Below are positions 1 through 64,000 of a DNA stretch of 64,000 nt, one piece after another. Source of the DNA: Yersinia rochesterensis (lineage in GTDB: Bacteria; Pseudomonadota; Gammaproteobacteria; Enterobacterales; Enterobacteriaceae). The translations under genes and the position numbers were made by a program. Numbering within the stretch: the stretch's first letter is position 1; the number at the start of each line of letters is the position of its first letter. Under the pieces are notes generated by a model. The model did no database searches. It was given only the letters and a program-made list of their open reading frames with translations, and was not told the origin of the DNA. The stretch covers positions 3,410,001 through 3,474,000 of the forward strand of contig NZ_CP032482.1 in assembly GCF_003600645.1 (NCBI RefSeq), written 5' to 3'.

Positions 1-23
1 ATATCGTTAAGTGCGCGCGGCAT
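1..23 (-). CDS. lysA: Diaminopimelate decarboxylase LysA, 5' end only
   Basis: Only the first codons lie in the window. On the minus strand an ATG at 23 begins Met-Pro-Arg-Ala-Leu, which resembles the start of LysA. A weak purine-rich ribosome binding site (TAGGA) lies upstream. LysA converts meso-diaminopimelate to lysine. The call rests mainly on its divergent placement next to lysR, as in E. coli, because the peptide itself is too short to identify. Confidence 0.6.
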
Positions 24-190
24 AGGTATGTCCTAATAATGGATGGTCAATATAGGGGGCGAAAATAAGGATTTCGCGGATGACTTATTATTAACGACAG
101 AGTGGCGGTGAGGAAAATATCTATTTACCCTTAGTCTATTCATTTATGATATGGATTAGATGATTTTTACACCACCGCCGGAGCGCTGTG
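24..190. promoter_or_regulatory. lysA-lysR divergent intergenic region
   Basis: This is the shared spacer between divergent lysA and lysR. In E. coli LysR binds such a region to activate lysA and repress itself. It is AT-rich in its middle part. I did not pick out one certain LysR box, so the regulatory role is inferred from gene arrangement. Confidence 0.5.
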
Positions 191-1132
191 ATGCCCGCTA
201 TTTCTCTACGACAAATAGAAATTTTTCATGCTGTTATGACCACCGGTAATCTGACTGAAGCCGCATTATTGCTCCAGACATCACAACCGACCGTCAGCCG
301 TGAATTGGCTCGTTTTGAGCAATTAGTCCAGTTAAAGCTGTTTGATCGAGTGCGCGGGCGGTTGTATCCCACAGTGCAAGGTTTGCGCTTATTTGAAGAG
401 GTTCAGCGCTCTTATTATGGGCTTGATCGTATTAAACAAGCCGCCGAGGGAATCCGCCAATTCCAACATGCACAGCTTTCTATTGCTTGCCTGCCGGTAT
501 TTTCTCAATCACTGCTACCGGCAGTGTGCAAACCCTTTATTGACCGCTATCCGGAAGTTAGCCTCAGTGTTATTCCGCAAGAATCACCTTTATTGGAAGA
601 ATGGCTTTCAGCCCAGCGGCACGACCTCGGCCTGACAGAAAATACGCAGACCCCAGCAGGCACGGTGCGTCATGCGCTGATGACGGTGAATGAAGTTTGT
701 GTATTACCCAATGATCACCCGTTGCGGGAAAAAAGGGTTCTCACACCGCAAGATTTCCAGGGCGAGAATTTTATCAGCCTGTCAGTCACCGACAGTTATC
801 GCCAATTGTTGGACAATCTCTTTATGGAACAAGGTATTAATCGAAGATTAGTTTTGGAAACTCACAGCGCGGCATCAGTTTGCGCCATGGTGCGGGAGGG
901 GGTGGGGGTCTCCATTGTTAACCCATTAACCGCGCTGGATTATATCGGCAAAGGGGCCGCTGACGGCGTTTGCATACGGCCATTCAGTGTTGAAATTCCC
1001 TTTACTATCAGCTTGATACAGCCAATGCATCGCCCATCATCAACTCTGGTGGAGACCTTTATCGAGCATCTGAAACAACAGGCAATCACCTTCCAACAAC
1101 GTCTGGCCGCGGTGATTGCCCAACAGTATTAA
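191..1132 (+). CDS. lysR: LysR, transcriptional activator of lysA
   Basis: LysR is the founding member of the LysR-type regulators. It activates diaminopimelate decarboxylase synthesis when diaminopimelate is present and lysine is scarce. The N-terminal winged helix-turn-helix (about residues 5-65) contains TSQPTVSRELARFE and is followed by a substrate-binding domain with QESPLLEEWLSAQRHDLGLTE, ETHSAASVCAMVREGVG and NPLTALDY. All three match E. coli LysR as I remember it. A GTG at 188 would add one residue, but ATG 191 is better spaced from the GGAG at 180-183. It is divergent from lysA. Its 3' end lies only 8 bp from the convergent MFS gene. Confidence 0.93.
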   Translation: MPAISLRQIEIFHAVMTTGNLTEAALLLQTSQPTVSRELARFEQLVQLKLFDRVRGRLYPTVQGLRLFEEVQRSYYGLDRIKQAAEGIRQFQHAQLSIACLPVFSQSLLPAVCKPFIDRYPEVSLSVIPQESPLLEEWLSAQRHDLGLTENTQTPAGTVRHALMTVNEVCVLPNDHPLREKRVLTPQDFQGENFISLSVTDSYRQLLDNLFMEQGINRRLVLETHSAASVCAMVREGVGVSIVNPLTALDYIGKGAADGVCIRPFSVEIPFTISLIQPMHRPSSTLVETFIEHLKQQAITFQQRLAAVIAQQY

Positions 1133-1140
1133 GCGGTTAA

Positions 1141-2307
1141 TTAAGCGGCGGTGACCTTACTGGCACGCGCCCGAGAGAAAGTAAACAGACACAGCAGCAA
1201 ACCAATCACTGCGAGTCCGGCGGCGGCCAGCGGAACGGCCGTCAATCCCAGCCCTTTGGCGATCACCACACCCCCAACCCACGCCCCTAAAGCATTACCA
1301 ACATTAAAGGCCGCAATATTGAGGGTTGATACCAAATTAGGGGCTTTTTTGCCGTAAGTGACGACGTTAATTTGCAAAGCTGGCACGGCTGAGAATGCCG
1401 CAGCTGACCACAAGAATAAGGTCACTTCCGCCGCCAAGAATGAGTTACTTGTCCAGCTAAAGAGGGCTGAAAAAATCGCGATGAGCAAGAACGTCATGGT
1501 CAGGCTTACCGATAATCGCCAATCAGCTAACCGCCCACCAACAATATTGCCCAATGTCAGACCCACCCCCATCAACAACAATGTCCAACTGATACCGTGC
1601 TCAGAAACCTGAGTCACTTCAGTTAGAATTGGCGCAATATAAGTAAAGAGGGCGAACATCGCCGCAGCAAAAAAGACCGTCATCAGCAAAGATAACCAGA
1701 TACCGCCACCGCGCAGCGCCACAATCTCTTTGCGTAACTCGGTCGGCGCTTCCTCCTGAGAAGAAGGCAGCTTGCTATAAAGTGTTGCCAGTGAGAATAA
1801 GCCGATGACCGAGACGACCCAAAATGTCGAACGCCAGCCGAAAGCTTGCCCCAAAGCGGTTCCCAAGGGGACGCCCAACACATTCGCCAGTGTCAGGCCG
1901 GTAAACATCAGCGCCACCGCAGACGCCCGTCTATTGGGGGCCACCAGATTAGAAGCCACCACAGCACCAATACCAAAAAAGGCCCCGTGGCTCAGCGCGG
2001 TAATGACCCTGGCTAACATCAGGAAATCATAACTGTATGCCAGTGCACACATCAGGTTACCAATGATAAAGATAACCATTAATAACAATAATGTCTTTTT
2101 ACGCGGTAACTTAGCCGTCAAAACCGCCATGATAGGTGCGCCGATAGCCACCCCCAGCGCATAGCCACTGATTAACCAACCTGCAGTTGGAATCGAGATG
2201 TGCAAATCACCCGCCACCTGCGGCAACAATCCCATAATGACAAATTCAGTGGTACCAATAGCAAAAGCACTCAGTGCTAATGCCAAGAGCGCAACAGGCA
2301 TAATCAA
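1141..2307 (-). CDS. MFS transporter, DHA1 family (AraJ/YdhP-like efflux)
   Basis: A 388-residue inner-membrane protein with about 12 predicted transmembrane helices. It opens with ALSAFAIGTTEFVIMGLLP, the helix-1 signature of the DHA1 drug/sugar/nucleoside efflux subfamily that includes AraJ, YdhP and NepI. The loop 2-3 region GAPIMAVLTAKLPRK fits the MFS motif. A helix-5 antiporter-like segment, ANVLGVPLGTALGQAFGWRSTFW, is the class hallmark of proton-coupled exporters. The substrate cannot be read from the sequence. A downstream start at the second Met is possible. It is convergent with lysR, with almost no spacer. Confidence 0.8.
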   Translation of the reverse strand: MIMPVALLALALSAFAIGTTEFVIMGLLPQVAGDLHISIPTAGWLISGYALGVAIGAPIMAVLTAKLPRKKTLLLLMVIFIIGNLMCALAYSYDFLMLARVITALSHGAFFGIGAVVASNLVAPNRRASAVALMFTGLTLANVLGVPLGTALGQAFGWRSTFWVVSVIGLFSLATLYSKLPSSQEEAPTELRKEIVALRGGGIWLSLLMTVFFAAAMFALFTYIAPILTEVTQVSEHGISWTLLLMGVGLTLGNIVGGRLADWRLSVSLTMTFLLIAIFSALFSWTSNSFLAAEVTLFLWSAAAFSAVPALQINVVTYGKKAPNLVSTLNIAAFNVGNALGAWVGGVVIAKGLGLTAVPLAAAGLAVIGLLLCLFTFSRARASKVTAA

Positions 2308-2693
2308 AGCTCCCAGTCAGATAATATCTCCCCGTCGTAGGTCACAGGCAGATCAAATTGTTGCCAGTAATAATTAACCGACATGTAGCAGTAAGTAGAA
2401 AAAAGGCAAAAGAAAGCGGCCAATTGCCGAATAATGCAGCAATAACCCTATTATTTATAATTGTTTAATTTCTCAACTTGCCATACCCAATCAACTTCAA
2501 CATGACGGGCATAGATAGAAATAACATGAGTTGAGGAATGATGACCAGTAATGAACAGAGTTATAACTAGCCTGATAAGTAATAATTTATCATTTTTAGC
2601 GATAACCAAATGAAATAAATAATGATTTAGACACATCGCCAACAATAAAAATATGTTTGAGAATGTAACCGCGCAGCTAACACCGCTGTAGTT
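2308..2693. other. Intergenic region, no gene; degenerate palindromic repeat
   Basis: This 386-bp AT-rich spacer lies between the MFS gene start and the end of a LysR-type gene. The only recognisable structure is about 2483-2511, which on the minus strand reads ATGCCCGTCATGTTGAAGTT. It resembles the terminal part of the palindromic element at 59657-59783 (ACCCGTCATACTTCACGTTG) and may be a decayed copy. The promoter of the MFS gene should lie near 2310-2400. Confidence 0.4.
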
Positions 2694-3590
2694 TCAGTTA
2701 GGCAGGGGATGAGTGGCAAACCACTCCACCAAAAAGTCCAACATCGACCTTAATGTCGCTGGCATTTGCCGACGTGAGGTATAGATTCCATAAATTCCCA
2801 TCGCCTGTGGTTGATAATCTGGCAATAATCTTATTAGCTCACCACGGGCAATATAAGGCGCGGCGGAGTAGCAGGGTTGCAAAGTGATACCGGCACCTTC
2901 TAATGCTGCGCTGAGCAAAACAACCGATTCATTGGCACTGAGATTCCCCCCGACCGCAACAGATGATTTAATTCCTTGTTGATCAAAATGCCATAAACTT
3001 TTACCAAAATAGGAATAGGTCAGGCAGTTGTGAACTGCCAAGTCAGATGGGATTTTCGGCGTTCCTTTAGCAGATAAATAACTCGGCGAAGCGCAAACCA
3101 CCGAATGGCAAATGGAGAGCGGACGAGCGATTAAATTGGGATCTAAATCATTGGTAATACGCAGTGCCAAATCAATACGTTCCTCCACCAAATTGACAGT
3201 TCGGTTATTCATTTGTAAATCCACTGCGACCTGAGGATGACGGCGTAAATACTCAGTAACGGCGATCGCCACTGCATTTTGTCCTAGCGATTGAGAGCAA
3301 CTGATACGCAACAAACCGCGCAGTTCATCATTTTCTTGCCCCTCAACTAAATCCATATCTTTAGCAAATTCAAGCATATGTCGGCAACGCGTGAGTGTGG
3401 ACTCCCCAGCATGAGTCAGACTCAATTTTCGAGTTGTGCGGTGCAATAAACGTGCTCCGGCCCATTGCTCCATCTGCGCCAAATAGCGTGTCACCATGGC
3501 CCGCGACATATCCAAAGTCTCGGCAGCGGCAATCATACTGCCCCGCTCAACAATAGCGACAAACACCTCTGCTGCGGTAATCCTATCCAT
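2694..3590 (-). CDS. LysR-family transcriptional regulator
   Basis: A 298-residue LysR-type regulator. The N-terminal helix-turn-helix is MDRITAAEVFVAIVERGSM followed by AAETLDMSRAMVTRYLAQME. RLLHRTTRKLSLTHAG is the wing typical of the PecT/DmlR/YafC-like branch. The C-terminal co-inducer domain spans about residues 90-295. It is transcribed divergently from the metallo-beta-lactamase-fold gene across a 101-bp spacer, so it probably controls that gene and the DsbA-like gene after it. Its ligand is unknown. Confidence 0.85.
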   Translation of the reverse strand: MDRITAAEVFVAIVERGSMIAAAETLDMSRAMVTRYLAQMEQWAGARLLHRTTRKLSLTHAGESTLTRCRHMLEFAKDMDLVEGQENDELRGLLRISCSQSLGQNAVAIAVTEYLRRHPQVAVDLQMNNRTVNLVEERIDLALRITNDLDPNLIARPLSICHSVVCASPSYLSAKGTPKIPSDLAVHNCLTYSYFGKSLWHFDQQGIKSSVAVGGNLSANESVVLLSAALEGAGITLQPCYSAAPYIARGELIRLLPDYQPQAMGIYGIYTSRRQMPATLRSMLDFLVEWFATHPLPN

Positions 3591-3691
3591 TATTAGCTCG
3601 ATTTAAGCAACAAACAATTACCTATTATCGGGTTTTTCTATCGATATAAGCAATCTATTATCTAGCCCATACCCCAGTCACTCTCAGGAAA

Positions 3692-4585
3692 ATGAACATG
3701 TTAAATAAAACTCTATTACAAATGGCCTTTGCTGGCCTGACAACTTTCGCTGCTGTATCAACCGCTAATGCAGCTGAACAGCTCAAAATGGAAGTTTATA
3801 ACCCCGGTGAAAAAAGCATCTTCCCGGTATCGTCTGAAATTATCAGCGGAAAAACTGAAGTGGTGCTGATTGATACTCAATTTCAGCGCAATGATGCCGA
3901 AGCTCTGGTGAAGAAAATTCAGCAAAGTGGTAAGAAACTGACCACTATTTATATCAGCCAGGCAGATCCTGACTTCTATTTCGGCCTGGATGTGATTACC
4001 AAGGCTTTTCCACAAGCTAAAGTGATCGCAACCCCGCAAACCATTGAAGAAATTAAAGCCACCAAAGACGGGAAAATGGCCTATTGGGGCCCGATTTTGA
4101 AAGAAAAGGCCCCTATCCGTGTCATTGTCCCGCAAGAGCTGCAAGGCAAAAGTTTTACGGTTGATGGACAGGAAATTAATATTGAAGGCTTAGATGGGCC
4201 ATCGCCAGAAAAAACATTTGTCTGGATCCCATCATTAAAAGCGGTCGTTGGTGGTGTTGCCGTCTCGGGTAATATTCATTTATGGGTCGCTGATACTCAA
4301 ACAACTGAGTCACGCCAAAACTGGCTGACAACACTAGATAAAATCAAAGCATTGAAACCAGTCACCGTGGTTCCAGGGCATTATCTTGATAACGCACCAC
4401 AAACATTAGAATCAGTGACCTTTACTCAACGTTATTTAACGACGTTAAATGCAGAAATTCCTAAAGCAAAAGACTCAGCTGAACTCATTGCAGCGATGAA
4501 AAAACATTACCCTGAACTGAAAGATGAATCTAGTTTGGAATTAAGCGCCAAGGTGCTTAAAAACGAAATGAAATGGCCGCAATAA
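3692..4585 (+). CDS. Exported metallo-beta-lactamase-fold protein with altered metal motif
   Basis: A 297-residue protein with a Sec signal peptide of about 27 residues ending ANA before AEQL. The fold is that of the metallo-beta-lactamase superfamily: VVLIDTQFQRNDAEALV (strand 3 region), TIYISQADPDFYFGLDV in the place of HxHxDH, and PVTVVPGHYLD in the place of the late PGH histidine. The histidines of the first motif are missing (Ser-x-Ala-x-Asp-Pro-Asp), so a classical dinuclear zinc site is doubtful. AGGA upstream serves either ATG 3692 or ATG 3698. It is followed 63 bp later by a DsbA-like gene, probably in the same transcript. Confidence 0.75.
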   Translation: MNMLNKTLLQMAFAGLTTFAAVSTANAAEQLKMEVYNPGEKSIFPVSSEIISGKTEVVLIDTQFQRNDAEALVKKIQQSGKKLTTIYISQADPDFYFGLDVITKAFPQAKVIATPQTIEEIKATKDGKMAYWGPILKEKAPIRVIVPQELQGKSFTVDGQEINIEGLDGPSPEKTFVWIPSLKAVVGGVAVSGNIHLWVADTQTTESRQNWLTTLDKIKALKPVTVVPGHYLDNAPQTLESVTFTQRYLTTLNAEIPKAKDSAELIAAMKKHYPELKDESSLELSAKVLKNEMKWPQ

Positions 4586-4648
4586 AAGCCATTAACATTA
4601 ATTGTCACTGAATAAGCTCATCAGAAAATATAATTTTAGGAAAACACA

Positions 4649-5293
4649 ATGGCCGGTACAAAGTTACATTACATTTTTGATCCATTATGTGGCTGGTGTT
4701 ATGGTGCCGCGCCGCTGGTACAAGCTGCACAAAATATTCCTAATCTCACTCTGGTATTGCACGGTGGTGGAATGATGTCAGGAGTTAATCGTCGCCAAAT
4801 AGATAGCCAATGGCGTAGCTATGTTATGCCCCATGACCAACGCATTTCACAGCTAACCGGGCAAATTTTTGGTGATGATTACTTTAATAATTTACTGAAA
4901 GATACTTCAGTTATTATGGATTCCACACCGCCGATCGCCGCTATTCTGGCATCGGAGGCATTTGCAGGCCGGGGTGCAGAACTACTGCACCGCATCCAAC
5001 ACGCTCATTATGTTGAAGGCCGCCGCATTGCAGATACTCCTGTGTTAACGGAACTTGCTGTGGAACTTGGGCTAGATAAGGATTCATTTATAAACGCCTA
5101 CAATAGCGCTTTAACAACATCCAGCCAGCATATTGCTGAAAGCCGAGCATTACTGGCTAAAGTACATGGACACGGCTTCCCTACTTTTGTACTGGAAGAC
5201 GAACAAGGGAAAATAACGCCCCTGCCTGCAAATGAATATTATGGAAATCCGTCTGGCTGGGGTGAGTTGTTAAAAAGTATTACGGCACATTAA
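4649..5293 (+). CDS. DsbA-family thioredoxin-fold protein (FrnE-like)
   Basis: A 214-residue thioredoxin-fold protein of the DsbA/FrnE group. YIFDPLCGWCYGAAP carries a CGWC active site near residue 14, and GHGFPTFVLE carries the cis-proline loop near residue 180. An all-helical insertion lies between them. There is no signal peptide, so it should be cytoplasmic. It lies downstream of the exported metallo-beta-lactamase-fold gene and is probably co-transcribed. The likely role is dithiol/disulfide chemistry, with the substrate unknown. Confidence 0.75.
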   Translation: MAGTKLHYIFDPLCGWCYGAAPLVQAAQNIPNLTLVLHGGGMMSGVNRRQIDSQWRSYVMPHDQRISQLTGQIFGDDYFNNLLKDTSVIMDSTPPIAAILASEAFAGRGAELLHRIQHAHYVEGRRIADTPVLTELAVELGLDKDSFINAYNSALTTSSQHIAESRALLAKVHGHGFPTFVLEDEQGKITPLPANEYYGNPSGWGELLKSITAH

Positions 5294-5367
5294 AAACTAA
5301 CTGCGACCGCCTTATTAATATGGTGAGGAGGTTGTACTGTGGCTGGCAAACAAAAGCGAGCCACAGA

Positions 5368-5890
5368 TTAATTGAGTTGAAAAGTTTGTTGCTGTAAAAC
5401 CTCAGAGGCGCGAGTAGATTGGCCGACTAATTCAGCATTTAGTTTTGTAACTTCATTAATCGCCCCTACCCGCGCAGTTATATCCTCAATACCTTTACTT
5501 TGTGCATGTGATACAGCAGATATTTCTATCATCAAATCCATCACTTTTATAACCACGTCAATAAAAGCGCGTAAGTTGTCACCAGAGCGACCCACCAAAC
5601 CGGCCCCTGCTGGAATGTAAGTTGAAGAGTTCCCAATAAGGCGCTTAATATTCAGTGCTGAATGACCAGTGCGCTAACATCCCCACTTCCCATGCAATAA
5701 TGGAGAATCGCCGCCCGTGTTCACCTGCATGAGCAGCTGCAATTGCAGCATTTAAAGCCAGAATATTGGTTTGGAAAGCAACTGATTCAATCAAGGTGAT
5801 AACCTCAGCTATCGCCTGCGAACCCGCAGAAATATCAGCCATCGAACTCACCACGCTCGACATCATGCTCCACCTTGGCTGGCGATATAA
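5368..5890 (-). pseudogene. Methyl-accepting chemotaxis protein remnant (frameshifted C-terminal part)
   Basis: The minus strand encodes the signalling half of a chemoreceptor but is broken. The hairpin tip [19 protein letters not shown] is readable near 5760, followed by [17 protein letters not shown]. An extra T at about 5658-5662 then shifts the frame: the first frame ends STEY-stop, while the +1 frame continues [20 protein letters not shown] and then GRSGDNLRAF to a stop at 5368. A second shift is likely near 5867, where ASQGGA runs into a stop before MMSSVV. The sensor and membrane parts are absent. It is a non-functional receptor beside the AT-rich secretion locus. Confidence 0.85.
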
Positions 5891-5986
5891 TGCGAGAGAA
5901 TATTTTTATTACAGTTAACGATGATTGGCATAACAATATTTCCCATCAAGTAGGACAGATATATCTCAATAAACAGAAAGATATAT

Positions 5987-6463
5987 TTATATATCATTAC
6001 GAGTCAGTAAACGTAAATTATTAACAGGATGCCCTTCGGACTGTTCTATCAACATCATATCTTCGTTCAGTCGATAGAAGATAGGGTGACTTACCGCATA
6101 GGGCGTATTCAGAAGGTCATCCAGATAACGATTCTCACCCTCTATAATTGTTAGAGATAATATTTTACCGATAAAAATATTAGCCTTAACATCTACCACA
6201 TTAAAAGCAATATTTCTTCTTGCTTTTACATAACCATCACTACCATATACATCCGCAGATGATTTAACCTCTCTTCCAATAATACTAACCCTTGAACAAA
6301 CATGATAGTTCTCTGTTAGATTATTAAAATCATGATTGACTGCCCAGTAGCCTTCTATATCTTTCATGGGATGAAAGCAGGAGTAAAAACGTCCAAATAC
6401 ATATCCTAATCCAATACTAAATAAAATTCCAAGATATAATATTTTCGTTATTTTTTTTCGCAT
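5987..6463 (-). CDS. ToxS/PsaF-like membrane accessory protein
   Basis: A small protein (158 residues from ATG 6463; an upstream ATG at 6484 would add seven) with an N-terminal membrane anchor, KILYLGILFSIGLGYVFGRF, and a predicted periplasmic domain of about 125 residues. It overlaps the end of the ToxR-like gene by 16 bp. This is the arrangement of toxRS and of psaEF/myfEF in Yersinia, where the second protein stabilises the regulator's periplasmic domain. Sequence identity to ToxS or PsaF was not checked. The assignment rests on size, topology and overlap. Confidence 0.55.
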   Translation of the reverse strand: MRKKITKILYLGILFSIGLGYVFGRFYSCFHPMKDIEGYWAVNHDFNNLTENYHVCSRVSIIGREVKSSADVYGSDGYVKARRNIAFNVVDVKANIFIGKILSLTIIEGENRYLDDLLNTPYAVSHPIFYRLNEDMMLIEQSEGHPVNNLRLLTRNDI

Positions 6464-7119
6464 ACTAGCCCCATACTCTGACATTTGCAGATAGTGTAAT
6501 CACCATTTTTTTGTTTTTTTAAAAATACATAGGGTTCTTTATTATAGGAAAACAAAAAATCTTTATCGCGAACTTCATCTAAATTCACTAATATAGGCAG
6601 TTTTTTCACATCAATAAGTTTCACTTGATAATAGTTAGATGTCATATTGAATGAAACCAATAAAAAAAAACAAAAAGTAATAAAAATAATAATTTTGCAA
6701 GTAAAACCAATAGACTCCGAGGGTGAATAGATACTTTTATCTTTAAGGTGATCGACAGAATCAACCTCAGTAATTAATAAGTTTGGCGCAAGATTATTGG
6801 CCGTAAAATCAGGTTTAATACCAATACTATATCCTTTTTTAGGAATTGTAGTAACCAATTCATGTTTTTTATCATCCAAAGCATTCCGTAAGTTACTAAT
6901 AGTTTGAGTTAATGTATTGTCAGTAACATAACTTCCTAGCCATATTTTCTTCTCGATATCCTCACGAGAAATAGCCTCCGGATAGTGAGAACACAACAAA
7001 GACAAAACTTCAGACTCTTTGTTTCTTATTTTGGTAATACACCCTCTATTATTAATAATTCTCTTTCTCGGAGTAAAAACAATATCACCAAGAATTATTT
7101 CATCCATTTCATTTCTCAC
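6448..7119 (-). CDS. ToxR/CadC-type membrane-anchored winged-helix regulator
   Basis: A 223-residue one-component regulator. The N-terminal OmpR/PhoB-type winged helix (about residues 5-105) includes IRNKESEVLSLLCSHYPEAI, VTDNTLTQTISNLRNALDD and the wing TIPKKGYSIG. One transmembrane helix follows at about 138-158 (FTCKIIIFITFCFFLLVSFN), and then a periplasmic domain of about 65 residues that ends with three cysteines (ICKCQSMGLVCEKK). It is paired with an overlapping ToxS-like gene. The pair lies beside the type II secretion operon and may sense an envelope signal to control it, but the target is inferred from position only. Confidence 0.75.
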   Translation of the reverse strand: MRNEMDEIILGDIVFTPRKRIINNRGCITKIRNKESEVLSLLCSHYPEAISREDIEKKIWLGSYVTDNTLTQTISNLRNALDDKKHELVTTIPKKGYSIGIKPDFTANNLAPNLLITEVDSVDHLKDKSIYSPSESIGFTCKIIIFITFCFFLLVSFNMTSNYYQVKLIDVKKLPILVNLDEVRDKDFLFSYNKEPYVFLKKQKNGDYTICKCQSMGLVCEKK

Positions 7120-7368
7120 ACTTTTAAATATAACTTAAGAAAGTAACAGAAATGACAACATTAGTCCTTAACTGAAGAAAATAAAAAAATCAAATACAAT
7201 AATTTCAATAAAAATCAAATAGTCATAAAAAAACAGCGGTTACTTGATTTTATCAATCTATCAAAAAAAAACCATTATTAATAAAAAATGTGAATTATTT
7301 AGACATAGACTTTAAGATACAATTTATAAAGTAGTAATAAAAATAAACTTACTCTATAGAAGGCATAT

Positions 7369-7737
7369 ATGAAAACAAAAAAATACAAAGTCATTTTATT
7401 AATCATACCAACTATTTTTGGATGTGAATCACATAATAAAAAAAACTCATTTGATAGGGATGTAATAGAAAAAGTAACGGCCCTGACATCGGGTATCCAC
7501 TTCCTAAAAGAAATATGTGATAGAAAAAACCTACCCAATGAAAATGAAATAGTCAATATAGCAATTAAGGCACTAAAAAAAGATAAAGCGGTAAACAATC
7601 GTGAGTTTAGGACTAAAATAGCAACTCTAACTAAGATCAGATATGAAGAAATAAAATCACATAAAACAGATGACAAAAAAAAATGCCATGAACTTGAAAG
7701 CATTCTTAAACGATTTATTAAAATAGTAAACTCGTAA
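7369..7737 (+). CDS. gspS: GspS pilotin lipoprotein (PulS/OutS family)
   Basis: A 122-residue predicted lipoprotein. A short signal peptide ends at a lipobox-like IIPTIFGC (Cys19). The mature part has the OutS/PulS-type pattern: LTSGIHFLKEICDRKNLPNE and, near the end, KKCHELESILKRFI. Its conserved cysteine pair (Cys49 and the KKC cysteine) fits the family disulfide. Pilotins bind the C-terminal S-domain of secretin GspD and guide it to the outer membrane, and the GspD of this locus does have a long C-terminal tail. It is transcribed opposite to the gsp operon and overlaps the 3' end of gspO by 20 bp. Confidence 0.72.
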   Translation: MKTKKYKVILLIIPTIFGCESHNKKNSFDRDVIEKVTALTSGIHFLKEICDRKNLPNENEIVNIAIKALKKDKAVNNREFRTKIATLTKIRYEEIKSHKTDDKKKCHELESILKRFIKIVNS

Positions 7738-8548
7738 TATACTCACCCCAAAAAATATACCCAATGCCAGCTAACGAAATATAAGGTCCAAACGCTATAA
7801 ATTTTCGTTTTTCATTTGAAAATATATCAATAAGTATATAGGCAATAATTCCCAGACTAGAAGAAATTAAAACTAGAAAAGGTATGGCAGTGATACCAAA
7901 CCAAGCCCCTAAAGCTGCCATTAACTTAAAGTCACCATAACCCATACTATCAATATTTTTTAATAGCTTAAATATCCAATAAGGCAGCCATAAAAACATA
8001 TATCCCATTACTGCGCCCAGAACGGAAAATGATAATGGTGAAAAGGTATTATTTATATTTAAAACAAGCCCACACCAGAGTAATGGTAATGTAATGCAAT
8101 CAGGGAGAATATAGTAACTAAGATCAATAAATGTCAGAACAATAAGAACCCAAACTAATAACAAACTGCAAAAGACTAAATAAGTATCTTGAAAAAGAAA
8201 AGCAATAATCAGAGTTAGGAATGTTGTCAATAGTTCGACAATAATGTATCTAGGATTTATTCTCCGATTACAACATTTAGTCACACCGTGCAAAAATAAC
8301 CAACCAAATATGGGTATGTTATATCTAAGCGGCAAGGGGCTATAACAATGTGAACAAAATGATTTAGGAAGGCACAGATTAAATCCGCGTTTAAAAACAT
8401 CCGCATCTTTTTTGTTTATAGTATTTTCAGGAGCAGTATCTAGAAGCATAATAGGAAGACGATAAATAATAACATTTAAAAAACTTCCCACACATAATCC
8501 AAGAAAAATATAAAGTGAAAGCCGGGGCAAAAAATGCATATCAGTCAT
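7718..8548 (-). CDS. gspO: GspO prepilin peptidase / N-methyltransferase
   Basis: A 276-residue polytopic membrane aspartyl protease that cleaves and N-methylates the pseudopilins. GSFLNVIIYRLP is the N-terminal signature. The catalytic aspartates lie in LTFIDLSYYILPD and SMGYGDFKL. The cytoplasmic loop has one clear zinc-binding pair (CSHC); the second normal CxxC is altered to TKCCNRRINPRY, with the first Cys displaced. It is the last gene of the gsp operon, 19 bp after gspM. Confidence 0.88.
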   Translation of the reverse strand: MTDMHFLPRLSLYIFLGLCVGSFLNVIIYRLPIMLLDTAPENTINKKDADVFKRGFNLCLPKSFCSHCYSPLPLRYNIPIFGWLFLHGVTKCCNRRINPRYIIVELLTTFLTLIIAFLFQDTYLVFCSLLLVWVLIVLTFIDLSYYILPDCITLPLLWCGLVLNINNTFSPLSFSVLGAVMGYMFLWLPYWIFKLLKNIDSMGYGDFKLMAALGAWFGITAIPFLVLISSSLGIIAYILIDIFSNEKRKFIAFGPYISLAGIGYIFWGEYITSLLF

Positions 8549-8567
8549 AATTGTATTCTATACCTTT

Positions 8568-9041
8568 CTATAGTTTATTTAACAAAACAATATCGCCAGA
8601 AATATAACCACCATCTTTATCAATAGTTATATTCACGTTACTTACTTCAATTCTTTCATCTTGTGATAATATAAGAAATACATTCAGAAATTGATAAGAA
8701 TCAGCACTTTCAATGTTCACTAAAATAGACTCTTTTTGTAAGTCAGTAATTTTGAATGCGATAGAGTTTTCATTAAGCAATGTTATTAACCCATCCTTAA
8801 AACCTCCACTAGAATGGCTACTAAATACAGTATTTGAATTTCTTTTCATCTTTAGCCTTTCAGCAAGAGATGATAGATTAATAACATTATCATTTAATAT
8901 ATCATATTGTTGTAAATAAATTTCATTTTCCAACATTGATTTCATAGCAAAACAAAATAGAATAAATGCCATAAAAAAAACAAAACTCGGTTTGAACAAC
9001 AATAAATATAAAATATTTTTTTTAAAATTCATAAACAACAT
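8568..9041 (-). CDS. gspM: GspM inner-membrane assembly-platform protein
   Basis: A 157-residue bitopic protein with one N-terminal transmembrane helix (about 17-35, PSFVFFMAFILFCFAM) and a periplasmic ferredoxin-like domain. Sequence identity in this family is low. The call rests on size, topology and position between gspL and gspO. The start overlaps the gspL end by 13 bp, which suggests translational coupling. Met4 is an alternative start. GspM partners GspL in the platform. Confidence 0.7.
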   Translation of the reverse strand: MLFMNFKKNILYLLLFKPSFVFFMAFILFCFAMKSMLENEIYLQQYDILNDNVINLSSLAERLKMKRNSNTVFSSHSSGGFKDGLITLLNENSIAFKITDLQKESILVNIESADSYQFLNVFLILSQDERIEVSNVNITIDKDGGYISGDIVLLNKL

Positions 9042-10219
9042 TCAAATGTTATATCGTTAGTTCCATTATCATTAATAACTTTAGATATACTAAACCTTTT
9101 ATTTTCATCATCTACTTCGTTTAATGCCAAATTTATCTCTCGCCCCTTAGGTGCAGTTACATTAAAGCTAATTTTATTTTTCTCTTTATCAAAAACAAGG
9201 CTATTTATAGCGATATCAGTCTTGCCAAAGACTTCACTCGACATATGCAAAAAACCAATAAAGTCATGATCTATCATATGAATATTATATATTCCCTTAT
9301 GAACATTAATGCTTTCTGTGTTTTCATATTTTTTTATTACTGGGTATTGAGTATAAAAATCCTGCAAGACTACATTTAACATATGAATATCCCGTAATAT
9401 ATCAATATTATGAAGCCAAGAATTTAAACACATTACGATAGATAATAAAAAGCACAAGTAACCAGTTCTTAACACAGGTGTATTATGAGCAATTTTTTTT
9501 CTATGCCGATAGTATCTTCCACTCAATAAATTAACATTATTATGTTCAAGATTATTAGCCATAATGCGTAACACTTCGCAATAATGTGTTGAATGAGAGC
9601 TAAGAGTTTGAACATCAAGGTGACTAAGTAAATTTTCAGGGAGAGATAATGACTTTGACCGGTATAAAACTTCAAATATATCTTCCTTGATTGAAAAACC
9701 AGACATATCACCGTTTCTTATTAGCCATTCATTACCCAGCTTTATTGAAAACCACTCTTCATCACTAAATGGTAATGTTAGTACATCCGGTATCATAGCC
9801 GTTGCAGATATGCCCGCATCCTTTAACCAGCCTAGCCAAAAATTCATTAACTCATGCTCAATAGCTGCTATGTAACAAAAAGCACTATCCACTTTTAGTG
9901 TCACTATATGGAAATCATCTATATTACTAATAATTGAACGTTCAATAGAGAATGCAAGGGATTTTTTATTATTTAATATTTCTTTATTTTTTATTCTAAC
10001 TCGCCTAAAAATCACAAAACTAGCGGGTATTAATATTCTCACATCACTATTAAACCATAGAGAAATACTTTTCAATTCAGTATGATGATCTAGTTTTCCA
10101 TATTTTCCATTTTCCGCCCCTTCTATCTTGGCATACCAGTAAATGGGATCACTTGCATGACTTCCTAATCTAATAACTAGTGTTGTTCGAGGGGAATCTA
10201 CTCTCTTGATATTCTTCAC
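9029..10219 (-). CDS. gspL: GspL cytoplasmic-membrane assembly-platform protein
   Basis: A bitopic protein with an actin-like cytoplasmic domain that opens TTLVIRLGSHASDPIYWYAK, the usual GspL start. One transmembrane helix follows at RTGYLCFLLSIVMCLNSWL, then a periplasmic domain. GspL recruits the ATPase GspE to the membrane. An ATG at 10261 is open, but it would overlap gspK by 92 bp and has no good ribosome site. GTG 10219, about 10 bp after GGAGA, places the start close to the conserved TTLVIRL and is preferred here. It is about 396 residues from that start. Confidence 0.75.
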   Translation of the reverse strand: MKNIKRVDSPRTTLVIRLGSHASDPIYWYAKIEGAENGKYGKLDHHTELKSISLWFNSDVRILIPASFVIFRRVRIKNKEILNNKKSLAFSIERSIISNIDDFHIVTLKVDSAFCYIAAIEHELMNFWLGWLKDAGISATAMIPDVLTLPFSDEEWFSIKLGNEWLIRNGDMSGFSIKEDIFEVLYRSKSLSLPENLLSHLDVQTLSSHSTHYCEVLRIMANNLEHNNVNLLSGRYYRHRKKIAHNTPVLRTGYLCFLLSIVMCLNSWLHNIDILRDIHMLNVVLQDFYTQYPVIKKYENTESINVHKGIYNIHMIDHDFIGFLHMSSEVFGKTDIAINSLVFDKEKNKISFNVTAPKGREINLALNEVDDENKRFSISKVINDNGTNDITFECCL

Positions 10220-11183
10220 TAAAACTAAGTCTCCGTTGTAATACGATAATATCTTTCTCATTTACATGAAAAAGACTCATTAACTGATTCCCCCCCCCTT
10301 TGCTTTCTAACCTAAAGATAGATGAAAAATAATATTCATTATGCAAAAAACTCAATCCGTCAATATTTCTTATTTCATTAATCTTATCTATATTAACAGT
10401 TGCATTATTTACAAGAAAATCAAAGAAAGACTCAACATTTTCAAATTCATTATTATATTTAAATGATATCGTTTTGGTAATATCGCTTTCACTAATTTCA
10501 TTCATAAATATTGCTTGTAATAACTGGATATGATTAACGTCAAGCATGTTTACATTGATTAATAACTTAGTGTCATTTCTATAGCAAAGAAATGGAATTA
10601 TCTTCAAAAAATCCTCATCATTAATATTAAGTAGATCGCCTATTGAGTCACCCACTAAGAGAGCATTCCTTATAGCTAATATGGAATAGCTATGTTCATT
10701 ATTTATATTGTTCTGTTTTGAATTGTATTGACTAGCATGGTTGAAATCCATTATTAACTCATTGAGCACTGTTGAAGTAATATTATTTAGTTGAAAAAGA
10801 TACTTTAACACTAACCAATGATAGATATAGTCATCCTTATTAATATAACTATTATTGTAGCGAAGAGTGTTTACATTAAAACAGTTTGTTCTATCAATTA
10901 GCTTATAATGCACATCTCTATTATTTATTTTTATAACTGATTTCGATGTTAATAATAGCGATGAGATAGCTTCAAAATGTAATTTAGTTGGCATTTTTTC
11001 AATTATATTTTTTAGAAAAAAACCTTCAGAACCCAGCAGTAATTTTTTTTCAGATTTATTACGTTCACTATTAGTCACAAAATAAAATGTATCATTTAGA
11101 TAAAAATAGGCAGTAAAAACCATTGTACTCATCAGTAGAGTGACAGATAAAACGAGTAATAAAGCAACACCACGTTGTTTCAC
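10170..11183 (-). CDS. gspK: GspK minor pseudopilin
   Basis: A 337-residue large minor pseudopilin that caps the pseudopilus tip. The leader is very short: MKQRG, then VALLLVLSVTLLMSTMVFTA as the hydrophobic segment, with no Glu5, as is normal for GspK. A helix-rich insertion domain follows. Near the C-terminus Gly-Gly-Gly is encoded by nine consecutive G (10290-10298). A slip of one base either way would meet a stop within about ten codons and remove about 30 residues. The gene ends inside the gspL start region. Confidence 0.8.
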   Translation of the reverse strand: MKQRGVALLLVLSVTLLMSTMVFTAYFYLNDTFYFVTNSERNKSEKKLLLGSEGFFLKNIIEKMPTKLHFEAISSLLLTSKSVIKINNRDVHYKLIDRTNCFNVNTLRYNNSYINKDDYIYHWLVLKYLFQLNNITSTVLNELIMDFNHASQYNSKQNNINNEHSYSILAIRNALLVGDSIGDLLNINDEDFLKIIPFLCYRNDTKLLINVNMLDVNHIQLLQAIFMNEISESDITKTISFKYNNEFENVESFFDFLVNNATVNIDKINEIRNIDGLSFLHNEYYFSSIFRLESKGGGNQLMSLFHVNEKDIIVLQRRLSFSEEYQESRFPSNNTSY

Positions 11184-11197
11184 TCTATTATCCTTAG

Positions 11198-11791
11198 TTA
11201 TATATTATTATTTAATAAAACAATAACTTTTCTTATAGTGCCTATATTTTCCAGCTCAATAATCAACTCAATTCCTTCAGGTAAAATGGCTATTTCGTCC
11301 CACTCATTTATCCATTTATTTTCATGAAAGACTCTAATGCGAAATGCTGTCACACCATCTAGAATTTTTGATACTGTCGGTTGATCTTCATTTAAGTGAT
11401 ACGATAGTTTTTCCAAAATATGACTCCTTAACCTATACCCTAAAATTTGTGATTCCATGTGATAGGTGAAGCCAGTATTAACGCCAATGTCACACGAAAA
11501 GTAAATGCCAAAGTCATCACTACCCAATAAAAATTTACCAACCCTAATACCATTATTAAGTTTTTTATTATGGTGTGAATAAGCATATATCATTGTATGT
11601 GAAAGTTGATGATCTAGTGTATTTACTACCCTCTGCAATTTATTAACTTGTTTTGACTTTTTATTAACTGCACTACTTCCTTTGCTAACAACAGTCATAG
11701 CTTGGTAAACAGTTAAACTTATCAAAGTGAAAATGATTACAGCCAATAAAACCTCTAATAATGTAAAACCTTGAGTGGGACGTTTATTCAT
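11198..11791 (-). CDS. gspJ: GspJ minor pseudopilin
   Basis: A type IV pilin-like protein. MNKRPTQG is followed by FTLLEVLLAVIIFTLISLTV, a canonical prepilin cleavage site with Glu5. The open frame extends to 11857, but ATG 11791 gives a proper eight-residue leader and overlaps the gspI stop (AATGAATAA), so it is chosen. The protein is 197 residues, the usual GspJ size. With GspI and GspK it forms the tip complex. It is part of the tightly packed gsp operon. Confidence 0.85.
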   Translation of the reverse strand: MNKRPTQGFTLLEVLLAVIIFTLISLTVYQAMTVVSKGSSAVNKKSKQVNKLQRVVNTLDHQLSHTMIYAYSHHNKKLNNGIRVGKFLLGSDDFGIYFSCDIGVNTGFTYHMESQILGYRLRSHILEKLSYHLNEDQPTVSKILDGVTAFRIRVFHENKWINEWDEIAILPEGIELIIELENIGTIRKVIVLLNNNI

Positions 11792-12146
11792 TAATAACAC
11801 GATATCCTTCCAGGATAAATATAGGAACTTTACTATTTTCTTGGCTACGGACTTCAACCGTCACAATACCTATAGTTTCATTTATTATTTCTCTTGATTG
11901 CCAATACCATAATTTGTTAACAATAAAATCGCTTCCTTTTATCCAACTTTCAGTTTGCTCTATTCTTTTCAATTTAATTTCAGCTAAAGCATTCTCCGCA
12001 ACCCAAGAGGCCGACACCCTATCTTCGAGTGTTTTGACCCATAGTAATTGTTCACTAATAATAGCCATTATTCCGATACCAACAACAGAAAAAATCGCCA
12101 TCGATAGTATGGATTCTAGCAATGTGAAACCAGAGCAATATCGCAA
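11784..12146 (-). CDS. gspI: GspI minor pseudopilin
   Basis: A 120-residue pseudopilin with leader MRYCSG, then FTLLESILSMAIFSVVGIGI. The GspI hallmark ASWVAENALAEIKL follows the hydrophobic helix. It comes straight after gspG with only 34 bp between, where gspH would normally lie. Its 3' end overlaps gspJ. In the tip complex GspI contacts both J and K. Confidence 0.85.
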   Translation of the reverse strand: MRYCSGFTLLESILSMAIFSVVGIGIMAIISEQLLWVKTLEDRVSASWVAENALAEIKLKRIEQTESWIKGSDFIVNKLWYWQSREIINETIGIVTVEVRSQENSKVPIFILEGYRVINE

Positions 12147-12180
12147 GTTATCACCTATTAAACCCCAAGCATTTCATGAT

Positions 12181-12633
12181 TTATAAACCATTATTCGTAT
12201 CATTTTTTTCTAATGATGTTAACCAATTACCTATATCATCTTCAGTCCCGACTTCTCTATCTGGTCCAGCTGAAAATATATCGATATCTTCATATTGGCC
12301 GGGATTCTTCATCTGATATGAGTTACCCCATGGGTCTTTTGGTAATCGTCTAATATATCCATTACTCGGATAAATTCGTGGAATCGGTAGGTCTGTTGGT
12401 TTAATAACTAATGAAATAACCCCTTGAGATTCAGTTGGATAATAACCATTATCCAACTTATACATATCCAATGCATTCTCTATCGCCGCAATGTCACTTA
12501 ATGCTTTTTGCTGATCAGCCCTACTTTTATTTTCCATTAGGCTGGGTACTGTCAAACTAGCAAGCAAGCCTAAAATAATAACGATCACCATCATTTCTAA
12601 TAATGTAAAGCCATTATATTTAATATTATTCAT
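12181..12633 (-). CDS. gspG: GspG major pseudopilin
   Basis: A 150-residue main subunit of the pseudopilus. Leader MNNIKYNG is followed by FTLLEMMVIVIILGLLASLT. The body has KALSDIAAIENALDMYKLDN, the PKDPWGNSYQ motif and the calcium-binding end region IFSAGPDREVGTEDDIGNW. The family length is about 140-150. It follows gspF by 19 bp. Confidence 0.95.
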   Translation of the reverse strand: MNNIKYNGFTLLEMMVIVIILGLLASLTVPSLMENKSRADQQKALSDIAAIENALDMYKLDNGYYPTESQGVISLVIKPTDLPIPRIYPSNGYIRRLPKDPWGNSYQMKNPGQYEDIDIFSAGPDREVGTEDDIGNWLTSLEKNDTNNGL

Positions 12634-12652
12634 AGTTCTCCTTAGACAGTAA

Positions 12653-13861
12653 TTATAAAATCAAACTATTCATTTCCAGTATTGGTTGAAAAATTGCCAA
12701 AACAATAAAAAATATAAATCCGGCCATTAAAATCATTATTACTGGCTCAAGTAATATTACAAATATATTTATATTATCAATTAATTCCTGCTCTTGAATA
12801 TCTGTTATTTTTTCCAAAATAACATCTAACGTCCCGCTACGCTCACCAGATATAATCATATGTAAAATCATAGGGGAGAATCCATTACTATTAGCTAGAG
12901 ACGATGACAAACTCCCACCTTCGCTAACTAATTTTGCAGCATTTTCTAACCCCTGCTTTATATATAAGTTAGTTACCACAGAACTGCTAATTTCCATCGA
13001 CTTGATCAAATTAACACCATTAGAACTCAAAATTGTCATCAGTCTTAAATACCTAGATATATTTAAAATAAATATTGCCTTACCTAAAAACGGGGTTTTC
13101 AAATAAAAAGATGAAAAGAACATGTTTATCATTTTTATTTTTGATAATCCACACCATCCCCAAAAAACAATAATGAAAAGCATAGTAATTAATAATATAT
13201 TATCTTCAAGCCAATGAGTCGTCATTATTAGGACTCTAGTAGACAATGGTAATACTTTATCATAAGAAACAAACTGTTCAATTATATTAGGGACTACTAC
13301 AGATAACAGTGTTATTATAACGCCGATAGATATTAAAATTAAAATAGCAGGATAGACTAGCGCTTGAGCTATTTTATTTTTCACTTTATATGCCTGTTCT
13401 ATATGATCGGCAAGCTTAGATAGTACTAAACCTAAATGACCTGATAGTTCACCTGCAGCAATCATAGATCTGTATAGTGAATTAAAAATAACTGGAAATT
13501 GTGATAGTGAATCGGAGAACGAATGGCCTTCAAGGATTTTCTTCCTTATCTCATTAATCACACTATTAACATTGTTTTTCGTACTTTGCTTTTCAATTAT
13601 CTCTAGTGCTTCATCTAATGGGATTGAAGCATTGACTAAAATAGACATCTGCCTGGTAATTAAAATAAGATCCATGTTATTTATTTTTTTAAAACACTTA
13701 GCCCAGCGTAAAAACAAACTTTCATGCTTAATTTTAATTTTTAATAAAACCATTTTTTTTTGATAAATAACATGTCTGGCCGCTAATATATTCTCAGCTT
13801 CAATATTGCCTTTTATTTTCACCCCTTTATTATTAATAGCTAAATAATTAAACTTTGGCAT
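12653..13861 (-). CDS. gspF: GspF polytopic platform protein
   Basis: A 402-residue inner-membrane protein with two tandem GspF domains, DLILITRQMSILVNASIPLD and the repeat after about residue 270 (RYLRLMTILSSNGVNLIKSM). Three transmembrane segments lie near residues 170-190, 220-240 and 370-395. The C-terminal signature LLEPVIMILMAGFIFFIVLA is clear. It overlaps gspE by 14 bp. It couples ATPase motion to pseudopilus assembly. Confidence 0.93.
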   Translation of the reverse strand: MPKFNYLAINNKGVKIKGNIEAENILAARHVIYQKKMVLLKIKIKHESLFLRWAKCFKKINNMDLILITRQMSILVNASIPLDEALEIIEKQSTKNNVNSVINEIRKKILEGHSFSDSLSQFPVIFNSLYRSMIAAGELSGHLGLVLSKLADHIEQAYKVKNKIAQALVYPAILILISIGVIITLLSVVVPNIIEQFVSYDKVLPLSTRVLIMTTHWLEDNILLITMLFIIVFWGWCGLSKIKMINMFFSSFYLKTPFLGKAIFILNISRYLRLMTILSSNGVNLIKSMEISSSVVTNLYIKQGLENAAKLVSEGGSLSSSLANSNGFSPMILHMIISGERSGTLDVILEKITDIQEQELIDNINIFVILLEPVIMILMAGFIFFIVLAIFQPILEMNSLIL

Positions 13862-15353
13862 ACTTATCTTCTAAACTTACCCTCATCACTTCCTCTATTG
13901 TTGTGAGGCCTCCAACTATCTTTTCAATACCATCTTGCTCTATACTGCGTATATATCCCTTAGCTATTTTACTTAATTCAAGTTCGCTCCTCCCTTTATA
14001 AATACCCTCACGTAAATTGTTATCGATAATCAGTAATTCGTGTAAAGCGATTCGGCCACGATAACCTGTTTTATTACAATTATTACAGCCAACCGCACGA
14101 AATCCATATCCCTCTATAGGAATTTGATCATGAATATTCAACATTTGCAGAGTATCCTGTAGGTAGGGGCACTGTTCTCGGCATTCAGCACATAATCGTC
14201 GAACTAAGCGTTGAGATAAAACAGCCAACAAAGAACTAGATAACATAAATGGTTCAATCCCCATATCTTTGAGTCTAGTGACAGCACCAATCGCACTGTT
14301 AGCATGCAATGTTGATAAAACTAAATGCCCAGTTAAAGAAGCTTGAACTGCTATTTGTGCGGTTTCTACATCTCGTATTTCACCGATCAAAATAACATCA
14401 GGGTCTTGGCGCAGAATGGCTCTTAAGCTACGTGAAAAAGTCATATCAATCTTTGAATTAACTTGTGTCTGAGAAATTCTATCTATGTCAAATTCAATAG
14501 GGTCCTCCACTGTCATGATATTTCTTTCGCATGCGTCTATTCCCATTAACGCAGCATAGAGCGTAGTGCTTTTACCTGCGCCGGTAGGCCCAACAATTAA
14601 TATAATACCATGGGGTTTAACAACCAATTTTTTCATGATATGGCTGTTTTTTTTCGACATTCCCAAACATTCTAGATCTAGTTTAAGGCTATTCTTATCT
14701 AATAGACGCATGACAACTCGCTCACCATGATTTACTGGTAATACCGAAACGCGAACATCCAATGATCGCCCTGCTAAACTGAGTGCTATACGGCCATCTT
14801 GTGGGATACGTTTCTCTGCAATATCTAACTTTGCCATAATCTTAATTCTCGAAACCAATAGTAACGCAACCCTACGTTGTAGCTCTAATATATTTTTTAA
14901 CACACCATCAACACGAAATCTTATAATTACTTTCTCACTAAAAGATTCTATGTGTATATCTGATGCCAATTCTTTTATAGCTTCTACCAATATTGTATTT
15001 ATTAGTTTTATTACTGGAGCTTCATTATTACTATCGAGTAAATCCTCACTAATTGGAAGTTCACTACTAAATGAATAAATAGCAATTTCATCACTTATAG
15101 CGTTCATTATTTTATGTGATTGTACTGAACTATTCTGATATACAGCAGCAAGTTGAGTGTCAAACTCATCATCAGTTACAATTTGGAGCCCAATAGGGCG
15201 ATTGCCAACTCTGTTACCTTCAAGTATTGACTCAAGAGAAGCGGAGTCACGACAAATAATTTGGTAACCTTGTTTAACCGGTACTAAAATAACACCATTA
15301 TCCTTGGCCCAGCTAAACGCTAATGGCAATAATTCAGATTTTATGAGGGTCAT
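13848..15353 (-). CDS. gspE: GspE secretion ATPase
   Basis: A 501-residue cytoplasmic traffic ATPase. The N-terminal GspL-binding domain is followed by the RecA-like core: Walker A IVGPTGAGKSTTLYAAL at about 252-268, Asp box MTVEDPIEFDI, Walker B PDVILIGEIRD at about 316-326 and His box LTGHLVLSTLHANSA. A four-cysteine zinc element (CAEC and CNNC) follows. ATP hydrolysis drives pseudopilus growth. It overlaps gspD by 4 bp (ATGA) and gspF by 14 bp. Confidence 0.96.
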   Translation of the reverse strand: MTLIKSELLPLAFSWAKDNGVILVPVKQGYQIICRDSASLESILEGNRVGNRPIGLQIVTDDEFDTQLAAVYQNSSVQSHKIMNAISDEIAIYSFSSELPISEDLLDSNNEAPVIKLINTILVEAIKELASDIHIESFSEKVIIRFRVDGVLKNILELQRRVALLLVSRIKIMAKLDIAEKRIPQDGRIALSLAGRSLDVRVSVLPVNHGERVVMRLLDKNSLKLDLECLGMSKKNSHIMKKLVVKPHGIILIVGPTGAGKSTTLYAALMGIDACERNIMTVEDPIEFDIDRISQTQVNSKIDMTFSRSLRAILRQDPDVILIGEIRDVETAQIAVQASLTGHLVLSTLHANSAIGAVTRLKDMGIEPFMLSSSLLAVLSQRLVRRLCAECREQCPYLQDTLQMLNIHDQIPIEGYGFRAVGCNNCNKTGYRGRIALHELLIIDNNLREGIYKGRSELELSKIAKGYIRSIEQDGIEKIVGGLTTIEEVMRVSLEDKYAKV

Positions 15354-17323
15354 TTTTTTACCCCTATCATTTCATAAAACTCTACTATATCGTTTTTAAG
15401 AGAATTAAATTCATCATTTTTTATTTTTTCTGATAATACCTCCAGCGGTTCTTTTATATCTATAGAATATAAATTATTATGTTCAGTATATTTATCTGCT
15501 GTTGCTTTGCTATAGTCACTTGTCTCTCTGAGTATTGTCGGCCTGATAAAGAGAATCAGATTACTTTTCTCAATCTTTTCTTTCCTCTGCTGAAATAGTC
15601 GGCCTATTAAAGGAATATCACCTAAAAAAGGAACTTTATTTATGACTTTATTCAATTTTTTATCTAATAGTCCCCCAACGACAACTGTTTCACCGCTTTT
15701 AACCAATACTGCATTATTAACCACTCTCTTATTAAAAACCGAACCTAAATTATTGGCATTAGCATCAGATCTGTCAGCAACACTTGATACTTCTTGCCGA
15801 ATTTCTAGCAAAACTGAATCGCCTTGGTTTATCTGTGGTTTGACTTTCAACATAACACCAACAGATTGTCTCGAAATCGAGTTATATACTTTATCTGTGG
15901 CCGTTGTTTGTGTAGAGGTAAGCACCGGAACTTCTTGACCGACATTGAACTCTGCCTCCATATTATCCAGAGTGACAATACTTGGGGTTGCGAGAATATT
16001 ATTATTTGAATTAGTTGCTAGAGCAGTGAACAGACCATCCCAATTTCCTTTGTAAAAACCAGCTGTTAATCCTGATATCACCATAGGAAGGGGATTTTCA
16101 CTACTGCTATTTGCTCTTATACTATCTGGATTTTGGATAAAATTGACCCCTCCATGAAACTTATTAGCCCATTGAATACCCAGATTCAGTCCTTCTCCAT
16201 TTTGAGTTTCAACTATAATCGCTTCGACCAATACCTGAGCACGTCTGACATCTAGCTTTTCAATAACCTGATCTAATTCTTTCATTATTTTTGGATGAGC
16301 AGTAATCACTAAAGCATTTGTTTGATCATATGCCTTTATAGACACATTTCTAGCGTTGCTCTTCCCCGCTATTTTTTTGGCATTGTCACTTTGAACGCCA
16401 CTGCTGACACCATTTAATACATCCAATAACTTCGATGCTTGTGCATACTTCATATAAATAACTTTAGTCGTGCCATAACTATCTTGTTGATGGTCAAGCC
16501 TCTTTATTATTTTAATGGCTCTTTTTCTGGTATGACTATCACCACTGATTAAGACTGAGTTAGTTCTCTCATCTGCAATGACTTTCCCAGCATTAAATAA
16601 ATCTTTTTTAGTTGTATTTACTGGATTTATAACTTGATTGACTAATTTAATAATATCGGCGGCGATAGCATGATTCAATTGATAGAGTTCAATCTCTGCA
16701 TCTCCAGGTTGATCTAATGTACTAATAATACTATATAAACGATTTACTACTGCTGCACGCCCTGTAATAAGCACTACGTTTGATGGGTCATAGTGAATGA
16801 TACTTCCTGACTCAGTATTATCATTTAACTGGCGAAGTAATGGAGCCAAGTTCTTAGCTAAAATGTATTTAAGTTTAAATACTCGGTTAATAAGCTCATC
16901 ACCTTGGGTTTCTTCTGCATTCTTTTGCAGCGGAACAACGGAGTTTTTTGCACGTTTTGCAGGGATGACCTTTAATATATTATTAGGCATTTCAACAACT
17001 GTGTACCCATAAACATCAAGTACATTTAAAAAGAATTGATAATACTTATCTTTATCCAATTGCTCAAAGCTACGAACGCTGACTACCCCTTGAACCTTGG
17101 GATCTATAATTATAGTTTTATTAATGTTCTTACTCACCGTATTAATAAACTCTTTTATATCAGCATCTCTGAATGATGCGGAAAAGTTAGCACAATATAC
17201 TACCGCAGGTAAATAAGAAGCTAAAATTACCAATCTAAATAAATTAATATAAAACGAACTGAATCTTAAAAAAAAACCAACCACATTAGTATAGACTATA
17301 AATATTTTATTGTAGTAGTACAT
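15350..17323 (-). CDS. gspD: GspD secretin
   Basis: A 657-residue outer-membrane channel protein. The first 45 residues are an unusually long amino end plus signal peptide (FRLVILASYLPAVVYCA). N0 starts at FSASFRDADIKEFINTVSKN, followed by N1-N3 repeats. The secretin domain shows VGQEVPVLTSTQTT and VVVGGLLDKKLNK with VPFLGDIPLIGRLF. About 60 residues follow the secretin domain and should be the S-domain bound by a pilotin, in agreement with gspS nearby. The real start may be internal; no clear ribosome site decides it. Confidence 0.93.
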   Translation of the reverse strand: MYYYNKIFIVYTNVVGFFLRFSSFYINLFRLVILASYLPAVVYCANFSASFRDADIKEFINTVSKNINKTIIIDPKVQGVVSVRSFEQLDKDKYYQFFLNVLDVYGYTVVEMPNNILKVIPAKRAKNSVVPLQKNAEETQGDELINRVFKLKYILAKNLAPLLRQLNDNTESGSIIHYDPSNVVLITGRAAVVNRLYSIISTLDQPGDAEIELYQLNHAIAADIIKLVNQVINPVNTTKKDLFNAGKVIADERTNSVLISGDSHTRKRAIKIIKRLDHQQDSYGTTKVIYMKYAQASKLLDVLNGVSSGVQSDNAKKIAGKSNARNVSIKAYDQTNALVITAHPKIMKELDQVIEKLDVRRAQVLVEAIIVETQNGEGLNLGIQWANKFHGGVNFIQNPDSIRANSSSENPLPMVISGLTAGFYKGNWDGLFTALATNSNNNILATPSIVTLDNMEAEFNVGQEVPVLTSTQTTATDKVYNSISRQSVGVMLKVKPQINQGDSVLLEIRQEVSSVADRSDANANNLGSVFNKRVVNNAVLVKSGETVVVGGLLDKKLNKVINKVPFLGDIPLIGRLFQQRKEKIEKSNLILFIRPTILRETSDYSKATADKYTEHNNLYSIDIKEPLEVLSEKIKNDEFNSLKNDIVEFYEMIGVKK

Positions 17324-17358
17324 GAAAACACCTTTCTCAACAAATCAGGGTGATTTAT

Positions 17359-17856
17359 CTATAAAATCACGAGTGTGTAGTGCTCTCCATTTTCATTGAT
17401 TATAATCCGGTCTTTTAATATTTTAACAATAGTAACAGCCTCTATTTTATCACCCTCTAAGTATAAATTTTGTTTCCCATCAAATTCTAAAATTACAATA
17501 GAGCTTGCCTCATCCGTATGCTCCAATACACCCACTAATTTTAGAGTACCAGTATAAATTGGTGAGTTTAAAATATTCACTATCTCTGGAGTTATTTCTT
17601 TATCATTGTCTTTTCTTTTAAAAATAATAGAGTTTTTAATATCCTCTACCATTTTAGTTTTACTTATAAAGTTATTGCTCCATTCCCCCTCATATAATGA
17701 TGGGATTTTTCTTTTATTTCTCTCCATTACCATATTAAAACCAACGCTAACTTGATAAAAAAGGTACGATATGAGAATAATTTCTAATATGATATTTTTT
17801 CTATTAAGCAATACTTTATAGGGTGTTATAAGTATCAGGTTAAAAAATGATAACAC
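17359..17856 (-). CDS. gspC: Short GspC, HR domain only (no PDZ domain)
   Basis: A 165-residue bitopic protein with a transmembrane helix near residues 22-43 (IILEIILISYLFYQVSVGFN). Its C-terminal domain, LKLVGVLEHTDEASSIVILE to the end, matches the GspC homology region (beta-sandwich) that binds the N0 domain of GspD. Typical GspC proteins are about 270 residues with a C-terminal PDZ or coiled-coil domain. Here the protein stops right after the HR domain. It lies 35 bp upstream of gspD and is the first structural gene of the operon. Confidence 0.8.
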   Translation of the reverse strand: MLSFFNLILITPYKVLLNRKNIILEIILISYLFYQVSVGFNMVMERNKRKIPSLYEGEWSNNFISKTKMVEDIKNSIIFKRKDNDKEITPEIVNILNSPIYTGTLKLVGVLEHTDEASSIVILEFDGKQNLYLEGDKIEAVTIVKILKDRIIINENGEHYTLVIL

Positions 17857-17906
17857 CCTAGCCTCTCATACGAATTTTAGTTTAATATTAAAATAGACAA
17901 CTATTA

Positions 17907-18323
17907 TCAATAACCAACAAACCTATCAATTGTATTATTTGATACCATCGCGCTCAATATCCCAGAGTCTAATCTGAGTCCGTATCTATTTATGGTTTTT
18001 ACGATCCCATCAGGTATGCCAGCATTCTTCAAATGCACTCTGAATTTATGTATTAATTGATGGTAATTATTATCTGAAATGCTCTTATGATTCTCATACC
18101 AAACAACTTTAATGATATCTTGTTTTCTATTAACATCATTAAACAGACACATCACCAATCTCTTTTGTTTTTCATTAATATCAATGGTTAATTTTTTAGA
18201 GTGGAAATGTATTTTATTCATACAGCAATCCAGTGATATCTCTTTTTCATAATCAATCACCCCTTTACCATTAATATCAATGAATTTACTGCCAGAAACA
18301 ACAGAGACTGTATCAACGTACAT
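17907..18323 (-). CDS. Soluble OmpR/PhoB-type winged-helix protein
   Basis: A 138-residue protein with a transcriptional regulator C-terminal type domain at about residues 45-118. LTIDINEKQKRLVMCLFNDV, NNYHQLIHKFRVHLKN and the wing IVKTINRYGLRLD follow the pattern of that fold. It has no receiver domain and no membrane segment. It lies 50 bp upstream of gspC in the same direction and is therefore a good candidate for local control of the secretion operon. It is a second winged-helix protein at this locus, distinct from the membrane-bound one at 6448-7119. Confidence 0.65.
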   Translation of the reverse strand: MYVDTVSVVSGSKFIDINGKGVIDYEKEISLDCCMNKIHFHSKKLTIDINEKQKRLVMCLFNDVNRKQDIIKVVWYENHKSISDNNYHQLIHKFRVHLKNAGIPDGIVKTINRYGLRLDSGILSAMVSNNTIDRFVGY

Positions 18324-18964
18324 ATATGACCCCTACAAATATATTCACTCAGTTAATAATAATAAATCACACTACAGATGTGATAAGAGAACTAGTGATT
18401 AGTATCGTGCTTACTTAATGAATAAATCCAATTAAATTATATTTTTTAATTATATTTGATGTTTTAAATGGTTTTCCCACACAAAAAACATTCCAATCAT
18501 AGGCAAGAAATAAACAGTAAGATTGTATAACAATACAATTGAAACCTATATCACCAACAATGAAATAACTCAGCCCTATGAAGGGAACGCTTCCATTTAA
18601 AATATCTATATATTACTTTATTCATTTAGAAAAATACACGCAACCACTGAGTTAACATACAATAATAATTAAAAAACTCAAGGAATAAATGTTGTTTAAT
18701 AATGTCAAATAAAGCTATTCATTATTGAAACATAATAATAACATTATATGTCATTTTTACTTCTATCTGTAAGGTCTATTTATTGATTTATATAATTCAT
18801 ATAGCTCGGAGTTTAACTAAAAAACGCCCATCACCATATGGAAACTTCTGTTTTATCGTGCAAGACTTGCTTTAAACATATAATCACAAATTTTAATTAT
18901 GACCAAGGGTGTTACGTCAACAAAAAAAATTAAAGGATATATAAATATTAAATTGAAAAATATT
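18324..18964. other. AT-rich intergenic region, no gene seen
   Basis: A 640-bp spacer of very high AT content between the winged-helix gene at the head of the gsp cluster and the carbonic anhydrase gene. Frames are short and lack initiation signals. It should contain the promoter for the 17907-18323 gene and the gsp operon, and its composition suits H-NS binding. I found no repeat or RNA-like hairpin in it that stands out. Confidence 0.5.
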
Positions 18965-18993
18965 TGATATTCCCCTTGAATGCGCTCAAGGGG
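18965..18993 (-). terminator. Intrinsic terminator of the carbonic anhydrase gene
   Basis: Perfect 8-bp stem CCCCTTGA / TCAAGGGG (18972-18979 and 18986-18993) with a 6-base loop, 20 bp after the stop codon of the minus-strand gene. The minus-strand sequence after the stem is T-rich but has no long T run. Confidence 0.6.
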
Positions 18994-19012
18994 AATTGAG
19001 AAACTCAACTTA

Positions 19013-19768
19013 TTACATGAAGAACTCGACTTCACCGCCATTTAAGTTATACATACTGCCTACTATTTTCACTTTCCCTTCTTTCTCTAATTTATTAATT
19101 ATTTCGCTATTTTTACGAATCTCATCAATAGTGTGTTTTACATTATTCTTCGCAACAGCATCTACATATTTTTCGTTTTTGCCACTCTTCTCACCATCAA
19201 ATTGAGTCGTTGCAATCGCGGGCTTAATTTTATCGAGGAGGCCAGTCAGGTTGCCGAGTTCTACGTTATCAATAGCACCTTTGACAGCACCGCATGCAGT
19301 ATGCCCCATGACCAAAATAACCTTTGCCCCCGCGGCGGCACAAGCAAACTCCATGCTACCTAATAAATCATCATTAGAAATGTTACCGGCAATCCTGGCA
19401 TTGAATGTTTCACCAATTCCTGTGTCCAGAACAATTTCAGCTGGCGCTCGAGAATCAATGCAGCTCAATATAACGGCCGAAGGAAATTGCCCCTCTGCAC
19501 TACTGCGTTTTTGTGCGAGATAATCGTGTTGCTGCATTTTCCCAGAAACAAATCTTTTATTACCTTGCTTCAATCCTTCCACTATCTGGTCGGGTGTTAA
19601 TTTATCCCGTTCTTCTCGTGTCAGGGAAGCTGCATATGATATCTGAGGTAACCCTAGCCCAATCCCGCCAATAACACCCGCAGCGGTGATGCCCAAAGCA
19701 GCTTTTAGCACGGTCCTTCGGCTATTTGGATGGCTATCTTCTGAACAACAACCTGTTATCTTACTCAT
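19013..19768 (-). CDS. Tat-exported beta-class carbonic anhydrase
   Basis: A 251-residue zinc enzyme that interconverts CO2 and bicarbonate. The amino end has a twin-arginine signal, SRRTVLKAALGITAAG, with a hydrophobic stretch ending near SYAA, so the enzyme should be exported folded to the periplasm. Zinc and catalytic residues of beta carbonic anhydrases are present: Cys and Asp-Arg in SCIDSRAPAE, and His-x-x-Cys in GHTACGAVKGA. It is a single gene with its own terminator. It probably serves inorganic carbon or pH balance in the periplasm. Confidence 0.9.
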   Translation of the reverse strand: MSKITGCCSEDSHPNSRRTVLKAALGITAAGVIGGIGLGLPQISYAASLTREERDKLTPDQIVEGLKQGNKRFVSGKMQQHDYLAQKRSSAEGQFPSAVILSCIDSRAPAEIVLDTGIGETFNARIAGNISNDDLLGSMEFACAAAGAKVILVMGHTACGAVKGAIDNVELGNLTGLLDKIKPAIATTQFDGEKSGKNEKYVDAVAKNNVKHTIDEIRKNSEIINKLEKEGKVKIVGSMYNLNGGEVEFFM

Positions 19769-19860
19769 ACTCTCTCCTTGAAACTATTGTTGTTATTTTC
19801 GATGCTGCACAATTAGTGAGCAGCCTATTAAATGTAGTACATCCAACTTGTTTTACACAA

Positions 19861-19888
19861 TAGATAATAGATAATAGATAATAGATAG
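19861..19888. repeat. Short tandem heptamer repeat (TAGATAA)
   Basis: Three perfect copies of TAGATAA and one TAGATAG lie in the 163-bp spacer between the carbonic anhydrase start and the end of the HxlR gene. They sit about 90 bp upstream of the carbonic anhydrase start codon. Copy number could vary by slippage. Confidence 0.7.
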
Positions 19889-19931
19889 ATTACCAAAAAA
19901 TAAGCCTATTCTTGATTTCTAACCCTCCGAA

Positions 19932-20315
19932 TTACATGTTGTTATTAAGTTCTCGATGGTTATCCCTCATCCATTGCGCCAGAGAGTCCAGTGTTGGCTT
20001 TAATGTTTGTCCTAAAGAGGTAATCTCATATTCAACACGTGGCGGCACTTCGGCATAAATTGTGCGGCGGACCAACCCACGTTGCTCGAAAGCCCGCAGT
20101 TGTCGGGTCAGCTCTTTTTGGGTAATAGGGGCAATCGCCCGCTGTAGCTCGCCAAATCGAATCGGGCCAGCAGTCACGATCAAACGATAGAGAATAGGAA
20201 TTGCCCACTTCCCGGCAATAAGCTCAACGAATTGCACCATTGGGCACTTTTCTTCCGCGCGAACTCCATCGGATAGCGATTTATTTTTAGCTGCGAGGGA
20301 CTGATAAGCTGTCAT
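19932..20315 (-). CDS. HxlR-family transcriptional regulator
   Basis: A 127-residue MarR-like winged helix protein of the HxlR family. CPMVQFVELIAGKWAIPILY is the family entry motif with its conserved cysteine. Helix-turn-helix and wing are RFGELQRAIAPITQKELTRQ, LRAFEQRGLV and PRVEYEITSLGQTL. It is divergent from the short-chain dehydrogenase gene across about 100 bp. HxlR proteins commonly control an adjacent oxidoreductase in response to reactive aldehydes or quinones, so that gene is the probable target. Confidence 0.88.
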   Translation of the reverse strand: MTAYQSLAAKNKSLSDGVRAEEKCPMVQFVELIAGKWAIPILYRLIVTAGPIRFGELQRAIAPITQKELTRQLRAFEQRGLVRRTIYAEVPPRVEYEITSLGQTLKPTLDSLAQWMRDNHRELNNNM

Positions 20316-20417
20316 TACGTTCCTGTTTCATCCTTAGTATCAAATTGGTACCTACTATACTTTAGATACTTTTGTATTAAAAATAGTCTTCCATTGCTCC
20401 CAATAGGAAGGCTCATC

Positions 20418-21167
20418 ATGAATCGTTTGAAAGATAAGTATGCATTGATTACCGGTGGTACTAGCGGTATCGGGTTAGAAACGGCGCGCCAGTTCTTGGC
20501 CGAGGGGGCAACTGTCGCGATTACCGGCCGAAATGAAGCCGCATTGCAAGCGGTACATGCCGAACTCGGAGAGCATGTTTGGCTATTAAAAAGTGATGCC
20601 CGCAATATCGCCGACCAATCAAAACTGGCGGCTAAACTTGCTGAAAGCTGGCCACGTTTGGATGTTGTTTATATCAATGCTGGTGATGTGACTCACAATC
20701 TAATAGAAGAGTGGGATGAAGCTAGCTTTGAACGAGTGATATCAACCAATCTAAAAGGCCCTTTTTTCCTGTTGCAATCATTGCTTCCACTGCTGGCGAA
20801 CCCCGCTTCTGTCATTCTTTGCGGTTCAGCAAGTGTCCATATTGGTTTGCCCCAAAGCAGTGTGTATGCCGCCAGCAAGGCGGGGCTGCTTTCTCTTGCG
20901 CGCACCTTATCCGGCGAGTGGGCTGCAAGAGGAATTCGGGTTAATGGGTTAAGCCCAGGGCCGACACAAACTCCGGCCCTGCAAAAGCTAGGGTTATCAG
21001 GGAGTGAAGAAGAAAAACTGACAGATCAAATTCGCCAGTTAGTGCCGATTAAACGAATGGGAACACCGGCTGAAATTGCGCACGCAGCAGTATTTCTGGC
21101 TTCGGATGAATCCAGTTTCGTGGTCGGAACGGAGTTTCGGGTCGATGGCGGCGTCAGCAGTCTTTAG
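20418..21167 (+). CDS. Short-chain dehydrogenase/reductase
   Basis: A 249-residue classical SDR. Cofactor motif ITGGTSGIGLETARQFLAEG lies at about 10-30, NAG at VYINAGDV, and the active site Ser with YAASK at SVYAASKAGLLSLART. The Arg at the turn after strand 2 (AITGRNE) suggests NADP(H) preference. ATG 20418 with AGGAAGG seven bases upstream is preferred over ATG 20394. It is divergent from an HxlR regulator that probably controls it. The substrate is unknown. Confidence 0.88.
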   Translation: MNRLKDKYALITGGTSGIGLETARQFLAEGATVAITGRNEAALQAVHAELGEHVWLLKSDARNIADQSKLAAKLAESWPRLDVVYINAGDVTHNLIEEWDEASFERVISTNLKGPFFLLQSLLPLLANPASVILCGSASVHIGLPQSSVYAASKAGLLSLARTLSGEWAARGIRVNGLSPGPTQTPALQKLGLSGSEEEKLTDQIRQLVPIKRMGTPAEIAHAAVFLASDESSFVVGTEFRVDGGVSSL

Positions 21168-21406
21168 AGGGTTATGACTGACAAGAATTAGGTGGGGATT
21201 GAGGCCTATTTTTGAAATAAAACATTAAAGTTAGAAAATATCGTGAAGGCTGCAATCATAATTATTGGGAGAGGCCCTATTTAATAGGATAAAAGGGGCA
21301 TTTTCTGCCCTCCCCAACCCGGCGAAACAGGGCTGAATATTGTGGCCGCGGATATAAAACAATCGGCATCGGGTTGGGCTATGAGCACCAACCCGCGTTA
21401 GCCGTA

Positions 21407-21712
21407 TTAAGATGTTTGAACAAAACGGTCAAGTTGCCTGCGCAATTGGTCGTTTTCTTTCTTGAGCTGTTCAATTTTCTCCAGCAGAGTCAAGGTCATG
21501 GCGACACCTGACCAGTCCAGATCCAACTCATTTTGCAAGCGCCGGGCGCGTTTAAGACAGTTCAATGCATCCGCATCAAAAATCCAAACTCTGTCTGTCG
21601 GCTCTAACGGCACAATCACACCCAGCCCGACGACCTCGACCAATTCATCCTGCATTATCCCCGTTGACTGGCATAATTCAGTTAGGGTGTAGGTAATTTC
21701 TATTTCAGCCAT
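21407..21712 (-). CDS. cbpM: CbpM, modulator of co-chaperone CbpA
   Basis: A 101-residue MerR-like helical protein ending in a coiled coil (LEKIEQLKKENDQLRRQLDR). It binds the J-domain of CbpA and blocks its action with DnaK. It lies 6 bp downstream of cbpA, as in E. coli. Motif LTELCQSTGIMQDELVEVVG marks the N-terminal half. Confidence 0.93.
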   Translation of the reverse strand: MAEIEITYTLTELCQSTGIMQDELVEVVGLGVIVPLEPTDRVWIFDADALNCLKRARRLQNELDLDWSGVAMTLTLLEKIEQLKKENDQLRRQLDRFVQTS

Positions 21713-21718
21713 AATCTG

Positions 21719-22675
21719 TTACTCCCACCCAGTCCGAGGATTAAATGCCGCCTGCTCTGACAGTTGTTGCCAAAGCGCCCGCGTTTTCTCGTCTGGTTTC
21801 GGTGGCATGACCACTTTGAGGATTGCGTACAGATCGCCAGTTCCTTTTTTGCTGACCAGACCTTTGCCTTTAATGCGCAACCGCTGACCACTTTGGCTAC
21901 CCGCCGGGATGGTTAAGGCAATTTTCCCCGTCAGGGTCGGCACCTCAACACTGGCCCCCAATGCCGCTTCCCATGGGGCTAGCGGTACGACTATTTGTAA
22001 ATTCTGCCCATCAATATCAAACAACGGATGTGGTGCAATACGAATAATTAGGAATAAATCACCATTGGCCCCGCCTGCAATACCCGGTGCCCCCTGCCCT
22101 TTAAGGCGAATGCGCTCACCATCACCCACACCGGCAGGAATTTTTACTTTCAATGTCTTCGCGGTTTCAGCACCTGGGAAGCCCGATTCATCAATGGTCG
22201 GTATTTTGTAAGAGATCGAGCGAGTTTGTTCAGCTAACGTTTCTTCTAAAAAGAGGGGTAATTCCATCTCAAGATCCTGCCCACGCACTCCATGAGATGC
22301 CCGATGAGATGAGTGTTGAGCTGAAGAAGCGCGGTGACCAAAGAAGGATTCGAAAAAGTCAGAGTAATCGTGAGCGCCGGCACCGGCACGACTGTGCCAT
22401 TGTTGACCACCCGCGGCCTGTCGTTGATCAAACTGATGTTGGCCAAACCTAGGGTCATTACGGTGCAATCTTAATTCGTCATACTCAGCTCGCCGCTCGG
22501 TATCCTTTAATACTTCGTAAGCCTCGGCAACTTCTTTAAACTTACTCTCAGCATCAGCTTCAGAACTGACATCCGGGTGATACTTACGGGCCAGCCTGCG
22601 ATAGGCTGTTTTAATTTCTTTTAAGGAAGCCGTGGGCTCGAGGCCCATAACAGCATAATAGTCTTTGAATTCCAT
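21719..22675 (-). CDS. cbpA: CbpA, DnaJ-like co-chaperone and DNA-binding protein
   Basis: A 318-residue class II J-domain protein. The J-domain (1-75) has the catalytic His-Pro-Asp in [13 protein letters not shown] Gly/Phe/His-rich linker (about 75-125, [10 protein letters not shown]) follows, then two beta-barrel substrate-binding domains ([38 protein letters not shown]). There is no zinc domain, which separates it from DnaJ. It works with DnaK in stationary phase, binds curved DNA, and is kept in check by CbpM encoded just downstream. Confidence 0.95.
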
Positions 22676-22868
22676 GCGGTTATATCCTTACATTCAATGT
22701 TCAATTAGGTATATCCCCAGCAGACTTAGATAAAACCTATTTATGTCTATTTTAAATTTTTTCAACCCCATCAAGTGGGTAAACCTAACAGTAAACTATA
22801 GCGGTAACTGCTTACTTGTGGGTGATCGGCCTCTATTTGCATAAAATTATTCTGATATTGTTTGTACG

Positions 22869-23951
22869 TCACCAATCATATAACCGATCCGTAGATTTAC
22901 TGGCCACTGGCAGGGTTCTTTTCTGGTTAACCTGCTTCACCGAGGAACGAACAACTAATTTGCCAGGCAACAGGGTATTACTGAACGGAGCATCTGGCCG
23001 CAATATACGCCGTTGTAATAGCTGGATAGCTTCCGCCCCCAGCTCATCGCGCGGGACATGCACCGCCGTGAGTGGAACATCATGGATTTCAGCCAAATTA
23101 AAACCATCCATACTCATGACCGACACACTCTCTGGCACGTTTATATTCAATTTATTCAGCGCATTAACAGCACCAACCGCCATATAATCGCCCCCCGCCA
23201 AGATAGCCGTCGGCAGCTGGCTCTTATCCTCACAGCTGGCCATAAAGGCGGTGATTGCTTGCTCGGCTTCTTCTGCGCCAAAACCATGAGTGGTCACCAG
23301 ATGCTGGTTATCATCAAAATGCATATTATTGCTGGCGAATGCCTCTTTAATTCCCACCAGCCGCAACTCCATGGTGTTACGCCGCAAACACTGCAAGGTT
23401 AAAATACGCCGATGCCCCTGTTGTATCAGATAGTTGGCAGAAAATTCGCCGATCAATTGGTGATCAGGAGACACACTGTCCAGTGACATTTCTTTGTCGC
23501 GACAATTTATTAATATCGACGGCTTATGCACACCAGCCGCTAAGGTATGAACCCGTGGGTCATCGATGCCAATAATAATTGCCGCTTCCGTCTGCGGATG
23601 GGTCATTTTTTCCAGGAATAGGGAAATATCGCAGTGAGTTTCAGATAACCCGCAGTAGCGAATCATTACCTCATGTTGACTGACCGCTTCAGTTATTCCC
23701 TGAATGACTTTGTAGTAAAAGATATCAGTGCGCACATCAAAAGCCCGGTGTGGCGCAAATACCATAATGTTATTGAGCATTAACCGCCCGCTAGATAAAT
23801 TCTGTAAAATTCCCTGCGACTGCGCATAGGCCATAACCCGCTGTTTTGCTTTCGCACTGGTATTCGCTTTGCCGGCTAACACTCTGGATACTGTGCTAAT
23901 TGAAAGGCCAGTCTGATTAGCTATTTCTTGTATTTTTAGCTTTCCATTCAT
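22869..23951 (-). CDS. LacI-family repressor of the GH31/MFS locus
   Basis: A 360-residue regulator. The helix-turn-helix with hinge (about residues 5-55) has IANQTGLSISTVSRVLAGKA. The effector domain is of periplasmic-binding-protein fold, with TAILAGGDYMAVGAVNALNK and ESVSVMSMDGFNLAE. It is divergent from an MFS transporter and GH31 glycosidase gene pair across 410 bp that contain a small palindrome (24131-24142). By context it represses glycoside uptake and hydrolysis until the sugar is present. Confidence 0.88.
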   Translation of the reverse strand: MNGKLKIQEIANQTGLSISTVSRVLAGKANTSAKAKQRVMAYAQSQGILQNLSSGRLMLNNIMVFAPHRAFDVRTDIFYYKVIQGITEAVSQHEVMIRYCGLSETHCDISLFLEKMTHPQTEAAIIIGIDDPRVHTLAAGVHKPSILINCRDKEMSLDSVSPDHQLIGEFSANYLIQQGHRRILTLQCLRRNTMELRLVGIKEAFASNNMHFDDNQHLVTTHGFGAEEAEQAITAFMASCEDKSQLPTAILAGGDYMAVGAVNALNKLNINVPESVSVMSMDGFNLAEIHDVPLTAVHVPRDELGAEAIQLLQRRILRPDAPFSNTLLPGKLVVRSSVKQVNQKRTLPVASKSTDRLYDW

Positions 23952-24130
23952 TTTGTGATCTCTCTCAAATTAGCAAATGAAAAAATTTTCATGACCAGTA
24001 AATCCCTTATTCAGGGCGTTACCCAATACAAATGCTGAAATATTATTCAGCTTATGAAAATACTTTCAAAAAAATGCGTATTAAAGCCAATTTAAGCTAG
24101 TTACCTTGTTTTAACCAAAATAATCAAGCT

Positions 24131-24142
24131 TTGGTAAACCAA
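24131..24142. promoter_or_regulatory. Candidate LacI-type operator
   Basis: A perfect palindrome TTGGT-AA-ACCAA about 180 bp upstream of the LacI-family gene start and 220 bp upstream of the MFS start. A direct repeat GTCCGGTTA occurs at 24159-24167 and 24304-24312, and the latter lies within the expected leader of the MFS mRNA. Either could be the operator. Confidence 0.4.
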
Positions 24143-24230
24143 TTTTAAAAACTTATCAGTCCGGTTATTTTTGATTAAAAATAAAAACACTACTAATATC
24201 AAATCTTTAAACTTTATTGGCCTATTTTAG

Positions 24231-24246
24231 TGTGAGAGGAATCACA
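24231..24246 (+). promoter_or_regulatory. CRP (cAMP receptor protein) binding site
   Basis: TGTGA-GAGGAA-TCACA matches the CRP core consensus TGTGA-N6-TCACA exactly. A TTAATA hexamer at 24265-24270 could be the -10 element, placing the site near -40 from the start, a class II activation position for the MFS-GH31 transcript. Confidence 0.8.
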
Positions 24247-24361
24247 TTAAAACTCAGCTTAATCTTAATAACCAAAAATGGATCTTACCAAAATAATAAG
24301 TTGGTCCGGTTAATTTGCTACCGACTAATACTTTACTACCAACTGGCACCAGGAGGCAGGG

Positions 24362-25669
24362 ATGAGTGTTGAGATTAATCAATCCGCAAAAGTTGTTGGG
24401 CGACGGAAAATAAAATCATTACGCTGGTGGATGCTGGCGCTATTTCTACTTGGGGTCACTGTTAACTATATTACCCGTAACTCGCTGGGTATCCTCGCCC
24501 CTGAGTTAAAAACCAGTCTGAATATGACCACTGAACAATATTCGTGGATAGTGGCATCATTCCAGTTGGCTTACACCGTATTTCAGCCGCTCTGTGGCTG
24601 GTTAATTGATGTCATCGGTTTGAAGATGGGGTTCCTGATCTGCGCCAGTGTTTGGGCGGTGGTGTGTATGATGCACGCCGGAGCGGGCACTTGGTTCCAA
24701 CTGGCCGTACTGCGTTTCTTTATGGGCAGTGCTGAAGCCGCCGCCACACCGGCAAACGCCAAAGCTATTTCGGATTGGTTCCCGAAAAAAGAGCGCCCGA
24801 TTGCAGCGGGCTGGGCTGGCGTCGGCTTCTCTATCGGCGCAATGTTAGCGCCACCGATTATTGTATTGGCCCATGTTGCCCTCGGCTGGCAAGGTGCATT
24901 TCTCTTCTCCGGTGCCTTAGCCATGGTGTGGGTGCTGTTATGGTGGCGTTTTTATCATTCACCAGATACCCACCCCAATCTGAGTAAAGAAGAGTTTGAA
25001 CTGATTCATCAGGATAATGAGCCAGTATTACCACGGCTGCCGTTCCTGAAATCCTTAGCTATCCTCAGCAAAAACAAAAAATTCTACGGCATTGCTATCC
25101 CCGCATTCTTGGCAGAACCGGCATGGGCCGTGTTTAGTTTCTGGGTTCCGCTGTATTTGGCGACCGAGCGCGGCATGGATTTGAAGCAAATCGCCATGTT
25201 CGCCTGGCTGCCCTTCCTCGCGGCAGATATCGGGAGTGTTGCCAGTGGCTACTTAACTAAACTCTATCAAAAATGGTTTGGTTGCAGCCGCGTTAACTCG
25301 GTGGTGGCCAGCTCGGTCACCGGTGCTTTCATGATGATTTCACTGGCCTTTGTCGCCATCACCGAAAGCCCGTATCTGGCGATTGCATTAATCTCGATTG
25401 GCGGCTTTGGTCATCAGGTTATCTCCTGCATGCTCAGCGCATTAGTGGTTGAATCCTTTGATAAAAATCAAGTGGCCACTGTCAACGGGCTACGAGGTTC
25501 TTCGGCCTGGATAGCCAGTTTCCTGTTTACTTTATTAATCGGTGCGGTGTCCGACACTATCGGCTTTAACCCACTATTTATCGCCATGGGCTTCTTCGAT
25601 TTGATTGGTGCAGTGTTCCTGGTCTCCCTGTTTGCTGAGCGCCGCAATAAAGCCCAACCGGCCGCCTGA
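24362..25669 (+). CDS. MFS transporter, ACS family (ExuT-like)
   Basis: A 435-residue 12-helix major facilitator. LRWWMLALFLLGVTVNYITR near residue 20 and SLGILAPELKTSLNMTTEQY are typical of the anion:cation symporter family that includes hexuronate (ExuT) and galactonate carriers. PAVKAISDWFPKKER-like motif appears as NAKAISDWFPKKERPIAAG. GGCACCAGGAGG lies just before the ATG. It is followed after 28 bp by a GH31 glycosidase gene, so it most likely imports the glycoside (perhaps an acidic one) that the enzyme cleaves. Confidence 0.85.
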   Translation: MSVEINQSAKVVGRRKIKSLRWWMLALFLLGVTVNYITRNSLGILAPELKTSLNMTTEQYSWIVASFQLAYTVFQPLCGWLIDVIGLKMGFLICASVWAVVCMMHAGAGTWFQLAVLRFFMGSAEAAATPANAKAISDWFPKKERPIAAGWAGVGFSIGAMLAPPIIVLAHVALGWQGAFLFSGALAMVWVLLWWRFYHSPDTHPNLSKEEFELIHQDNEPVLPRLPFLKSLAILSKNKKFYGIAIPAFLAEPAWAVFSFWVPLYLATERGMDLKQIAMFAWLPFLAADIGSVASGYLTKLYQKWFGCSRVNSVVASSVTGAFMMISLAFVAITESPYLAIALISIGGFGHQVISCMLSALVVESFDKNQVATVNGLRGSSAWIASFLFTLLIGAVSDTIGFNPLFIAMGFFDLIGAVFLVSLFAERRNKAQPAA

Positions 25670-25697
25670 TGCTATACCCTTTAAGAGATAAACTAAG

Positions 25698-28073
25698 ATG
25701 AAAACATTAAAAAACTGGTTATTAATCAATGAATTTCCCGACCATTTGGAATTACTGGTTGATGACCGTCATATATTTTGTCTGTATGTATTAGAGCCAA
25801 ATCTCTGCCGCGTGCTGATTAAACGCAATGGCGAACTGGCACTGAACCGCACCTGGAGCATCGCGCCAGAAAGAGATGTGCCGTGGTCTGGGCGTGACCG
25901 CCTGAGTTTGGCGGGTTTCTCCGTGCCGGGCTATCAGTTACAGCACCATGAACAACAATTGATAGTGACCACCGACTGTTTGCGAGTCACTATTCATCAA
26001 CCGCTGTATTTGGAGTGGGAATATAAGAATCAGCACGGCGAATGGCAGCCACTAGCAGCAGATAGGCCAACCAGCGCTTATTTACTCAGCCCACAAGGAG
26101 AAGCGATTGCTCACTATCAGCGCCGCTATCCTAATGAGCAATATTATGGACTGGGTGAGAAAGCCGGTGACCTTAACCGCGCGGGTCGCCGCTTTGAAAT
26201 GCGCAATTTAGATGCCATGGGCTACAACGCCGCCAGCACTGACCCACTTTACAAGCATATTCCGTTCACCATTACTCGCCGTGATGATGTCAGCTTCGGC
26301 CTGTTCTATGACAATTTAAGCAACTGCTGGTTGGATTTGGGTAACGAGATTGATAATTATCATCTGGCTTATCGCCGTTATCAGGCCGAAGCCGGTGACC
26401 TTGATTACTATATGTTCCTCGGCCCGAAAGTGCTGGATGTGACTAAAGCCTTTGTTCGTCTGACGGGTAAAACCCAATTTGGCCCGAAATGGAGCCTCGG
26501 CTACAGCGGCTCCACCATGCACTACACCGATGCCCCCGATGCACAGGTGCAGTTACAAAAGTTCATTACTTTGTGTCAGCAGCATGATATTCCCTGTGAC
26601 TCATTCCAGCTCTCATCCGGCTACACCTCCATCAATAATAAGCGCTATGTCTTTAACTGGAATAACGACAAAGTGCCGCAGCCCAAGGTGATGAGCCAGG
26701 CGTTCCTGCAAGCTGGTATCAAACTGGCGGCCAATATCAAACCGTGTTTATTGCAGGATCATCCTAAATATCAGGAAGTTGCAGAGCGCGGTTTGTTTAT
26801 TCGTGATGGTGAAACCGGGCTGCCGGAGCGCTCTTCATTTTGGGATGATGAAGGTTCTCACCTTGATTTTACCAACCCCAAAACCGTGGATTGGTGGCAG
26901 GAAAACGTCACTAAGCAACTGCTAGAGCTGGGGATTGGCTCCACCTGGAATGATAATAATGAATACGAAGTGTGGGATGGCGAAGCGCAATGTAATGGAT
27001 TCGGTGAATCCATCGCCATCAAACACATCAGGCCGGTGATGCCTCTGCTGATGATGCGGGCCTCAATGGAAGCTCAACAGGCATTCGCGCCAGAAATGCG
27101 CCCATATTTGATATCACGCTCCGGCTGTGCCGGGATGCAGCGCTACGCCCAAACCTGGAGTGGTGATAACCGCACCAGTTGGCAAACTCTGCGCTATAAC
27201 ATCCGCATGGGGCTGGGCATGAGCCTATCTGGGTTGTATAACCTCGGCCATGATGTCGGCGGTTTTTCGGGCGATAAACCGGAAGCTGAATTATTTATTC
27301 GCTGGGTACAAAACGGCGTGATGCATCCGCGATTTACCATACACTCATGGAATGACGATAATACTGTCAATGAGCCGTGGATGTATCCCGCTGCCACGCC
27401 AATGATTCGCGATGCAATGGCGCTGCGCTATCGGCTATTACCTTACTTTTACACATTACAATGGCAAGCCACTCATGATGATGAGCCGATGTTGCGCCCA
27501 ACTTTCCTCGATCATGAGCATGATAGCAGCACGTTTAAGGAAAATGACGACTTTATGTTGGGCCGTGATTTACTGGTTGCCAGTGTGGTGGAATCGGGCC
27601 AGCGCCAACGTCAGGTCTATTTGCCAGATAATAATGTCGGTTGGTATTGTTTCTATACTGGACAGTGGTATAGCGGCGGGCAAACTATTGTTTTAGAAGC
27701 GCCACTGGAGCGCCTACCTCTGTTAGTGCGGGCCGGTGCCGCGCTGCCGCTGTCACGACGTATTGCTTTTGTGAATGCTGCGCAAGATACCCAACGCGAG
27801 TTAGTGCTGTACCCGACGAAAGGGGGCGGCCAATCTAGTGGGATGCTGTTTGAAGATGATGGTGAAAGCCACCGCTGGCAGCAAGGTCATGCATTATGGC
27901 TGAGCTGGCAGGTGACAACGGATAATCACCGCATTGATATGACTTTCAGCCGCACGGGAAGTTATCAACCCGCCTGGCATGAACTGACAATAACTCTCCC
28001 GGAGCACGAGCGCCGCGAGTTGTATATCAACGGGGTTGCCAGTCATACATTGCAGTTAAGTCAGCTTGGTTAA
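25698..28073 (+). CDS. GH31-family alpha-glycosidase
   Basis: A 791-residue glycoside hydrolase family 31 enzyme, cytoplasmic (no signal peptide). An N-terminal beta-sandwich (about 1-240) includes the galactose-mutarotase-like stretch YPNEQYYGLGEKAGDLNRAG. The catalytic (beta/alpha)8 barrel follows. The nucleophile is Asp419 in STWNDNNEYEVWDG and the acid/base is Asp490 in TWSGDNRTSW. C-terminal beta domains follow. It should release an alpha-linked sugar with retention. The exact substrate (glucoside, xyloside or sulfoquinovoside) cannot be told. A strong terminator follows it. Confidence 0.9.
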   Translation: MKTLKNWLLINEFPDHLELLVDDRHIFCLYVLEPNLCRVLIKRNGELALNRTWSIAPERDVPWSGRDRLSLAGFSVPGYQLQHHEQQLIVTTDCLRVTIHQPLYLEWEYKNQHGEWQPLAADRPTSAYLLSPQGEAIAHYQRRYPNEQYYGLGEKAGDLNRAGRRFEMRNLDAMGYNAASTDPLYKHIPFTITRRDDVSFGLFYDNLSNCWLDLGNEIDNYHLAYRRYQAEAGDLDYYMFLGPKVLDVTKAFVRLTGKTQFGPKWSLGYSGSTMHYTDAPDAQVQLQKFITLCQQHDIPCDSFQLSSGYTSINNKRYVFNWNNDKVPQPKVMSQAFLQAGIKLAANIKPCLLQDHPKYQEVAERGLFIRDGETGLPERSSFWDDEGSHLDFTNPKTVDWWQENVTKQLLELGIGSTWNDNNEYEVWDGEAQCNGFGESIAIKHIRPVMPLLMMRASMEAQQAFAPEMRPYLISRSGCAGMQRYAQTWSGDNRTSWQTLRYNIRMGLGMSLSGLYNLGHDVGGFSGDKPEAELFIRWVQNGVMHPRFTIHSWNDDNTVNEPWMYPAATPMIRDAMALRYRLLPYFYTLQWQATHDDEPMLRPTFLDHEHDSSTFKENDDFMLGRDLLVASVVESGQRQRQVYLPDNNVGWYCFYTGQWYSGGQTIVLEAPLERLPLLVRAGAALPLSRRIAFVNAAQDTQRELVLYPTKGGGQSSGMLFEDDGESHRWQQGHALWLSWQVTTDNHRIDMTFSRTGSYQPAWHELTITLPEHERRELYINGVASHTLQLSQLG

Positions 28074-28105
28074 TCGACGAAGAAACATACTGCCAGTCAT
28101 TAGCC

Positions 28106-28136
28106 GCGGGTTCGATTCTTGAACCCGCTTATTTTT
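28106..28136 (+). terminator. Intrinsic terminator after the GH31 gene
   Basis: Stem GCGGGTTC / GAACCCGC (28106-28113 and 28121-28128) with a 7-base loop, followed by TTATTTTT. It ends the MFS-GH31 transcript and may also serve the converging DUF2000 gene. Confidence 0.85.
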
Positions 28137-28155
28137 CATATTAATAAACAAAAGC

Positions 28156-28578
28156 TTAACGCAACAGTTTTAACGCGCCAGTCAATGAGCGCACCCACTT
28201 CTCCGGCCCCACTAATCCCAAACCATCCAACTGTTCATCAGCCAAAGAATGTAATGGAAACGCCTTTTCATAATCCTGGTAACTGTGCATCGAGCGCGCA
28301 AATGCAGGAAAAGGCACAATCGCCCGCTCATGAGTCGCCGCCAAAGCTTTCAGCAAAACTTCTCTTATCTGTACAGCATTCGCTTGCAAAATAGGTACCG
28401 GCAATTTTGAGCTAACATCAATTTCTTTCCCCCCCGAATCGGATAATACTGCTCCCGCCAATTGTGGAAATTTTGCCGCCAGACCAATCCCCACCGCACT
28501 AGTGGTATTGGCAATCAAGCCAACCGGAAGCTCAGGATTAACAATAATTGCAATCCGCATTTGTTCTGCCACAGCCAT
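28156..28578 (-). CDS. DUF2000 family protein
   Basis: A small protein of the DUF2000 family (PTH2-like fold). It opens MRIAIIVNPELPVGLIANTT, followed by SAVGIGLAAKFPQLAG. The open frame reaches 28653, but ATG 28578, eight bases after AGGAAAAGG, fits the family start (140 residues). It is divergent from an Lrp/AsnC-type regulator, a common pairing for this family. The function is not known. Confidence 0.75.
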   Translation of the reverse strand: MAVAEQMRIAIIVNPELPVGLIANTTSAVGIGLAAKFPQLAGAVLSDSGGKEIDVSSKLPVPILQANAVQIREVLLKALAATHERAIVPFPAFARSMHSYQDYEKAFPLHSLADEQLDGLGLVGPEKWVRSLTGALKLLR

Positions 28579-28704
28579 ACCCTTTTCCTGATGATTTGTA
28601 CCCAAGATCTTATCTCTCCGGCGTAGGTAAGTGCTTTCTTTTATCAGCTTCATTCCGCTAATATGGGTAAATCATACCCATACAAAACAATAATCAGGTA
28701 GAAA

Positions 28705-29175
28705 ATGCCAACATCATTAATAACGCCGGCAGATATAAAAATTTTAAAACAATTACAGCACACGGGCCGGATGACTAACCAAGAGTTGGCCGATAAAGTG
28801 GGGATGGCGACCTCCCCATGTTGGCGGCGGGTGAAGCAGTTGGAAGAAAGCGGCATTATTACCGGTTATCAAGCCAATATTGATCGACGGAAAATAGGGT
28901 TGGGGATTTTGGCTTTTATTCGGGTGAAAATTGACAGTCACAGTGAAGAAGAAGCGAAGTTGTTTGAAATGCAGGTTGGGGCGCTAAAACCGGTGATTGC
29001 TTGCTATGCCGTTGCAGGGGATGCGGACTTTCTGCTGCAAGTGGTGGCCGAGGATCTCGACAGTTTTTCCACTTTCGCGATGTCGGTCATCCGCCGACTT
29101 TCGGGGATTAAAGAGATGCAAACGACATTCGTCCTGCGCGAAGTCAAACCACTGGTGAGTTTACCGCTGGAATAA
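28705..29175 (+). CDS. Lrp/AsnC-family transcriptional regulator
   Basis: A 156-residue feast/famine regulator. The N-terminal helix-turn-helix is TNQELADKVGMATSPCWRRV and the C-terminal RAM domain starts near residue 70 (LGILAFIRVKIDSHSEEE; CYAVAGDADFLLQVVAED). The gene is divergent from the DUF2000 gene 126 bp away and probably controls it. It is not the global Lrp, which is longer and differs in the helix. Confidence 0.88.
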   Translation: MPTSLITPADIKILKQLQHTGRMTNQELADKVGMATSPCWRRVKQLEESGIITGYQANIDRRKIGLGILAFIRVKIDSHSEEEAKLFEMQVGALKPVIACYAVAGDADFLLQVVAEDLDSFSTFAMSVIRRLSGIKEMQTTFVLREVKPLVSLPLE

Positions 29176-29266
29176 GTCACATTGAAAGGCATCTGCCGAT
29201 ACCTGTTATCTGCTTAATTTTTATTTATCTGCTTATCTGTTGGTCTAGTTTTCTATGCGGCCAGCA

Positions 29267-29303
29267 CTGTATAGAATTTGGAGTGTAGAGAATTTCTATA
29301 CAG
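29267..29303. repeat. Inverted repeat between the Lrp-type gene and the IS
   Basis: CTGTATAGAA (29267-29276) and TTCTATACAG (29294-29303) form a perfect 10-bp inverted repeat with a 17-base centre. TATACA occurs again right after it. No T run follows, so it is more like an operator or a leftover mobile-element end than a terminator. Confidence 0.5.
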
Positions 29304-29460
29304 ATAACTATACACGTTTGTATGTGGATTCCCGTGAGCAACAATAGCCGTCAAGAGACAACAACAGTGGCCTAGACCTTGTGTAAGTATCCCCTCAAAA
29401 CGGCCCATTCACTTTTAGAGATCTTCCGACATACTGATTATGTCATCTGAGGAGATCACT

Positions 29461-29727
29461 ATGCGTAAGATCCGATTCACCGAGCACCAGATCATCGCCG
29501 TACTGAAATCAGTCGAAGCGGGTAGGACCGTCAAAGATGTGTGCCGTGAGGCTGCTATTTCCGAAGCCAGCTACTACAACTGGAAGGCGAAATATGGCGG
29601 AATGGAAGCCGCTGATATCAAAAAAATCAAAGATCTTGAAGACGAGAATCGTCGTCTGAAGCAGATGTTTGCCGATCTGAGTCTGGAATGCCGGGCGCTG
29701 AAAGACGTCATCGAAAAAAAGCTTTAA
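29461..29727 (+). CDS. IS3-family transposase OrfA
   Basis: Helix-turn-helix part of the transposase, MRKIRFTEHQIIAVLKSVEA then VKDVCREAAISEASYYNWKA, with a leucine zipper toward the end (IKDLEDENRRLKQMFADLSL). ATG 29461 fits the family start; an ATG at 29440 is also open. A run of seven A plus G (AAAAAAAG, 29714-29721) just before the stop is the likely slippage site for the OrfAB fusion. Confidence 0.9.
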   Translation: MRKIRFTEHQIIAVLKSVEAGRTVKDVCREAAISEASYYNWKAKYGGMEAADIKKIKDLEDENRRLKQMFADLSLECRALKDVIEKKL

Positions 29728-30572
29728 AACCAGCGATAAAGCGTGAGCTCGTCAACTATTTGACCGCGCAGTTTACGATGAGCGTACGCCAGGCATGCAG
29801 GACGTTATCGCTGAGCAGGACGGTGTTTCGTTACCAACCGGATACGCGACGTGATGAACCGGTGATCCAAATGCTGACAGAGGTGGCCGAGCGCTATCCC
29901 CGCTACGGTTTTAAGAAGCTTTTTCAGGTGCTTCGCAGGCAGGGGCACGTCTGGAATCACAAGCGCGTACACCGGATTTACTGTCTGTTAAAACTGAATT
30001 TTCGTCGTAAGGGTAAACAACGCCTGCCGGTGCGCAATCCGGCTCCGCTGGCAACGCCGGAAGCCCTGAACCAAAGTTGGTCGATTGATTTTATGCACGA
30101 CGCGCTGACATGTGGCCGACGTTTTCGGACCTTCAATGTCGTCGATGATTTTAACCGTGAAGCTCTGGCTATCGAAATTGACCTAAATATCCCGGCACAG
30201 CGTGTCGTCCGAGTGCTGGACAGGATAGTAGCAAACCGTGGATATCCGCTGAAGATGCGGATGGATAATGGGCCAGAACTGATATCACTGGCTCTGGCGC
30301 AATGGGCCGAAGAGCATGGCGTGATGCTGGAATTTATCAAGCCGGGCAAACCGACGCAAAACGCATTTATCGAACGGTTTAACAGGACGTACCGGACAGA
30401 AATACTGGATTTTTACCTGTTTAGAACGTTGAACGAAGCACGGGAAATTACGGAACGTTGGCTGAATGAATATAACAGTGAGCGGCCCCATGAATCCCTG
30501 AATAACCTGACACCGGAAGAATACCGGCTGATGGCTGAAAACCCGGAAATCTCAAAAAGTGCGTGGAACTAA
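29688..30572 (+). CDS. IS3-family transposase OrfB (DDE integrase core)
   Basis: Catalytic part of the transposase, expressed mainly as a -1 frameshift product with OrfA. The N-terminal HTH_21-like region (SVRQACRTLSLSRTVFRYQP) and RYPRYGFKKLFQVLRRQG precede the rve core. The DDE residues are in QSWSIDFMHD, MRMDNGPELIS and TQNAFIERFNRTYR. It ends LNNLTPEEYRLM. All catalytic residues are present, so the element may be active. Confidence 0.92.
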   Translation: MPGAERRHRKKALKPAIKRELVNYLTAQFTMSVRQACRTLSLSRTVFRYQPDTRRDEPVIQMLTEVAERYPRYGFKKLFQVLRRQGHVWNHKRVHRIYCLLKLNFRRKGKQRLPVRNPAPLATPEALNQSWSIDFMHDALTCGRRFRTFNVVDDFNREALAIEIDLNIPAQRVVRVLDRIVANRGYPLKMRMDNGPELISLALAQWAEEHGVMLEFIKPGKPTQNAFIERFNRTYRTEILDFYLFRTLNEAREITERWLNEYNSERPHESLNNLTPEEYRLMAENPEISKSAWN

Positions 30573-30588
30573 AGCTGGGATACTTACA

Positions 30589-30705
30589 GTCATCAGTCTC
30601 AATAGTGAATGTCCTTGTGGTAACATCCAAAATATTTGTATTTTGGATCGCAACAGACTGTTTCATAGTGATCGTTTCACTATAATTCATAATGTATGGC
30701 TTCAT
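30589..30705 (-). pseudogene. Candidate graspetide precursor peptide, 3' end cut by the IS
   Basis: From ATG 30705 (AGGGG 9 bases upstream, 23 bp after the membrane-protein stop) the minus strand encodes 39 residues before the IS end at 30588. They begin MKPYIMNYSE and finish DVTTRTFTIETDD. The last stretch is rich in Thr and acidic residues with spacing T-x-x-T-x-x-x-E-x-x-D, like graspetide cores, which are joined by Thr/Lys to Asp/Glu side-chain links. After the IS junction the frame runs on for 46 residues of unrelated IS sequence. It belongs to the ATP-grasp cluster by position. The precursor role is an inference. Confidence 0.45.
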
Positions 30706-30728
30706 ACTATCTAACCCCTATTATGTTG

Positions 30729-31571
30729 TCATACTAACGGCTGAAAATTAAGTTTTGTTGTATTGACAAAATTATAATAAATTTCTGCATGGAAATATTT
30801 TTCAGACTCATGCCAACCGAAGTTGGATATAAAAAACACACAAACCCAAGTGACAATACATATGGAAATTAGTCGATAAAGATACTTTTCAATATTTTTT
30901 ACCAAACTAGCGATATATCTGACGGCATCTTTTATATCATACCAATCCCTATAAAAAGAAATTGCCAATGCTGCTTTATTGGGATCTTTTTTTAGATCAC
31001 CAAAGCTAGATTGATAAAATGAACTAATGGCAATAGAGGAAATAATAAATAATGCTAAATTTAATGCATAAAGTGATGAAACCCCCCATAAAGTATAGAG
31101 AATCCATGTCATTACCATCGGAGCATTAGAATTGATAATTTCACCTAACAGATACCCAAGAAAACCAAGTAGTGCTAAACCGATAGTGGAGTAGAAAGAT
31201 ACTTTGTTATGTAGTGAGTAGAGTGCCCCCGTAAGCTCCGTAATACGGATTTTTAAAAATTCCTCTTGCCGCTCCCTTTCTTGGTCAGAGATACCGGTTA
31301 TATGTTCCTTATAAACAGCAACTTTTTCCTCAATCTCACTTGGTTTTACCCGGCTTTGGACCTGATCAAAAGAAAGTTTTTTGTAGCAATCCACATGATA
31401 TGAATCATCCTTTTTATACAGAGTAAAAAGATAAAAAATAGATTTTCCCCAAGGTAGCGAGAACAGAGAATAACGAGCAGTATCAAGGTCGTTATAGGTT
31501 CCAAAATTTTGATCGTTGGAAATATGAAAAAATGGTAGATAATTGAATATCAATAAAAATTTACTCATCAT
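30729..31571 (-). CDS. Membrane protein of unknown function next to the ATP-grasp gene
   Basis: A 280-residue protein that I do not recognise. The first 120 residues are soluble and include a charged helix (SDQERERQEEFLKIRITELT). Transmembrane helices follow at about 125-146 (YSTIGLALLGFLGYLLGEII), 153-186 (WILYTLWGVSSLYALNLALF; IISSIAISSFY) and 230-252 (LISICIVTWVCVFFISNFGW). Its start overlaps the ATP-grasp gene by 11 bp (ATGATGAGTAA), so it is translationally coupled. It may export, sense or give protection from the product of that enzyme, but nothing in its sequence shows this. Confidence 0.6.
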   Translation of the reverse strand: MMSKFLLIFNYLPFFHISNDQNFGTYNDLDTARYSLFSLPWGKSIFYLFTLYKKDDSYHVDCYKKLSFDQVQSRVKPSEIEEKVAVYKEHITGISDQERERQEEFLKIRITELTGALYSLHNKVSFYSTIGLALLGFLGYLLGEIINSNAPMVMTWILYTLWGVSSLYALNLALFIISSIAISSFYQSSFGDLKKDPNKAALAISFYRDWYDIKDAVRYIASLVKNIEKYLYRLISICIVTWVCVFFISNFGWHESEKYFHAEIYYNFVNTTKLNFQPLV

Positions 31572-32478
31572 TCAAGTAGTCCACTATAGCTTTAGAAATA
31601 ATCATACCCGTCTCAAACTCAAGCCATGCCCATTGACCGTTTGCATTCATTTCAAGGAAATACCAAGTACCTTGATTAATAATGAAGTCAAAACAACCAA
31701 AATTAATATTATTTTCGGACATGAATTTCAGGCATTTATTATATATATCCTCTGGAAGTTCAAAAATTTCATAACTCACATTATTGTTTTTCTTGCGCCA
31801 GTCTATTTTGTTTTCTGATTCAATTTTTACTGAAAATACCTGTTCAGATACAAATGTCGCCCGAACTTCATAATCTTTACTAATATATTTTTGAAAATAT
31901 GCTGGAGAGTATTTCAAACTATCGTTATTGATATTAAGATTATACTCGTTAGTCTGAACATATTCCTTTTTATTATCATAAGAGACTGATCCTATTGATA
32001 AAGGTTTAACAATTGCCTTGTGTTCTTCTAAAGCAGAAATTGCTAAATTATCATTAGTAATGACTAAATCAGGAATAATAAAACCAACACGTTGTGCTAA
32101 ATAAGCCTGAAGAATTTTATTGTCAGCTCTGCGCATGACCGATGGCTTAGATAAACATCGGCCAGAAAAACTCTCAACGATGCCTTCAATAAGCGAATGG
32201 CTTTCTTTGTGAGAAAAGGCTTGATACTGGGCGTCAATCACACCAGTAAGATCTTCAGATGCAGGTTTACGGTAGTAAATTGATTTACAGTTAGCTGAAT
32301 TTACTTCATCACCAGAACTATCTTTGATTCTAAACCCTGATAAATCGTAACTAATTCTATAGTTTGAAAAGTTATCTGTATTTAAACGGAAGAAAGCAAT
32401 GTCTTTGTATCGTGCCATGATGTAGTCACATGTGCGATCAAAGCTGCTGGTGATGATCAGTATCCGGTTTTTCATCAT
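31561..32478 (-). CDS. ATP-grasp peptide ligase, MvdD/graspetide-maturase-like
   Basis: A 305-residue ATP-grasp enzyme. The N-terminal third has the pre-ATP-grasp fold and the motif SIYYRKPASED, which corresponds to the W-x-R-R-P-like element of graspetide ligases. The ATP-grasp core runs from about 120 to 300 (RRADNKILQAYLAQRVGFII; KAIVKPLSIGSVSYD; FQKYISKDYEVRATFV). It closes with GTWYFLEMNANGQWAWLE, very close to the E-x-N-x-x-G-Q-W-x-W-x-E motif of MvdC/MvdD. These enzymes join acidic side chains to Thr/Ser or Lys in a ribosomal peptide. It is first in a coupled set with the membrane protein and short peptide gene. Confidence 0.75.
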   Translation of the reverse strand: MMKNRILIITSSFDRTCDYIMARYKDIAFFRLNTDNFSNYRISYDLSGFRIKDSSGDEVNSANCKSIYYRKPASEDLTGVIDAQYQAFSHKESHSLIEGIVESFSGRCLSKPSVMRRADNKILQAYLAQRVGFIIPDLVITNDNLAISALEEHKAIVKPLSIGSVSYDNKKEYVQTNEYNLNINNDSLKYSPAYFQKYISKDYEVRATFVSEQVFSVKIESENKIDWRKKNNNVSYEIFELPEDIYNKCLKFMSENNINFGCFDFIINQGTWYFLEMNANGQWAWLEFETGMIISKAIVDYLNDE

Positions 32479-32692
32479 ATCCCTGATTGCAAAGAAGCAT
32501 TTTCTAAATGATATGTAAAAAACTAAAATTAGCCAATGACAGTGGTAACAGTTTTGACGACCGACTTTAAATATTTGACTCTATTTTGTTGTCTATTTCT
32601 TCTAACAGAAAATCGATACTTACCCAGTAGACATACCAACCGCTAACTTCCGGTATTAATAATATTATATAGAGGCGTTTTTACTTTCTGTC

Positions 32693-33055
32693 TCACAAAA
32701 TCATCTGTGCCGGCCGGCATTTATAAATTGCTGCTAATTTCTCTCTGGTCTTCTTCTGGGGACGAGAATCCACGGCTTCCCATTGAGATACAGCAGATTG
32801 GGTGGTGCCAAGCAGTTCTGCTATTTCATATTGAGAAAAACCACGGTAGATACGCCATGCAGCCAGCAAACTGACACCATCGTTTACCATGATTTGAACA
32901 ACTTCATTCGGGATGGTCTGATCATCATCGTTATCAGCAACATAGGGAATATCCTCATACTTCGCATTAGAGATAAGCTGCTGATATTCGGCAATGGGTA
33001 AGACCACAAACTGAGGCTTTCCTGCTTCATCATGAATGTATTGTAGTTTTGCCAT
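32693..33055 (-). CDS. HTH antitoxin of a RelE-type toxin-antitoxin pair
   Basis: A 120-residue protein with an N-terminal stretch of antitoxin type (MAKLQYIHDEAGKPQFVVLP) and a C-terminal Xre-type helix-turn-helix (FSQYEIAELLGTTQSAVSQW). ATG 33055, after AAGGTGA, is preferred to ATG 33088. It lies 62 bp downstream of the toxin gene, an order (toxin first) seen in HigBA-like modules. It should bind and inhibit the toxin and repress the pair. Confidence 0.8.
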   Translation of the reverse strand: MAKLQYIHDEAGKPQFVVLPIAEYQQLISNAKYEDIPYVADNDDDQTIPNEVVQIMVNDGVSLLAAWRIYRGFSQYEIAELLGTTQSAVSQWEAVDSRPQKKTREKLAAIYKCRPAQMIL

Positions 33056-33117
33056 CTTATTCACCTTAGTTGAGAAAAATAACGCCATGCCTTTGAGGGG
33101 AAATCTACTGAGCCAGC

Positions 33118-33378
33118 CTAATAGGTTGTTGTGGTTCTGCGTTTAACTTCCTGGATCGTACATATCACAGGGGTTCCCTCTATAATCTGAAAAATAATCC
33201 TGTAATTCCCCACTCGCATCCGATACTGGCCAGTACCCATCTGTAACTTTTTGATATCCAAATCAACAGCAGGGAAATTTGCCAGTTTATTCACTTTTTC
33301 ACTGATGGATTTTCGATATCTGACATCTATTGAAAGTAACTGCTTAACCGCTTTCCTCGACCAGTCAACCTTGACCAT
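33118..33378 (-). CDS. RelE/ParE-superfamily toxin
   Basis: An 86-residue RelE-fold toxin: VKVDWSRKAVKQLLSIDVRY, KLQMGTGQYRMRVGNYRIIF and CTIQEVKRRTTTTY. The core R-x-x-x-G-N-Y-R-I-I-F motif of ribosome-dependent or gyrase-targeting toxins is clear. ATG 33378 with GAGGAAA upstream is preferred over ATG 33423. It forms a pair with the HTH antitoxin downstream. Confidence 0.82.
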   Translation of the reverse strand: MVKVDWSRKAVKQLLSIDVRYRKSISEKVNKLANFPAVDLDIKKLQMGTGQYRMRVGNYRIIFQIIEGTPVICTIQEVKRRTTTTY

Positions 33379-33750
33379 CGTTTCCTCACTTTTATAAGTG
33401 ATCACATCCGCTGTTATGGTCAAATAGTAGAGCTATATGTAAGCATGGTCAACACAAAAACTGATTATTGGCTAATTTTAATCTTATTAAAAGCTAATAT
33501 TTGAGTCTAAATAATAATTAATATTGATGAATTACATACGCATTACACCCACAAATGCGGCCCCTCTCGCATCTACAAAAATGTTTGTCCTAATTTACCA
33601 CTGGTTAATTGAACAGTAGGGAATGGCCGGATATAGTGCCCCCGCAGCGGCAAATTCCGCTGCCGTGATTAGCGTCCCGGAATTCAATAGAGCGCACGAC
33701 CGCACAGGCGGTTACTATGTGCGGGTACAGTTACACCTGTGAAAAGCAAT

Positions 33751-33830
33751 GGTGGGCTGGACGGGGGCATCGAAAGATGCGCCGGGTTCTCTGTTGACCG
33801 GTTACGCTAACCTCGTTCAGCTCACCACCC
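33751..33830 (+). ncRNA. C4 antisense RNA-like element, copy A
   Basis: An 80-nt element opening GGTGGGCTGGACGGGGGC and closing with CACCACC, so its ends can pair. A GCATCGAAAGATGC hairpin lies inside. GCTAACCTC (33806-33814) is fully complementary to GAGGTTAGC (33835-33843), and CACCACC (33823-33829) to GGTGGTG (33851-33857), just ahead of the downstream ORFs. This is the layout of the C4 RNA of phages P1/P7 and P4, which controls icd/ant translation and termination. Confidence 0.65.
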
Positions 33831-33889
33831 TCTTGAGGTTAGCGTCTCTTGGTGGTGATTTTAAAACCATCAACTGAGAGGTTGTCATC

Positions 33890-33988
33890 ATGGATTCGAC
33901 GACTAAAGCCCCTTGCCGTACCGCTTTTCTTCACCTGCCAACATCACTAGCCGCCACTCTCCCGCCGGAGGTGCGCCATGTACGATAA
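33890..33988 (+). CDS. Short leader ORF upstream of the Icd-type ORF, copy A
   Basis: A 32-residue ORF, MDSTTKAPCRTAFLHLPTSL..., starting 33 bp after the C4-complementary segment and overlapping the next ORF by 11 bp in another frame. Overlapping short ORFs at this place are typical for the P1 icd/ant region. It is conserved in copy B, where only a few residues differ, which supports translation. Confidence 0.5.
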   Translation: MDSTTKAPCRTAFLHLPTSLAATLPPEVRHVR

Positions 33989-34163
33989 CTCGCCCCGCGA
34001 AGTGGAAGACCTGATTGATCATTGCCGTGCGCTCATTTACGCCGTTGTCGTGCTTGATCAACCCGCTGCAAAAGAAATACTCAATCTCGTCCTATGGCAG
34101 CAAATGGACCTGCTACATCAAACTTATCATCAAGCTATCAGTGAGCCTCTCGAGGCCGAATAA
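33978..34163 (+). CDS. Small P4-island protein (Icd-like region), copy A
   Basis: A 61-residue helical protein, MYDNSPREVEDLIDHCRALI followed by DQPAAKEILNLVLWQQMD. It overlaps the leader ORF and is followed by a terminator. By its position after a C4-like RNA it may correspond to the cell-division-inhibitor/regulator ORFs of P1/P4-type elements. The sequence itself does not show a function. Confidence 0.6.
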   Translation: MYDNSPREVEDLIDHCRALIYAVVVLDQPAAKEILNLVLWQQMDLLHQTYHQAISEPLEAE

Positions 34164-34174
34164 TCTCTAAATGC

Positions 34175-34200
34175 AAAAAGGCATCGTGAGATGCCTTTCC
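34175..34200 (+). terminator. Intrinsic terminator, copy A
   Basis: Stem AGGCATC / GATGCCT (34179-34185, 34190-34196) with loop GTGA, flanked by AAAA before and TTT after. The same hairpin closes copy B at 38225-38242. Confidence 0.75.
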
Positions 34201-34292
34201 TACAATGACGTAATAAATAGATTGAAATCCTTACCACGTAAGACTAAAATTAACATAGCCTAAGATCAGGCGACGTCAAGGATGACAACATA

Positions 34293-34628
34293 ATGGATTT
34301 TTTGCAGTTTATTGAAACGCCGTTTTTTTCCAAACAACGGGATATCTTGCTAACCGAAGATGAGTTCAGAGAATTTCAGCAAGTTTTGTTATTAAACCCA
34401 TCTTCGGGTGCATTAATTGTGGGGACTGGCGGCGTACGAAAGGTAAGATTTGCTATTGGCCAGAAAGGGAAAAGTGGTGGAGTCCGCGTTATTTATTACT
34501 ATCAGGAACCGCAAGGCAGGATATGGCTTTTTACTGTCTACCCAAAAAATCAAGAAGATACGCTGACGAGTAGCGAGAAACAGCAATTCAAAGATGTGAT
34601 AATACAAATCAAAGGGAGTACGGCATGA
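34293..34628 (+). CDS. RelE/HigB-type toxin
   Basis: A 111-residue RelE-superfamily toxin of the HigB-2 type: RDILLTEDEFREFQQVLLLN, GTGGVRKVRFAIGQKGKSGG and VRVIYYYQEPQGRIWLFTVY with YPKNQEDTLT after it. It overlaps the antitoxin gene by 4 bp (ATGA). This is the second toxin-antitoxin pair within 2 kb. Confidence 0.85.
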   Translation: MDFLQFIETPFFSKQRDILLTEDEFREFQQVLLLNPSSGALIVGTGGVRKVRFAIGQKGKSGGVRVIYYYQEPQGRIWLFTVYPKNQEDTLTSSEKQQFKDVIIQIKGSTA

Positions 34629-34912
34629 GTGATTTTTTCAATGATTTAATGACATCCGCGAAGCAGGCTGTAGCTATTAGTCATGATGAATTAAAAGCGG
34701 GCAGAGTTACAGAAATTCCCATCCCCGATGTGAAAGAAATTAGAAAGAAAACAGGGTATAAGCAAAAAGATTTTGCAAACCTTGTGGGAGTGAGTCCTTC
34801 ATTGGTTGAAGCATGGGAGCAACATAGAAGAATTCCATCAGGTAGTTCACTTAAGCTATTGATAATGATTGATCGGCACCCCTCCCTAATTAACGAACTT
34901 TCAGGAATTTAG
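34625..34912 (+). CDS. NadS/HigA-type HTH antitoxin
   Basis: A 95-residue Xre-family antitoxin. An N-terminal helical part (MSDFFNDLMTSAKQAVAISH) is followed by the helix-turn-helix KQKDFANLVGVSPSLVEAWE. It pairs with the overlapping toxin gene upstream; this order is the usual HigBA one. Confidence 0.85.
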   Translation: MSDFFNDLMTSAKQAVAISHDELKAGRVTEIPIPDVKEIRKKTGYKQKDFANLVGVSPSLVEAWEQHRRIPSGSSLKLLIMIDRHPSLINELSGI

Positions 34913-35274
34913 TACCTGAATAAGGGCGAATAAACGCCGAGGGAGATAGAGAAAACTTACCTCAGATACCTACCGGCGAGCTTGAGCAAAATGTAACCTG
35001 TAAGCCTTTCTTACAAGTTCGCCAGTAAGAGACTCGGCAAATAAATCGCAACACGATGCATTACAACTTATCGGTAATACTTGTTGTGGCGAGATCTTTG
35101 CTTTAGCCACTGACTATGAACCTTCATGGCAAGAGACGACCCATCCAAAAATGTCCCTTAAAGCATTGCGGGTAACTATCCTCTTACGGGCCAGCAGCAG
35201 CGGCCCGTTTCAATTTAACACCCCAGCCATCAAGCAAAAGTATTTGGGGGCATATCTCAGGCGCGGGATTTTAA
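34913..35274. other. No intact gene; decayed phage-like sequence
   Basis: A stretch of 362 bp after the antitoxin. A short frame from 35151 (MSLKALRVTILLRASSSGPF) looks like a leftover of a P4-type regulatory ORF, but it runs into other frames of the primase remnant and has no clear ribosome site. I do not call a gene here. Confidence 0.45.
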
Positions 35275-35757
35275 AATGTAGTAAATACAAAAGATTATCT
35301 TGTAATACCGACTCCTGTGATCCGCTGCCTGCTGGCCGAATGCGTCGATCAGGACAAGGCGCGAAAGTTGCTACTTGAGCAGCGAGATTCACGGGAGGCG
35401 ATGGGGGTTAAGCGGGATGCCGATCCGCTTTATGGTTTCTGCGCCCATATTGTCGAGCTGGGCGAGGCGGTCGGTATGCATATGAGAACGCTGGCAATTT
35501 TCCCTCGCGCCCCACGCATTTATCTGTATCACGCTTATCTGGCTTATATGGAGGCTTACGGCCATCAGCGTTCATTATCGTTAACCAAATTCGGCAAAGA
35601 CTTTCCCAAAGTAATGAAAGAATTTGGCGCAGAATACAAAAAAGCCAGAACAGACAAAGGCTTCCGCTACAACATGGATTTATCCGACACCGCCAATGAC
35701 TGGCTCCCCGCCCTGGCACTGCCCCACCATCCGCAACCGGAAGAGCCACCCTACTAA
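35275..35757 (+). pseudogene. C-terminal remnant of a P4-type primase/helicase
   Basis: The frame opens after a stop at 35272 and reads TKDYLVIPTPVIRCLLAECV, KRDADPLYGFCAHIVELGEA, PRAPRIYLYHAYLAYMEAYG and SLTKFGKDFPKVMKEFGAEY to a stop at 35757. These match the end of the phage/plasmid primase family (P4 alpha-like, D5 N-terminal helicase group). The catalytic primase and helicase parts, usually 600 or more residues upstream, are missing. A GTG at 35317 could start a 146-residue product, but this is a truncated gene. Confidence 0.8.
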
Positions 35758-35785
35758 TTATTTCTCACCTCTGGCTTATTCAGAG

Positions 35786-35953
35786 TGTTCAGAAATAGAT
35801 TTAATCAATTGAAATACAAAGATAAAAACCGACTGAATAGTTTACTAATAACTGTTCAGTCAGTATTCAGAGGTGTTCATTAGCTCATGGAAGGTAGGTA
35901 TTAAAAACTGAACACCTGAACAGTTGCTGAAGAGTCTAAGGGGGAGTGTTCAG
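35786..35953. repeat. Iteron-like repeats (TGTTCAG), P4 origin/crr type
   Basis: TGTTCAG or its complement CTGAACA occurs at 35786-35792, 35853-35859, 35908-35914, 35916-35922 and 35947-35953, with a TGTTCAT variant at 35874-35880. P4 alpha protein binds GGTGAACAG-type iterons, so this spacer after the primase remnant is probably the old replication origin/crr of the element. The rest of 35758-36207 has no gene. Confidence 0.6.
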
Positions 35954-36207
35954 AGAGGCTGAGGCCAGAGCGGGCAAGGGTTGTGGGGGTGATCTTGTAG
36001 ATTGGTGAAGGGGGTGAATAGTGTGGGGTTGGAGTTGGGGAGTGGGGATGTTGCGTTATATAAATGTATTGAATTTATGTAATTTTTGCATATAGATGAA
36101 ATATAGAATCAGCCTCAATAAGCTACTACTCAATTTATAGTAAGTTATTTAGAATAAATGATATATTAATGCCATCCTATTGGTATTCATGGATAGCATC
36201 CATAAAA

Positions 36208-37317
36208 TCAAAAATAGCGAGAGAATTTATTCTCATCATCGCTCATTAAATTAATTAAATTATAATTAACAAAGAGCTTTTCTTTTCCTGAGTGAATTTC
36301 ATGCAATATATTTATTTCACACAACTTCTTTAAATAGTTTGATGCTGTCTGCCTTTTTGCGATCCCATTACTCACTAAATTTTGTATTCTACAGTAGGGT
36401 TGCTCGAAAATACACTGCAATAATTCATAGCTATAAATATCGTTAATTTCATTTTTCATATGTAATGACGTATGTTCCATTAGTTCACGAATTGCATTTA
36501 TTTTTTCTAACGTCCATTTTGATGTATTCTCAATCGCAGACAGTATAAATAAAATCCATGATTCCCAATCACCATCTTTTGTTACTTTCAATAATAAGGA
36601 GTAATAACTATTTTTATTTTTAATAATGTATCGACTCAAATAAAGAATAGGTAAGGTGATTAGATTTTTATCTATTAAAAACAATAAATTAATGACTCTC
36701 CCTGTGCGACCATTTCCATCAGAAAACGGATGGATAGCTTCAAATTGATAATGTGTAACTGCTAATTTAACTAAAGGATCAAGATCATCCTCTTGATGGA
36801 TAAATTTCTCCCAATCTGAAAGTAATTCTATAATATTTCTCTCTCCAACTGGAGGTGTATAAATGGTCTCACCAGTAGCTTGGTTTTTTAATGCTGTCCC
36901 TGGAATTTTCCTGATCTCCATTTTTGAGTTTTTGATCGTATTACAAACCTTTAATGCCGTATTTACACATAGCGGTCTATCTTTTAATTCTTGATAACCT
37001 TCATAAAGTGCAGTCCTATATCTTAATGCTTCCTTTGTCATAGGATCAGCATTACTGTCCTCACTGGAATACTGGAATAACTTATCAGTAGTTGTCACAA
37101 TATTTTCTATCTCAGAACTATCTTTAGCTTCTAAAATAGGAATTAGATTAATGAGAAGGTTCTGATTCGGTAATAACTCGCCCGCCCGTTTTAATCCTTC
37201 AAGTGCAGTTCTCGCTTCAACGCATGCTTTTAGTACACGCTTAGTCTCAATTTCTTGTTTTGGCGGCAATCGTGGCAGGTCATTATACGGTTGTGTAGGG
37301 TTCCATATCATGTTCAT
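36208..37317 (-). CDS. Fic-domain AMPylase, class II (N-terminal inhibitory helix)
   Basis: A 369-residue Fic protein. The active site HPFSDGNGRTGRVINLL at about 205-221 is complete: His, the Asp/Asn-Gly-Asn anion site and both Arg. It lies near FEAIHP. An inhibitory motif S-x-x-x-E-N (SSEIENI, about residues 67-73) in the N-terminal helix marks a class II, self-inhibited enzyme. The C-terminal ~80 residues form a winged helix (IAKRQTASNYLKKLCEINIL). Such proteins attach AMP to target hydroxyls. Palindromic repeats upstream suggest autoregulation by the C-terminal domain. Confidence 0.88.
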   Translation of the reverse strand: MNMIWNPTQPYNDLPRLPPKQEIETKRVLKACVEARTALEGLKRAGELLPNQNLLINLIPILEAKDSSEIENIVTTTDKLFQYSSEDSNADPMTKEALRYRTALYEGYQELKDRPLCVNTALKVCNTIKNSKMEIRKIPGTALKNQATGETIYTPPVGERNIIELLSDWEKFIHQEDDLDPLVKLAVTHYQFEAIHPFSDGNGRTGRVINLLFLIDKNLITLPILYLSRYIIKNKNSYYSLLLKVTKDGDWESWILFILSAIENTSKWTLEKINAIRELMEHTSLHMKNEINDIYSYELLQCIFEQPYCRIQNLVSNGIAKRQTASNYLKKLCEINILHEIHSGKEKLFVNYNLINLMSDDENKFSRYF

Positions 37318-37378
37318 TCCTCATCCTTTTATCGACATTAAAATACTATAAACCTAAATCTGCGAATTTCAAAGTCAC

Positions 37379-37550
37379 ATGTCGAAAAATATGAAATAAA
37401 TGTACATGATATGAAAACATGTCGATGCAATCGACACATAGTGATTACGCGTCTAAAATCATTGAGTAAATGTACATGTTGTGAATACATGTCGATACAA
37501 TCGACATATGATGAGAGTATGTCGAAAAATATGAGTCAAATGTACATAAT
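37379..37550. repeat. 70-bp-period repeats with TGTCGAT palindromes upstream of fic
   Basis: AAATGTACAT begins at 37398, 37468 and 37538, exactly 70 bp apart. Palindromes TGTCGAT-GCA-ATCGACA (37420-37436) and TGTCGAT-ACA-ATCGACA (37490-37506) lie in the same register. ATGTCGAAAAATATGA occurs at 37379 and 37519. A half site ATCGACA lies at 37331-37337 close to the fic start. These are likely operators. Confidence 0.75.
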
Positions 37551-37798
37551 ATAAAGTGGCTGTTTTACTGAAACAAAAACTCAATGATCAATTCCCCCCA
37601 CAAATGCGGCCCCTCTCGCATCTACAAAAATGTTTGTCCTAATTTACCACTGGTTAATTGAACAGTAGAGAATGGCCGGATATAGTGCCCTCGCAGCGGC
37701 AAAATCCGTTGCTGGGTTTAGCAGCCTGAGACAAAACAGAGCGCACAACCGCGCAGGCGGTTACTATGTGCGGGTACAGTACACCTGTGAAAAACAAT

Positions 37799-37877
37799 GG
37801 TGGGCTGGACGGGGGCATCGAAAGATGCGCCGGGTTCTCTGTTGACCGGTCTGCTAACCCCGTTCAGTCCACCACCC
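37799..37877 (+). ncRNA. C4 antisense RNA-like element, copy B
   Basis: Nearly identical to copy A in the GGTGGGCTGGACGGGGGC region. The pairing segment differs (GCTAACCCC), and so does its partner (GGGATTAG at 37880-37887), keeping most base pairs. CACCACC and GGTGGTG are kept. Parallel change in both partners supports a real RNA-RNA interaction. Confidence 0.6.
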
Positions 37878-37934
37878 AAAGGGATTAGGAGCTCTTGGTG
37901 GTGGGATAAAGCCATCAACTGAGAGGTTGTCATC

Positions 37935-38033
37935 ATGGATTCGACGACTAAAGCCCCTTGCCGTACCGCTTTTCTTCACCTGCCAGCATCACTGGCCTCC
38001 ACTCTCCGGTCGGAGGTGCGCCATGTACGATAA
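37935..38033 (+). CDS. Short leader ORF, copy B
   Basis: A 32-residue ORF corresponding to 33890-33988, with the same first 17 residues (MDSTTKAPCRTAFLHLP) and a few changes later. It overlaps the start of the broken small ORF by 11 bp. Confidence 0.45.
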   Translation: MDSTTKAPCRTAFLHLPASLASTLRSEVRHVR

Positions 38034-38208
38034 CTCGCCCCGCGAAGTGGAAGACCTGATTGATCATTGCCGTGCGCTCATTTACGCCGTTGTCGTGCTT
38101 GATCAACCCGCTGCAAAAGAAATACTCAATCTCGTCCTATGGTAGCAAATAGACCTGCTACATCAAACTTATCATCAAACCACCAGCGAGCCTCTCGAGG
38201 CTGAATAA
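38023..38208 (+). pseudogene. Small Icd-region ORF, copy B, nonsense mutated
   Basis: Counterpart of the 61-residue ORF in copy A. It is identical for the first 40 residues, then CAG has become TAG at 38143-38145, where copy A reads Leu-Trp-Gln-Gln. The frame after the stop still codes the same tail to a TAA at 38206-38208. A 40-residue product could be made. Confidence 0.85.
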
Positions 38209-38289
38209 TATCTAAATGTAAAAAGGCATCGTGAGATGCCTTTAAAAAGTTTGGGTAACTATTTCAGCCAGATAATCAATATCCCTACT

Positions 38290-39504
38290 TTATGCCCGTT
38301 TCCCAAACCTACCATGAATCACATTCTCGCCATTTTCCAGACTATCCATATAGTCGGCATACCATTGCAGCATTTCTCTGCGACCATCCAGATATTGAGC
38401 GTGATTATAGGTACCGCGAATACTGTTTTTATCGACGTGAGCCAGTTGTGTTTCTATCCAGGCCGTATTGAAACCCTGCTCATGCAAAATAGTGCTCATT
38501 GTGTGGCGAAAACCGTGGCCGGTGGCTCTGCCGCCATAACCGATACGTCGGATTAGTACATTGAGTGTCATCTCACTGATAGGCTTGCTGTGCTGTATTC
38601 TGCCGGGGAACACAAACTGATAGCGCCCGCTGATAGGTTGAATCTGCTTTAGTATCGTAATGGCTTGATCCGGAATCGGCACCATATGTGGCCGACGCAT
38701 CTTCATTCGCACCGCGGGGACCTCCCATAAGGCATTATCAAAATCAAACTCTGCCCATTCGGCCTGCCGCAATTCACCTGGGCGGGTACCGGTGAGGATC
38801 AACAACCGCATAGCCAACTTAACCAACATGCTGCCGCTATAACTGGCAAGGCTGGAAAGAAATTCAGGGATTTCATTAATCGTAAGATGTGGATAGTGTT
38901 CGCGTTTATGAGGAGCAAAAGCACTGGCAAGGTCAGGGGCGGGATTATATTCGGCTCGGCCAGTGATGATGGCGTATTTCCAAACCTCACCACATCGCTG
39001 CCGAACCTTACGCATTTTCTCAGTGGCACCCCGTTTTTCTAACTTGGACAGCACGGCCATTAGCTCAAGTGGTTTAATTTCTTTGATTGGCCGGTAACCG
39101 ATATATGGAAAAACATCTCTTTCAAACGTGCTCATCATTTCTAAACGATAGGATTCAGACCATCTATCATAACGCCGCTGATACCACTCTCGGGTGATAG
39201 CTTCAAAGGTATTCGTCGCTTCACCTTGTCGGGCTAGTTTTTCCTGTTGTTTGTTCTGGCTGGGATCACCGCCACCAGCGACAATCTTCTTAGCCTCGTC
39301 ACGTTTTACTCTGGCAACCGCTAACGACACGTCTGGATACACCCCCACGGCCAACAACTTCTCTTTCCCCGCAAAGCGGTACTTTAAACGCCAATAACGC
39401 GAGCCATTGGTATTGACTAATAAGTACAAACCGCCCCCATCCGCGAGCTTATAGGCTTTGTCTTTGGGTTTGGCTGTTTCAACCTGCCGGGCGTTTAGCT
39501 TCAT
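38290..39504 (-). CDS. P4-type tyrosine integrase
   Basis: About 404 residues. The N-terminal DUF4102 domain (MKLNARQVETAKPKDKAYKL, GLYLLVNTNGSRYWRLKYRF) is followed by the core-binding domain and the catalytic domain with RLLILTGTRPGELRQAEWAE (Arg), TGHGFRHTMSTILHEQGFN (His-x-x-Arg), LAHV and the Tyr in RGTYNHAQYL. ATG 39504 is preferred over 39531 because it matches the family start. It lies 165 bp from the 3' end of tRNA-Gly in the same direction, the usual place for integrases that use a tRNA 3' end as attB. It defines the right end of the island. Confidence 0.94.
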   Translation of the reverse strand: MKLNARQVETAKPKDKAYKLADGGGLYLLVNTNGSRYWRLKYRFAGKEKLLAVGVYPDVSLAVARVKRDEAKKIVAGGGDPSQNKQQEKLARQGEATNTFEAITREWYQRRYDRWSESYRLEMMSTFERDVFPYIGYRPIKEIKPLELMAVLSKLEKRGATEKMRKVRQRCGEVWKYAIITGRAEYNPAPDLASAFAPHKREHYPHLTINEIPEFLSSLASYSGSMLVKLAMRLLILTGTRPGELRQAEWAEFDFDNALWEVPAVRMKMRRPHMVPIPDQAITILKQIQPISGRYQFVFPGRIQHSKPISEMTLNVLIRRIGYGGRATGHGFRHTMSTILHEQGFNTAWIETQLAHVDKNSIRGTYNHAQYLDGRREMLQWYADYMDSLENGENVIHGRFGKRA

Positions 39505-39669
39505 CTGGGGGTACCTTTTAGGTGGGTACAATTTGATACCCCCATATATACCCCCCGCTATAAGTAGATTTCAATAGACGAACATGTATATAGGAATAAC
39601 TAGATTAGCCTGAGAAGTGCAGATTTACTGGGTTTTATGGACTTCGGGAGATACTGCGAGACGTTAAGT

Positions 39670-39743
39670 TGGAGCGGGTGAAGGGAATCGAACCCTCGTA
39701 TAGAGCTTGGGAAGCTCTCGTTCTACCATTGAACTACACCCGC
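39670..39743 (-). tRNA. glyU: tRNA-Gly (anticodon CCC), island attachment site
   Basis: A 74-nt cloverleaf on the minus strand: acceptor GCGGGTG pairing with CACCCGC plus T and CCA, D arm GTTC AATGGTA GAAC, anticodon stem AGAGC / GCTCT with loop TTCCCAA (anticodon CCC), and T arm AGGGT TCGATTC CCTTC. It is almost the E. coli glyU sequence as I remember it. The integrase gene starts just beyond its 3' end, so this end should be the att core. Confidence 0.95.
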
Positions 39744-39863
39744 TTCGGTGTGCGGTTTGCATTATAACCGGTTATTTGGCATGGGCAAGTGAAGATATAG
39801 TCTAAGCGTCGGTATTTTAAGCGATTAGATTAAACAAAGTATAACCACGGATGTTTTGCTCAG

Positions 39864-39886
39864 TAAAAAGGGCGCCATAGCGCCCT
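39864..39886 (-). terminator. Intrinsic terminator after lysS
   Basis: Stem AGGGCGC / GCGCCCT (39869-39875, 39880-39886) with loop CATA, followed on the minus strand by TTTTTAC. It ends the prfB-lysS transcript. Confidence 0.85.
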
Positions 39887-39914
39887 AATAAGATTTACTG
39901 TTAACCGGATAAAC

Positions 39915-41432
39915 TTATTTTACCGGGCGCATCGCCGGGAATAAGATAACATCACGGATAGTATGGCTGTTGGTAAACAACATGACCATACGGTCGATAC
40001 CGATGCCCAGACCCGCAGTTGGCGGCAAACCATGTTCCAGCGCGGTAACATAGTCTTCATCGTAGAACATCGCTTCGTCATCACCAGCTTCTTTAGCACT
40101 GACTTGATCAGCAAAACGCTGAGCCTGATCTTCAGCATCATTCAGCTCAGAGAAGCCGTTACCAATCTCACGGCCACCGATGAAGAATTCGAAACGGTCA
40201 GTGATAAACGGATTATCGTCATTGCGACGAGCCAATGGAGAAACCTCGGCTGGGTATTCAGTAATGAAAGTTGGCTGAATCAGATGGCTCTCGGCGGTCT
40301 CTTCAAAGATCTCGCATTGAACACGGCCCAGGCCCCAACTTTTCTCAACTTTAATACCCAATGACTCGGCAATTGCCACAGCTTTGTCCATATCGTCCAA
40401 ATCTGCCACATTGGTTTCAGGACGGTATTTGCAAATAGCTTCTTTCATGGTCAATTTGGCGAAAGGCTTACCAAAATCAAATGTCTGTTCGCCATACTGC
40501 ACCACACTGCTGCCCAGCACATTTTCAGTCAGAGTGCGGAATAACTCTTCAGTCAGCACGATCAAGTCTTTGTAGTCCGCGTAAGCCATATAGAGTTCCA
40601 TCATAGTGAACTCTGGATTATGGCGCGGTGAAACACCTTCATTACGGAAGTTACGGTTGATTTCGAACACACGTTCAAAACCACCGACAACCAGGCGTTT
40701 CAGATACAATTCTGGCGCGATACGCAAATACATATCGATATCCAGCGCATTGTGATGAGTCACAAACGGACGTGCTGAAGCACCGCCAGGGATCACTTGC
40801 ATCATAGGTGTTTCGACTTCCATGAAGCCTTTTTCCACCATGAAGCTACGAATACCGGCCATCACTTGCGAACGAACTTTGAATGTATTGCGGGACTCAT
40901 CGTTAGCGATCAGATCCAGATAGCGCTGGCGATAGCGCGTTTCCTGATCAGCCAGGCCGTGGAATTTATCCGGCAATGGGCGCAGTGCTTTGGTCAGCAA
41001 ACGCAATTCACTACAGTGGATAGACAACTCACCGGTTTTAGTTTTGAACAACTTACCGCGCGCACCCAGGATATCGCCCAGATCCCACTTTTTGAATTCT
41101 TCGTTATACACGCCTTCCGGCAGGTCATCACGGGAAACGTACAGTTGAATACGGCCACCGACATCTTGCAGCGTCACAAATGATGCTTTCCCCATAATAC
41201 GGCGAGTCATCATACGGCCAGCAACAGTGACTTCTATATTCAGCGCTTCTAATTCTTCATTCTCTTTGCTGCCGTACTCAGCATGTAGCTGGTCAGAGAG
41301 ATGCTCACGGCGGAAATCATTAGGGAAAGCAATTCCCTTCTCCCGCAGTGCAGCCAGTTTTTCCCGACGAGCTTGTAACTCACTATTGAGTTCTTGCGCT
41401 TGCTCAGCGACTTGTGGTTTTTGCTCTGACAT
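39915..41432 (-). CDS. lysS: Lysyl-tRNA synthetase, class II
   Basis: A 505-residue class IIb synthetase that charges tRNA-Lys. An N-terminal anticodon-binding OB fold (about 60-150, [20 protein letters not shown]) is followed by the catalytic domain. Motif 2 is [19 protein letters not shown], and motif 3 is [20 protein letters not shown] near the end. The length equals E. coli LysS. It follows prfB after about 22 bp in the conserved prfB-lysS operon. Confidence 0.97.
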
Positions 41433-41454
41433 CTCAGTTCCTTATAGCCCAGCG

Positions 41455-42553
41455 TTATAGCCCAGCTTTCAAACTTGCTTCAATGAATTTGTCCAGATCA
41501 CCATCCAGTACCGCTTGCGTGTTGCGTGTTTCCACGCCGGTACGCAAATCTTTGATTCGGGAATCATCCAGTACATAAGAACGGATCTGACTACCCCAGC
41601 CAATATCGGACTTATTATCTTCCAGCATCTGTTTATCAGCATTTTTCTTTTGCATCTCAAACTCATACAGCTTCGCTTTCAGCTGTTTCATGGCTTGATC
41701 TTTGTTCTTATGCTGAGAACGGTCATTCTGGCACTGAGTCACAATATTGGTCGGAATATGGGTAATACGCACCGCAGATTCTGTTTTGTTGACGTGCTGA
41801 CCACCCGCACCAGATGCGCGGTAAACGTCAATACGCAAATCCGCCGGGTTGATTTCGATATCAATATCGTCATCAACTTCTGGATAGACAAAAGCAGAAC
41901 TGAAGGAAGTATGACGACGGCCGCCGGAGTCAAATGGGCTTTTACGAACCAAGCGATGTACGCCAGTTTCGGTGCGCAACCAACCAAACGCATATTCGCC
42001 AATGATCTTAATAGTGGCAGATTTCAGGCCCGCAACATCACCATCAGATTCTTCAATAATTTCGGTTTTGAAACCTTTAGCTTCAGCCCAACGCAGGTAC
42101 ATGCGCAGCAACATGCTGGCCCAATCCTGAGCTTCTGTACCACCGGAGCCAGCTTGCAGGTCCAGATAACAGTTGGCGCTATCATATTCACCGGAGAACA
42201 TGCGGCGGAATTCAAGTTGGCCCAGTTTTCCATCAAGGATATCTAACTCGGCAACCGCTTCATTAAATGTCTCTTCGTCGTCAGCTTCGATAGCCAACTC
42301 CAGCAAGCCAGACACGTCTTCCATCCCCTGATCCAGTTGATCAATGGTGGTGACAATCTCTTCTAGCGTTGAACGCTCTTTACCCAGCGCTTGAGCGCGC
42401 TCAGGTTCATTCCAGACGTCGGGCTGTTCCAGCTCGGCGTTTACTTCTTCCAGCCGTTCTTTCTTGGCATCATAGTCAAAGATACCCCCTAAGAACGGCC
42501 GTCCGATCAGACAAGTCCTGAATTCGGTTTTTTACCGGGTTTATTTCAAACAT
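41455..42553 (-). CDS. prfB: Peptide chain release factor RF2 (programmed frameshift)
   Basis: RF2 releases peptides at UGA and UAA. Zero-frame synthesis begins at ATG 42553 ([20 protein letters not shown]...) and meets TGA at codon 26 (42478-42476). A +1 shift moves translation to the long frame from 42477 down to 41455, giving 365 residues in total. Key parts include the GGQ loop ([17 protein letters not shown]) for peptidyl-tRNA hydrolysis. It is first in the prfB-lysS operon. Its own product level controls the shift. Confidence 0.97.
42475..42490 (-). promoter_or_regulatory. prfB +1 programmed frameshift site
   Basis: Minus-strand AGGGGG-TAT-CTT-TGA-C: an internal Shine-Dalgarno-like AGGGGG three bases before the slippery CTT, then the TGA stop and C. 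This is the classic RF2 autoregulatory frameshift signal. Confidence 0.97.
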
Positions 42554-42705
42554 AATTTAAAGTCTTACGTTAGGTCGTAGATGACGGAATGTCATTAGAA
42601 CCAGTAATTCTAACGGATCTGTACGGCGGTTTATAGCAAGTTGACTGTATTTATAGCTATCCCTTTCCTATTTGCTGCTGCAGCTGTGTTAGCGGCTCTC
42701 TCTCA

Positions 42706-42737
42706 CCCGAATCACTGACTAATGTCAGCTCATCGGG
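42706..42737. other. Hairpin in the recJ-prfB spacer
   Basis: CCCGA-(ATCA)-CTGAC-TAAT-GTCAG-(CTCA)-TCGGG forms a two-part stem in the 249-bp spacer between the recJ stop and prfB start. No T run follows on either strand, so it is not clearly a terminator. The prfB promoter should also lie in this spacer. Confidence 0.4.
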
Positions 42738-42802
42738 GGTCATTCGCTTGCTGCCTTGCTGCAACACCAACTACTTTGGGTATATAACAATATCGTAGCT
42801 AA

Positions 42803-44536
42803 TTAATAAGGCCATAAGTGCTGAACCAGTAATTGCACACTGCGATTGCCGCGATACTCATTAATATCGAGTTTATAAGCCAGCTTAACTTCACGCACAC
42901 TGCTGTCAGGCCATAAAGTGGTATCAATATTAAAGGCGATAGCATCCAGCAAAGGCCCACCATTCAAGGGTTCAATCATAAGCTTCAGATGACGTTCGCC
43001 CACCAGCCGTTGTTGCAAGATGCAGAATTTCCCGTCAAATGTGGGTTCCGGGAAGGATTGCCCCCATGGGCCACCATCACGCAGCAACTCTGCGGTTTCC
43101 AGCGACAATTCGTTGCCTTTCAGTTCGCCGTCTGACCAGATAACGCCCTCTAACTGTGAGGCATCCATCCATTCACCGACTAAATCTGCAAAGCGCTGAC
43201 GAAATTCATCGAACTTATCCTGCTCCAACGATAATCCCGCCGCCATGGCATGGCCGCCAAATTTCAACATCAATCCTGGGTTCAAGGTGTCCAGTCGTTC
43301 CAGAGCATCCCGCATATGTAGGCCAGCCACACTGCGCCCCGAACCTTTAAGTAAACCGTCACCTGCTGGAGCAAAAGCAATCACTGGCCGGTGGAAACGC
43401 TCCTTAATACGTGAAGCTAGAATCCCGACAACCCCTTGATGCCACTCTGGATGGTACATCGCGATACCGTAAGGTAATTCTGTGCTGGTGCGCTCTAATT
43501 GGTCACACAGTTGCAAAGCTTCAACTTGCATACCTTGCTCTATCTCGCGGCGCGTTTGGTTTAGCGCATCAAGATCAATTGCCAGTGCTCTGGCCTGAGC
43601 AATATCATCACTAAGTAACAGCGCCACTCCGATGGACATATCATCCAAACGCCCGGCAGCATTGAGCCGTGGGCCAAGGGAGAAGCCCAGATCGTTTGCC
43701 GCCAATTGGCGAGCATCACGGTTGGCAACCTCCAATAATGCACGAATCCCTGGGCGGCATTTTCCAGCGCGAATACGGCTTAGCCCTTGATGTACCAAAA
43801 TTCGGTTATTGGCATCCAATGGCACCACATCAGCCACAGTCCCCAATGCCACCAAATCCAGCAACTCAGCTAAATTAGGTACCGCTAAAGCCCGTTGCTC
43901 AAACCAACCACTGTCTCTGAGACGAGCACGTAACGCCAGCATCAGATAAAAAGTCACACCCACCCCGGCCAGTGATTTGGAGAGAAAATCACATCCGGTC
44001 AAATTCGGGTTAATGATAGCTTCAGCTGCTGGCAAGGTTTCACCCGGCAGATGGTGGTCGGTCACCAACACTTGGATACCCATGGCATGAGCCAAGTCCA
44101 CTCCAGCATGGGAGGAAATACCGTTATCAACAGTAACAATCAGTTCTGCACCACGGGCAGCAACTTGCTCGACGACTTCAGGGCTAAGCCCGTAGCCATC
44201 TTCAAAACGATTGGGCACCAGATAATCAATATTGCTGCCGCCCATGCTACGCAACGCCAGCACTGCCAGCGCCGTGCTGGTCGCGCCATCAGCATCAAAA
44301 TCACCGACAATCACGATGCGCCGTCGATCCGCCAATGCTTGCTGCAATAGAGTAACACCGGCATCAATCCCGTCGAGTTGCTGCCATGCAAGTAAGCCTT
44401 TTACACCACGTTCAAGTTCCTCGGCACTTTTTACCCCACGGCTGACATAGAGACGGCGCAACAGCGGATGTAACTGTGTGGGCAAGTGGCTATCATCAGC
44501 CGCCTCACGACGGCGAAGCTGAGTTTTCAATGTCAC
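42803..44536 (-). CDS. recJ: Single-strand-specific 5'-3' exonuclease RecJ
   Basis: A 577-residue DHH-superfamily exonuclease for recombination and mismatch repair. Motif I is IVGDFDADGATSTALAVLAL, the DHH motif is VLVTDHHLPGETLPAAEAII, and later motifs are GPRLNAAGRLDDMSIGVALL and the glycine-rich end FGGHAMAAGLSLEQDKFDEF (DHHA1). The length equals E. coli RecJ. It lies 6 bp downstream of dsbC in an xerD-dsbC-recJ operon. Confidence 0.96.
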   Translation of the reverse strand: MTLKTQLRRREAADDSHLPTQLHPLLRRLYVSRGVKSAEELERGVKGLLAWQQLDGIDAGVTLLQQALADRRRIVIVGDFDADGATSTALAVLALRSMGGSNIDYLVPNRFEDGYGLSPEVVEQVAARGAELIVTVDNGISSHAGVDLAHAMGIQVLVTDHHLPGETLPAAEAIINPNLTGCDFLSKSLAGVGVTFYLMLALRARLRDSGWFEQRALAVPNLAELLDLVALGTVADVVPLDANNRILVHQGLSRIRAGKCRPGIRALLEVANRDARQLAANDLGFSLGPRLNAAGRLDDMSIGVALLLSDDIAQARALAIDLDALNQTRREIEQGMQVEALQLCDQLERTSTELPYGIAMYHPEWHQGVVGILASRIKERFHRPVIAFAPAGDGLLKGSGRSVAGLHMRDALERLDTLNPGLMLKFGGHAMAAGLSLEQDKFDEFRQRFADLVGEWMDASQLEGVIWSDGELKGNELSLETAELLRDGGPWGQSFPEPTFDGKFCILQQRLVGERHLKLMIEPLNGGPLLDAIAFNIDTTLWPDSSVREVKLAYKLDINEYRGNRSVQLLVQHLWPY

Positions 44537-44542
44537 GAGTGA

Positions 44543-45259
44543 TTAACCCGCCACTTTTGAGGAAGCCTGATGCTTATTCAGCATCTGTAGCATTTCTTTC
44601 GGCTCCAGATATCCCGGAACGATAGTGCCATTTTGTAGCACAATGGCCGGTGTACCCTGAATACCAAACTGAACACCGAGCTTATAGTGTTCGGAAATAT
44701 CAGTTTTACAGGTAGCTGGTGATATCGCGGTGCCTTTCATTGCATCATCAAAAGCTTTATTGCGATCAGCCATGCACCAGATAGAACGCATGTCTTTTTC
44801 TGCCTGAGAGCTTAAACCCTGACGCGGGAAGGCCAAATACCGTACGGTAATCCCCAGCGCGTTATAGTCACTCATCTGCTCGTGTAATTTATGACAATAG
44901 CCGCAGGTGATATCGGTAAATACCGTGACAACGTGTTTCTCTTGTGGCGCTTTATACACAATCATTTCGCTGCTCAATGCTTCCAATTTTTTCAGCAGCA
45001 TCTGGTTAGTCACATTCACCGGTTGGTTACCACTCACGTCATACAGTGGCCCTTGCAGCAGATGTTTGCCGTCGGCGGAAATATAAAGCACACCGCTGTC
45101 AGTCATCACTGAACTCAACCCTGGAATAGGCGATGGTTGGATGTCAGCTTTCTGGATATCCAATTTTTTCAGTGTTTGTTGAATAGCGGCATCATCAGCA
45201 TGAGCCAAACCAGTGAGGGCGGCGATAACAATCGGCAGCAGCAATAAACTTCTTTTCAT
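44543..45259 (-). CDS. dsbC: Periplasmic disulfide isomerase DsbC
   Basis: A 238-residue protein with a Sec signal peptide (MKRSLLLLPIVIAALTGLAH, cleavage near AHA). The N-terminal dimerisation domain is followed by a thioredoxin fold with active site CGYC in FTDITCGYCHKLHEQM, second disulfide Cys residues in SIWCMADR and ATCKTDI, and cis-proline GTPAIVLQNG. It reshuffles wrong disulfides and is kept reduced by DsbD. It lies between xerD and recJ as in E. coli. Confidence 0.96.
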   Translation of the reverse strand: MKRSLLLLPIVIAALTGLAHADDAAIQQTLKKLDIQKADIQPSPIPGLSSVMTDSGVLYISADGKHLLQGPLYDVSGNQPVNVTNQMLLKKLEALSSEMIVYKAPQEKHVVTVFTDITCGYCHKLHEQMSDYNALGITVRYLAFPRQGLSSQAEKDMRSIWCMADRNKAFDDAMKGTAISPATCKTDISEHYKLGVQFGIQGTPAIVLQNGTIVPGYLEPKEMLQMLNKHQASSKVAG

Positions 45260-45308
45260 TTATAAATCCTATCCTTATTCCACACGCTGTGGTTTTCATA
45301 AAAAACAA

Positions 45309-46208
45309 CTATGCGCGCGGATGATGCTGTTGATGTAGCAACTTCAAACGCTCAGTCGCTACATGGGTATAAATCTGGGTCGTCGACAGATCACTGTGGC
45401 CCAGTAACATTTGTACCACACGCAAGTCCGCACCGTGATTCAACAGGTGCGTGGCAAAAGCATGCCGCAATACGTGGGGCGAAAGCCGTTCACTATCAAT
45501 ACCGGCAAGGATCGCATAGTGTTTGATTCGATGCCAGAAAGTCTGCCTCGTCATTTGCTGGCTGCGGTTACTGGGGAATAGCACATCCAACGATTGACCA
45601 TTGATAAGCCACGGGCGGCCGTGCTCCATGTAATTCTCAATCCAGTACACTGCTTCTTCGCCCAAAGGCACCAGCCGCTCTTTATTCCCTTTACCAATAA
45701 CTCGCACCACCCCTTGGCGCAAACTCACATCGCTGATGGTCAGTCCAACAAGTTCCGACACCCGCAAACCGGTGGCATAGAGCACCTCCAGCATAGCCTT
45801 ATCACGCAACTCTAGCGGAATATCGACATTGGGAGAGTTGAGCAACGCGTCAACCTGCGCCTCACTCAAATCTTTAGGTAAGCGCTGCGGTAATTTGGGT
45901 GATGACAGCAATGCGGTCGGGTCATCTTCGCGCAATTTTTCGCGGTATAAATATTGGAATAGCCGGCGCATCGCACTGAGCAAGCGGGCTGAGCTGGTGG
46001 CTTTATAACCGCCCTCAATACGCTCGGCAAGGAATGACTGCAAGTCCTGCGAACCGGCGCGCAATAAATCACTACCGTGATGCTCTAACCATCCGCTCAA
46101 TGCATGTAAATCCAAACGGTATGAGGCCAATGTATTCTCCGCCAAATTCCGCTCCAGCCACAAGGCATCAAGAAACTGTTCAATCAGCGGGTTATTTTGC
46201 TGTTGCAT
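45309..46208 (-). CDS. xerD: Site-specific tyrosine recombinase XerD
   Basis: A 299-residue recombinase that acts with XerC and FtsK at dif to resolve chromosome dimers. The N-terminal SAM-like domain includes LAENTLASYRLDLHALSGWL. The catalytic domain has Arg in YATGLRVSELVGL, His-x-x-Arg in SPHVLRHAFATHLLNHGADL, His in LGHSDLSTTQIYTH, and the nucleophile Tyr in IYTHV. Length is as in E. coli. It is first in the operon with dsbC and recJ. Confidence 0.96.
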   Translation of the reverse strand: MQQQNNPLIEQFLDALWLERNLAENTLASYRLDLHALSGWLEHHGSDLLRAGSQDLQSFLAERIEGGYKATSSARLLSAMRRLFQYLYREKLREDDPTALLSSPKLPQRLPKDLSEAQVDALLNSPNVDIPLELRDKAMLEVLYATGLRVSELVGLTISDVSLRQGVVRVIGKGNKERLVPLGEEAVYWIENYMEHGRPWLINGQSLDVLFPSNRSQQMTRQTFWHRIKHYAILAGIDSERLSPHVLRHAFATHLLNHGADLRVVQMLLGHSDLSTTQIYTHVATERLKLLHQQHHPRA

Positions 46209-46313
46209 GACTGTTCCTCTCTTTGATGGGATGGGCTGCCATTATGCCTGATGACGGGACAAATCTGATACACTCGATACTATTCCTTATTAGTAATGCT
46301 ATGGCTATACATC

Positions 46314-46832
46314 ATGAAGATTGGTCTCTTTTACGGCTCCAGCACCTGCTATACCGAAATGGTGGCAGAAAAAATCCGCGACATCCTCGGCGAAGATTTG
46401 GTTGATTTACATAACCTAAAAGATGTCAGCCCGCGCCTGATGGAAGAATACTCCATTCTCATTCTGGGTATTCCTACTTGGGATTTCGGCGAATTACAGG
46501 AAGATTGGGAAGCCGTCTGGCCACAATTAACCCAACTGAATCTGAAGGGAAAGATTGTCGCCATGTATGGCATGGGCGATCAATTCGGTTATAGCGAATG
46601 GTTCCTCGATGCTCTTGGGATGCTGCACGACCATATTGCCCCGCTGGGGGTGAAATTTATTGGTTTTTGGCCAACAGAAGGCTTTGAGTTTACCAGCCCG
46701 AAACCGCTCAGTACTGACGGCAAACACTTTGTCGGCCTGGCGCTAGATGAGGTCAATCAATACGATTTAAGTGAAGAGCGCATCGAACATTGGTGTGAGC
46801 AAATCCTGCTCGAAATGGACGCCTTGCTTTGA
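46314..46832 (+). CDS. fldB: Flavodoxin 2 (FldB)
   Basis: A 172-residue FMN-binding electron carrier. The phosphate-binding loop is [22 protein letters not shown]-stacking loops are [15 protein letters not shown] and [23 protein letters not shown] 46314 (MKIGLFYG) is the family start rather than ATG 46296. It is divergent from xerD and convergent with creD, as fldB follows xerD in E. coli. Confidence 0.95.
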
Positions 46833-46856
46833 TGGTAGTGGCACGGATGTGACAAA

Positions 46857-46875
46857 CGGGCACTTATTGTGCCCG
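46857..46875. terminator. Hairpin between convergent fldB and creD
   Basis: CGGGCAC / GTGCCCG (46857-46863, 46869-46875) with a 5-base loop, 25 bp after the fldB stop and 31 bp after the creD stop. Only short T stretches follow on either side. It probably serves both genes. Confidence 0.55.
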
Positions 46876-46905
46876 CTTGCTATCCCTGCGCTGACTTCTG
46901 CTATG

Positions 46906-48327
46906 TTACTTCCATAATCGGAAGGAATCTTGAGAGCCGCCTCCAGCCGTAGTAGCGCAGCTCGATATCGCTTCGGTGTTCAGTTCGCTGCCTGTTGATG
47001 CAGAATCTTTCTGCCCAGCAAAACGTTGCGGGGAAGCCACTTGGTACCAATCCAGCCGCCGTGTCAGTAACATTACTGCGGCCAGAATAATAAACAGTAA
47101 ACCCGCGCCTAATAACAGGGCATTGTCTTCTGATTGCAGCAAACCAAACAATACGCCGTACAGCAACAATAACCCTCCAGCAAATAATGCGCCGCGTAGC
47201 CACCCACCTAATACGGCACTTAAATATATAGCAATCAATAAGCTACAACTCATACTGGCGATAATATAAGCCCACGTAAAACCAAAGTGTTCCGAGAACG
47301 CCAGCAACATTAAGTAGAACAAAACCAATGCCGCACCCACCAGCAGATATTGGATCGGGTGGACTCGCAGTGACGTCAGGCTCTCGAACAGGAAGAAGCT
47401 AAAGAATGTTAAGCCAATAAACAGAATGGCATATTTAATGGCCCGCGCGGTGAGTTGATAGTGATCGACCGGCTCAATCAAGCTGGTGGTAAAAGCCGGT
47501 AATTCGTCAAAATCAAAGCGCACATTGTCACCGGCAAAATTGATATTCATGTTGTTAGCCAGCCAGTTACTGCTCCAATGCGCGCGGAAACCTTTTTCAT
47601 CCACCTTGCGTTGTAAGGGCAAAAACTCACCGACAAAATTAGGATGCGGCCAATTGCTTTGTAAAGTCAGTTCGCTGCTGCGCCCGACAGGCACCACCGC
47701 CAGACTATTCGTGCCCGCGAGAGTGAGTGTAAAGTTAATATCAAATTTACTCTGGCGAACCTGCTCGATAGTCAGCGGCGCATGTACCCCCTGCGCTTTG
47801 CGCCCCAAGAAAGACCCCGGTTCGAAATTAATTTTTGTATCGCCCAGACTTAACGGCGAAATCTGCTGAATACCCCGCGAATCACTCAGCGCCAACACCA
47901 GTGACGGTGTGCCGATGGTGATATCTTCACGGTCTAAATCATCTAGCGAGGATGATTCAAATTGCCCATGGAAATTGAGCTTCCCCTGATAGACCTGAGC
48001 TTGGTAAATACCCAATTGGCGGACTTCTACATCCGGTGCGCCGGTGACTGTCATCACCTCTGGCAATAAGTAGCGATGACGGCTCACCCGCTGCCCCTGC
48101 TTCTTGCCGTCAACTTCAGTTTCAATCCATTCGCTGTAAGGCACCACAATCAGCGGGCCAAGGATCTTTTGTGCGCGGCTGGTGCTGTCACTGACTTTTT
48201 CGACCACACTTTGGCGATAGCCACTGCGCTCATTAATAACATTCAAAAGCATTTCTTTCGGAATCATCATCAAAAGAATGAGTCCCAATAACGCGGCTAT
48301 TTTCCAAAACAGTACAGATTTGAACAT
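46906..48327 (-). CDS. creD: Inner-membrane protein CreD
   Basis: A 473-residue CreD protein. One N-terminal transmembrane helix (LFWKIAALLGLILLMMIPKE) is followed by RSGYRQSVVEKVSDSTSRAQ and a large periplasmic domain. At least five helices come after about residue 310 (YAILFIGLTFFSFFLFESLT). E. coli CreD is induced by the CreBC two-component system and alters sensitivity to envelope agents. A perfect cre-tag lies 68 bp upstream of its start, so it is the likely direct target of CreB encoded alongside. The last ~45 residues are a polar tail. Confidence 0.93.
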   Translation of the reverse strand: MFKSVLFWKIAALLGLILLMMIPKEMLLNVINERSGYRQSVVEKVSDSTSRAQKILGPLIVVPYSEWIETEVDGKKQGQRVSRHRYLLPEVMTVTGAPDVEVRQLGIYQAQVYQGKLNFHGQFESSSLDDLDREDITIGTPSLVLALSDSRGIQQISPLSLGDTKINFEPGSFLGRKAQGVHAPLTIEQVRQSKFDINFTLTLAGTNSLAVVPVGRSSELTLQSNWPHPNFVGEFLPLQRKVDEKGFRAHWSSNWLANNMNINFAGDNVRFDFDELPAFTTSLIEPVDHYQLTARAIKYAILFIGLTFFSFFLFESLTSLRVHPIQYLLVGAALVLFYLMLLAFSEHFGFTWAYIIASMSCSLLIAIYLSAVLGGWLRGALFAGGLLLLYGVLFGLLQSEDNALLLGAGLLFIILAAVMLLTRRLDWYQVASPQRFAGQKDSASTGSELNTEAISSCATTAGGGSQDSFRLWK

Positions 48328-48394
48328 GACTTGCGCTCCTTTTAAGGTCAGGAGAGCAGCTTAAGTGAGTGAAGTGAAAGGAAAATGAGGCTAT

Positions 48395-48410
48395 GTGAAG
48401 TGAAAGTGAA
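48395..48410 (-). promoter_or_regulatory. cre-tag, CreB binding site upstream of creD
   Basis: Minus strand TTCAC-TTTCAC-TTCAC, an exact match to the CreB direct-repeat site TTCAC-N6-TTCAC. It lies between creC and creD, so creD has its own CreB-activated promoter. Confidence 0.85.
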
Positions 48411-48419
48411 GTTAGCGGT

Positions 48420-49847
48420 TTAAGTGATATCTAGCGGCAGGGTCAAACGAGCACAAACCCCGTGCGGCTGGCGGTTTTCAAGGGAGATATTGCCCTGGTG
48501 AATGGCTGCCACTTCACGCACAAAATTCAGCCCCAGTCCGGTACTTTTTGGGCTATTGGCCCGCGGTAATGAATAAAAACGGTCAAAAATCTTCTCCTGC
48601 GCATAATCTGGGATACCGCTGCCGGTATCTTCAATTGTCATCAGATATTTATCATTTTGCCGGTCACCACTGACTGTCACCTCGCCCCCCGCTGGAGTAA
48701 AATCCAGTGCATTATCAATAAGATTAGTCAGCGCCTGACTGAGTAACAAGCTATCGCCGGTTAACATTGCACTATCGGCACGGATGAGCCGCAAGGCAAT
48801 TCCCCGGCTGGCTGCCTGAGCTTCTTTGGCGCTAATGGCTTGTTTGATAATATGGCTTATTTCTACTGGGGAGAGTTGCAAATCAACCCGACTTTCCAGC
48901 CGAGCCTGTACCAGCATTTTGTCCACTAATTGCTGAATACGCGCACTTTGTTGTTCAATATTGAGTAAAAAACGCTGAGCCGTGGCCGGCGGTGGGGATT
49001 CCCGTAATAATTCAGCCGCGCCAGTAATCGCCGCCAACGGGCTTTTCAACTCATGAGTCAGCGTATGGACATATTGCTCAATATAGGCTTTGCCATCCAA
49101 TTTGAGCCGCATACTTTCCAATGCTCGCGCCAAATCATTCAGTTCACTGCTGCCCATCGCGGGTAGTGCAACGCGCTGCCCCTCAGAAACCCGTTCGGCA
49201 TAATCCACCAACTTGCCAATCGCCCGGTTAATCCACCAGACAAATCCCAAACCAATCAGCAACGCAATCCCCAGCAACACCCCGCCCGCCAGCAAGATTT
49301 TGCGCTCACTGCGCTTGATAACCGGGGCCATAGAGATATTGGGTTTGCCTACACTGAGCACGCCAATAATTTTATTATCAACAATAACTGGTGCTGCCAC
49401 ATACATCACCGAACTTTGTTCGTCTGTGGGGTCGCTGCGGGTGCTGCGTGCGCCATAGTCGCCACGCAGAGTCAACCAAACATCATTCCAGCGTGAATAG
49501 TCTTGCCCGACAGCTTTACCGGATGAATCAAAAATCACCCGCCCATCAGCATCGGTTAAATAAACCCGATATTCGTTGCGATCCTTGCGGATACCTTCAA
49601 TATTCGCGCCGATTGGACGCAGATTTAATGAAGCAAAAGCTTGCGCCAACTGACCACCGGCGACTTTATCTTGCAACATATCTTGGCGGGCGAATTGTGC
49701 CAGCAAAGTGGCAGTATCAACCAATGTCCCTTCGGTGGCGCGCCGCACGCCAGGTTTTACTTCCTGCACGAAAATACGAATGACAAAGTAACCGGCAATG
49801 GCGACTATCAGAAAATAGCCCAGCAACAAACGCACACCTATTTTCAT
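48420..49847 (-). CDS. creC: Sensor histidine kinase CreC
   Basis: A 475-residue membrane sensor. Transmembrane helices lie near 5-27 and 185-205 (ILLAGGVLLGIALLIGLGFV) around a periplasmic sensor domain. HAMP-like region, then H-box HTLTHELKSPLAAITGAAEL (phospho-His), N-box LTNLIDNALDFTPAGGEVTV, G-boxes IEDTGSGIPDYAQEKIF and STGLGLNFVREVAAIH. It phosphorylates CreB in response to growth conditions or cell-wall stress (penicillin-binding-protein inhibition in other bacteria). It is placed 10 bp after creB. Confidence 0.93.
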   Translation of the reverse strand: MKIGVRLLLGYFLIVAIAGYFVIRIFVQEVKPGVRRATEGTLVDTATLLAQFARQDMLQDKVAGGQLAQAFASLNLRPIGANIEGIRKDRNEYRVYLTDADGRVIFDSSGKAVGQDYSRWNDVWLTLRGDYGARSTRSDPTDEQSSVMYVAAPVIVDNKIIGVLSVGKPNISMAPVIKRSERKILLAGGVLLGIALLIGLGFVWWINRAIGKLVDYAERVSEGQRVALPAMGSSELNDLARALESMRLKLDGKAYIEQYVHTLTHELKSPLAAITGAAELLRESPPPATAQRFLLNIEQQSARIQQLVDKMLVQARLESRVDLQLSPVEISHIIKQAISAKEAQAASRGIALRLIRADSAMLTGDSLLLSQALTNLIDNALDFTPAGGEVTVSGDRQNDKYLMTIEDTGSGIPDYAQEKIFDRFYSLPRANSPKSTGLGLNFVREVAAIHQGNISLENRQPHGVCARLTLPLDIT

Positions 49848-49857
49848 GGGTGATGGC

Positions 49858-50556
49858 TCATATTCGATACATCAAGCTGTAACCCAGCCCACGGTGGGTG
49901 CGGATCGGTGATTCTTCATCACAGGTCATACGCAGCTTTGAGCGCAGGGTTTTAATGTGAGTATCAACGGTGCGGTCTTGGCTCTCTTCCGCCTGCGCCC
50001 AGACAATATCCATCAATTGCTGGCGTGAAAATACGCGCTCAGGGGCCAGTAATAATGTTTTCAGCAACAGATATTCATAGCGGGTGAGCCATAAAACCTG
50101 CTGATGATAAGTAACTCGCCCCCCTGCTTCGTCCAGAGTGAAAGGGCCGAATTGATGCAGTGTGGCAGAGACAGTTCGTGTTTGTGATTTTTGCAGCCGC
50201 CGCAACACGGTGCGAACTCTGGCGCTCACCTCACGCGGTGAAAAAGGTTTGGCAATATAGTCATCAGCGCCGATTTCCAGACCGACAATCCGATCTAATT
50301 CTTCGCTACGAGCGGTTAAAAACACCACAGGTAGCTCCGGCACCAGAGCCAATATGCGGCGGCACAGATCAAAACCATTGATATCAGGTAAGCCCACGTC
50401 AACTATCGCCAACGCAGGCGGGCCATCAGCAAGGGCGTCAAGAGCGGGTTGCCCCCGGTCAAACCACCGGAGGGTAAAACCTTCGCTTTCCAAGGTATAA
50501 ATTAAGGTGTCGGCGATACTCGGCTCATCTTCCACCAGCCAGATTAAGGGCTTCAC
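49858..50556 (-). CDS. creB: Response regulator CreB
   Basis: A 232-residue OmpR-family regulator. The receiver domain has acidic pocket LVEDEPSIADTLIYTLESEG, phospho-acceptor Asp in ALAIVDVGLPDINGFDL, and Thr and Lys in VVFLTARSEEL and ADDYIAKPFSPRE. The C-terminal winged helix has LTRYEYLLLKTLLLAPERVF and DRTVDTHIKTLRSKLR. Start is GTG overlapping the cptA stop (TAGTG), so it is coupled to cptA. It binds cre-tags such as that in front of creD. Confidence 0.95.
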   Translation of the reverse strand: MKPLIWLVEDEPSIADTLIYTLESEGFTLRWFDRGQPALDALADGPPALAIVDVGLPDINGFDLCRRILALVPELPVVFLTARSEELDRIVGLEIGADDYIAKPFSPREVSARVRTVLRRLQKSQTRTVSATLHQFGPFTLDEAGGRVTYHQQVLWLTRYEYLLLKTLLLAPERVFSRQQLMDIVWAQAEESQDRTVDTHIKTLRSKLRMTCDEESPIRTHRGLGYSLMYRI

Positions 50557-50981
50557 TAATTAATGCCCTCATCCGAGCCAAACGAATGACGCAACAGCAG
50601 ACATAATTGCCGCCATTCCTCTTCTGGCATACTGTCAGCAGCCAACCATAAACGCTTACGGGTTGAGCGGTTGCTTGTCTGTTGTAAACTCAATAACACG
50701 CCATAGCGAGTGATCCAAGGCTGTTTAACGACCACCCATTCATGCCTTTTCCAGAGCACCACATTACCGGGTTTCAGCCTGATCTCGCCCTGACAAGACT
50801 TAATGTTTTTCTGGCTGCGGATACACTCAAACACCACCAGCGTCAGTAATACTAACCACAGTGCGGTATAGCCCTGAGGCCAAGGCGCAACCAATGTAAG
50901 TATCACCAAAACGCCATGCGCTAATAAGGAGAAGAGTTGAGTGTGCCAGGATACCCGCAGGTCACATCGCCACTGGGCCAC
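50556..50981 (-). CDS. cptA: CptA/YgfX inner-membrane protein
   Basis: A 141-residue protein with two adjacent transmembrane helices (about 14-52, [20 protein letters not shown] and [16 protein letters not shown]) and a cytoplasmic beta-rich domain. It has been described as the toxin of the CptAB pair acting on FtsZ/MreB, and also linked to SdhE. It overlaps sdhE by 20 bp upstream and creB by 1 bp downstream. Confidence 0.85.
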
Positions 50982-51228
50982 GGGCTTTATTTCGTATTTG
51001 AATCAGTTTGACCATTTGGCGCAGCTCGCTATCCTGCGGCTCCCCGTGATTCATCAGCCAGTTAAATAAGTCTGGATCATCACATTCAAGTAAACGAATA
51101 AAAACCTGCTTTTCGTTGTCACTCAAGCCATCATATTCATGTTCGAAAAATGGCATGATAGAGATATCCAGTTCACGCATACCCCGACGGCATGCCCAGT
51201 GAATGCGGGCTTTATTATCGATTTCCAT
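50962..51228 (-). CDS. sdhE: FAD assembly factor SdhE (YgfY/CptB)
   Basis: An 88-residue small helical protein with the RGxxE motif in [20 protein letters not shown], which is needed for covalent flavinylation of succinate dehydrogenase and fumarate reductase. The tail [20 protein letters not shown] is typical. It is divergent from ygfZ, another Fe-S/flavin-related gene, as in E. coli, and heads the sdhE-cptA-creB-creC set. Confidence 0.94.
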
Positions 51229-51493
51229 GTCCTGATTGACTCCTCAATGAAGGATGCTGATAGGAAAATGGCGGTTTTTTGCTGTTTTTTTAATCATATT
51301 CAGCACTCCGCCATAAAATCTGTGGTTATTGTACCTCAGATATCGTCGAATTTAGATATTGAATAATAATCCTCAATCCGTGGAATTACTGCTTGCAAAG
51401 CAACCCGGCTATTTTACCATTGGGGTATCGGTTCACTGTATTTTGCGGGCAGAGGTTATTTATCCGCAGGTACTCTTTCTTTTCAGGTAAACC

Positions 51494-52486
51494 ATGGCTT
51501 ATAACACTCCATTTACTGCACGACCACCGGTCGCCTCTTCCGAACTGCCACTAACATTGATTTCACTTGATGACTGGGCGCTGGTGACATTAACTGGTGC
51601 GGACCGCGTAAAGTATCTGCAAGGGCAAGTCACGGCGGATATTGATGCTTTGCCCACTGACCAACATGTTCTGTGCGCCCATTGTGATGCTAAAGGGAAA
51701 ATGTGGAGCAACCTGCGGTTATTTTATCGTGGTGAAGGGCTGGCCTTTATCGAACGTCGCAGTGTGCTTGATAACCAGTTAAGAGAATTGAAGAAATATG
51801 CGGTGTTCTCCAAAGTGGTGATTGCCGCGCAACCTGATGCCGCTTTATTAGGAGTGGCGGGCGCACAGGCAAAAACCGCGCTGGCGAGTATTTTCGCCGA
51901 ATTGCCTGATGCTGAACACCCAGTGGTACAGCAAGGTAATAGCACGCTGTTGCATTTTTCACTGCCCGCCGAGCGTTTCTTGCTGGTGACGGATGCCGAG
52001 CAAGCGCAGCAGTTAGTCGAAAAGCTGTCTGACCAAGCACAGCTTAATGACAGTAAACAATGGCTGGCATTGGATATAGAAGCGGGCTTTCCTATCATTG
52101 ATACCGATAACAGTGCGCAATTTATTCCGCAAGCAACAAACATTCAGGCGTTGAATGGCATTAGCTTCAGTAAAGGCTGTTATACCGGGCAGGAAATGGT
52201 CGCCAGAGCAAAATACCGGGGTGCCAACAAACGCGCACTTTACTGGTTAGCGGGCAGCGCCAGTCGCGTGCCAACAGCCGGTGAAGATTTAGAATGGCAA
52301 TTAGGTGATAACTGGCGGCGTACCGGTAGCGTATTGGCCGCCATAGCGCTCAATGATGGCACGGTGTGGGTTCAAGCGGTGCTGAATAATGATTTGGCCG
52401 CCGACAGTGTGCTGCGTGTACGTGATGATGTAGAAAGCGTGCTTAGTATTCAGCAGTTACCCTATTCATTGGCTGAAGATAAATAA
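51494..52486 (+). CDS. ygfZ: Folate-binding tRNA-modifying/Fe-S protein YgfZ
   Basis: A 330-residue GcvT-like protein that binds tetrahydrofolate and supports some Fe-S enzymes such as MiaB. Signature [17 protein letters not shown] with the key Cys lies at about 228. The N-terminal half shows [20 protein letters not shown]. It is divergent from sdhE across 265 bp and is at the same locus as in E. coli. Confidence 0.95.
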
Positions 52487-52497
52487 TATTTAATACT

Positions 52498-52522
52498 GGG
52501 AGGCTGGCTTCTCCAGCCTCCT
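52498..52522. terminator. Hairpin between convergent ygfZ and trhA
   Basis: GGAGGCTGG / CCAGCCTCC with loop CTTCT, 12 bp after ygfZ and 12 bp after the stop of the converging gene. TAAAAAT follows on the plus side; it lacks a strong T run. It likely ends both genes. Confidence 0.55.
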
Positions 52523-52534
52523 AAAAATCAACGA

Positions 52535-53218
52535 TTAAACGTACAAATAAATCGCCATAAAGTGGCAAACACTGCCGCCCAGCACAAAACCGTGCCAAAT
52601 AGCATGGCCGAAGCGAATGCGCTTAGAGGCGTAGAAAATCACCCCCAATGTGTATAACAAGCCGCCAATCGCCAATAATGCTAACCCGCCAATCTCAAGC
52701 TTTACCGCCAGTTGATAAATCACAATCAATGACAGCCAACCCATCGTCAGGTAAGTCACTAATGACAACACTTCAAACCGATGCGCAAAGGCCAATTTGA
52801 AAATGACGCCCACCAGTGCCAGCCCCCATATCACGGCCATCAAACCGCGAGCCAGGGGAGAATCCAGCCCCACCAATAGAAACGGTGTATATGTCCCGGC
52901 GATTAATATGTAAATGGCGCAATGGTCAAATTTTTGTAGCCAGAGCTTTGCCCTGCGATGTGGGATGGCGTGATACAAAGTTGAGGCCAAAAACAGCAAA
53001 ATAATACTGCCGCCATACAGGCTATAGCTGGTCAGCGCCTTGGTATCGGCCCCATTATCTAGCGCCTGCACTAACAGCAAAACCAAACCGATAATCCCGA
53101 ACACCACGCCAATACCATGGCTGATGCTATTGGCTATTTCTTCCGCCCATGGGTAAGACGGTGTTGTTGCTACCCCTGGAGCGGCTGGGGCCGTGGGTAT
53201 AACTGATTTATTCTTCAA
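52535..53218 (-). CDS. trhA: Hemolysin III family membrane protein (TrhA/YqfA)
   Basis: A 227-residue protein with seven predicted helices of the PAQR/hemolysin III family. [20 protein letters not shown] carries the first conserved Ser-His; [20 protein letters not shown] and [20 protein letters not shown] hold the helix 3 region, and [20 protein letters not shown] the closing His residues of the metal site. In E. coli TrhA is linked to membrane-fluidity homeostasis. The first 25 residues are an extra polar lead. Confidence 0.9.
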
Positions 53219-53472
53219 TACTGATTATCCTGAAAATGAATCGTTATCTCATCTGCTGATCACAATGACTGTATGAAATCCGTACGAAATCGGTACAGAA
53301 AAACTGCCAACAGATTAACTGAGAATAATTCCAGTGTACACGTGTACGCTTAAATATTCTGTCAATACATGTAACCCGTCATGTCTGTGGTTCAAAGTAT
53401 TCAGGTGACAAATCTATTGGGAACAGCAATTATTACTCAGCGCCAAAAACAGCCAAAAACGAAGGGTAATTT

Positions 53473-54075
53473 ATGTCATTAGCAACACTAGATTTCGGCC
53501 CACTAACCGAAACCATTCAGTTTCTGATGGAAATCGATAAGCTGAAAGATATCCAGCGCCGAACCAAAGTGATTGCCAGTTTGCGTCAGGAAAACTCAGC
53601 CGAGCACAGTTGGCATTTCGCGGTGGCGGCTATGAGTTTGGCTCCTTACGCTGGCTCAGATATTGATATTAATCGCGTGATTAAAATGGCGCTGCTGCAC
53701 GATATTGTCGAAATAGATGCCGGTGATGTCATCGTTTATGATCTGGCGGCCAGAGCGGCTATTCATGAGCAAGAAGTGGCTGCCGCCAAGCGCTTATTTG
53801 GCATGCTGCCCCCCGCATTAGGGGCACAATTTATGGCGCTGTGGGATGAGTATGAAGCGGAAGAAACTGCCGAGGCGCGCTTTGCGACGGTGCTGGATCG
53901 CATTTTACCCATGCTGATTAATCTGCATACTGAGGGTCAAAGTTGGATAGAAAATGGCATTCGGTTGCAGCAAGTGCTGGATCGCAACCAATTAGTTGCC
54001 GAATACTATCCTGAAATTTGGCAGTATTTGCTGCCACAGTTGCAGGTAGCACAGCAAAAAGGCTGGTTGAAGTAA
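53473..54075 (+). CDS. HD-domain phosphohydrolase
   Basis: A 200-residue HD superfamily hydrolase. Metal and catalytic residues: His in NSAEHSWHFAVAAMSL, His-Asp in ALLHDIVEIDAGDVIVYD, and Asp in FATVLDRILPMLINL. It resembles the YfbR/HD_3 group that hydrolyses nucleoside monophosphates, but its substrate is not shown by sequence. It takes the place of yqfB/bglA in the E. coli order. RBS AAGGGTAATTT precedes the ATG. Confidence 0.8.
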   Translation: MSLATLDFGPLTETIQFLMEIDKLKDIQRRTKVIASLRQENSAEHSWHFAVAAMSLAPYAGSDIDINRVIKMALLHDIVEIDAGDVIVYDLAARAAIHEQEVAAAKRLFGMLPPALGAQFMALWDEYEAEETAEARFATVLDRILPMLINLHTEGQSWIENGIRLQQVLDRNQLVAEYYPEIWQYLLPQLQVAQQKGWLK

Positions 54076-54087
54076 CCAAATACCCGC

Positions 54088-54837
54088 TTATTTCCCACCA
54101 GCTAAATCCAGCACACTGCCAGTGACATAAGAGGCATTTTCTGAGAGCAGCCAGACGATGGCTTCTGCCACTTCTTGTGGATGTCCGCCGCGTTTCATTG
54201 GCAGTGAATTTTTCACCCGGTCAACTCGGCCCGGCTCACCGCCGCTAGCATGTATATCGGTATAGATTAAACCCGGCCGAACCCCATTAACTCGGATGCC
54301 CTCTGCGGCCACTTCCAATGATAAACCGGTCGTCAGCGTATCAATAGCCCCTTTGGAGGCGGCATAATCCAAATACTCCCCCGGTGCGCCCAAGCGGGCT
54401 GCGGCAGAAGAGACATTAACAATCGCGCCGCCATTGCCACCATGGCGCAATGCCATGCGCTTGACGGCTTCGCGGCTACATAAAAAATAGCCCGTCACAT
54501 TGGTGCTCAACACTCGATTAATGCGCTCGGCAGTTAACCCCTCGATGGTGGTTTGCGGGAATAAAATACCGGCATTATTGACCAGCGCGGTGATCGGCCC
54601 TAGCTGGGCTTCAAGCTTTTCAAATAGCGCAACCACTTGATATTCATCGGCAATATCTGCCTGTATTGCCACCGCCAGCCCACCCGAGGCGGCAATTTCG
54701 GCAACCACTTGCCGAGCGGCTTGTTCATCATTGATATAATTTACTGCGACCCGATAACCATGCTTTGCCAGCAACAATGCCGTAGCACGGCCAATCCCCC
54801 GGCTGCCCCCTGTCACTAACACGACTTTTTTATGCAT
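54088..54837 (-). CDS. ygfF: SDR-family oxidoreductase YgfF
   Basis: A 249-residue classical short-chain dehydrogenase. The N-terminal Rossmann motif is LVTGGSRGIGRATALLLAKH, then NNAGI, active-site Ser in IVNVSSAAARLG and YAASKGA (Tyr-x-x-x-Lys). C-terminal VNGVRPGLIYTDIHASGGEP. Length and place downstream of gcvP match E. coli ygfF, a glucose-1-dehydrogenase-like protein. The physiological substrate is not known. Confidence 0.85.
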   Translation of the reverse strand: MHKKVVLVTGGSRGIGRATALLLAKHGYRVAVNYINDEQAARQVVAEIAASGGLAVAIQADIADEYQVVALFEKLEAQLGPITALVNNAGILFPQTTIEGLTAERINRVLSTNVTGYFLCSREAVKRMALRHGGNGGAIVNVSSAAARLGAPGEYLDYAASKGAIDTLTTGLSLEVAAEGIRVNGVRPGLIYTDIHASGGEPGRVDRVKNSLPMKRGGHPQEVAEAIVWLLSENASYVTGSVLDLAGGK

Positions 54838-54920
54838 CTCCCTGCCCCTTATTCAGCCGTATGTATTTCTCTTAATTTGAAGAGTAAGCGTAGCCATTAG
54901 CCAGGTAAATACCAATAAAA

Positions 54921-54948
54921 CAAAAGGGCCGCTTGCGCGACCCTTTTT
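54921..54948 (-). terminator. Intrinsic terminator of the gcvTHP operon
   Basis: AAAAGGG(C)CGC-TTGC-GCG(A)CCCTTTT stem, 16 bp downstream of the gcvP stop. On the minus strand the right arm runs into TTTTG. Good size and place for the end of the operon. Confidence 0.8.
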
Positions 54949-54963
54949 CATTTACAACACGTA

Positions 54964-57843
54964 TTATTCATAGTCGGAAATCGGCACACACGAGCAGAAC
55001 AAATTACGGTCGCCGTACACATCATCCAGACGTTTTACGGTCGGCCAGTATTTATTCTCCATCACACCCGCGACCGGGAACACCGCCAGCTCTCGGCTGT
55101 AAGGATGCTGCCAGTCACCTACCAGCTCGCCCTGAGTATGCGGCGCATTCACTAACGGGTTGTCTTCCAGTGGCCATTCACCGCGGGCAACTTTCTCGAT
55201 TTCCGCGCGGATAGCCAGCATGGCATCAATAAAGCGGTCTAACTCGACTTTACTTTCAGATTCTGTCGGCTCCACCATCAGTGTGCCCGCCACCGGGAAG
55301 GACATGGTGGGCGCATGGAAACCGAAGTCAATCAAGCGCTTGGCGATATCCATCTCGCTGATTCCCGTCGCTTCTTTCAGCGGGCGAATATCCAGAATAC
55401 ATTCATGCGCCACCCGGCCATCGTGACCGGTATACAGCACCGGATAAGCTTCTTTCAGACGAGTTGCAATGTAGTTGGCATTCAGAATCGCCACCTGACT
55501 GGCTTGCTTCAGCCCATCGGCCCCCATCATGCGGATGTACATCCAACTGATAGGTAAAATTGATGCACTGCCAAAGGGTGCCGCCGAAACCGCACCTTGT
55601 TGGGTGGTCATGCCGTCAATTTGCACCACACTATGGCCGGGAACAAACGGCGCTAAGTGTGCTTTAACACCAATTGGCCCCATACCTGGGCCGCCACCGC
55701 CGTGTGGAATACAGAAAGTTTTATGCAAGTTTAAGTGGGAAACATCCGCGCCAATATAGCCCGGTGTAGTAATCCCAACCTGCGCATTCATGTTCGCGCC
55801 ATCAAGATAAACCTGGCCACCAAATTGATGAACAATCTGACAAACTTCGCGGATGGTTTCTTCATATACACCGTGAGTCGACGGGTAAGTCACCATAATA
55901 CAAGAGAGTTCATCGCCCGCTTCGCCCGCTTTTTGGCGCAAATCGTGCAAATCAATATTGCCTTGCTTATCACAGGCCACCACCACTACGGACATCCCGG
56001 CCATTTGTGCCGATGCCGGGTTCGTGCCGTGAGCAGAGCTTGGGATTAAACAGATATGGCGGCTCGCCTGATTGCGGCTTTCGTGATAGCGGCGGATAGC
56101 CAACAGACCCGCATATTCGCCCTGCGCACCCGAGTTTGGCTGCATGCAAACTGCATCATAGCCGGTCAATTGCACCAGCCATTGTGACAATTGGCCAATC
56201 ATTTGCTGATAACCGGCAGCTTGCTCAGGCGGGCAGAATGGGTGCAATTCAGCGAATTCCGGCCAGGTGATCGGGATCATCTCGGCTGCGGCATTCAACT
56301 TCATGGTGCAAGATCCCAGCGGGATCATCGCCTGATTCAGTGCCAAATCTTTGCGCTCTAAACGATGCATATAGCGCATCATTTCAGTTTCGCTGTGATA
56401 ACGGTTAAATACCGGATGAGTCAAAATAGGATCTTGGCGCAACATAGTCGATTGAATTGACTGGCTATTATGACTGATTTGGGCATCAAGTTGATCAATA
56501 TCCAAACCATGATTATCACCGACTAACAAGGTGAACAAGGTTTGAAGATCTTCGCGAGAAGTGGTTTCATCCAGCGTGATGCCCACAGCGCCGTGAATAT
56601 CAGTGCGCAGATTGATACCGAAGCTCAATGCACGGGCCAGTACAGTGGCTTTATCTTTGACTTCAATCGTTAATGTGTCGAACCAATGTTGGAAACGCAG
56701 AGTCAGACCGGCTTGTTGCAAGCCCGCAGCCAGAATATCGGTCATGCGGTGAATGCGGCCAGCAATACGCTGCAAGCCTTGTGGGCCATGATAAACCGCG
56801 TACAAACTGGCGATATTGGCCAGTAACACCTGAGAAGTACAGATATTGGAGTTAGCTTTTTCGCGGCGGATATGTTGCTCACGGGTTTGCATCGCCATAC
56901 GCAGCGCGGTATTACCGGCAGCATCGCGCGATACGCCAATAATCCGGCCCGGCATTGAGCGTTTAAACTCATCGCGACAAGCAAAGAAAGCAGCATGCGG
57001 GCCACCATAACCCATCGGCACACCAAAGCGCTGAGCCGAGCCAAATACCACGTCAGCGCCTTGTTTACCCGGTGCGGTCAACAGAACCAACGCCATAATA
57101 TCAGCGGCAACACTGGTAATGATTTTGCGTTTTTTCAGCTCAGACAGCAGCGCTGAGTAGTCATGCAGCTCGCCAGTGGTACCGACTTGTTGCAGCAGCA
57201 CCCCGAATACGCCCTCTAGCTCCAGCACTTTTTCTGCGCGGTCAACAATCACTTCAAACCCAAAGGTTTCAGCACGAGTTCGCACCACATCAAGGGTCTG
57301 CGGGTGGACATCATCAGCAACAAAGAAACGATTTGCGTCTTTGAGCTTACTGGCACGTTTTGCCAACGCCATAGATTCTGCGGCTGCGGTGGCTTCATCC
57401 AGCAAAGAAGCAGAAGCCAGATCCAGACCGGTCAAGTCCTGAGTCAATTGCTGGAAATTCAGCAATGCTTCAAGACGGCCCTGTGAAACCTCTGGCTGAT
57501 AAGGAGTATAGGCGGTGTACCAGCCGGGGTTTTCCAGCATATTACGCAAGATAACTGGCGGGGTCAGAACCGGGCTGTAGCCCATGCCAATATAGGATTT
57601 ATAACGCTGATTCTGGCTGGCAATCCCTTTAAGTTCCGCCAGCGCCTGATGTTCGGTCGCGGCATCGCCCACTGGTGGTGGGCTTGGCAATTGGATATCT
57701 GCCGGAACAATCTGCTGGATCAAACTGCTTAACGAGCTGGCACCAACAGCGGCCAACATTTGCTGTTGTTGTTCAGCTGAGGAGCCGATATGGCGCTGAA
57801 TAAAAGCATCGTTATGTTCAAGCTGGCTGAGATTCTGAGTCAT
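54964..57843 (-). CDS. gcvP: Glycine dehydrogenase (decarboxylating), P protein
   Basis: A 959-residue PLP enzyme that decarboxylates glycine and passes the aminomethyl group to lipoyl-GcvH. N-terminal half: [41 protein letters not shown]-terminal half: [20 protein letters not shown], and the PLP lysine in [20 protein letters not shown]. The single-chain form is typical of enteric bacteria. It is the last gene of gcvTHP, after a 200-bp spacer with a large palindrome. Confidence 0.97.
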
Positions 57844-57934
57844 TTGCTACACATTCCTGAATAGGGCATGGGACGGGAGATATTTGAAATTAACCGCGCC
57901 TTGGAGAGGTTTTAGAAATACTCACAAAGCCGAA

Positions 57935-58008
57935 CTAAGGGGAAGCACGTCGTTCGGGTCGTAGTGGCGTAAGCCACCGGAGCACCCGTAGACGTGGTCA
58001 ACCCTTAG
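57935..58008. repeat. Palindromic element in the gcvH-gcvP spacer
   Basis: A 74-bp imperfect palindrome: CTAAGGG / CCCTTAG outer arms, CACGTC / GACGTG, CGGGT / ACCCG, and GTGGC-GTAA-GCCAC at the tip. In RNA it would make a long hairpin between gcvH and gcvP, which could protect the upstream gcvTH message. It looks like an intercistronic repeat unit. Confidence 0.7.
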
Positions 58009-58043
58009 CTCATTGCACTTCACTCACCTCAGGCTTTTTTCAT

Positions 58044-58439
<396 letters not shown>

Positions 58440-58494
58440 TTAAAAAGGTAGAGCCAAAAAGTGTGGCTCGTAGAATGCGGAATACTCTAAATAA

Positions 58495-59592
58495 TTACAG
58501 CACGACCGGCTTACCCGCCCGCACAAAACCCGGTTTTGTGACGCGCACCGGCATTTCACGGTTACGAATTTGCACCACCGCACTTTCACCTATCCCCGCA
58601 GGGACACGAGCCAGAGCAATACTGAAGCCCAGTGTCGGCGAGAATGATCCGCTGGTTATCACACCAACATGCTGGTTACCTAAAGCATCAGAAAAATGCA
58701 CCGGTAACTCATTACGCAATACGCCTTTTTCAGTCATGATCAAGCCGACCAGTTGCTCAGTGCCGTTCGCACGCTGCTTTTCCAGGGCTTCGCGACCAAT
58801 AAACTGGCGGTCTTCTGGCAACCAGGCCACTGTCCACCCCATATTGGCGGCGAGTGGCGAAATGCTTTCGTCCATTTCCTGGCCATAGAGATTCATCCCC
58901 GCTTCCAGGCGCAAAGTATCACGCGCACCAAGGCCGGCGGGCTTCACGCCAGCGGCTAGCAATTGTTGCCAAAATTCAACCACCTGTTCTTTCGGTAGCG
59001 CGATTTCATAGCCTGCTTCGCCGGTATAACCGGTGGTGGCGATAAACAAATCACCAGCTTGAATACCAAAGAATGGTTTCATTCCTGTAATCGCTTGTTG
59101 CTGCTCAGGAGTCAGTAAGGTCGCCACTTTCTGTTGCGCTGTCGGGCCTTGCACCGCCACCAGCGCTAAATCGTCACGCACCGTCACGCCCACCTGATAA
59201 GGCTCAGCGTGCTGAATGATCCATTCCAGATCTTTCTCTCGGGTGGAGGAGTTCACCACTAAACGGAAATAGTCTTCGCGCAGGAAGTAGACAATTAAAT
59301 CATCGATAACACCGCCGGAAGCATTCAGCATCGCGGTGTACAGGGCTTTGCCCGGTTGGGTCAGTTTGGCAACATCATTGGCTAACAGATAACGCAAGAA
59401 TTCACGGGTTTGGGCACCGTGCAGATCGACAATTGTCATGTGCGAGACATCAAACATACCGGCATCTTGGCGCACGATATGATGCTCATCAATTTGAGAG
59501 CCATAATGCAATGGCATCATCCAACCATGAAAATCTACCATGCGCGCACCGCACGCCACGTGTTGGTCATACAGCGGGGTCTGCTTAGACAT
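58495..59592 (-). CDS. gcvT: Aminomethyltransferase, T protein
   Basis: A 365-residue tetrahydrofolate-dependent enzyme that releases ammonia from the aminomethyl-H protein and makes 5,10-methylene-[63 protein letters not shown] and [20 protein letters not shown] are family hallmarks. First gene of gcvTHP. In enterics the operon is controlled by GcvA/GcvR, Lrp and PurR; no such site was verified here. Confidence 0.97.
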
Positions 59593-59968
59593 CTACTCTC
59601 CCTCAAACAGTTTCATGCAATGAGTGTTAGAGACTCTAACTCACCATAAACAGGCCTATACCCTAGATAGTTCGGGTTGCAGGAAGGCGGCAATTAAGCG
59701 AATCCCCAGGAGCTTACTCAAGTAAGTGACTGGGGTGAACGAAAGCAGCCAACACACCTGCAACGTGAAGTATGACGGGTCTACGCAAACGATACCTTTT
59801 GCCCAACGTTATCACCGAATTCATCAGGTAACCATAAGGTAAAATAGGCAATAGCACAGATTAAAACGATAAAAGGCAGGGGTATTGTGCAGAATTTTCC
59901 ACTGCAAAACTGCGCACGAAGGCACATAATTAACAATTAAAGCGTAAAAATTGCGATGTTATATAACG
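59593..59968. promoter_or_regulatory. gcvTHP upstream region
   Basis: 376 bp between gcvT and the ubiI terminator. It holds the 127-bp palindromic element (59657-59783) next to gcvT and an AT-rich part (59784-59968) where the promoter and GcvA/Lrp sites are expected. If the promoter is in the latter part, the palindrome is transcribed in the leader. Confidence 0.5.
59657..59783. repeat. Yersinia-type palindromic repeat element
   Basis: A 127-bp element with imperfect terminal inverted repeats, TATACCC...TTCGGGTTGCAGG at the left and CCTGCAACGTGAAG...GGGTCTA at the right. The central palindrome is CCCCAG-gag-CTTACT...AGTAAG-tga-CTGGGG. I recall similar GCAGGAAGGCGGC elements as frequent in Yersinia and Serratia genomes. 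The family name was not verified. Confidence 0.7.
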
Positions 59969-60012
59969 AAAAAACCAAAACCCTGTCAGAATCAACTTAT
60001 CAGGTTTTGGTT
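59969..60012 (-). terminator. Intrinsic terminator after ubiI
   Basis: AACCAAAACC(C)TG / CAGGTTTTGGTT with one bulged base and a loop of about 15 bases, followed on the minus strand by TTTTTTCG. It ends the pepP-ubiH-ubiI transcript, 70 bp after the ubiI stop. Confidence 0.75.
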
Positions 60013-60081
60013 ATGTGTGAGAAAAACTAATGTGAAAAACAGATTGAAATTAGATTATTTCAACTGAGAGGAATAACTTGG

Positions 60082-61296
60082 CTATTCAGCCAACCAATCG
60101 GGCAAATCATTTAACCCCATCGCCTGGCGCACTAGCTGCGGTTTTACACCCGGCAAATTATCCGCCAATGTCAAACCAATATCGCGTAACAGTTTTTTAG
60201 CCGGATTATCACCCGCAAACAGTGAGCGGAAACCCTGCATGCTGGCAAGCATCATTGCGGCGCTGTGCTTACGGCGGCGTTCATAGCGGCGCAGATAAAG
60301 GTGCTGGCCGATATCTTTACCCTGACGCTGCAAGCGCCGGAGTTCAGACACCAGTTCGGCGGCATCCATAAAGCCCAGATTCACGCCCTGCCCGGCCAAC
60401 GGATGCACGGTATGAGCGGCGTCGCCCACCAGAGCCAGCCGGTGTGCCGCGAAACTACGCGCATAACGCCCCATTAGCGGGAAGGTTTGGCGCTCACTTT
60501 CAAGCTGGCACGGCCCCAACCGCATATCAAATGCCATTCCCAGCTCGCGATTAAACTGCTCTGCGGGCAGTGTGGCTAACTCGGCAGCGCGTTCAGGGGG
60601 TAATGACCAAACAATCGAGCTAAGGTGCGGGTCACTAAATGGCAGGAATGCCAGAATGCCGTCGCCGTGAAATACCTGCCGTGCCGTGGCCAGATGCGCT
60701 TCTTCAGTGCGGATAGTGGCCACCAGCGCGTGATGGGCATAATCCCAAAATGTCAGTGGGATATCAGCATGTTGGCGTAACCAAGAGTTCGCACCATCAG
60801 CCCCAATCACCAACCGGGCGCTGAGCATCCGGTCATCCGTCAGAGTGATAAATGCTTCACTTTCGCCCCAAGCCACCTGTTTGATACTGGCGGGCGCCAG
60901 CAAAGTCACATCAACCAATTGGCTGGCTCGCTGCCATAGCGCCTGCTGAATCACTTGGTTTTCAATGATATGCCCGAGATGGCTAAAACCATATTCATCG
61001 GCGTGGAAAGCAATTTTCCCAAAACTGTCCTGGTCCCACACTTCCATGCCGCTATAAGGGCTGGCGCGCAGCGCTAAGATGTCTTCCCACACACCAATTT
61101 TTTGCAGTAATCGCTCACTGGCCGCATTGATCGCCGAAACCCGAAGCGCCAACTCACCGGTCACCGGCGCAGGTAGCGGCTCAGGCGCGGGTTGGTGTTC
61201 CAGAACGGCAATGCGCAGGCCACTGCCTTGTAAACCACAGGCCAGTGCCAAGCCGACCATTCCACCACCGGCGATTACTACGTCATATGATTGCAT
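60082..61296 (-). CDS. ubiI: UbiI (VisC), ubiquinone C5-hydroxylase
   Basis: A 404-residue FAD-dependent monooxygenase. The FAD dinucleotide motif MQSYDVVIAGGGMVGLALAC opens it; the mid-region DG motif is LVIGADGANSWLRQHADIP; the second FAD motif is LALVGDAAHTVHPLAGQGVN. It hydroxylates the C5 position of the ubiquinone ring under aerobic growth. It follows ubiH after about 50 bp, as in E. coli. Confidence 0.95.
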   Translation of the reverse strand: MQSYDVVIAGGGMVGLALACGLQGSGLRIAVLEHQPAPEPLPAPVTGELALRVSAINAASERLLQKIGVWEDILALRASPYSGMEVWDQDSFGKIAFHADEYGFSHLGHIIENQVIQQALWQRASQLVDVTLLAPASIKQVAWGESEAFITLTDDRMLSARLVIGADGANSWLRQHADIPLTFWDYAHHALVATIRTEEAHLATARQVFHGDGILAFLPFSDPHLSSIVWSLPPERAAELATLPAEQFNRELGMAFDMRLGPCQLESERQTFPLMGRYARSFAAHRLALVGDAAHTVHPLAGQGVNLGFMDAAELVSELRRLQRQGKDIGQHLYLRRYERRRKHSAAMMLASMQGFRSLFAGDNPAKKLLRDIGLTLADNLPGVKPQLVRQAMGLNDLPDWLAE

Positions 61297-61345
61297 ACCG
61301 AGATATATCCTATGAAAATATGAACTTTATTTACCCTATGGATTT

Positions 61346-62524
61346 TTAGCGCTCAACCCATCCCAATGTCCGCCGGGCGAAAGTATCACGGATTGCAGGT
61401 ATCTGTTCCATCGACATCAAAGCCAGATTACGCCCCACCACCAACGGCCCATAGCGGTTGGCAAACAGGCGGATTAATCCATCGGTGACGCCGATGGTTG
61501 CCTGTTGATCATGTTGCCGCCGCTGTTGGTATTGACTGAGTACCGCATAATCGCCGGGATCTCTTCCTGCAAGGGCGGCTTGTGCAACAGTTTCCGCCAG
61601 TGACATCACATCGCGCAGCCCTAAATTAAAGCCCTGACCGGCAATCGGATGCAAGGTTTGAGCTGCATTGCCGACTAATGCCAGCCGATGACTGACATGG
61701 CGCGAGGCGGTGAGCAATTGCAGGGGGTAACTGTGGCGCTTGCCGGCATGCAGCATTTTCCCTAGCCGCCAGCCGAAAGCCTGCTGTAGCTCGGCCAGAA
61801 AACGGATGTCATCCCAGCTATCCACCTGCTGTCTATCTTGTTTGGCATGGCACCAAACTAATGAACTGCGCCCTTGAGACATTGGCAGTAGCGCCAATGG
61901 CCCATTGCGGGTAAAGCGCTCAAAAGCACGCCCATTGGGCAGTTCGGAGGTCGTGACATTGGCGATCACCGCGATTTGTTGGTAATCCTGCTGCTGCCAC
62001 TGAATGTTACAAGCTTGAGCCAGTGCGGAATGGGAGCCATCCGCCGCCACCAATAATTTAGCGCTAAGTTGTTGGCCATTATCCAATGTCACCGTGGCAG
62101 ATTCTGTCGTGCGCACCACATCAACCACTTTTGCCGGGCAATGTAAGGTCACACCCGGCGCTTTCTGTAACAAGGCGAATAGCCGATTACCGGCATCAAA
62201 CAGCTCAATGACCTGACCCAGAGCCGGAACACGATAATCTTGCGCCCGAAGATTCACAAAGCCGGAATGTCCACTATCACTGACGTGAACATGTTCAATG
62301 GCGGTGGCACAGTCTGCCAATGCTGACCAGAGGCCAATGCTATCCAATTGCTGACAGGTTCCCTGCGCCAATGCAATGGCTCTGGCATCAAAACCTGGAT
62401 GTTGGCGGCTGTCAGGAAGATGCGCTTCAATCAGCGCCACCGGTGCCGCCCCTTTAGTGAGGGATGAAATAGCCAGCGCCAGTGTCGCGCCAGCCATACC
62501 GCCACCAACAATTATCACACTCAT
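61346..62524 (-). CDS. ubiH: UbiH, 2-octaprenyl-6-methoxyphenol hydroxylase
   Basis: A 392-residue paralogue of UbiI. MSVIIVGGGMAGATLALAIS binds FAD, LLVAADGSHSALAQACNIQ is the DG motif and LALVGNAAQTLHPIAGQGFN the second FAD motif (here Gly-Asn in place of Gly-Asp, as in E. coli UbiH). Carries out the C1 hydroxylation in aerobic ubiquinone synthesis. It lies 3 bp after pepP. Confidence 0.95.
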   Translation of the reverse strand: MSVIIVGGGMAGATLALAISSLTKGAAPVALIEAHLPDSRQHPGFDARAIALAQGTCQQLDSIGLWSALADCATAIEHVHVSDSGHSGFVNLRAQDYRVPALGQVIELFDAGNRLFALLQKAPGVTLHCPAKVVDVVRTTESATVTLDNGQQLSAKLLVAADGSHSALAQACNIQWQQQDYQQIAVIANVTTSELPNGRAFERFTRNGPLALLPMSQGRSSLVWCHAKQDRQQVDSWDDIRFLAELQQAFGWRLGKMLHAGKRHSYPLQLLTASRHVSHRLALVGNAAQTLHPIAGQGFNLGLRDVMSLAETVAQAALAGRDPGDYAVLSQYQQRRQHDQQATIGVTDGLIRLFANRYGPLVVGRNLALMSMEQIPAIRDTFARRTLGWVER

Positions 62525-62527
62525 CAG

Positions 62528-63841
62528 TTATCTCGCTGCCGCCATCAGGGCTTCAATGTCATCGGGATCTTTTACCACACTGGCGGTCAGATTTTCATTA
62601 CCATCCGCAGTAATCACAATGTCATCTTCAATCCGAATACCAATACCGCGATATTGTGGCGGAACATCGGCATCTGGCGCGATATACAAGCCCGGCTCGA
62701 TGGTCAGCACCATACCCGGCTCAAGAGGGCGCTCGCGGTCACTGTTGCTGTAATCGCCGACATCATGCACATCCAACCCCAGCCAGTGGCTCAAGCCGTG
62801 CATAAAGAAGGGACGGTGCGCTTGTTCAATAATCAGTTGCTCGACATCCCCTTTGAGGATGCCCAAACTCACCAAACCGGTAATCATAATCCGCACCACC
62901 TTCCCCGTGACCTCACGGATACTGGTTCCTGGCCGGTACAATTCCAAAGATTTGTTGATGGAGGCCAGCACGATGTCATAAATCTCCCGCTGGGCTGGGG
63001 TAAATTTACCGTTTACCGGGAAAGTTCGGGTGATATCACCGGCATAGCCCTGATATTCACAACCGGCGTCAATCAGCACTAAATCGCCATCTCGCAGTTC
63101 GCACTCATTTTCGGTGTAATGCAAAATGCAGCCATTTTCACCGCCACCAACAATTGTGTTATACGCCGGATAACGCGCACCATGGCGAGTAAATTCATGC
63201 AGAATCTCCCCTTCCAATTGGTACTCAAACATCCCTGCACGGCATCTTTCCATCGCGCGGGTATGGGCCAATGCGCTAATTTCACCGGCGCGGCGCATCA
63301 CAGCAAGTTCTTCTTCTGACTTAAACAGGCGCATTTCATGCAACCATGGCCGCCAGTCAGTTAAGGTCGCGGGTGCACGCAAATTTTTACGAAAACCGTT
63401 ACGCAATTTTTCCAGCGCGGCAAACACAATCTTATCCGCATAATCATATTGCCCCTGCGCGTGATAAATCACATCAAGGCGATTAAGCAGCAAATAGAGC
63501 TGCTCGTCGATTTCATCAAAAGGTAATGCGCGATCGATACCCAACTTCTCAGGCGCGGCCTCTTGCCCTAAACGGCGGCCAAACCAGATTTCAGCGGTTA
63601 AATCGCGCACTCGGTTAAACAGCACGCTGTGGTTGTGAGTCTCATCGCTTTTCACCAGAATCAGCACCGCTTCCGGCTCATTAAAGCCGGTCAGATAACT
63701 AAAATCGCTATTCTGCCGATAAGGATATTCAGAATCTGCACTGCGCGTAGCCTCTGGTGCGGCAAAAATAATGGCAGCACTGCCCGGGGCCATCTTCGCC
63801 AACAGTGCCTGACGGCGATTCTGGTATTCTTGCTGAGTCAT
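62528..63841 (-). CDS. pepP: Xaa-Pro aminopeptidase P
   Basis: A 437-residue manganese aminopeptidase that removes N-terminal residues preceding proline. The N-terminal creatinase-like domain (MAPGSAAIIFAAPEATRSAD) is followed by the pita-bread catalytic domain. Metal ligands are in VLIDAGCEYQGYAGDITRTF (two Asp), FMHGLSHWLGLDVHDVG (His), GMVLTIEPGLYIA (Glu) and IGIRIEDDIVIT (Glu). ATG 63841 after AGGAGGG is chosen over ATG 63880. It heads pepP-ubiH-ubiI. Confidence 0.95.
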   Translation of the reverse strand: MTQQEYQNRRQALLAKMAPGSAAIIFAAPEATRSADSEYPYRQNSDFSYLTGFNEPEAVLILVKSDETHNHSVLFNRVRDLTAEIWFGRRLGQEAAPEKLGIDRALPFDEIDEQLYLLLNRLDVIYHAQGQYDYADKIVFAALEKLRNGFRKNLRAPATLTDWRPWLHEMRLFKSEEELAVMRRAGEISALAHTRAMERCRAGMFEYQLEGEILHEFTRHGARYPAYNTIVGGGENGCILHYTENECELRDGDLVLIDAGCEYQGYAGDITRTFPVNGKFTPAQREIYDIVLASINKSLELYRPGTSIREVTGKVVRIMITGLVSLGILKGDVEQLIIEQAHRPFFMHGLSHWLGLDVHDVGDYSNSDRERPLEPGMVLTIEPGLYIAPDADVPPQYRGIGIRIEDDIVITADGNENLTASVVKDPDDIEALMAAAR

Positions 63842-63895
63842 TACACCCTCCTGAAATATCCGATTTCCATCATTCAACACACGACACAGGCCAGC

Positions 63896-64000
63896 TTAGT
63901 GTAATGTCGGTTTGCGTACTTCCGGGGCCGTCGGTTTTTCTTGAGTAAATTCAATATGACACAAGATAGCCGCGACACGGACATACTCGATGACTTCTTC
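63896..64000 (-). CDS. ygfB: YgfB (UPF0149) family protein, C-terminal part
   Basis: Only the last 34 codons are inside the window. The peptide reads [15 protein letters not shown] then [18 protein letters not shown] and a stop, matching the tail of E. coli YgfB. In E. coli it precedes pepP in the same direction. The start lies beyond the window edge. Confidence 0.88.

What the first reader, a model, noticed from the sequence alone, without database searches (positions are those of the whole stretch)
30589..32478. Candidate graspetide (ATP-grasp RiPP) locus with precursor cut in its core by an IS
Seen: three minus-strand genes are packed together. They are an ATP-grasp enzyme with FLEMNANGQWAWLE and YYRKP motifs, a coupled membrane protein (11-bp overlap), and a short ORF with its own ribosome site 23 bp on. 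The ORF ends TTRTFTIETDD exactly at the IS terminus. Known: MvdC/MvdD-like ligases join Thr/Lys to Asp/Glu side chains in short peptides whose cores repeat Thr and acidic residues. Inferred: the short ORF is the precursor, and the spacing T-x-x-T-x-x-x-E-x-x-D is the start of its core. The gene order (ligase, membrane protein, precursor) and the membrane partner are unusual. I know of no described Yersinia graspetide.
Basis: partly seen in the sequence, partly recalled or inferred. Interest (0 to 1): 0.82.

Follow-up and report, generated by a model that had tools for sequence, protein, structure and literature searches.

The report
Mobile graspetide cassette, broken in Yersinia
A three-gene, horizontally moving cassette that very probably makes a ring-stapled repeat peptide is present but broken in this Yersinia; intact relatives sit on prophages, phage satellites and genomic islands, several of them beside anti-phage defence genes, so it is a testable candidate defence or warfare trait.

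Summary
The window carries an MvdC/MvdD-type ATP-grasp ligase, an overlapping membrane protein and a short ORF ending at an IS. In 14 of 14 related loci with both flanks held, the order ligase - membrane gene - short ORF recurs. There the short ORF is an intact 112-140 aa precursor with an invariant leader (MKPYxMxYS) and 4-6 units of T-x-x-T-x-x-x-E-x-x-D, far above shuffled expectation and under purifying selection. The window copy keeps only the first unit; the rest was not found anywhere in the genome and the IS sits at a deletion junction, so the locus is almost certainly dead here. A wider family with precursor, ligase and probably homologous membrane protein occurs in phages and plasmids of other classes. 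The core fits multi-core, thuringinin-like graspetides, so the kind is known. Product and function are unproven; defence and secreted inhibitor both remain open. Verdict: new variant of a known kind.

The parts
31561..32478 (-). ATP-grasp ligase (graspetide synthetase), 305 aa
   Evidence: PF21068 2.9e-9 above cutoff; TIGR04187 5.8e-57, TIGR04185 4.9e-46, TIGR04184 6.3e-44, below curated cutoffs; profile matches CdnC 7mgv 3.4e-41 and MdnC 5ig9 3.7e-38; NGQWAW motif invariant across distant relatives
30729..31571 (-). Membrane partner, 280 aa: N-terminal beta domain, then three long helices with predicted TM segments near residues 124-146, 164-182, 234-252
   Evidence: No hit above cutoff in Pfam, NCBIfam, PADLOC, PHROGs; AlphaFold2 pLDDT 83.7; hydropathy; directly follows the ligase in 14 of 14 loci with both flanks (reading frame broken in L015)
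30589..30705 (-). 5' remnant of the precursor gene: leader MKPYIMNYSET... and the first core unit TTRTFTIETDD; the rest is missing
   Evidence: Aligned to 12 intact precursors; L014 matches the window only to 30590; rest not found in own genome
30715..30719 (-). AGGGG ribosome-binding site of the short ORF
   Evidence: read from sequence
29382..30588 (+). IS3-type insertion sequence (two overlapping transposase ORFs 29440-29727 and 29688-30572), terminal repeat TGTAAGTATCCC, no target duplication seen; sits at a deletion junction
   Evidence: family name from recall of the ORF layout, not from a family scan
32508..32536 (-). Promoter-like TTGGCT-17-TATCAT ahead of the ligase (weak; 7 such sites found in the region against 11.0 expected by shuffling)
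33542..34161 (+). First copy of a P4-like immunity module (isrK 33644-33718, C4 antisense RNA 33745-33832), repeated at 37591-38206
   Evidence: Rfam, direct repeats 89-99%
36208..37317 (-). SoFic-type Fic protein (listed as a defence system) on the same element
   Evidence: PDLC03963 4.7e-120; Fic domains
38290..39531 (-). Tyrosine integrase next to tRNA-Gly
   Evidence: phrog_1 4.2e-72
39670..39743 (-). tRNA-Gly(CCC), likely integration site
   Evidence: L010 joins 39627 to 29381 almost directly

Best explanation
The locus is a mobile graspetide cassette. Working model: the leader MKPYxMxYS of a 112-140 aa precursor docks on the ATP-grasp ligase, as PFFARFL does in microviridins. The ligase then links Thr hydroxyls to Glu/Asp carboxyls in each 18-22 residue unit T-x-x-T-x-x-x-E-x-x-D-x-D, giving a string of 4-6 small double-ring domains. 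The peptide works together with the dedicated three-helix inner-membrane protein (export, anchoring or effector). Shown by sequence: the enzyme family, the conserved three-gene linkage, the conserved leader and repeats, the selection for the peptide sequence, and mobility. Inferred: the ester links, two per unit, leader docking, membrane topology and joint action. For biological role I favour an accessory trait of mobile elements against phages or rival elements (about 45%), ahead of a secreted protease inhibitor or bacteriocin-like peptide (about 35%). In this Yersinia the cassette is inactivated because the precursor gene ends after its first core unit.
For: Enzyme. Linkage in the same order in 14 of 14 loci with both flanks (L003-L009, L011, L012, L014-L017, L030; L009, L011 and L016 are one near-identical type). 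Repeats: 4-6 units in 12 of 12 precursors against shuffle means of 0.01-0.05 and a maximum of 2 in 2000 shuffles; of 20 invariant core columns 19 are T, E or D. Precursor dN/dS 0.10-0.25 in 5 of 6 pairs, sixth saturated. Membrane partner probably homologous to that of other multi-core ATP-grasp loci: hhalign probability 89, P 2.2e-6, against a best of 0.6 in 30 block-shuffled controls. Mobility: prophage site between Q-like antiterminator and endolysin in L017; tail genes beside L015; integrase beside E. coli copies; tRNA-Gly and integrase in the window. Defence neighbours: with control 141.
Against: No product has been seen; ring topology is inferred from related families. NCBIfam scores are below curated cutoffs. 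No leader protease, GG site or transporter gene was seen next to the three genes, so how a mature peptide would be released is unexplained. The membrane protein has no fold match. The role is only guilt by association: by locus the defence signal is 4 of 7 against 1 of 7 control regions (one-sided p 0.13), by protein at least 12 of 39 against at least 2 of 68 (p 8e-5, but proteins within a locus are not independent). The commonest E. coli type (91 of 5426 genomes) has conjugation and pilus genes, not known defence genes, next to it.
Confidence: 0.88

Rival explanations
1. Secreted multivalent protease inhibitor or bacteriocin-like peptide: the membrane protein exports or gives immunity to the peptide, and mobile elements carry it as they carry colicins. 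The chemistry is as in the best explanation.
For: PMC8939145 states that all graspetides characterised at that time are protease inhibitors (passage) and suggests that its membrane-protein cluster 18, specific for thuringinin loci, transports the peptide (section 7). The E. coli island copies lie by conjugation and pilus genes.
Against: No secretion ATPase, peptidase or GG cleavage site was seen in the cassette; three TM segments with most conserved residues outside the membrane look little like a transporter; several loci lie among defence genes.
Confidence: 0.35
2. Anti-phage abortive system: the cross-linked peptide keeps the membrane protein in check or arms it, and phage attack on the peptide, ligase or host triggers membrane damage. 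This is the functional half of my preferred reading taken as a separate claim.
For: 6 of 12 distinct loci have a PADLOC-recognised defence protein (E <= 1e-40) in the held flank: L003, L006, L007, L009 type, L014, L030; the window element carries SoFic; prophage site between Q and lysis genes; repeated decay (window; L010; L015; E. coli MB98) fits a costly trait.
Against: No member of the cassette is in PADLOC-DB 2023 (0 hits for the three window proteins at E <= 1). Flanks of L012, L015 and L017 were only partly scanned. Co-location on islands is shared by many non-defence genes.
Confidence: 0.42
3. The ligase modifies a cell protein, like RimK with ribosomal protein S6, and the short ORF is an unrelated small protein.
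For: A weak RimK-family match (TIGR00768 1.1e-10); one relative on a plasmid is annotated rimK_1; phrog_2599 match 7.3e-12.
Against: Graspetide models score far better; the precursor repeat pattern, leader and linkage are conserved in all 14 loci.
Confidence: 0.03

Closest known systems
Thuringinin and related multi-core graspetides (clusters 13 and 18 of PMC8939145)
   Same: One ligase; precursor with tandem repeats built from Thr, Glu and Asp; an uncharacterised membrane protein specific to these loci and no known transporter (sections 5 and 7 read). The exact thuringinin motif T-x-x-T-x-x-x-E-x-x-D-x-D is recalled, not found in a held text. L056, a viral contig with a recombinase gene, has the window's gene order and similar repeats.
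   Different: Leader MKPYxMxYS; ligase - membrane gene - precursor order; gammaproteobacterial; prophage, satellite and defence-island setting. No thuringinin sequence was available here, so direct homology of precursors or of cluster 18 was not tested.
Precursor - ligase - membrane loci with core T-x-T-x(4)-E-x-D-D (L032 Leptospira phage, L033 gut phage scaffold, L034-L037 plasmids, L048-L050 viral contigs)
   Same: Ligase about 29-34% identical to the window's by tblastn for L032-L037; multi-unit precursor; three-TM membrane protein probably homologous to the window's.
   Different: Precursor gene first; spacing T-x-T instead of T-x-x-T; membrane protein lacks the N-terminal beta domain in most (my reading).
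Microviridins, chryseoviridin (MdnC/MvdC/MvdD, CdnC)
   Same: Homologous ATP-grasp enzyme; leader with a P-h-h-x-x-h stretch like PFFARFL (motif from PMC8939145 section 5; fit judged by eye).
   Different: No Lys-containing cage core, no second ligase, no acetyltransferase or ABC transporter seen beside the genes.
Graspetide groups 34/35 of the 2026 RODEO survey (PMC13097080)
   Same: Described as often having long precursors with repeating motifs; group 34 also has extra proteins without Pfam/TIGRFAM match (section 7).
   Different: Group membership and taxa are in the supplement, which could not be read; the present family may or may not be group 34.

Membership tests
Graspetides (ATP-grasp RiPPs) | ATP-grasp ligase of the MvdC/MvdD/GRASP type | tested here: met
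   PF21068 above cutoff; TIGR04187/04185/04184 strong but below their equivalog/subfamily cutoffs; CdnC, MdnC profile matches
Graspetides (ATP-grasp RiPPs) | Linked short precursor with conserved leader and core rich in Thr/Ser (or Lys) and Asp/Glu | tested here: met
   12 of 12 aligned precursors, 27 invariant columns; 4-6 motif units each. The window copy itself keeps only the leader and first unit
Graspetides (ATP-grasp RiPPs) | Side-chain ester or amide links installed in the product | not testable with these tools
   needs mass spectrometry
Graspetides (ATP-grasp RiPPs) | Leader motif P-h-h-x(1,2)-h | tested here: inconclusive
   PYIMNY fits by eye; the paper finds the motif in only about half of precursors
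Thuringinin-like multi-core graspetides | Several core repeats of Thr, Glu, Asp modified by one ligase | tested here: met
   single ligase in each locus; modification itself untested
Thuringinin-like multi-core graspetides | Dedicated uncharacterised membrane protein (cluster 18) | tested here: inconclusive
   A membrane protein is always present and is probably homologous to that of other multi-core loci, but no cluster 18 sequence was at hand; a profile search listed no Bacillus protein
Thuringinin-like multi-core graspetides | Sequence homology of precursor to thuringinin | tested here: inconclusive
   Profile search with 12 precursors gave 40 proteins; the names shown are enterobacterial, none Bacillus; the search needs shared exact words
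Known anti-phage defence systems (PADLOC-DB 2023) | Match of a component to a known or candidate defence model | tested here: not met
   0 hits at E <= 1 for ligase, membrane protein and short ORF
Known anti-phage defence systems (PADLOC-DB 2023) | Residence in defence islands | tested here: inconclusive
   6 of 12 distinct loci with a close defence gene; control comparison suggestive by protein, not significant by locus

The most novel reading that the evidence does not exclude
A graspetide-based immune system of mobile elements: a multivalent cross-linked peptide and a dedicated three-helix membrane effector guard prophages, satellites and islands against competing phages, with related versions in Leptospira and gut phages.
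Probability: 0.35. Interest if true: 0.88.

Novelty: new variant of a known kind. Interest (0 to 1): 0.62.

Why it matters
Roles of most graspetides in nature are unknown, and those characterised by 2022 were reported as protease inhibitors. A conserved, self-contained three-gene graspetide cassette that moves on prophages, satellites and islands in E. coli, Kluyvera, Vibrionaceae relatives and Yersinia makes the question directly testable in ordinary laboratory E. coli. If it acts on phages it would tie peptide cross-linking chemistry to bacterial immunity; if not, it is still an unstudied peptide family in enterobacteria with a membrane partner of unknown mechanism.

Full report
Observation. 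All stated features are in the sequence: ligase 31561-32478(-), membrane gene 30729-31571(-) with 11 bp overlap, a 23 bp gap, an AGGGG site and ATG 30705, and an ORF that reads 39 codons to the IS terminus. The IS spans 29382-30588 between two TGTAAGTATCCC ends. The window lies in a 4.45 Mb genome. I take the host to be a Yersinia because Yersinia records share the flanks and cassette at 95-98% identity.

Enzyme. The ligase matches the MvdD pre-ATP-grasp domain above its cutoff and the graspetide ligase models TIGR04187, TIGR04185, TIGR04184 at 5.8e-57 to 6.3e-44, below their curated cutoffs. A profile of nine relatives matches CdnC (7mgv, 3.4e-41) and MdnC (5ig9, 3.7e-38) in the PDB (the name MdnC for 5IG9 is from a passage of PMC7823629). 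So it is a graspetide-type ligase outside the named subfamilies.

Relatives. The genome scan gave nine loci: seven complete ones in Marinomonas, Photobacterium, two Aliivibrio, Shewanella, Brenneria and Kluyvera, plus two from other Yersinia, one cut by the contig end (L002) and one whose ligase is cut after residue 151 by another IS (L010). E. coli holds two types; the L012 type occurs in 91 of 5426 genomes at 99% identity or more. In 14 of 14 loci with both flanks held, ligase, membrane gene and precursor follow in that order; in L015 the membrane frame is broken by a stop. L009, L011 and L016 are one near-identical type, so there are 12 distinct loci.

Precursor. Twelve intact precursors, 112-140 aa, align with 27 invariant columns: seven in the leader M1 K2 P3 Y4 M6 Y8 S9 and twenty in the core, of which nineteen are T, E or D. 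T-x-x-T-x-x-x-E-x-x-D occurs 4-6 times in each, spaced mostly 18-22 residues, against means of 0.01-0.05 in 2000 shuffles with a maximum of 2. Precursor dN/dS is 0.10-0.25 in five of six pairs, the sixth being saturated, so the sequence is translated and selected. A profile search found 40 proteins, among them sequences named from Yersinia rochesterensis, Citrobacter, Klebsiella, Salmonella, E. coli and Rouxiella. The leader's PYIMNY fits the P-h-h-x(1,2)-h motif reported for graspetide leaders (PMC8939145 section 5), by eye.

State of the window copy. L014 matches the window at 98.3% but stops at 30590; the DNA on the other side of the IS matches the integration-site side of L010 instead; and the missing precursor DNA gave no match in the window's genome (without a positive control genome). 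No target duplication is visible. So the IS marks a deletion, and the precursor is reduced to leader plus one unit. Other damaged copies: L010 (ligase), L015 (membrane frame), and an E. coli genome with IS1 at the membrane gene (L029). Intact copies exist in close relatives (L014, L031).

Membrane partner. It has no family match above a cutoff. The model of the window protein (pLDDT 83.7) has an N-terminal four-stranded sheet and three long helices; hydropathy puts three TM segments near 124-146, 164-182 and 234-252, with a mostly positive loop between the second and third, suggesting a cytoplasmic N-terminus (in a few relatives fewer segments pass the threshold). No solved structure matches convincingly.

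Wider family. Two phage records found by the ligase, Leptospira phage LalZ_80412 and a human-gut phage scaffold, each have a repeat precursor, a ligase and a three-TM protein. Four of eight fetched plasmid records and four of nine further viral contigs do too, one of the latter being the Leptospira phage again. Their core is T-x-T-x(4)-E-x-D-D and the precursor comes first. Profile comparison relates their membrane proteins to the window's: probability 89, P 2.2e-6 over 143 columns, against at most 0.6 in 30 block-shuffled and 0.1 in reversed controls. L056, a viral contig with a recombinase gene, has the window's own gene order and a precursor with five E-x-S-D units, three with the strict T-x-x-T spacing by eye. 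PMC8939145 describes repeat precursors of this sort (cluster 13, with thuringinin) and a membrane protein cluster 18 specific to thuringinin loci, proposed as a transporter (sections 5 and 7). The exact thuringinin motif is recalled by me; no thuringinin sequence was compared. PMC13097080 mentions groups 34 and 35 with long repeat precursors (section 7); its supplement could not be read.

Setting. The window element has an integrase by tRNA-Gly, two copies of an isrK/C4 module typical of P4-like elements (the P4 label is recalled), a primase fragment, and a SoFic defence gene. In L031 the precursor lies beside a phage-type primase. In prophage L017 the cassette lies between a Q-like antiterminator and the endolysin, in opposite orientation. 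PADLOC neighbours at E <= 1e-40: type IV restriction-like helicases (L003), BREX PglZ/BrxL with PDC-S39 and a DUF262 protein (L006), Hachiman HamA/HamB and type I-F Cas proteins (L007), SIR2-HerA (L009 type), AbiEii (L014), Gabija and a type II restriction-modification pair (L030): 6 of 12 distinct loci. L004 had only weak helicase matches, L005 only an exonuclease I-like match (5.1e-58, read as housekeeping), L008 none among those scanned; L012, L015 and L017 were scanned in part. Control: among L003-L009, at least 12 of 39 neighbouring proteins match, not counting the exonuclease; among 68 proteins of seven regions from the same genomes the listed families are type I methyltransferase, specificity and Mad models, read as two proteins, with four families not shown. 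One-sided p is 8e-5, or 0.0045 if each unseen family were another protein; by locus 4 of 7 against 1 of 7, p 0.13. Ten chromosomal proteins of the window gave one weak match. So the defence link is suggestive, not established. That E. [quoted passage not shown]

Mechanism and verdict. The best-supported account is a leader-guided ligase that staples each repeat by Thr-to-Glu/Asp ester links, with the peptide acting together with its own membrane partner; only the sequence-level parts are shown. I rate the graspetide cassette reading at 0.88, the role against phages or rival elements at about 0.45 and a secreted inhibitor at about 0.35. Within the papers searched I found no description of a Yersinia graspetide or of a graspetide as prophage cargo or phage defence, but those searches cover only open-licence PMC texts. 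It is a new variant of a known kind.

Noticed in passing
L032 2185-4086 (Leptospira phage LalZ_80412); L033 1928-4605 (gut phage scaffold): Phages of other hosts carry their own precursor - ATP-grasp ligase - membrane protein loci, annotated as hypothetical or not at all.
   Followed up: partly
window 33542-34161 and 37591-38206: Two 84-99% alike copies, about 4.05 kb apart, of an isrK/C4 RNA module: tandem remnants of P4-like elements.
   Followed up: partly
window 29726-29868: Rfam isrN match (141.5 bits) lies inside the transposase gene of the IS, on the opposite strand; the family may simply mark this IS type.
   Followed up: no
window 32693-33423 and 34293-34912: Two toxin-antitoxin-like pairs (ParE-type with an HTH protein; RelE-type with an HTH protein) flank the cassette on its upstream side; the first pair is also beside the cassette in L002, L010 and L014.
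   Followed up: no
L030 3140-7453: A 1437 aa ATPase-like protein without PADLOC match lies between Gabija genes and the cassette; a possible further defence gene.
   Followed up: no
L003, L004, L005, L006, L007 membrane genes: Marine members carry about 80 extra C-terminal residues with a predicted alternating strand/helix fold (low confidence), absent from enterobacterial members.
   Followed up: partly
L017 5998-8107: Cassette at the Q-to-lysis accessory-gene site of a prophage, opposite to the late operon.
   Followed up: yes
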